Source of the DNA: a virus
IMG/VR virus record: IMGVR_UViG_3300044911_003365
Span: 1-20,946 of that record
DNA length: 20,946 nucleotides
Direction: 5' to 3' (one strand)
The notes under the pieces are model-generated. The model saw only the letters and a list, made by a program, of their open reading frames with translations, was not told the origin of the DNA and did no database searches. The position numbers and the translations under genes are program-made. Shown here piece after piece: positions 1-20,946 of the stretch (its first letter is position 1; each line of letters opens with the position of its first letter).

Positions 1-2
1 CT

Positions 3-242
3 TCTCTTTCTCCATGGAAACATTCATGGAAGCATTCAATAACTAATCGCTATGGCGATCCAAGCTTTGACATTGAAGTGACAAGCTACAAGGCAACTAT
101 ATACGAAGTTGTCGAGGACTTTGCTTGCTATTTGATGGGCTGTGGTTACTCCCGTTCTCTCATTGTTGATGCCTTCAATGCACAAGCAGAAGAGTTTTCG
201 GACCTGCTGAAAAATGTTGACGAACAGACGGACGCTGATTGA
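3..242 (+). CDS. C-terminal part of an unknown phage protein (start outside window)
   Basis: The frame is open from the window edge to a TGA at 240-242, giving about 79 residues. It reads through ...YGDPSFDIEVTSYKATIYEV and ends ...LKNVDEQTDAD. The only in-frame ATG seen lies at 135, deep inside the frame, so the gene most likely begins upstream of the window. The composition (acidic and aromatic, ending in an acidic tail) looks like a real protein. I recognise no family and assign no function. The next ORF overlaps its end by 29 bases, as is usual in dense phage operons. Confidence 0.5.
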   Translation, partial: SLSPWKHSWKHSITNRYGDPSFDIEVTSYKATIYEVVEDFACYLMGCGYSRSLIVDAFNAQAEEFSDLLKNVDEQTDAD

Positions 243-459
243 TGCCTGCCATGAAGCATTCTGGAGCTTTCCTGACGATACGCTTAGCAGCGACCGTCGT
301 ATTGCTGCTGTTCTGGCCACGGTGGCGGATTCAATGCTAAGCGGACAACTTGCCTTGCACTCCAAAACAGACACCTGTCAATTTTTCTATGACATCGCTC
401 ACTCCTGTAATCTTGTCCGAGTTGAAATGGGTTCAAAACAAAACAATGCCAACAATTGA
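214..459 (+). CDS. Small hypothetical phage protein (81 aa)
   Basis: This 81-residue frame starts at ATG 214. The predicted helical stretch RRIAAVLATVADSM (about residues 28-41) resembles small unknown proteins common in cyanophages, but I cannot name a family. There is no clear Shine-Dalgarno before the ATG. It overlaps the preceding gene by 29 bases and the following HNH-like gene by 14 bases, so translation is probably coupled. The tail (GSKQNNANN) is low in complexity and may have been altered when the downstream nuclease gene arrived. The start is uncertain, because a downstream alternative codon cannot be excluded. Confidence 0.5.
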   Translation: MLTNRRTLIDACHEAFWSFPDDTLSSDRRIAAVLATVADSMLSGQLALHSKTDTCQFFYDIAHSCNLVRVEMGSKQNNANN

Positions 460-1018
460 TGATTTAAATTTTTTCACATCAAAATGCCTTGAGCACAATG
501 AATCAATTGGGCTTGATCCAGATTTACTGCATAATGCACATCATCCAACACCCAAGTGCTTTGGCGGAACGGAAACAGTCAAATTAACCACATCTCAACA
601 TGCGGCCCATGGAGTGATCCAATCTTGCGTTATGAATCATCCTTGTATTTGGAGCTGGGAACAAGTATTTATAGAGCATGACTGGCCAGAATTATTGGAT
701 TTATTTCATGAGTGGATGACCATTAAAAACAAGAAAGCTGGATCAAAAGGTGGTCAAGCTTTATCTTTTGAGCAGTATTCAAATGCAGGAAAAATTGGAG
801 GATCAATCGCAGGAAAGAAAAATGTCAAATCTGGCCACTGGAAACAGTGTCAAGCGGCGGGCACAAAAGAAAGCTTTCGCTATAAATATGCCTGTCTAAT
901 TACGGGATACTGCGGTTATCCCATGCATGTATCTTGCCACCAAAACAAGCTTGGTATTGATACAAAAATGCGGATTCGCCTTGTCCCTCAAGTCTTAAAG
1001 GAGCAAAAAATTGCCTGA
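446..1018 (+). CDS. HNH/NUMOD-like homing endonuclease
   Basis: I use ATG 446 (190 aa) rather than the longer frame from 350, because 446 overlaps the upstream gene by only 14 bases. Residues 31-55 hold a His-rich nuclease-like core: AHHPTPKCFGG, then LTTSQHAAH, matching the HH...GG...H pattern of phage HNH enzymes. Residues 97-133 carry Gly/Lys repeats (AGSKGGQ, GKIGGSIAGKKNVKSGHW) like the NUMOD-type DNA-binding tails of homing nucleases. Near the C-terminus, LITGY...GIDTKMRIRL resembles a conserved tail I associate with cyanophage HNH proteins. The gene is visibly richer in A+T than its neighbours, suggesting lateral acquisition. Its probable role is DNA nicking or cutting to spread itself. 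Family call moderate; target unknown. Confidence 0.6.
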   Translation: MPTIDDLNFFTSKCLEHNESIGLDPDLLHNAHHPTPKCFGGTETVKLTTSQHAAHGVIQSCVMNHPCIWSWEQVFIEHDWPELLDLFHEWMTIKNKKAGSKGGQALSFEQYSNAGKIGGSIAGKKNVKSGHWKQCQAAGTKESFRYKYACLITGYCGYPMHVSCHQNKLGIDTKMRIRLVPQVLKEQKIA

Positions 1019-1166
1019 TATTGCAATGTGTACGGGCAACGAATGCCCTGTCAAGGAAGATTGCTGGCGTTACATGGCGCCCTCTGATCGCTTCCAAAGT
1101 TATTTTGCAACGCCGCCTTGCACGGAAGAGGGCTGTGAGTATTTCTGGGACATGAACGAAAAATAG
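1011..1166 (+). CDS. Cys-rich miniprotein starting at TTG (51 aa)
   Basis: This small frame begins at TTG 1011, preceded by a strong AAAGGAG Shine-Dalgarno at 997-1003 with a 7-base gap. That decides this start over the ATG at 1026. The protein begins MPDIAMCTGNECPVKEDCWR and ends EGCEYFWDMNEK. Five cysteines (CTGNEC, DC, PPC, GC) suggest metal binding or a redox knot. I associate this pattern with a short protein found in many phages, of unknown function. It overlaps the HNH-like gene by 8 bases and its TAG stop shares one base with a GTG of the next frame, so it sits in a translationally coupled string. Confidence 0.75.
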   Translation: MPDIAMCTGNECPVKEDCWRYMAPSDRFQSYFATPPCTEEGCEYFWDMNEK

Positions 1167-1201
1167 TGCCCTGTTACGATCTATGTCTCGACGCCCTTTC
1201 G

Positions 1202-1966
1202 ATGCCTTCTCTCGTCCGCTACGAACCCAATCGGATACAGCTCAACGGCAAGCGGAATTACGTTTTGAACGGTTTTCCAAATGCCCCAGAAGGCATTGTT
1301 TTGCCCTCTGTGACAACTATTGCGAGCGCGTGTTCGCCGCCTGGCAAGATTGCAGCGCTCATGAACTGGCGCAAGAAAGTGGGCAATGAAGAAGCGAATC
1401 GTCGCACACGCTCTGCCGTAGAACGTGGCAACTGGCTCCATGGCGTGCTGGAGGATTTCTGGAATGGCGAGGACATCAACTGCCACCTTGATTCCCATCC
1501 ATCGTTCGTTCCTTATTTCGACAGCATTGCCAACTTTCTAACTAGCGTGGCCAGTCCTTTGTTGGTGGAAAGTGCCATTGCTTGGTATTGCCCCTCCACT
1601 GAAACTGGCTACTCAGGCACGTTTGATATGCTTGCCACAATGGGCAATGGCAATGTTGCTTTGCTTGATTGGAAAACAAGCTTTAAGCAGAAGCCTGATA
1701 CTCAACTAGGCGACTATCGCATGCAGCTTGGCGCCTATGCACAAGCCATTGAGCAGATGTATGGCATTGAAATCAATGAAGCGCATTGTGCTATTGCCAT
1801 TTACGATCCAGACAATGGAGAAGGCCAAGAGGCTCAAATTGTGAGTCTTGACGGCACTGACCTTGCCATGCAGGCAGGGATCATGGCTCAAAAGACTCAA
1901 CAGTATTTCCTTGAGCACTACCCAGGCGGACGCCCCTTAACCATTTCTATGGATAGGGGAGCTTGA
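1202..1966 (+). CDS. PD-(D/E)XK exonuclease, Cas4/RecB-like
   Basis: This is a probable DNA exonuclease for recombination or genome processing. From ATG 1202 it is 254 aa; a GTG at 1166, overlapping the previous stop, would add 12 residues. In that longer numbering the family motifs are: RGNWLHGVLEDFW (H92, E96) for the early His/Glu motif; TGYSGTFD (D154) for the PD-like motif; LLDWKTS (D168, K170) for the (D/E)XK motif; and QLGAYAQA (187-194) for the terminal Q-x-x-x-Y helix of RecB-family nucleases. All metal-binding residues appear intact. It lies just before a small protein with an SSB-like tail and near a second nuclease, suggesting a recombination module. No Cas1/Cas2 or repeat array is present, so a CRISPR role is not implied. 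Confidence 0.85.
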   Translation: MPSLVRYEPNRIQLNGKRNYVLNGFPNAPEGIVLPSVTTIASACSPPGKIAALMNWRKKVGNEEANRRTRSAVERGNWLHGVLEDFWNGEDINCHLDSHPSFVPYFDSIANFLTSVASPLLVESAIAWYCPSTETGYSGTFDMLATMGNGNVALLDWKTSFKQKPDTQLGDYRMQLGAYAQAIEQMYGIEINEAHCAIAIYDPDNGEGQEAQIVSLDGTDLAMQAGIMAQKTQQYFLEHYPGGRPLTISMDRGA

Positions 1967-2037
1967 CTCCTCGTCTGCACCAGCTATGCTTCTAGAGCCC
2001 CTCCAGGGCCGACCAATCTCCTTCTGAGGAACACTAC

Positions 2038-2313
2038 ATGCCCTCTGGCAATCTCCCCGTTTTTAGCGGCACTGTCGATCTCACCCCCGACATTCTGAAT
2101 GCAGCCAAAAAGGCTGGTCCCAATGCACAAGGAAACTACAGCTTCCGCGTGGCACTGTGGAACAACGACAAGCGTGACAAGGACACTGCCCCCCATTTCA
2201 AGGGACAAGTGACTGTCAACAAGATGGAGAATAGCCCTAAGGCTTATTCTTCCTTCTGGCAAAACGGCGAAGCCGCAATGGCTTCATCTTCGTCTAGCGA
2301 CGATTTGTTCTGA
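2038..2313 (+). CDS. Small protein with SSB-like acidic tail (91 aa)
   Basis: ATG 2038 follows a good GAGGA site (2026-2030, 7-base gap). The 91-aa product has a compact, probably beta-rich body (GNYSFRVALWNNDKRDKD, FKGQVTVNK) and a tail of serines ending SSSSSDDLF. The acidic, Phe-ended tail resembles the C-terminal tip through which bacterial single-strand DNA-binding proteins recruit partners, and the gene sits directly after an exonuclease. A single-strand DNA-binding or recombination-mediator role is therefore plausible, but it is inferred from the tail and position only. I do not recognise an OB-fold signature with certainty. A terminator-like hairpin follows 25 bases after the stop. 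Confidence 0.7.
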   Translation: MPSGNLPVFSGTVDLTPDILNAAKKAGPNAQGNYSFRVALWNNDKRDKDTAPHFKGQVTVNKMENSPKAYSSFWQNGEAAMASSSSSDDLF

Positions 2314-2338
2314 CGCCTTCTTCCATCGTTGTTTCTTG

Positions 2339-2362
2339 GGGGCGGCAACGCCCCTTTTCTTT
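2339..2362 (+). terminator. Intrinsic terminator-like hairpin before the Dcd-like gene
   Basis: The 6-bp G/C stem GGGGCG / CGCCCC (2339-2344 with 2349-2354) closes a GCAA (GNRA-type) tetraloop and is followed at once by TTTTCTTT. This fits a rho-independent terminator after the SSB-like gene. It ends two bases before the ATG of the next gene, which has no separate Shine-Dalgarno, so it could also affect translation of that gene. Confidence 0.6.
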
Positions 2363-2363
2363 C

Positions 2364-2951
2364 ATGCTTCTCAACGACAAGCAAATTAGCATTCTCGCTG
2401 AAAACGACATCATCTTTCCTTTCACTGGAGAGAAGCGTCGCGAGCTGGACAATGGCACGAAAGCATTGTCTTATGGCCTGTCTCATGCTGGATACGACCT
2501 GCGCCTTTCCCCGGAAGGTTTTATGGTCATCGACAACAGCGTCAGCAAGGACTTCCCTCTTGACGTGAAGGATTTCGACACGGAGCTGATGGAAGAGCAA
2601 AAGCCTCGTCAAGAAAACGGCAGCACGTTTTTCGTACTTCCTCCCTTTTCCTACGCGCTTGGCGTTAGCCTTGAACGCATCTCGATGCCTAACAATGTGA
2701 TGGGCATCACAGACGGGAAGTCAACGTATGCACGTCAAGGAACCATCATTAACGTTACGCCAATTGAGCCTGGCTGGTCTGGCTATCTCACTATTTGTAT
2801 TGTTAATCCCCTGGCTTTTCCAAGCCGCATCTATGCCAATGAAGGGATAGTACAAATTATGTTTATGAAGCTCGATGATGATGTTGCTAGCGCCTATGGC
2901 GATGGCAAATACCAGAATCAGCAAGCTAAAGTGGCCTTTGCTGCTGTATAG
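2364..2951 (+). CDS. dCTP deaminase/dUTPase-family protein with altered active site
   Basis: The 195-aa protein has the Dcd layout: SYGLSHAGYDLRLS (36-49), GKSTYARQG (118-126, nucleotide-binding Ser and Arg), VTPIEPGWSGYLTICIVN (131-148), IYANEGIVQIMF (156-167) and KYQNQQ (182-187). Family members deaminate dCTP to dUTP, or bind or cleave dUTP, to feed thymidylate synthesis; a ThyX gene lies 1 kb downstream. In canonical Dcd the segment after P-G/E-W-x-G reads roughly V-T/L-L-E-F/I-x-N, where Glu (E138 in E. coli) is the catalytic base. Here that position is Cys145 (codon TGT 2796-2798). The enzyme may thus be inactive as a deaminase, or repurposed as a dUTPase or nucleotide-binding regulator. 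There is no clear Shine-Dalgarno; the start follows a hairpin. Confidence 0.85.
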   Translation: MLLNDKQISILAENDIIFPFTGEKRRELDNGTKALSYGLSHAGYDLRLSPEGFMVIDNSVSKDFPLDVKDFDTELMEEQKPRQENGSTFFVLPPFSYALGVSLERISMPNNVMGITDGKSTYARQGTIINVTPIEPGWSGYLTICIVNPLAFPSRIYANEGIVQIMFMKLDDDVASAYGDGKYQNQQAKVAFAAV

Positions 2952-2954
2952 CTT

Positions 2955-3317
2955 GTGAGCGCTCTCGAAGATCAGTTTCTTGGGCTTTGGCAAGCTCACT
3001 ATCCCGACCTTTCATTGATCAGGGAATTCAGCGATGTAGAAGCTTGGGAGGCTGATTTTCAAGAGCGCTACGCCAAAAGCAAACGCTCAAAACGTTACAG
3101 GGCAGATTTTGCACATCTTCCTTCTCGCTCTCTCATTGAAATACAAGGCGGCACTTTTAATCGTGGCCGTCATGTTACTGGCTCTGGCTATGAGCGAGAC
3201 GCCAGGAAATTCAACCTAGCAATGCTATGTGGTTGGAAAGTATTTTTGCTTACTTCCCAAACGGCCAAAGAAATCGCCTGGCTTGAGAAGATTGCTGCTG
3301 TTCTGCGAATGTCTTGA
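2955..3317 (+). CDS. PD-(D/E)XK endonuclease (VRR-NUC/Vsr-like), 120 aa
   Basis: The GTG start is three bases after the preceding stop. The core reads YRADFAHLPSRSLIEIQGGTF (D51, E62, Q64), then GRHVTGSGYERDARKFNLA and GWKVFLLT (93-100). This is the D...ExQ-GGT...GRH...K-N...GW(K/R)V pattern of small phage nucleases related to Vsr/VRR-NUC and resolvase-type folds. The third acidic/basic position is Gln, which I believe is common in this group rather than a defect. It probably cuts structured or damaged DNA during replication or recombination; the substrate is unknown. Its last 68 bases overlap a convergent gene on the other strand, so sense and antisense transcripts would share this end. Confidence 0.75.
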   Translation: MSALEDQFLGLWQAHYPDLSLIREFSDVEAWEADFQERYAKSKRSKRYRADFAHLPSRSLIEIQGGTFNRGRHVTGSGYERDARKFNLAMLCGWKVFLLTSQTAKEIAWLEKIAAVLRMS

Positions 3318-3627
3318 TGGCTTCACCAGCTTCGCCAAGCAAAGCGTCTGCTGCTTCTAGGTCCATTTGCTGAATCTGCATGGCTTGACGCAGTTCAAGG
3401 TTTTCCTTGACAAGCGAAGCAGTGGCATCTTGCATGTTGCTCCAGCCCTGCATCATATTCCATGCCACCTCCTTGAGCTTATCAATGTCGTTACATTCGT
3501 CCAATGCTTTCTTATTGGCGACAAGGGCAAAGTCCCTTTCCATGCTCCGTTCAAAAGGCCCCATTTCAGCAATGTAGTCACGTCCGTTGTAGCTTAATGC
3601 TACTGGAATGGAAAACATTCTTGACAT
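3250..3627 (-). CDS. Hypothetical coiled-coil protein on the opposite strand (125 aa)
   Basis: The ATG at 3627 (minus strand) has a GGGAG site four bases upstream. An N-terminal beta-like part (FSIPVALSYNGRDYIAEMGP) is followed by a helical region rich in Leu, Glu and Gln. It includes LVKENLELRQAMQIQQMDLE at about residues 72-91, a likely coiled coil, and the protein ends with basic RRFLWPFGK. I recognise it as the type of unknown protein seen in cyanophages but cannot give a function. It is one of only two leftward genes in the rightward half and overlaps the nuclease gene's 3' end by 68 bases. Thirty bases separate its start from the divergent gene at 3658. Confidence 0.7.
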   Translation of the reverse strand: MSRMFSIPVALSYNGRDYIAEMGPFERSMERDFALVANKKALDECNDIDKLKEVAWNMMQGWSNMQDATASLVKENLELRQAMQIQQMDLEAADALLGEAGEAIKTFAEQQQSSQARRFLWPFGK

Positions 3628-3657
3628 AGGGCTCCCGTCGTTTGCTTTAGCCTAGCG

Positions 3658-3987
3658 ATGCAGCGAAATGGCAGGCAGTTTGTTTACGCAGTGGACGATG
3701 GAAGGAAAGCCGAAAAGCTTGGTACGGCTTCCTTCAGAGCCCTCCCGAAAACACCAGTGTCCCACACTTGGGAAGTTGGGCAAACCGTCGTGTACGTACA
3801 ATGCACAGCCGCCGGTTGGATGCCCACGAGTCTCTTGGGCACCATTGCCGCCATCGTGAAAGACGGAAGACAAACAAAAGCTCGCATCGTTTGGCACGCT
3901 GAAACGAAGGTGGCACTTATCATTGGCTTCCAGAGGCTCCGCCCTTTCCTGCTGGTTCATGACTTCCTCTCCTCTTCAAATCATTGA
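3658..3987 (+). CDS. Hypothetical protein with a beta-rich KOW/SH3-like part (109 aa)
   Basis: ATG 3658 starts a 109-aa frame. The middle (TWEVGQTVVYVQ...GWMP, then LLGTIAAIVKDGRQTKARIV) has the rhythm of short beta-strands around a V-G-x-x-V-x-Y turn, as in KOW or SH3-like folds; this is my reading of the pattern, not a family match. The C-terminal residues are hydrophobic and overlap the start of thyX by 29 bases. There is no obvious Shine-Dalgarno. The 30-base divergent gap from the leftward gene at 3627 is the only room for a promoter. Moderately sure it is real. Confidence 0.55.
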   Translation: MQRNGRQFVYAVDDGRKAEKLGTASFRALPKTPVSHTWEVGQTVVYVQCTAAGWMPTSLLGTIAAIVKDGRQTKARIVWHAETKVALIIGFQRLRPFLLVHDFLSSSNH

Positions 3988-4678
3988 TCCCCTCTGTGAC
4001 GGTATTAGCTTTGTCAGGCTCATTGATTGGATGGGAACTTCGCTTGACATCGTTTGTGATGCGCGGCAAAGTTTCGATCAAGCCTCTTTTCAGTGGACTG
4101 ATCAAGATCAAAAGCTTCTTAACTATTTGGTGAAGCATCAGCACACAAGTCCCTTTAGGGGAGTTGTCACGAAATGGCAAGTGAAAGCTCCGCTATTTAT
4201 TGCTCGTCAATGGTGGAAGCATGTTATTGGTGGCACCTATGCCAATGATCAACTTGGCTGGAACGAAAAAAGCTTCCGCTATTGCGAAGCCGACGACGAC
4301 ACGTATTACATGCCTCGTGAATTTAGGCAGCAAAGCACCAGCAACAAGCAAGCCTCTGCCGGCCCTCTAGAGCCCTCTATGAACCAAGTGGCGATGATCG
4401 AATATGCCAAGGCATTAGAGCAGGTTAAGCAGGCTTATAGGGCTCTTCTGACGCTAGGCGTGAGCAAGGAGCAGGCTCGTGGCATCATGCCAATGAGCAC
4501 ATATACGTCGTTCACTTGGACCTGCAGCTTGCAGGCCCTGCTGCATTTCCTTTCATTGCGCGACAAGCCCGATGCCCAAGGCGAAATCCAATGCTACGCT
4601 CAAGCCCTGAGCACTCTTGCTCGCCCTCTCTTTAAAGAAGTGTTTCAAACATTCGAGGAAAATGGCAATGCCTTTTGA
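3959..4678 (+). CDS. thyX: Flavin-dependent thymidylate synthase
   Basis: ThyX makes dTMP from dUMP using FAD, NADPH and methylenetetrahydrofolate. From ATG 3959 the protein is 239 aa; a start at 3923 would overlap the upstream gene further. Family features: HTSPFRG (62-68); KAPLFIARQWWKH (76-88); LGWNEKSFRY (99-108); and a C-terminal block with EQARGIMP (171-178), YTSFTWTCSLQALLHFLSLR (182-201) and DAQGEIQCYAQAL. The usual ThyX motif RHR-x7-S is changed: KHV replaces RHR, and about 15 rather than 7 residues separate it from S105, with GGTYANDQL seemingly inserted. Known phage ThyX proteins also vary here, so activity is likely but unproven. It overlaps the DUF3310 gene by 11 bases. Confidence 0.9.
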   Translation: MTSSPLQIIDPLCDGISFVRLIDWMGTSLDIVCDARQSFDQASFQWTDQDQKLLNYLVKHQHTSPFRGVVTKWQVKAPLFIARQWWKHVIGGTYANDQLGWNEKSFRYCEADDDTYYMPREFRQQSTSNKQASAGPLEPSMNQVAMIEYAKALEQVKQAYRALLTLGVSKEQARGIMPMSTYTSFTWTCSLQALLHFLSLRDKPDAQGEIQCYAQALSTLARPLFKEVFQTFEENGNAF

Positions 4679-5045
4679 GCAGTCTCCTGAAGCTTTCCAT
4701 CCAGTGGAGCGCCCCATTCATTACGCCAGTGGCGGCTTAGAAGCCATTGAAGCGATGGAAGCAAGCATGACGCCAGAAGCGTTTCGCGGCTTTCTCAAAG
4801 GCAACATTCTGAAATACGTTTGGCGCTACGAAAAGAAGAATGGTCTTGAAGATCTTGAAAAGGCAAAGTGGTATCTTGGTCAGCTCATCTTTGCCCTAGA
4901 AACTGATCAAGAAAGCGAAGCTCTCGCCGCCATTCAAAACAACATTGACAGCGGCTGTAAAGATGGCGTCTGCCCTATTCCTGGCATTCGTTTTGATCTG
5001 CCTCCAAAAGAAGGCGATCTATTCGCGCCAGTAGATAAAGCCTAA
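4668..5045 (+). CDS. DUF3310 family protein (125 aa)
   Basis: I place the start at ATG 4668. The GAGGA at 4655-4659 lies eight bases before it, but only two before the ATG at 4662. Residues 15-75 form the DUF3310 domain: RPIHYASGGLEAIEAM, then FLKGNILKYVWRYEKKNG and DLEKAKWYLGQL. DUF3310 proteins are common in phages beside nucleotide-metabolism genes, and their function is not firmly known. The C-terminal tail includes GCKDGVCPIPG, a short Cys pair. It overlaps the thyX end by 11 bases, indicating coupling. The gene ends 25 bases before a strong hairpin terminator and touches the end of the leftward HNH gene. Confidence 0.85.
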   Translation: MPFEQSPEAFHPVERPIHYASGGLEAIEAMEASMTPEAFRGFLKGNILKYVWRYEKKNGLEDLEKAKWYLGQLIFALETDQESEALAAIQNNIDSGCKDGVCPIPGIRFDLPPKEGDLFAPVDKA

Positions 5046-5524
5046 GCTGCTTGCCATTCCGTATAACAAAAGCCCCCAGAAATGGGGGCTTCTTCTTTTG
5101 ACGGTGGAATGTAATAATCACGCTTCTCAGCAAAAGCTTCAATATCCTGCAATGAAGTGTGGGCACTGACAAAGCTATTGTGATGCACCCACGCCAGTAA
5201 AAGCTGTTCTCGTTTTTCGCTCCAAAACCTTTGTGGGCGCCACCATTCAAAAATAGGCTCCGCTCCTTTTAAGAGATTACAAGACTTACAACTTGGCACT
5301 AAATTATATTTTGCAAAATGAGGCCCGCCTTTGCTTTTAGGCACGATGTGGTCAATAGTTAGCTTCTCATTCCATTGTCCACAATACGCGCAAGCACACT
5401 GTCCAAGCGGGCCTCTTAGCGGATAGTCTTCAAAAATACTCTTGCGAAATCTACGTCTTGCGTCTCCAGGGCGAAGTTCAATGAGAGAGTAAAGCAGCTC
5501 ATCGGGACCATTCGCTCTTGGCAT
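5042..5524 (-). CDS. HNH endonuclease, zinc type
   Basis: From ATG 5524 (minus strand) the product is 160 aa; a TTG at 5566 would add 14 residues without better ribosome-site support. The motifs are classic: CAYCG (C45, C48), then LTIDHIVPKSKGG (D58, H59), NLVP and CKSCNLLKG (C79, C82). The two Cys pairs form a zinc knuckle around the beta-beta-alpha-metal site. All catalytic residues look intact. The gene faces against its neighbours, overlaps the DUF3310 stop by four bases and contains that gene's terminator in its own 3' coding end. Free-standing HNH genes like this may act as homing nucleases, or assist DNA packaging in phages that carry them near terminase genes; no terminase is in view. 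Role uncertain, family clear. Confidence 0.9.
   Translation of the reverse strand: MPRANGPDELLYSLIELRPGDARRRFRKSIFEDYPLRGPLGQCACAYCGQWNEKLTIDHIVPKSKGGPHFAKYNLVPSCKSCNLLKGAEPIFEWWRPQRFWSEKREQLLLAWVHHNSFVSAHTSLQDIEAFAEKRDYYIPPSKEEAPISGGFCYTEWQAA
5070..5100 (+). terminator. Intrinsic terminator after the DUF3310 gene (possibly two-way)
   Basis: An 8-bp perfect stem AAGCCCCC / GGGGGCTT (5070-5077 with 5084-5091) with loop AGAAAT is followed on the + strand by CTTCTTTTG, fitting rho-independent termination of the rightward thyX-DUF3310 transcript. On the minus strand the same hairpin is followed by TTGTTAT, so it may also stop the leftward HNH transcript. It lies inside the last codons of the HNH gene. 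Confidence 0.7.
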
Positions 5525-5585
5525 GGTGCTATTAAATTTTCCTGCAAACAATCTAACCCGCAACAAGCGAATAATGCGCCTTTGC

Positions 5586-5591
5586 TAATAT
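5586..5591 (+). promoter_or_regulatory. Possible -10 element before the lysis cassette
   Basis: The 86-base divergent gap between the leftward HNH gene and the lysis cassette is A/T rich and holds TAATAT followed by AAAAATT, about 20 bases before ATG 5611. No convincing -35 box is visible at the usual distance, so this is only a candidate. Confidence 0.2.
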
Positions 5592-5610
5592 AAAAATTGC
5601 GGCAATCTCC

Positions 5611-5820
5611 ATGGAACCATTCAAAGAAGGCATGGCCAATTTCGTGGCCACAATCACGGCTGGCATGCTTCTTTCCACTGGAGCTATGCTTATTACTGTT
5701 GGAAATCAACAAGCAAGAGTGGCAGTACAAATTGAAAGTGTCACTGAAAAACTTAGCGCTCTAACAGACAAAATGAGCGATATTGAAACACGAGTGCGCA
5801 GCCTTGAAATTAAACGCTAG
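5611..5820 (+). CDS. Small membrane protein with coiled coil, holin candidate (69 aa)
   Basis: ATG 5611 opens a 69-aa frame with one predicted membrane helix (about residues 10-31, VATITAGMLLSTGAMLITVG). A charged heptad-like segment follows (about 37-68, VQIESVTEKLSALTDKMSDI and on to the end), probably a coiled coil. A single helix plus a soluble coiled tail, encoded just before an endolysin, fits a holin or another lysis accessory. Position and topology are the only evidence. No Shine-Dalgarno is obvious. It ends 30 bases before the next tiny membrane-protein gene. Confidence 0.65.
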   Translation: MEPFKEGMANFVATITAGMLLSTGAMLITVGNQQARVAVQIESVTEKLSALTDKMSDIETRVRSLEIKR

Positions 5821-5850
5821 GCTTTAAGAAACTCTCTTAGAGGACTAGCC

Positions 5851-5994
5851 ATGTCTGGTGCAGAATGGTTCGTTGTTGGTGGCATCATCATTGCTGCTGC
5901 CGACCAAATTCTTGATCGTTCACCCTGGAAAAGCAATAACGTGCTGCAACTGCTTCTCGAAGGTTTGAAAACTGTTTTTCGCGTGAAGGACTGA
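5851..5994 (+). CDS. Tiny membrane protein in the lysis cassette (47 aa)
   Basis: ATG 5851 follows AGAGGA (5839-5844) with a six-base gap. The product begins MSGAEWFVVGGIIIAAADQI and ends LEGLKTVFRVKD. It has a short hydrophobic helix at the N-terminus and an amphipathic, basic C-terminal helix. Similar 40-50 residue proteins accompany cyanophage lysis genes, as far as I remember. It lies four bases before the endolysin start. With the upstream 69-aa protein it could form a holin/antiholin or pinholin-type pair; that is inference. Confidence 0.7.
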   Translation: MSGAEWFVVGGIIIAAADQILDRSPWKSNNVLQLLLEGLKTVFRVKD

Positions 5995-5998
5995 AGCC

Positions 5999-6943
5999 AT
6001 GACGGCTTCCAATAGGGGATTCTGGGATACCTGCTATACCATTGCTCGAAGGCATGGTGCGCGTTTCCCAGAGCTGGTTGCAGCACAATGCTGCCTAGAA
6101 AGTGGCTTCGGGAAGCATACTTCTGGCACTCATAATTACTTGGGATTAAAAGGCGATGGTACTAGGACCACCACGCAAGAGTGGTACGACGGTCAATGGG
6201 TGACAATTAAAGCAGGCTTCCTTGACTTTCCTAGTCTTTCTGCTTGTATTGAATATCTTATCACGCGATGGTATAAGGACTATCGTCAATTTAAAGGCGT
6301 TAACAATGCGCCAAATCGTTATGCAGCAGCACGTATGCTCAAGGAGCAATCGTATGCCACTGATCCAGAATATCCTGCAAAGCTTTCAAAGCTTATGAAG
6401 GAATATGCTCCAGAAACCACGCAATTTACCATGATTGGCCCTAAAAAACGTCCTCAAGACTTTGGCTTCAAAGCTGGCGATTCGCATTTAATTGTGAACG
6501 ATGCAGTAGAAACCATGAAAGCTTTTTCCTATGAAGGAAAGCTGTTGTGGGAAATTCCTTGTCTCGCTCGTGGACAGTATAGTGATTTTGAATGGCGCAT
6601 CCAAAACAGTGATTGTCCTCCTGGTTTGTATAAAGTTGGCGCTATTTATCGAGACTATGACAGAGTGGGTGACAAGCCTGCCTATGATCGCACGCTTATG
6701 GCTTATGGTTGGTACAGTTTTGACATGATTGATTTAGAGGGGCAGGAGAGAGATAATGGAAGGGCTGGTATCATGTTGCACGGCGGATCTAGTGCGCTCG
6801 GGTGGCCGGGCGCATGGGCTCCAAATCAAAAACTAATGCCAACGATGGGTTGTTGTCGTGCTCGCAATATTGATTTGCGCGACAAAATTTTACCATTAAC
6901 AGAGAAGGGAGCTGTTTTTATTAGCGTTTTTCAAGAAGGTTAA
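5999..6943 (+). CDS. Two-domain endolysin: glucosaminidase-like plus YkuD/L,D-transpeptidase-like
   Basis: ATG 5999 has GAAGGA eight bases upstream. Residues 1-140 match the FlgJ/GH73 glucosaminidase layout: the likely catalytic Glu in AAQCCLESGFGKH (E34), then THNYLGLKGDGT and a WYKDYRQF segment. Such domains cut peptidoglycan glycan strands. Residues about 155-314 resemble YkuD/L,D-transpeptidase or the related DUF2778 domain: an early strand LIVNDAVETMKAF, DCPPGLYKVG (205-214), MLHGGSSALGW (259-269, H261) and TMGCCRARN (282-290, C285/C286, R287). The last corresponds to the S/T-H-G-C-x-R active-site motif, with Met for His. If active, this half would cut or exchange peptide cross-links. 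There is no signal peptide, so a holin is expected. The two-enzyme fusion is unusual. Confidence 0.85.
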   Translation: MTASNRGFWDTCYTIARRHGARFPELVAAQCCLESGFGKHTSGTHNYLGLKGDGTRTTTQEWYDGQWVTIKAGFLDFPSLSACIEYLITRWYKDYRQFKGVNNAPNRYAAARMLKEQSYATDPEYPAKLSKLMKEYAPETTQFTMIGPKKRPQDFGFKAGDSHLIVNDAVETMKAFSYEGKLLWEIPCLARGQYSDFEWRIQNSDCPPGLYKVGAIYRDYDRVGDKPAYDRTLMAYGWYSFDMIDLEGQERDNGRAGIMLHGGSSALGWPGAWAPNQKLMPTMGCCRARNIDLRDKILPLTEKGAVFISVFQEG

Positions 6944-6945
6944 AT

Positions 6946-7086
6946 ATGCTTCCAGCGTTCTCGCCTAATAATTTTCCCTATAGTCTGTTTGAAACAGCCC
7001 CACCAGCAGGTGCCAGTGAGGCTGTAAAGGCGCTAGGAGGAGAGTTGCGAATTACGTACCAGCTTCCCAGCTCAGAAGCGCCCTGA
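6946..7086 (+). CDS. Short hypothetical ORF ending in a hairpin (46 aa)
   Basis: ATG 6946 starts two bases after the endolysin stop and is served by AAGAAGG (6933-6939, six-base gap). The product starts MLPAFSPNNFPYSLFETAPP and ends LRITYQLPSSEAP. No domain is recognised. The Pro-rich beginning resembles short linkers or virion-associated peptides, but this is only an impression. Its last 35 bases overlap the 3' end of a convergent leftward gene, and its TGA stop is part of the loop of an 8-bp hairpin. The good ribosome site and tight spacing support it. Confidence 0.5.
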   Translation: MLPAFSPNNFPYSLFETAPPAGASEAVKALGGELRITYQLPSSEAP

Positions 7087-7255
7087 GGCGCTTCCATTTA
7101 GCAAGCTCCTTCTCGTGATAACCTTCCCACTCGCTAATAGCTTCGCTTAGCCCCTTGATGGCAACAGCCGGATCATCGTCCGTGAGCAGCTCTTGAAGAG
7201 CCTCAGAGATGTGATCCACTTGTTGCTTGTACCATTGGTCCTTAAAGGCATCCAT
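7052..7255 (-). CDS. Small acidic helical protein (67 aa)
   Basis: ATG at 7255 on the minus strand. The sequence is helical and charged (MDAFKDQWYKQQVDHISEAL, ISEWEGYHEKELAKWKRLRA), and the composition fits a real, soluble small protein. No family is recognised. It is the last gene of the leftward set and overlaps the rightward 46-aa ORF by 35 bases. The upstream gene (structural protein) ends 34 bases before its start, so they are probably co-transcribed. Confidence 0.65.
   Translation of the reverse strand: MDAFKDQWYKQQVDHISEALQELLTDDDPAVAIKGLSEAISEWEGYHEKELAKWKRLRALLSWEAGT
7075..7094. terminator. Perfect hairpin at the junction of the two converging gene sets
   Basis: GAAGCGCC (7075-7082) pairs perfectly with GGCGCTTC (7087-7094) around the loop CTGA, whose TGA is the stop of the 46-aa ORF. 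The hairpin also lies in the last codons of the leftward 67-aa gene. Neither side has a T-run, so it is not a standard intrinsic terminator. It could block 3' exonucleases or help polymerases stop where the two transcription directions collide. Confidence 0.4.
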
Positions 7256-7288
7256 GGAAGGAAAGACAAGAGCCCTTAGCTTAGCTGA

Positions 7289-8512
7289 TCAAACCACTTC
7301 CACCCAGCCAATCATGCCTAAAGCTTTAGCGTTCACGTCAGTGTCCACGGTAAGAATCAACGTGTCGCTTTCGCCAGAAGCATTTTGCCCCAGTGCCAAG
7401 CGAATGGCTTCTGCCACTGCATAGTTATTAGCACTGCCCTGACTGACAAAACCAGAATCAATCACAGTGCCCCCCGTAGCAGTGCCGCTTGTCGTCACTT
7501 CTACATTGCCCCTACCATTGTTGGCAGCAGTCCACGTTACGCCAGAAAGCGTAGGGTTTAACCGTAGTCGCCACAACACTACGTCACTAGAAGCAGTGGT
7601 TGTAGAAATCCTCACGGGAAGAATGACATTACCAGTGCGACCACTGGCCATACGAATGCCAGCAGTAATGCGTTCTCCAGAAGTGTTGGGTACTGTTGAA
7701 AGACTATGCGACACTGAATAAATGGCACCATCTGGCTCGTAGCCGCCTTCGCTCAACAAGCTACAACAAACATGCTTCATTGTCGCTGAAGACGTTTGAG
7801 CACTGGCGTTATGAATGCGATAGGACAATGGCAGGATAGCTGTTGTCATATAGACGCTATCCAATGCATTGAAATGTTCAAACTCATGGCAATAAACTAT
7901 TTCTCCGTCAATAACAAAGCCACACCTAACACGTCCCACTCCTAACCATTCCAAATCGGCAGTAAAGATTTGCGCCTTGGCAAAATCAAGAGAAGAAAGC
8001 GTGTCGATGTTCCAATTGCTTTGATTTACCACGTCTTCATTGATGGTGCCAGAAGCATAGCTTCTCACTACAAACTGCAAGGTAGTACCACTAGCGCGTA
8101 GCATAACGCCATTTTGATCATTAAAAATCCCCACTTCTTGAATGAGACCAGATGCAAGTGGAGCGCCAACAAGGCTTTGCAAAAGCATCATGCTTTTGCC
8201 TGCTTGATACGGAAAATTTTGCTTAGTCCGACGAAGAACAGTGTCTCCCGATGCAGTGGTGGTGCTCATTGCTACGCTGCTTTGATGCGTTAAAAACGTA
8301 GAAGTGCCACTGCCAGCAATGCTGTCAAACCATTGATCAGGACGCTTGTCGTAGCGCATTGTGCTATCAAAAAGCGTATAGGGAGCACTCGTGCGCTGTC
8401 TGCCGAAGGCATCTACGCTGCCACTATCGGGGCCTTTTTGTAAAATCTTTCCTCGATAATCTGCCTCAATATGAGTTTCAAACTGTTCACCGCCTCTAAT
8501 TACTTGTCCCAT
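7289..8512 (-). CDS. Virion structural protein (407 aa)
   Basis: ATG at 8512, minus strand. The protein starts MGQVIRGGEQFETHIEADYR and then carries DAFGRQRTSAPYTLFDSTMR (about 35-54). Further blocks are AMSTTTASGDTVLRRTKQ, AQIFTADLEWLGVGRVRCGF, EIVYCHEFEHFNALDSVYMT and CSLLSEGGYEPDG. I recognise this series from large structural proteins of marine and freshwater phages: a beta-sandwich body related to lectin-like folds, without a known enzyme function. The C-terminal 90 residues are Thr/Ser/Gly rich, as in fibre or baseplate decorations. It is the last large gene of the leftward structural operon, so a tail or capsid accessory role is likely. A candidate -10 box lies just upstream. Confidence 0.8.
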   Translation of the reverse strand: MGQVIRGGEQFETHIEADYRGKILQKGPDSGSVDAFGRQRTSAPYTLFDSTMRYDKRPDQWFDSIAGSGTSTFLTHQSSVAMSTTTASGDTVLRRTKQNFPYQAGKSMMLLQSLVGAPLASGLIQEVGIFNDQNGVMLRASGTTLQFVVRSYASGTINEDVVNQSNWNIDTLSSLDFAKAQIFTADLEWLGVGRVRCGFVIDGEIVYCHEFEHFNALDSVYMTTAILPLSYRIHNASAQTSSATMKHVCCSLLSEGGYEPDGAIYSVSHSLSTVPNTSGERITAGIRMASGRTGNVILPVRISTTTASSDVVLWRLRLNPTLSGVTWTAANNGRGNVEVTTSGTATGGTVIDSGFVSQGSANNYAVAEAIRLALGQNASGESDTLILTVDTDVNAKALGMIGWVEVV

Positions 8513-8532
8513 GAGAATAATGTCTTTCTTTT

Positions 8533-8538
8533 ATTGTA
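8533..8538 (-). promoter_or_regulatory. Candidate -10 box before the structural gene
   Basis: On the minus strand TACAAT (one mismatch from TATAAT) lies 21 bases upstream of ATG 8512 and directly after the terminator of the preceding gene. A restart promoter here would make biological sense. There is no clear -35 box, so confidence is low. Confidence 0.25.
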
Positions 8539-8543
8539 CGCGC

Positions 8544-8569
8544 AAAAAGAAAGGGCCTTTCGGCCCTTT
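8544..8569 (-). terminator. Intrinsic terminator after the 45-aa basic protein
   Basis: On the minus strand AAAGGGCC (8569-8562) pairs with GGCCCTTT (8557-8550) around a GAAA tetraloop, followed by CTTTTTGCG. This is a textbook rho-independent terminator for leftward transcription, placed two bases after the stop of the upstream small gene and 38 bases before the next start. Confidence 0.8.
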
Positions 8570-8571
8570 GC

Positions 8572-8709
8572 TTATTTACCTTGCCCAATTTTTAGCTTGC
8601 GTCCGTGGCTGGCTTTGCTATTTTTGCCATTACCCTGCCTCGTGCGTTTGCTTTTGTTTGGGACAAGCTGCTTTTGTCCGCTAATGCCTACTTTGCTTCG
8701 GGCTGCCAT
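8572..8709 (-). CDS. Small very basic protein (45 aa)
   Basis: ATG at 8709 on the minus strand, stop TAA at 8574-8572. The product starts MAARSKVGISGQKQLVPNKS and continues with KRTRQGNGKNSKASHGRK. Over a quarter of the residues are Lys or Arg, with many Gly, Ser and Asn and almost no hydrophobics, so it is probably disordered and nucleic-acid binding. I have seen similar tiny basic proteins in phage genomes but know no function. A strong terminator follows directly. No Shine-Dalgarno is visible. Confidence 0.7.
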   Translation of the reverse strand: MAARSKVGISGQKQLVPNKSKRTRQGNGKNSKASHGRKLKIGQGK

Positions 8710-8732
8710 GGAGAAAAGACGAAAACAGAAGT

Positions 8733-9047
8733 TTAGCCAGCCCAGGGCAGACCAGTGCCCTTAGTGGGAGCAGCTTGCTCATCAATTTGAGCTTGGAGAG
8801 CAGCTTCAATTTCAGCCACTTTCTCTTCGCCAAATTTGTCGAGCAGCCAGCCCACTACAATTTCTTCCGTGAGATCAGCAAAGGGAATGGTTTCGTCTTC
8901 TTCTGGCGCTTCGAGACCAAGAGAACCATACGCCGAGGCACGATAAGTGCCATCGAAGGCTTCAATCGTATAATGCAAAGTGTATACAATGCCGTTGGAA
9001 AGCTGGCGCTCAAGCTGAGCAATCTTCCATTCGCAAGTAGTAGCCAT
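8733..9047 (-). CDS. Conserved phage protein, DUF7936-like (104 aa)
   Basis: I prefer ATG 9047 (a TTG at 9053 would add two residues). The protein begins MATTCEWKIAQLERQLSNGI and continues VYTLHYTIEAFDG. Then come YGSLGLEAPEED and IPFADLTEEIVVGWLLDKFG, and it ends TGLPWAG. This is the layout of a small protein widespread in phages and filed, as I recall, under a DUF near tail or structural genes: a beta-hairpin half followed by a helical half. Function unknown. It lies within the leftward structural set. Confidence 0.75.
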   Translation of the reverse strand: MATTCEWKIAQLERQLSNGIVYTLHYTIEAFDGTYRASAYGSLGLEAPEEDETIPFADLTEEIVVGWLLDKFGEEKVAEIEAALQAQIDEQAAPTKGTGLPWAG

Positions 9048-9132
9048 AATCAATCAGGATGGTCTTAGTTAGTTTAAACAATGAAAAAAGAAAAGAACGG
9101 CGAGAGCACGCTAAGCAGAGTATTGAAGGTGA

Positions 9133-9291
9133 CTACTCGCTCAGCAGACAGACAATCTGAGCTGGCGGATTGTCATACAGCTTTTGGCAGCCTTGCCATT
9201 TTTGAGGCAGCCACCAGATACTAAAAACAGTAAAAATAATCAGTACTAATGCTATTGCTCCGAGTGTTGTGTAGTCGTCGATCGATTTCAT
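9133..9291 (-). CDS. Small single-pass membrane protein (52 aa)
   Basis: ATG at 9291 on the minus strand. The product begins MKSIDDYTTLGAIALVLIIF, continues TVFSIWWLPQKWQGC and ends AQIVCLLSE. One membrane helix spans about residues 10-28 and two cysteines lie on the C-terminal side. It sits between the AP2-HNH gene (25 bases upstream) and the DUF7936-like gene, in the leftward set. Holin-like, spanin-like or superinfection roles are all possible; nothing in the sequence decides. Confidence 0.65.
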   Translation of the reverse strand: MKSIDDYTTLGAIALVLIIFTVFSIWWLPQKWQGCQKLYDNPPAQIVCLLSE

Positions 9292-9316
9292 GCTAATTAG
9301 TGGGAATGACTACTGG

Positions 9317-9808
9317 TCAGTGGCGAGCAAATTCGCCGTGGAGTTCTTCGCGCAGCACTCGAACAGCAGCGGCGCACTCGTCTTTGTCTTTGAAATCTCC
9401 AGCGTGATACAGCTTGCCAAGATGCCAAACCTGACCGGACCAGTGGTTTTTGGTGCTGATCCAGCTCACGCCTTTGATGCCTGAGGTGCTGTCCTTTCGC
9501 AGCTTGGTGTTGCGCTGGTTTTGCGACACAGTGATTGGACGCAAATTTTCAATGCGGTTGTTGAGCTGATCGCCATCAATGTGATCCAGCATTGGCACGG
9601 GTTCTTTGCCGTGTATGATCCAGATCAAACGATGAGCCATGCGCTGCTTGCCGTTAATAACAATCAGCACATAGCCGCGATTACCAACGCAGCCAGCCTC
9701 ATCACTGGCTCGTGCTTTGCCACGATTGACTTTCCAGAACAGCTTGCCGTCCCGGTAATCAAACAGTGTGTGGAGAAACTCGCTCGTTAGTTCAGCGTCG
9801 CTAGGCAC
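9317..9808 (-). CDS. HNH homing endonuclease with AP2 DNA-binding domain
   Basis: The GTG start at 9808 is preceded by a GGGGG stretch. The 163-aa protein has the standard free-standing homing layout: a beta entry (FDYRDGKLFWKVNRGKARAS, 16-35), RMAHRLIWIIHGKEP (56-70, H59), the HNH core LDHIDGDQLNNRIENLRP (74-91, with H76 and N83/N84), SQNQRNTK, and then an AP2-type domain (SGIKGVSWISTKNHWSGQV..., 109-155) that contacts DNA. All key residues look intact, so it could be active. Its gene lies immediately downstream of the 677-aa fibre gene, a typical homing site. It differs in subfamily from the other two HNH genes here, so it arrived separately. Two RNA hairpins precede it. Confidence 0.92.
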   Translation of the reverse strand: MPSDAELTSEFLHTLFDYRDGKLFWKVNRGKARASDEAGCVGNRGYVLIVINGKQRMAHRLIWIIHGKEPVPMLDHIDGDQLNNRIENLRPITVSQNQRNTKLRKDSTSGIKGVSWISTKNHWSGQVWHLGKLYHAGDFKDKDECAAAVRVLREELHGEFARH

Positions 9809-9840
9809 AAGCCCCCGTTCGTGTGACGGGACTAGTATAG

Positions 9841-9872
9841 CTCCCCAACCCGGTAAATACCGAGCCAGGGAG
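9841..9872 (-). other. Strand-specific RNA hairpin between fibre and homing-endonuclease genes
   Basis: Read as minus-strand RNA, the 32 bases from 9872 to 9841 fold on themselves: CUCCC pairs with GGGAG at the base, CGGU with ACCG near the tip (loop AUUU). The middle is bridged by U-G, G-U, G-U, C-G and U-G pairs. On the + strand the same positions are C/A mismatches, so the fold only works on the transcribed strand. A second smaller hairpin, CCCGT / ACGGG (9830-9826 with 9818-9814), follows just before the GTG start. It may stabilise the fibre mRNA end or hold back translation of the nuclease. Confidence 0.5.
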
Positions 9873-9889
9873 ACTTTCGAGTAGGACTA

Positions 9890-11923
9890 CTAGCTCAGGC
9901 GATAAGTCACAAACGTGTTGGCAGCCGTGCGTCGTGAAGCAAAGCGACCCGAGGTGCCAGTAGCAACAGATCCAGAGCCGACGATGGTGTGCGCAGTGCC
10001 AGCAAGTACACGCACCAAGCTTGGTCCTGTGTTGATCACGCTCCACTCAAAGGTGAAGTTGTCATAGGTGCCACTAAAACCAGCTTGGGTGTCGGTGCCA
10101 GTGGGCAGCGTCATGTCGGTTGCTGCTGCTGACGTGCTGGTGATAATGCCGGTTTTGAGGTTGGCAACAGTCAGCGTTGCAGTGGCATTGACGGCAGCAG
10201 GAGCTGGCTGGTCATGTGCAATTACACCGTCGTTGGTAATACGGAAACGCTCCGTCGGGCTGCTTGCTCCATCGGCGGTTGTCGATAGTACGATTCTGCC
10301 CGGCATGTCATTAGCGCCGGGGGTGCCGTCTACGGCTGCGGTGATTGATGCACCTCTAATTAAGTTTGTTCCGTCTGAACCTTCAAAAGAAATAAAACCA
10401 AGTCCATCATTAGCTTGTACAACAGTTGTACCGCCACGTGTCTTGCCAAAAGAAAGCGATGCAGTAGCATTGCCGTTTTCACGTCTTGTTAAGGAGAGGG
10501 TACTTGTATTGTTACTTGTTCCTTCTAACTGAATCTGCGGCGTGATGGTTCCTCCGAAGAAGGTGGTAGCAGCAGTAGACGTGCCAACTAACAACCTGCC
10601 GGAGCTGTCGATGCGGAGGCGTTCTTGAGCAGCGCCACCGTTAGGGTTAGTAGCAAAAGTTAAATTGTTTCCATTTTGGCCTGCGCCTGTAACAATACTA
10701 CGAATATAGCTATACCGATCATCGGCATAGTCAATGCCACCATTGATAAATGTAAGCTGAACGGCTGCCGATCCACCAGTGTTTCTATTTTGAAGCACTA
10801 GCAACGATTTAGGCTCGTCCCCATCGGCGCGTGCATGGATTTTGCCTGCAGTATTTGTAGCGCTAAGGGTACCAACACCCAAGTTTCCATTGCTGTTAAT
10901 GAATACTTGGCCCGTGCTATTTGTGGAAAAAGCTACTGTATTTGCTGACGGCAAATAAACACCATTTGTCGGAACAGTGCTGCTAGAAGGAATCAGCGCT
11001 GCTCCAGTGACATTACCCGTAGTAACGACATTCTGCCCGCCAAAATCAGGGCTAATCTTTGTACCAGCAATCGCGGCGCTAGCGTTTACATCCGCATTAA
11101 CAATGGTGCCGTCAACAATGTTGGCACTGGCCACTGTCACGCCACTAGGTAATGCTCCAGAACCAAGCTTACTTGGAGCAATCGCAGCACTTGCATTGAT
11201 ATCCGCATCGACAATAGTATCATTAGCAATCATCGTGCTGGTAACACTGCCAGTGTCGCCAGTGGTAATTACAGTGCCAGTGACATTGGGGAACGTAATG
11301 GTACGATCAGCAGTAGGATTGGTCACTGCTATTGTTGTTTCAAAACTATCGTCTGAACTTCCCTCAAAAACAAGGCTGCCACTAGGGCTAATTAAAAGCT
11401 CTCCAGTTAAAGTGCCGCCAGACTTGGGCAGTGCAGCATTCGCAAGGTCATAAGCGCTCTTCACTGCAGTAGAAGACGCAATGGTGGTAGAGCTTGTAGT
11501 GCTAGTTGAATCGCTAAGCTTGCTCTGCAAACCAGCGGAAGTGATGGCCCTCACTGCGTCACTACCAGCTTGCGTTTCAGCATTAGTAGCAAGTTCAACT
11601 AAGCCAACAGTGCTAGTTGTACCAGAAGGCGTAAGATTGACAAAAGCGCTGCCAGTGTAATAATTAAGACCAGGCGTTGTCAGGCTATTGTCCACCCACA
11701 GTTCACCCGTTGAATTACCAGCGCTGCCAGCGGGACTTGCATTGGGAGCGCTAGTTCCCACATGGGCAGGGCCAACTTTCACCACATTTCCTGCGCTGTC
11801 CTTAAAGAACATTGCAGGAGTGCCAGATGCAGTGTTGATGGCGATTTGTCCATCTGCAAGCCCCGAAGCCGTGGGGCGCTTGTTAGCAGTGGACGAACGA
11901 AGATGCTTAAGAATGGAAGCCAT
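9890..11923 (-). CDS. Tail fibre protein (677 aa)
   Basis: ATG at 11923, minus strand. It begins MASILKHLRSSTANKRPTAS with LADGQIAINTASG, a common start of cyanophage fibres that anchors them to the tail. TVGLVELATNAETQAGSDAV (about 106-125) is a phage-fibre repeat unit, and KSGGTLTGELLISPSGSL follows. A duplicated unit, DADINASAAIAPSKL and NADVNASAAIAGTKI, lies at about 237-293. Later parts are beta-helix-like (ERLRIDSSGRLLVGTST, GRIVLSTTADG, ERFRITNDGVIA). The C-terminal part ends FASRRTAANTFVTYRLS and may be the receptor-binding tip. Low Cys and high Ser/Thr/Gly fit a trimeric extracellular fibre. A homing nuclease gene lies next to its 3' end. Confidence 0.88.
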   Translation of the reverse strand: MASILKHLRSSTANKRPTASGLADGQIAINTASGTPAMFFKDSAGNVVKVGPAHVGTSAPNASPAGSAGNSTGELWVDNSLTTPGLNYYTGSAFVNLTPSGTTSTVGLVELATNAETQAGSDAVRAITSAGLQSKLSDSTSTTSSTTIASSTAVKSAYDLANAALPKSGGTLTGELLISPSGSLVFEGSSDDSFETTIAVTNPTADRTITFPNVTGTVITTGDTGSVTSTMIANDTIVDADINASAAIAPSKLGSGALPSGVTVASANIVDGTIVNADVNASAAIAGTKISPDFGGQNVVTTGNVTGAALIPSSSTVPTNGVYLPSANTVAFSTNSTGQVFINSNGNLGVGTLSATNTAGKIHARADGDEPKSLLVLQNRNTGGSAAVQLTFINGGIDYADDRYSYIRSIVTGAGQNGNNLTFATNPNGGAAQERLRIDSSGRLLVGTSTAATTFFGGTITPQIQLEGTSNNTSTLSLTRRENGNATASLSFGKTRGGTTVVQANDGLGFISFEGSDGTNLIRGASITAAVDGTPGANDMPGRIVLSTTADGASSPTERFRITNDGVIAHDQPAPAAVNATATLTVANLKTGIITSTSAAATDMTLPTGTDTQAGFSGTYDNFTFEWSVINTGPSLVRVLAGTAHTIVGSGSVATGTSGRFASRRTAANTFVTYRLS

Positions 11924-11975
11924 AGCAATGGAAGCCGAGCCAAAATGGCGGCATTAACATTGCCTCATTCTAAAG

Positions 11976-12140
11976 CTAAGTATATTCGCCTTCGTCTATT
12001 TCAGCATTTGTGTCGTTGATAATATGATCTATGTCGGACCATGCAGTGTAATAAAAAGCTTTGCTTGTTTTTACCAACACTTGACCGTAGTCACCATAAG
12101 GAGGAATTTCTTTTCCTGCATAGACAAATTTGTCGTGCAT
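11976..12140 (-). CDS. Small hypothetical protein between two fibre genes (54 aa)
   Basis: ATG at 12140 on the minus strand is preceded by AAGGAG (12153-12148) with a seven-base gap, one of the best ribosome sites in the window. The product begins MHDKFVYAGKEIPPYGDYGQ and ends DTNAEIDEGEYT. It is acidic and rich in Tyr/Asp, with no membrane segment. It starts 22 bases after the 836-aa fibre gene ends and stops 52 bases before the 677-aa fibre gene begins. A fibre chaperone or assembly factor is a reasonable guess from position, but nothing in the sequence proves it. Confidence 0.75.
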   Translation of the reverse strand: MHDKFVYAGKEIPPYGDYGQVLVKTSKAFYYTAWSDIDHIINDTNAEIDEGEYT

Positions 12141-12162
12141 TTACTTTCTCCTTGCATGATGA

Positions 12163-14673
12163 TCAGTACGAACCATCATCAACAGTGCCAATGCTCATGA
12201 TGCCAGTGCCAGATGCAACAACAACTTCCGAAGACCCCCTCACAATGCCAGTGGTGCTAGCCGTGGCAAGCTGCACTCTTGCCCATACAAGTTCATTAAG
12301 ATCTTCCTGACTGGCCACGCCAGATGCCACTGGCGATAATGCGTTGCCATCAACTAGTACGTCTTGGTCACCAACACCAGCCACTGCGCTGCTCAAATTG
12401 ACCTTAGTCCAAGATGCACCCACGCCCTGCGATAACACCCAGTTGCCAATGGAAAGGCTTTCAGTTGGCGCAGGAGCAGTACCAACGCCTGATGCAGTGA
12501 CAATTAAATAGACGCCATTGTTGCTAGTGTTCGGAGCGGAAAGCGCTTGCCCAACAGTAAGCCCAGCTTCAATGCCGTAGCTATTAATGCTTTCAACTGT
12601 ATTACCAGAAGCGTTATAAGTGCCACCAAAACGAAGGTTAATTTGAGTGGGGCTACCATAACCAAGGTTCAGCCAATAACCATTGGGAACAGGCGCCACT
12701 TCGCCCACCCAGATATAAGCAGAGCGGTCATTAGGATTGATCCACCATTGACCAGCAAATTCAGGAGTGGGAGCACTTTCACTGACTTGCGCAATGCCGT
12801 AATCAGCAAGTTGAGAAGCCGTGACGCTATTGTCAGCTAAAAATGCACTTCCAAATGTGCCAGTGGTAATTTTACTTGCATCAAGATTTGGAATGTCTGA
12901 AGCCGCTAATGCGGCATTAGCAGAAACAATGTGCCCTTGAGCATCAATAGTAATTGAGCCTGTATACGTTCCTGTAACGGCTGCATTGGTATGGCTAATT
13001 TCGCCAGTGCCATCCACTGATAAACCAGCGCCTGGATAAACAGCGCCTTTGTCTACGCTGGTAGCAACAGGCAGGTCTGAAGAGACAAGCGCTCTAAATG
13101 ATGGGGTGCCAGTGGCCCCACTGGAAGGACCAGCAAAAACACTATTAACAGCTTGGTCATCAAGAGAACTGGTAATTGTGGCGGAGAAATTATCTGGATA
13201 GCTAACAGTGAAGGCAATGGGAGAAGAATCAACAAAGCTAATTTCACTAATTGCAGCTTGCCGCTCCCAAGAATCGCCGTCCCACGTATATTCAAAATAC
13301 GTGGCAGTATCAATGTATTGCTGGCCAATGAAATCACCAGAAGCAGTTGGAGAGCCGTTTGCAACAATGGTGGATGAATTATCTCCTATTTTTGCTGCGG
13401 TGATGGCATTATCGGCTATCTTTGCCGTAGTAACAGCGCTTCCAGAAATAGCTGCCGTAACAACACTTTCGCTTCCATAGCTATCAAAAGTGAGAGAACC
13501 AGCGGCAATATTAACGCTAGTAATAACACCATTATCAATATATCCCGAGCCAACAAGGTTTAAAACGGCAAGTGAACCAAGCCCAAGATTAGTGCGAGTA
13601 TCTGCTGCGCTATTACCACTTGCAATAAGACCACGCGAATAAGCAGGGAATGACGACACTGCATAAGTGTCAGCTCCCGTTAAATAAATAAGCTCATCTG
13701 CACTAGTAGAGAGCCCAGCGATGGAAGCAAGTCCAGCGTCATACGCTTGCACGTCCGTGCCAATGGCAAGACCAAGATTTGTACGGGCATCTTCTGCAGT
13801 AGACGCGCCAGTACCTCCATCGTCCACGGCAAGATCAGTGATACCAGAAATGGTGCCGCCACTAATTGCAACGCTTCCTGCATTTTGAACGGCGATATCA
13901 CCAAGCCCTAAAGAAGAGCGCACTGCTGCTGCATCAGCTCCAGAAGCAATGGTGCGTCCAAATGATGAAAGCGTGGTGGAAGCTAATACTCCCGATGCAG
14001 AAGAATAAATGATTTCATCGGCTGCTGTATAACGCTCTGCCACTCCAGAAAGAACAGAGCTATATGCCTGCACGTCAGTGCCAATGGCAAGCCCAAGATT
14101 CGCTCGCGCTCCTGAAGCCGTAGACGCACCAGTGCCTCCATCGTCCACGGCAAGATCAGTGATGCCGCTGATCGTTCCTCCACTAATCGTTACATCGCCA
14201 GAGATGAAGGTGACACCGCTGATGGTGCCTCCAGAAACTACGATGCTTCCCGCGTCTTGACTGCTGAGTGTCCCAAGTGTGGGAAGTCCAGTCAGGCTTG
14301 CATAGGTGCCGCTAGTCGCCACTGGAGCAAGCCCAGTAATGCTGCTTGCTGTAATGGCAATGGTGATACCAGTGGCGGCTGTGATGACGCCCTTGCTATT
14401 AACTACAAATTGAGCAACAGTAGCCGCGTCGCCATAGGTGCCAGATGCTACGCCAGTGTCACTCAGTACGTTATTAGAGAGTTTTGTAGTGGAAGCTTGA
14501 TTAAGCTTGCTTAAATCAATGAAGCTTGATGGAGATCCACTAATTCCATAATTAAAGATGTTGGCTACTGTAATCTTTTTAGTTTCAGCAGCGCTAATAT
14601 CAACAATGGGCAGTTCATCTGCCTGAGAAAGATCAACAGACAGAGCATTGAGTTCAGAAATGCGAACAGCCAT
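12163..14673 (-). CDS. Large repeat-bearing tail fibre protein (836 aa)
   Basis: ATG at 14673 (minus strand), two bases after the upstream stop, with AGAGGA ten bases before. It opens MAVRISELNALSVDLSQADE, a frequent start of cyanophage fibres. A block GGTISGITDLAVDDGGTGAS, followed by a NLGLAIGTDVQAY unit, occurs twice (about 165-205 and 272-312), with a third partial copy (TRTNLGLGSLAVLN). Later come ISGSAVTTAKIADNAITAAK, DASKITTGTFGSAFLADNSV and a domain with FAGQWWINPNDRSAYIWVGE (about 651-670) near the C-terminal third. The protein is Ser/Thr/Gly/Ala rich with almost no Cys, as expected for a trimeric beta-structured fibre. It probably attaches near the tail tip; receptor unknown. Confidence 0.88.
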   Translation of the reverse strand: MAVRISELNALSVDLSQADELPIVDISAAETKKITVANIFNYGISGSPSSFIDLSKLNQASTTKLSNNVLSDTGVASGTYGDAATVAQFVVNSKGVITAATGITIAITASSITGLAPVATSGTYASLTGLPTLGTLSSQDAGSIVVSGGTISGVTFISGDVTISGGTISGITDLAVDDGGTGASTASGARANLGLAIGTDVQAYSSVLSGVAERYTAADEIIYSSASGVLASTTLSSFGRTIASGADAAAVRSSLGLGDIAVQNAGSVAISGGTISGITDLAVDDGGTGASTAEDARTNLGLAIGTDVQAYDAGLASIAGLSTSADELIYLTGADTYAVSSFPAYSRGLIASGNSAADTRTNLGLGSLAVLNLVGSGYIDNGVITSVNIAAGSLTFDSYGSESVVTAAISGSAVTTAKIADNAITAAKIGDNSSTIVANGSPTASGDFIGQQYIDTATYFEYTWDGDSWERQAAISEISFVDSSPIAFTVSYPDNFSATITSSLDDQAVNSVFAGPSSGATGTPSFRALVSSDLPVATSVDKGAVYPGAGLSVDGTGEISHTNAAVTGTYTGSITIDAQGHIVSANAALAASDIPNLDASKITTGTFGSAFLADNSVTASQLADYGIAQVSESAPTPEFAGQWWINPNDRSAYIWVGEVAPVPNGYWLNLGYGSPTQINLRFGGTYNASGNTVESINSYGIEAGLTVGQALSAPNTSNNGVYLIVTASGVGTAPAPTESLSIGNWVLSQGVGASWTKVNLSSAVAGVGDQDVLVDGNALSPVASGVASQEDLNELVWARVQLATASTTGIVRGSSEVVVASGTGIMSIGTVDDGSY
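13741..14194 (-). repeat. In-frame direct repeat inside the 836-aa fibre gene
   Basis: Two copies of about 133 bases lie at 13741-13873 and 14062-14194, 321 bases (107 codons) apart and therefore in frame. They share a long identical core starting CCTCCATCGTCCACGGCAAG (+ strand, 13814 and 14135). Each copy encodes the ISGITDLAVDDGGTGAST...NLGLAIGTDVQAY unit. Such repeats allow recombination to lengthen or shorten the fibre shaft. Confidence 0.8.
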
Positions 14674-14675
14674 TG

Positions 14676-15608
14676 TTAATCGTCCTCTTGCAGTACGCCT
14701 AGTTCTTCAAGCGTAGATTCATTGCCAATGCTAACATCACCTTCAGTGGTTAAGTCGACAGGACTATCACCAGACCGCAATTTAAATTCTCCAGCAGTAA
14801 TAAAATCAAAGCTACATTCTGCAATTTGATCAGCTCTCATTGTGAACGCCGATCTAGACAAAATGCCTTGCAGCTCATAATATACGCCTTCAAAAGTAGA
14901 ATAGCCAGGTGGTTGAGGAGGGCCTGGTTCTAGGATGTAAAATTTCCCCTCAAATCGACTTCCTACTTCCACTTTTTGGATGAGTTCAGCAAGGGCAAGA
15001 GGAATTTCCTCGTTGTCCATATTTTTAAAACTGAACAAACAATCAACGCTGCCATTACCTGTAATAGCACTAGCAGAAAATCCTCTAAACTTTTCTCCCA
15101 ATGCAGTGGTATCAATTGATTCGCGATCAGTGGAGATCGTAAATCCTTGTACTTCACCAAGGGTGTTATAAGCGCCAGGAAGAAGATCAATAGTGACAGG
15201 CCAAGGAGCTTCGCCTTCGGTCTTGTTTAATGGCACTGCCAAATATCTTGCATCAGGATTGGCAATAGCATCGCCAAAATTCCTGTACATGCGGATGGCG
15301 CCCATTGCATCCACATTGGCGAAAAACTCTAACGGACCAACGCTTGCACCAGGATCATCAATGTAAGTAGTATTAGCCGCGTTTGTATAAAATCGAAAAG
15401 GAAGCCCTCTTGAGCTGGTGCCATTAATCCTGATGCGATCACCAGTGGTTATTGTGCCAAAATCAAGATCAAGCCCTTGTGGCGTGCTAAGAGCGAATCT
15501 TTTTCGCCCGTAAACAATATCCGCTGGGTTAATTTGCAGATTAAATTGATGAGCGCCACCTACACGCTTAAATTCAATGCTGCCATAATGACCAGCAAAA
15601 ACTGTCAT
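14676..15608 (-). CDS. Tail-tube-like virion protein, paralogue A (310 aa)
   Basis: ATG at 15608 with GAGG seven bases upstream (minus strand). It begins MTVFAGHYGSIEFKRVGGAH. The central part holds VQGFTISTDRESIDTTALGE (about 153-172) followed by KFRGFSASAITGNGSVDCLF. This is the strand-turn pattern (D/E-T-T-A-L-G ... G-x-G-S-x-x-x-x-F) of phage tail-tube proteins. The downstream neighbour (15624-16439) carries the same pattern, so the two are probable paralogues. The C-terminus is acidic (STLEELGVLQEDD). Position after the J-like gene is unusual for a tube protein, so a tube-fold adaptor for the fibres is an alternative. Confidence 0.7.
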   Translation of the reverse strand: MTVFAGHYGSIEFKRVGGAHQFNLQINPADIVYGRKRFALSTPQGLDLDFGTITTGDRIRINGTSSRGLPFRFYTNAANTTYIDDPGASVGPLEFFANVDAMGAIRMYRNFGDAIANPDARYLAVPLNKTEGEAPWPVTIDLLPGAYNTLGEVQGFTISTDRESIDTTALGEKFRGFSASAITGNGSVDCLFSFKNMDNEEIPLALAELIQKVEVGSRFEGKFYILEPGPPQPPGYSTFEGVYYELQGILSRSAFTMRADQIAECSFDFITAGEFKLRSGDSPVDLTTEGDVSIGNESTLEELGVLQEDD

Positions 15609-15623
15609 TTTATTGCCTCAAAA

Positions 15624-16439
15624 TCAAAGCCTACTAACATTAGGCTTCCATGGCACATCAAGGAACGCTCCGTCAATGGTAAAGCTGGTGTCAATAGTCA
15701 CAACTTCTCCATAGCTGACGCCCATGCTCGCGCTAGTAATAAACGCATTAAACAGGAAGTTTGTTTTCCATAGCGCAGCACCGCCAACAGCTCCAGCCGT
15801 TCCACTAACACTTCCATCCACTGCAAGATTCAAGACCACGCGAGGCGCCGTGCCGCGAGGAAATAAAATATCCACCAGTTCAAAGGTGTCTTTTTGACGG
15901 TTGGCTTGATTGTCATTAATTTCGTCCTCGTAGAACAATAAAGTAGCACTTCCCTCTCCTGATGTCATGCCTGGCGAAACAGTGCGAACAGTATCTCCAA
16001 GCGCAGTGGTTTCAATGATCTCGCTATTACTAGTTAAAGACCAAGAACGAATTTTCGCGATGCGGTATTGATCGTCAAGAATTTCTCGCTCGCTGTCTAC
16101 TCCGCGAGTTGCAGTAGCATCAATCCCAACGTTAGGGCTCACGTCGATGATATTCTTTTTGTTATCAACATAATAAAATCTCACTACATCACCAGCTTCG
16201 TAATTTGCGCCAGCACTAACAACAGTAAAAACACACTGCCTGGATGCTTGGGTGGTGTTAACAGTGCGATCAGCGCGAACAGCCGCCGAACGCCCATCGC
16301 CCACGATATTTCTTACTTGATAAACTCCATTTACTACCACCGAAGAACCAGTGGGCACGTTAACAGTAAAAGTACCAGTCAGTCCTGACGATTGACTGCG
16401 GGCAATATAAATACGCCCATTATTGCCCGTGTAAATCAT
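15624..16439 (-). CDS. Tail-tube-like virion protein, paralogue B (271 aa)
   Basis: ATG at 16439, minus strand. It begins MIYTGNNGRIYIARSQSSGL. Near residues 130-170 it reads AKIRSWSLTSNSEIIETTAL, then GDTVRTVSPGMTSGEGSATL. This is the best match in the window to the classic tail-tube signature (W-S-L-T ... T-T-A-L-G-D ... R-x-x-x-P-G ... G-S-A-x-L-x-x-Y). The C-terminus closes with strands (ASMGVSYGEVVTIDTSFTID). The protein would form ring-like oligomers in the tail. It lies 15 bases upstream of paralogue A in transcription order and follows the J-like gene by 41 bases. No Shine-Dalgarno is visible. Whether it is the main tube, or a tube-fold adaptor at the tail tip, cannot be decided here. 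Confidence 0.75.
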   Translation of the reverse strand: MIYTGNNGRIYIARSQSSGLTGTFTVNVPTGSSVVVNGVYQVRNIVGDGRSAAVRADRTVNTTQASRQCVFTVVSAGANYEAGDVVRFYYVDNKKNIIDVSPNVGIDATATRGVDSEREILDDQYRIAKIRSWSLTSNSEIIETTALGDTVRTVSPGMTSGEGSATLLFYEDEINDNQANRQKDTFELVDILFPRGTAPRVVLNLAVDGSVSGTAGAVGGAALWKTNFLFNAFITSASMGVSYGEVVTIDTSFTIDGAFLDVPWKPNVSRL

Positions 16440-16480
16440 GGCGAAGATAGAAGCTTATACGCTCATTCTAATCATAACAA

Positions 16481-19400
16481 TCACTCTTCAACGAATTGAC
16501 TTGCGTCTCCAATGCGTTTTGCAATGAGAGAAATGCCATTGCTGTCAGTAGGATGCTCTACTGCTTTTACAGTGACTATTCCCTCCTCATCCATCTCCAC
16601 ATCAATCACTCTTGCTGAACGCTTTGAAAGTTTAGAAGACTTTCTCCCCACTGCAAATAGATAGCCCTCATACTGAGCTAATGCGCTAGCAATGCCATTT
16701 TGAACAAGTACATTCTGCTTATTGAATGTATTCTGCTTGCCGTTATAAAGGAAGAAGTCATAAAGACTACCACCAGCTTTCTCTGGAAGCTCTCCGCCAA
16801 TGGGAAGATTAAGTTCTCCTCCAGCTAAAATGCTGCCAGTATGTAAATCGTCCCACGTTTCCTGGCCAATGTCAATATACACATAAGAGCCAGGAGCAAT
16901 GGAAGCCTCGGAAGGCAGTGTTTTAAGTTCATACGCTTTTCTTGATAAATTACGCATGAGACACATAAGCCTTGCCACGTATACTGCCTGGTTTCGCGTG
17001 GTAACAAATTGAGATAAATCGAGAGTTTCACGAATGCACAATGCTTCGTTCGCGCTCTTGAGCCTCAATGTAACGCTTTCATTGCGAGGAAAATATTCAT
17101 CGCTTTCCGAATCCCTGTAAATAGCCGTGACAATCACATCTTGCGTGGATGCTCCGTAATCCACAAATTCTTCCTTATAAGATCCTTCAAGAATATTGCC
17201 TTGGTTGAACAATGTGGAAATAGGAAGTGGTCTGTCTGATAAAATTCTTCCATTTCCATCGGCTGGTACAGAAGGCACAAGAGTAGTTTGTCCTCCAATC
17301 GTGGCAAGCTCTAACAAGCTAAACGCAGAAGCTTGCGCCCAGAATTCACGCCATGATTGAGGGTCAATAATTGCTCCGTCCATGAAGAGCTTATTGCGCT
17401 GACAAAAAGCTTGGGCTTCTGCAAGGCGTGGCATGTTGATGGATTCAATGCGAGCATATTGGCCGATGCCATTGTCTTTATCTAAAACAGTATCAATGAA
17501 GATTTCTGGTGCATAGCTAGATGATCTAGCCTTTGGCGATGCAACAAAAGCATCCACTTGAGCAGCAGAAACATAACTATTGGCATTGCTAGAAAGCGCC
17601 CTTACCTTCTTACCTTTTTCCACCCATACTGTCACGTCCCGCAAATCTTGAAATCCACGTCCTGCAAAAGCATGTACTGCCAGCGTAGATAAGCCTCGAT
17701 ACAGTGAGGCGTTGTAATCGCTCCAATTGTCTTTCAATTGCTCATTAACTGCAGCAATTGTAAGTTCTGGCGCTTGCTCATAAGAATACCTGGTCTGCGT
17801 GCGCACGTCGTAATTAAATAATTCCCATTCCATCGACTCCTTAGGCCCTTTATTCAATGGAGGCCATGCACTAAATGGAGTGGTGATAAAGCCATTAAAT
17901 TCAACGACAATATCATTTACACCAGGAGCATTACTGCTGTTTAGTTGACGCTTTCTACTGTTGGCATTGACGTAGGCATAACCAACAAAATTAATTCCCC
18001 TTCGACCAGCTTCCGCTTCTGGATCAGTTACGGGAGTCAAGCGAATTTTCCATTCAGCCGTACCGCCCCCTTGTTTAATAAAGCGGAAATAAGTGAAGAT
18101 ATCTTGCTGAACAGATCCTCTAATGCAAAACACATAAGGAATGGTCTTGTATTGATCATTATCTAGTGCATATTCACAAGTGAACATTGCAGTGCGAGGT
18201 TGTTGACCATTCTCTCCATTCTTGTAACCATAGTCGTCTTCGTCAGTGCCATATTTCCTTTGACGACCATTGACCTGCCTGAAGAGCTGAAGCTTTAGCG
18301 AAAGCTCAATTGCTTCGCATTTTGTCACTGAAGAATAAGCGGCCTGATCAATGCGAGCTAAGCATTTTGTGCCATTGCGTTCTAGGACACTACTGTACAA
18401 GATGGGACTATTCTCTATTAATTGCTCCAATGCGTCTATCTCCTTTTGGAGAGTCACCGTCTTCTTGCTCAGCGAATTACGCTTTTCTCTTAATTGCTTC
18501 TTTTGCTTCTGATCATAAAAAAAGCTTGCTTCTAGATCTTCCTCAATGTCTGCTATTTGCTGATTTAGAAGGACAATAGTCTGCTCTTTCTCTGAAATCT
18601 GCTCCTGATACTTCACCCTGTCTTGCCCTTCGTCCTTGCCATTCCACGCCTCGTTGTAACCAATGCTTGGCATCGGCCCCGACGTTTCACAAACTAATGT
18701 GGCCTTGAGAGAACTAAATTCAATTTCTCCGCGCCTATCGTCTGTGTAGGCTACTTTCTTTGCCCTAAAAATAGCCCCGCCAAGTTTATACAAAGACCCA
18801 TCGTCAAATACTGCCGCTGCATTCCTCAAGATGCTTTCAATGGCTTCGCGACCATCTGCTCCTTTCAAACTGTTACTAGTGGTACTAGCAATAGTGACAA
18901 CAATTTCTCCATCCTTTGGAAAGTTTGGTCGATTATTTGTCCCCTCCCAGTATCCTTGGGTGCCACTAATTGAAATGGGAACAAAATCACTGGGATCTCG
19001 TCCTCCATTGCCTTTTAGTTCAATTGCTTTTGGGCGAATGGGAACAATGCCAGTGATGCTGCAAGTATTGCTAGTAGTGGGAGCGTAAGATTGACTAAAG
19101 CCTTTCTTGTTGGACTGGGCATGGGACAAAGCAGCAGTTGTAACATTTGCAGAGTTGCCATACCACGTAGGATCTTCTTTGAAGGCATTGACAGAAATGT
19201 CTCCAATGGGAGTGAAATCCTGATAAGTGGTGGCGCCATTATCACTAAAATACAGCCATGCCTTACTTCTCACCACTTGATCGAAAGGAAGCTGGCCCAC
19301 TGCAGTGCGCTCAGGCTTGATCTCTTCAACGGTGGATGCTCCGATGGAAAGCATGAGCTGCATGAACTGTGAGCCGCCATAGCTCAATACGGCGCTCCAC

Positions 19401-19807
19401 AGAAGCAACGTAGAAAGCCTGACGCCACCATTACGGTTTTGATCCGTGTTGGTATAGACAAGCCCTACTGGCTCTCCATAGCGAGATACTTCCTGGACAC
19501 CATTGAAGCCAAAGCGCGGCACTGCACGCTGTTCTCTAGTGTTGCGCCCTTGCCCTCTTGGCTGTTCTGGCTGTGGAGCGAGCAATGCTGCTGCCACTTG
19601 CAAGATGGTGCCGATAATTGTAAGGACTAAAGCAATGGTGCCAGCAGGCTCATTCCTAATGTCAAAAACAGTGCCTTGTTTCGCATCAATATATTCTTGC
19701 TTCGCACAAACAAAATCAAGATATTCTTGCTTCGTTACGCCAAGAGCTTCAATTAAACCATGTTCATAAGGAAGCAACGGGCGATCATTAGAACTATTCC
19801 CCGCCAT
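16481..19807 (-). CDS. Tail tip/host-specificity protein, lambda J-like (1108 aa)
   Basis: ATG at 19807, minus strand; the 5' end overlaps the NlpC-like gene by 14 bases. The N-terminal part holds a hydrophobic helix (TIALVLTIIGTILQVAAALL, about 57-76) followed by basic PRGQGRNTREQRAVPRFG, as in other J-like tip proteins. VQEVSRYGEPVGLVY begins the tip body (about 104-118). A charged helical segment at about 395-468 (EQISEKEQTIVLLNQQIADI and KRNSLSKKTVTLQKEIDALE) looks like a coiled coil inserted in the body. The later part has ATIGGQTTLVPSVPADG and CIRETLDLSQFVTTRNQAVY, typical of the hub region. J proteins form the tail tip and contact the host receptor. Gene order (M-, L-, K-like upstream) supports the call. 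Confidence 0.85.
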   Translation of the reverse strand: MAGNSSNDRPLLPYEHGLIEALGVTKQEYLDFVCAKQEYIDAKQGTVFDIRNEPAGTIALVLTIIGTILQVAAALLAPQPEQPRGQGRNTREQRAVPRFGFNGVQEVSRYGEPVGLVYTNTDQNRNGGVRLSTLLLWSAVLSYGGSQFMQLMLSIGASTVEEIKPERTAVGQLPFDQVVRSKAWLYFSDNGATTYQDFTPIGDISVNAFKEDPTWYGNSANVTTAALSHAQSNKKGFSQSYAPTTSNTCSITGIVPIRPKAIELKGNGGRDPSDFVPISISGTQGYWEGTNNRPNFPKDGEIVVTIASTTSNSLKGADGREAIESILRNAAAVFDDGSLYKLGGAIFRAKKVAYTDDRRGEIEFSSLKATLVCETSGPMPSIGYNEAWNGKDEGQDRVKYQEQISEKEQTIVLLNQQIADIEEDLEASFFYDQKQKKQLREKRNSLSKKTVTLQKEIDALEQLIENSPILYSSVLERNGTKCLARIDQAAYSSVTKCEAIELSLKLQLFRQVNGRQRKYGTDEDDYGYKNGENGQQPRTAMFTCEYALDNDQYKTIPYVFCIRGSVQQDIFTYFRFIKQGGGTAEWKIRLTPVTDPEAEAGRRGINFVGYAYVNANSRKRQLNSSNAPGVNDIVVEFNGFITTPFSAWPPLNKGPKESMEWELFNYDVRTQTRYSYEQAPELTIAAVNEQLKDNWSDYNASLYRGLSTLAVHAFAGRGFQDLRDVTVWVEKGKKVRALSSNANSYVSAAQVDAFVASPKARSSSYAPEIFIDTVLDKDNGIGQYARIESINMPRLAEAQAFCQRNKLFMDGAIIDPQSWREFWAQASAFSLLELATIGGQTTLVPSVPADGNGRILSDRPLPISTLFNQGNILEGSYKEEFVDYGASTQDVIVTAIYRDSESDEYFPRNESVTLRLKSANEALCIRETLDLSQFVTTRNQAVYVARLMCLMRNLSRKAYELKTLPSEASIAPGSYVYIDIGQETWDDLHTGSILAGGELNLPIGGELPEKAGGSLYDFFLYNGKQNTFNKQNVLVQNGIASALAQYEGYLFAVGRKSSKLSKRSARVIDVEMDEEGIVTVKAVEHPTDSNGISLIAKRIGDASQFVEE

Positions 19808-20198
19808 CCTTCTTGCCCCAATAAAGACGTATTCTAGGCAAATTATACAACTTCGCCCTTACAACTTTCTCCCCCGCTGAAATGAAAAGAAAACTATCAT
19901 CATCAACGACTGTGCCCAAAGCTAGTCCTCCAGTGTTGCCACATAAATAACCCATCGCCCCAATGCGAGCATCGCACTGATCTGCATTTTCTTTCATCCA
20001 TCTTGCAATCAATGCACCAGGAAATTTCTCTTCTTCCCATTTCTCATATATCCATTCAAAATCTCGCGAATAATCATAAAGGCCAAGCCTTCTTCTTGCT
20101 TCGCTCATTAGCTGCAAACAATCAGTGGCTCCCTCACAAGGCTTTTTCCTCCATTGATACGGAAGACCAATTAAATCATTAAAACAAACAAAGCTCAT
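19794..20198 (-). CDS. NlpC/P60-like tail assembly protein, lambda K-like (134 aa)
   Basis: ATG at 20198 overlaps the upstream stop by four bases (ATGA), giving tight coupling. FNDLIGLPYQWRKKPCEGAT leads into DCLQLM, which matches the NlpC/P60 start (L-I-G-x-P-Y ... G-x-T-D-C, likely nucleophile C27). In lambda the equivalent gpK domain acts in tail assembly or peptidoglycan cutting during entry. The later segment that should carry the catalytic His (H-V-G-I pattern) reads GLALGTVVDDDSFLFISAG, with no His; in fact no His occurs anywhere in the protein. The peptidase may therefore be inactive and only structural. Position between the L-like and J-like genes fits the lambda order. Confidence 0.65.
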   Translation of the reverse strand: MSFVCFNDLIGLPYQWRKKPCEGATDCLQLMSEARRRLGLYDYSRDFEWIYEKWEEEKFPGALIARWMKENADQCDARIGAMGYLCGNTGGLALGTVVDDDSFLFISAGEKVVRAKLYNLPRIRLYWGKKDGGE

Positions 20199-20683
20199 CG
20201 CAGTGAAATTTCTGCACTTGTCGGCAATGGTCCAACTAAACTACGAGAAAAAGTGGCGCGGGGAAATTGTCCTCCCACACTGTCCATTGAGCTTCTAAAT
20301 CGCATTTCAATGGTAGTGTCGGAAAAAGCGGAGCCAATGCCAATATACTGTTCCGTATAGGACGCTCCTGTAAATGCATTCACGGCATTAAGCCAGTAAG
20401 TAGTCAAAGTGAGACGACTGAGCCTGTTTCCATTACCTTGTTCCACAATACGCATAGCAAATGCATCATTTGGTAGCAAAAGCTGCATCATTGCATTATC
20501 TCCTCCAAGATTGGCTACAGTTCCTTCAATGCGAAATGGAGCAAAAGTATACCTTACATTACTTCCTGGAACCTGCTTTGTTTCACCAATAAAATAGTTT
20601 TGATAGTAATTTGTACTAGTCTTGTTTCCATTGCTGTCGTACATAATTAGCTCAAAAAATTGAGCAGCACGAATGGTCGTCAT
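20195..20683 (-). CDS. Minor tail protein, lambda L-like by position (162 aa)
   Basis: ATG at 20683 overlaps the upstream stop by four bases. The protein is beta-rich (AAQFFELIMYDSNGN, NVRYTFAPFRIEG, RLSRLTLTTYWLNAV) and ends FSRSLVGPLPTSAEISLR; the final SLVGPLPT resembles the end of phage minor tail proteins in the L/DUF1833 group. Lambda gpL has cysteines holding an iron-sulphur cluster; none are present here, so that feature is absent. It would form part of the tail-tip complex with the M-like and J-like proteins. Call rests mainly on gene order. Confidence 0.6.
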   Translation of the reverse strand: MTTIRAAQFFELIMYDSNGNKTSTNYYQNYFIGETKQVPGSNVRYTFAPFRIEGTVANLGGDNAMMQLLLPNDAFAMRIVEQGNGNRLSRLTLTTYWLNAVNAFTGASYTEQYIGIGSAFSDTTIEMRFRSSMDSVGGQFPRATFSRSLVGPLPTSAEISLR

Positions 20684-20946
20684 ACCAAATCTCCAATGAA
20701 AGTAATGGAAATAGTGCTAAGTGCTAACACTGTGCTTTCTATTTGCGGAGAATCAGCGTAAAACCATCTCACATTGGGAATAGTGCGAAAGTTATCGAAC
20801 GTTGCATCTTTTTTGTAGCCAGAAAACAATTCCCTTGGAATGCGAAATCCTTCAGTGGAGCCATATTGACCATGGTAGTGATCAAAAATAGTATTAAGCA
20901 CTCCTTCGTCTACGTTCTCAAACGTTAGTTCAAGCGTATAGCCCGA
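20680..20946 (-). CDS. Minor tail protein, lambda M-like (start outside window)
   Basis: The frame is open to the right edge of the window, so the beginning is missing. A GTG at 20901 is probably internal, because the upstream codons (SGYTLELTFENVDEGVLNTI) continue the same fold. The rest includes STEGFRIPRELFSGY, VRWFYADSPQIEST and LALSTISITFIGDLV. The pattern of beta-strands, F-R-I-P...F-S-G and W-x-Y-A-x-x-P matches minor tail proteins of the M group that sit just before L and K in lambda. It overlaps the next gene by four bases. Confidence 0.65.
   Translation of the reverse strand, partial: SGYTLELTFENVDEGVLNTIFDHYHGQYGSTEGFRIPRELFSGYKKDATFDNFRTIPNVRWFYADSPQIESTVLALSTISITFIGDLV

Follow-up and report, generated by a model that had tools for sequence, protein, structure and literature searches.

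A stretch of viral DNA of 20,946 nucleotides (positions 1 to 20,946 of IMG/VR record IMGVR_UViG_3300044911_003365, hereafter the window) encodes a protein of the dCTP deaminase (Dcd) family in which the catalytic glutamate is replaced by cysteine. The locus raises the question of whether such a protein can still be a deaminase and, if not, what work it does for the phage.

Gene Product and Family Assignment

The ORF encodes 195 amino acids, starts with ATG and reads as given in the preliminary description, which was made from the sequence alone (Table 1). The product matched PF22769 DCD (75.9 bits, cut-off 27) and PHROG 1663 dCTP deaminase, and it passed the family cut-off of TIGR02274 dCTP_deam (113.6 bits, cut-off 92.8). 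The earlier assignment to the Dcd family was borne out by these matches. The cut-offs of the archaeal dUTPase model NF002598 (30.1 bits, cut-off 130) and of the canonical trimeric dUTPase family PF00692 (14 bits, cut-off 22) were not reached. By score the protein lies outside both families, though it may work like those enzymes.

The closest solved structures, by sequence and by predicted fold alike, were the dCTP deaminases of Burkholderia (4dhk) and Anaplasma (3km3), in line with the fold anticipated earlier. The predicted AlphaFold2 fold gave target-normalised TM scores of 0.93 and 0.89 against these two structures, respectively. The model was made from a 20-sequence alignment and has a mean pLDDT of 78, with low confidence from about residue 178 onward. 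4dhk and 3km3, which are YGxS-type bacterial enzymes, and cyanobacterial Dcd, the closest cellular relative, share the GKSTYAR, EPGW, YANEG and KYQxQ motifs with the window protein. They differ from it in having Glu at the catalytic site, Ser-Tyr/Phe at residues 41 and 42 and an aliphatic residue at 117.

Table 1. Features of the Dcd-family gene and its surroundings (positions in the window).
Feature	Position	Strand	Basis
PD-(D/E)XK exonuclease gene, upstream; same order in S-CBS4	1166..1966	+	PHROG/profile matches
Dcd-family gene without the catalytic Glu; probable dUTPase	2364..2951	+	profile matches; predicted fold closest to 4dhk
SHAGYD, residues 40-45; clade marker H/Q41-A42 against Ser41-Tyr/Phe42 of relatives	2481..2498	+	alignment comparison
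D117-G-K-S-T-Y-A-R124, retained nucleotide-site motif; D117 replaces Val/Leu/Ile of relatives	2712..2735	+	alignment
Glu135 codon; position of the catalytic Asp90 of E. coli dUTPase	2766..2768	+	weak profile alignment; invariant in 154 clade rows
Cys145 codon (TGT); position of Glu138 of E. coli Dcd and Ser100 of E. coli dUTPase	2796..2798	+	profile alignment; Cys/Ser/His across the clade
YGDGKYQNQ, residues 178-186, retained C-terminal family motif	2895..2921	+	alignment
120-aa protein gene, PHROG 503 (unknown function), directly downstream of the Dcd-family gene	2955..3317	+	PHROG match
thyX (flavin-dependent thymidylate synthase), constant downstream neighbour	3923..4678	+	PF02511 (134.2 bits); PHROG 85

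The Catalytic Glutamate Site

Cys145 aligned with Glu138 of E. coli K-12 Dcd in a profile alignment and with the equivalent Glu of both 4dhk and 3km3. The E. coli entry 1xs4 has Ala opposite Cys145, and its title identifies it as the E138A mutant. The preliminary description had placed Cys145 at the position of E138, and this placement held in every one of these alignments. E. coli Dcd is inactivated by E138A. No other acid takes over the position in the alignment of the window protein. A neighbouring Glu as stand-in was considered and rejected, GYLTICIVN being ungapped between the invariant G140 and N148 throughout the phage clade described below. By sequence, then, the protein belongs to the Dcd family, and the enzyme label dCTP deaminase fails at the residue that defines it. 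In a weak profile alignment of 39 residues, Ser100 of E. coli dUTPase lay opposite Cys145 and its catalytic Asp90 opposite Glu135.

Distribution Among Phages

Viral contigs were searched with peptide patterns from which the site itself was left out. The 80 related viral loci that were found (76-100% identity) had Cys at the site in 79 cases, Ser in one and Glu in none, so the search for phage homologues suggested earlier turned up the same residue almost throughout. With patterns built on the G-x-S-[H/Q]-A-G-Y-D region alone and a broad GKSTYAR pattern, further new distinct clade sequences were obtained, 23 with His and 7 with Ser at the site and none with Glu. Other phage Dcds from the same searches had Glu (97) or Asp (1). 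Searches that selected Cys or Ser on purpose were left out of these frequencies. The His version is the third at this site (LTMHIANP) and was seen in 23 distinct phage Dcd-like proteins from L341, L344, L357, L371 and about 20 more viral loci; in the tree these formed one sub-branch of the same clade. An 872-aa ORF of another type (L378) has Leu at the site in a Dcd-like segment (SFGLSHAGYD, DKSTWARQG, EPGWIGHPSLLMVNHG), which seems to be joined to a different protein in this long frame.

A maximum-likelihood tree of 98 proteins was constructed without the Glu/Cys site. All non-acid phage proteins formed one group with a support of 100/100. The absence of Glu marks a single fully supported clade of S-CBS4-like cyanophages. 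Across the tree the acid changed state three times: in the phage clade, in an Omnitrophica protein with Ala and in a Goldiibacteriota/Zixibacteria pair with Ser. Within the phage clade Cys, Ser and His interchanged about five times, the site codons being TGT/TGC, TCN/AGY and CAC/CAT.

By simple pairwise counting the dN/dS ratio was 0.035-0.068 between the window gene and its closest relatives, with a median of 0.13 over 1,479 clade pairs. Ratios this low indicate a functional protein. A sequencing error, an assembly artefact or a decaying gene was rejected as the source of Cys145 and has a negligible probability, since the frame is open, selection is strongly purifying, the residue recurs in nearly all of the related viral loci and the isolate S-CBS4 has Ser.

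Other Residues of the Clade

The change is not confined to the catalytic site. H/Q41 is fixed in the clade compared to Ser in 189 of 200 acid-bearing rows. Residue 42 is mostly Ala compared to Tyr/Phe in the acid-bearing relatives, and residue 117 is mostly polar (Asp in the window) compared to Val/Leu/Ile. Pro149 is a further difference from these relatives. Two positions are relaxed: T132 is Thr in 124 of 154 clade rows compared to 199 of 200 acid-bearing rows, and K182 is Lys in 79 of 154 compared to 190 of 200. The 154 clade rows take in the Cys- and Ser-selected searches, which shifts the shares at residue 145 and hardly affects the other columns. Ala42 was also considered as a dUTPase-like motif feature and was dropped, since Ala stands at this position in E. 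coli Dcd as well and is missing from the three Glu-less cellular proteins.

G118-K119-S120, R124, E135, W138, N148, Y178, G181, Y183 and Q184 are kept. S120 (154/154 clade rows) and R124 (153/154) are the equivalents of Ser111 and Arg115 of E. coli Dcd, which we take to be substrate contacts from what is known of that enzyme. Glu135 is also common to nearly all acid-bearing relatives. The nucleotide site thus looks retained in sequence while positions important in the acid-bearing relatives are free or altered, a combination that argues for a changed job and not for a dead protein. The preliminary description had spoken of a single-site loss in an otherwise intact enzyme. That picture has to be given up in view of residues 41, 42, 117, 132 and 182, whereas the changed job it proposed is well supported by the clade-wide change, by purifying selection and by independent losses of Glu elsewhere.

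Continued deamination of dCTP, whether or not dUTP is hydrolysed as well, is rather unlikely; in that case the role of Glu138 would have passed to Cys, His or Ser or to another residue such as the clade-specific H/Q41. Passing the TIGR02274 cut-off, which is an equivalog cut-off, would fit this possibility. So would the limitation of the site to Cys, Ser and His, of which His or Cys might serve as the base, and the switch of residues 41, 42 and 117 along with the site. Against it, Ser is a poor base, and the interchanges within the clade are more in keeping with a position that tolerates exchange than with a catalytic one. The relaxation of T132 and the loss of activity in the E138A mutant of E. 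coli Dcd also count against it.

Cellular Relatives

A first scan of genome contigs that used one sequence as query recovered no relatives. The 80 nearest cellular relatives obtained had Glu (77), Ser (2) or Ala (1) at the site, and Glu was present in all 12 closely alignable Dcds from 14 small cyanobacterial genomes. These two counts do not support the idea that the phage gene was copied from a host gene already without Glu.

The same Glu has been lost, independently of the phage clade, in Dcd-family proteins of Omnitrophica (L265, Ala), Goldiibacteriota (L284, Ser) and Zixibacteria (L312, Ser). A search of the three for a separate PF00692 dUTPase had a negative outcome; compared to 2/6 Glu-type cellular genomes with such a gene, 0/3 Glu-less ones are too few to carry meaning. 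Among 60 cyanobacterial genomes, 58 had a Dcd-family match and 12 a full-length trimeric dUTPase (E <= 6e-23), a count that covers the trimeric family alone. Given these numbers the route of dUTP removal in cyanobacteria is worth attention. Two small cyanobacterial genomes (L507 and L508) encode Dcd-family proteins of 172-177 aa in which Ala replaces the Glu (LDPGWQGHLTMALRN) and the hydrolytic motif has Asp. These were the only Dcd-family matches in their genomes, where no PF00692 match was found, and they are possible bacterial counterparts of the archaeal Dcd-type dUTPases.

Gene Neighbourhood and Nucleotide Genes

Where neighbours could be assigned to a family, they are genes of replication, of nucleotide metabolism or of lysis. 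The thyX ORF has its first start at a TTG (3923), while the ATG at 3959 is the likelier start. A DUF3310 gene also lies downstream of the Dcd-family gene, beyond thyX. Past both is an HNH endonuclease gene (5042-5566, minus strand), and S-CBS4 has HNH genes near the same place.

ThyX was encoded downstream on the same strand in 120 of the 121 clade loci whose flank extended for 2.6 kb or more, at a median distance of about 1.04 kb; in counting, the linkage of the clade to ThyX is one evolutionary event. The corresponding figure for acid-type phage loci was 8 of 82, which may be an underestimate because the ThyX queries were derived from the clade. All 16 near-full clade genomes (15 viral contigs and S-CBS4) encoded ThyX, and none of the 16 had a dCMP deaminase or a separate dUTPase above the family cut-off. 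The weak PF00692 matches in them had the ORF sizes of the Dcd-like protein itself. Three further clade genomes agreed in their ThyX and dUTPase results. With ThyX present and neither a dCMP deaminase nor another dUTPase, the Dcd-like protein is the sole recognised candidate for making dUMP in these genomes. A separate dUTPase was likewise absent from the acid-type phages examined, so its absence does not discriminate between the two types.

These gene contents bear on two other readings. Hydrolysis of another pyrimidine triphosphate (dCTP to dCMP, dTTP or a modified dNTP), tuning the nucleotide pool of the phage, would be consistent with the retained fold and nucleotide-site residues, as specificity is not readable from sequence, and phage-encoded dTTP pyrophosphatases of another family provide a precedent (PMC12697855). 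However, the Glu-less phages have no dCMP deaminase to make use of dCMP, they carry ThyX, which needs dUMP, and the window genes tested included no recognisable base-modification enzyme. This reading is quite improbable.

A protein that binds nucleotides without catalysis, either to regulate ThyX or another partner or as a decoy against a dCTP-depleting host defence, is also unlikely, if slightly less so. The loss of the catalytic Glu would suit it, as would the uncertainty over hydrolysis that comes with Glu135 in place of Asp, and phage dUTPases are known as signalling proteins (PMC5593958). The residues on the phosphate side and Glu135 are nevertheless invariant or nearly so, and the gene, linked to thyX, is part of a cluster for replication and nucleotide metabolism. 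PADLOC gave no match for the Dcd-like protein or three neighbours. The decoy proposed in the preliminary description found no support: besides the PADLOC result, the nucleotide-metabolism cluster is a conserved one and the nucleotide-binding residues are retained.

Comparison With Known Systems

The closest described counterpart is gp073 of phage S-CBS4 (AEX56040.1, annotated deoxycytidine triphosphate deaminase), with 49% identity to the window protein over the full length. S-CBS4 shares its gene order with the window (exonuclease, dcd, thyX, HNH, muramidase). gp073 likewise has no Glu at the site but has Ser where the window protein has Cys, and its function is annotated by name only. The deaminase label came by name transfer, as seen in S-CBS4 gp073, TIGR02274 and PHROG 1663. 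Literature searches found no paper describing a Glu-less phage Dcd variant.

Dcd-family dUTPases without Glu are already known in archaea. The Thermococcus pacificus dUTPase (8y1w, with dUMP) and dUTPase P45 (9ln0, 9ln3) have Dcd-family sequence and fold and Met at the Glu site. These archaeal enzymes are about 155 aa long and have no Lys in the C-terminal YQ motif (in 9ln0, none at the K182 position). They have Asp in the I-D-P-G-W motif where the phage protein has Glu135, and structural-alignment identity to the window protein is only about 26-31%. A Pyrococcus furiosus protein (Q8X251) that carries the dCTP deaminase annotation hydrolyses dUTP efficiently and does not deaminate, according to the statement in PMC5122711 that cites Hogrefe 2002. 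The phage proteins are a variant of the known Glu-less Dcd-family kind and are widely annotated as deaminase.

E. coli Dut belongs to the same superfamily and is likewise without the Glu. The window protein differs from the canonical trimeric dUTPases in having no C-terminal glycine-rich motif. In human dUTPase a change of the catalytic Asp to Asn abolishes activity (PMC4827122). The chief doubt about the phage protein concerns its Glu135, where dUTPases and the archaeal Dcd-family dUTPases have Asp, so that hydrolysis is not assured. Since Glu135 is shared with nearly all acid-type relatives, the clade may descend from a pure deaminase.

Proposed Function

The archaeal precedent and the partnership with ThyX make dUTP hydrolysis the best reading. 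Of the three jobs put forward earlier (dUTPase only, nucleotide-binding regulator, decoy for dCTP), the first is the best supported by the comparison with archaeal enzymes and by the ThyX linkage, and the decoy gained no positive support. The clade protein would be a Dcd-fold enzyme that has lost dCTP deamination and hydrolyses dUTP to dUMP and pyrophosphate, with E135 as the putative water-activating residue. The dUMP would be supplied to the phage ThyX for conversion to dTMP, and removal of dUTP would keep uracil out of the phage DNA. We give about an even chance to the clade protein being a dUTPase, no longer a deaminase, that feeds dUMP to ThyX.

A rationale for the site can be proposed. 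The Glu carboxylate would be a hydrogen-bond acceptor facing the amino group of cytosine, and Cys, Ser and His would be possible donors facing O4 of uracil. Exchange of acceptor for donor at site 145 would then shift the preferred base from cytosine to uracil. The three residues accepted at the site could all donate a hydrogen bond, and the site may accordingly take part in selecting the base. Against the dUTPase reading stand the missed cut-offs of NF002598 and PF00692, and also the narrowness of this set compared to the Met, Ser or Ala of Glu-less proteins elsewhere, a hint that the residue has a particular task. A bolder and improbable version is that Cys/Ser/His for Glu138 together with H/Q41, A42 and a polar residue 117 makes the clade a phage-specific Dcd subfamily with a new catalytic arrangement, for either acid-free deamination or a switch from cytosine to uracil by acceptor/donor exchange.

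Implications

Inferences about the nucleotide metabolism and the auxiliary metabolic genes of phages draw on automatic names of this sort, and dCTP deaminase is likely the wrong name in many genomes. The clade offers a natural experiment on one position that separates deaminase from hydrolase in the dUTPase superfamily, and Cys, Ser, His, Ala, Met and Glu versions of the site are now to hand for assay. If dUMP is made from dUTP and not from dCTP, the stated thymidylate route in S-CBS4-like cyanophages would be wrong and these phages would depend on dUTP from the host Dcd.
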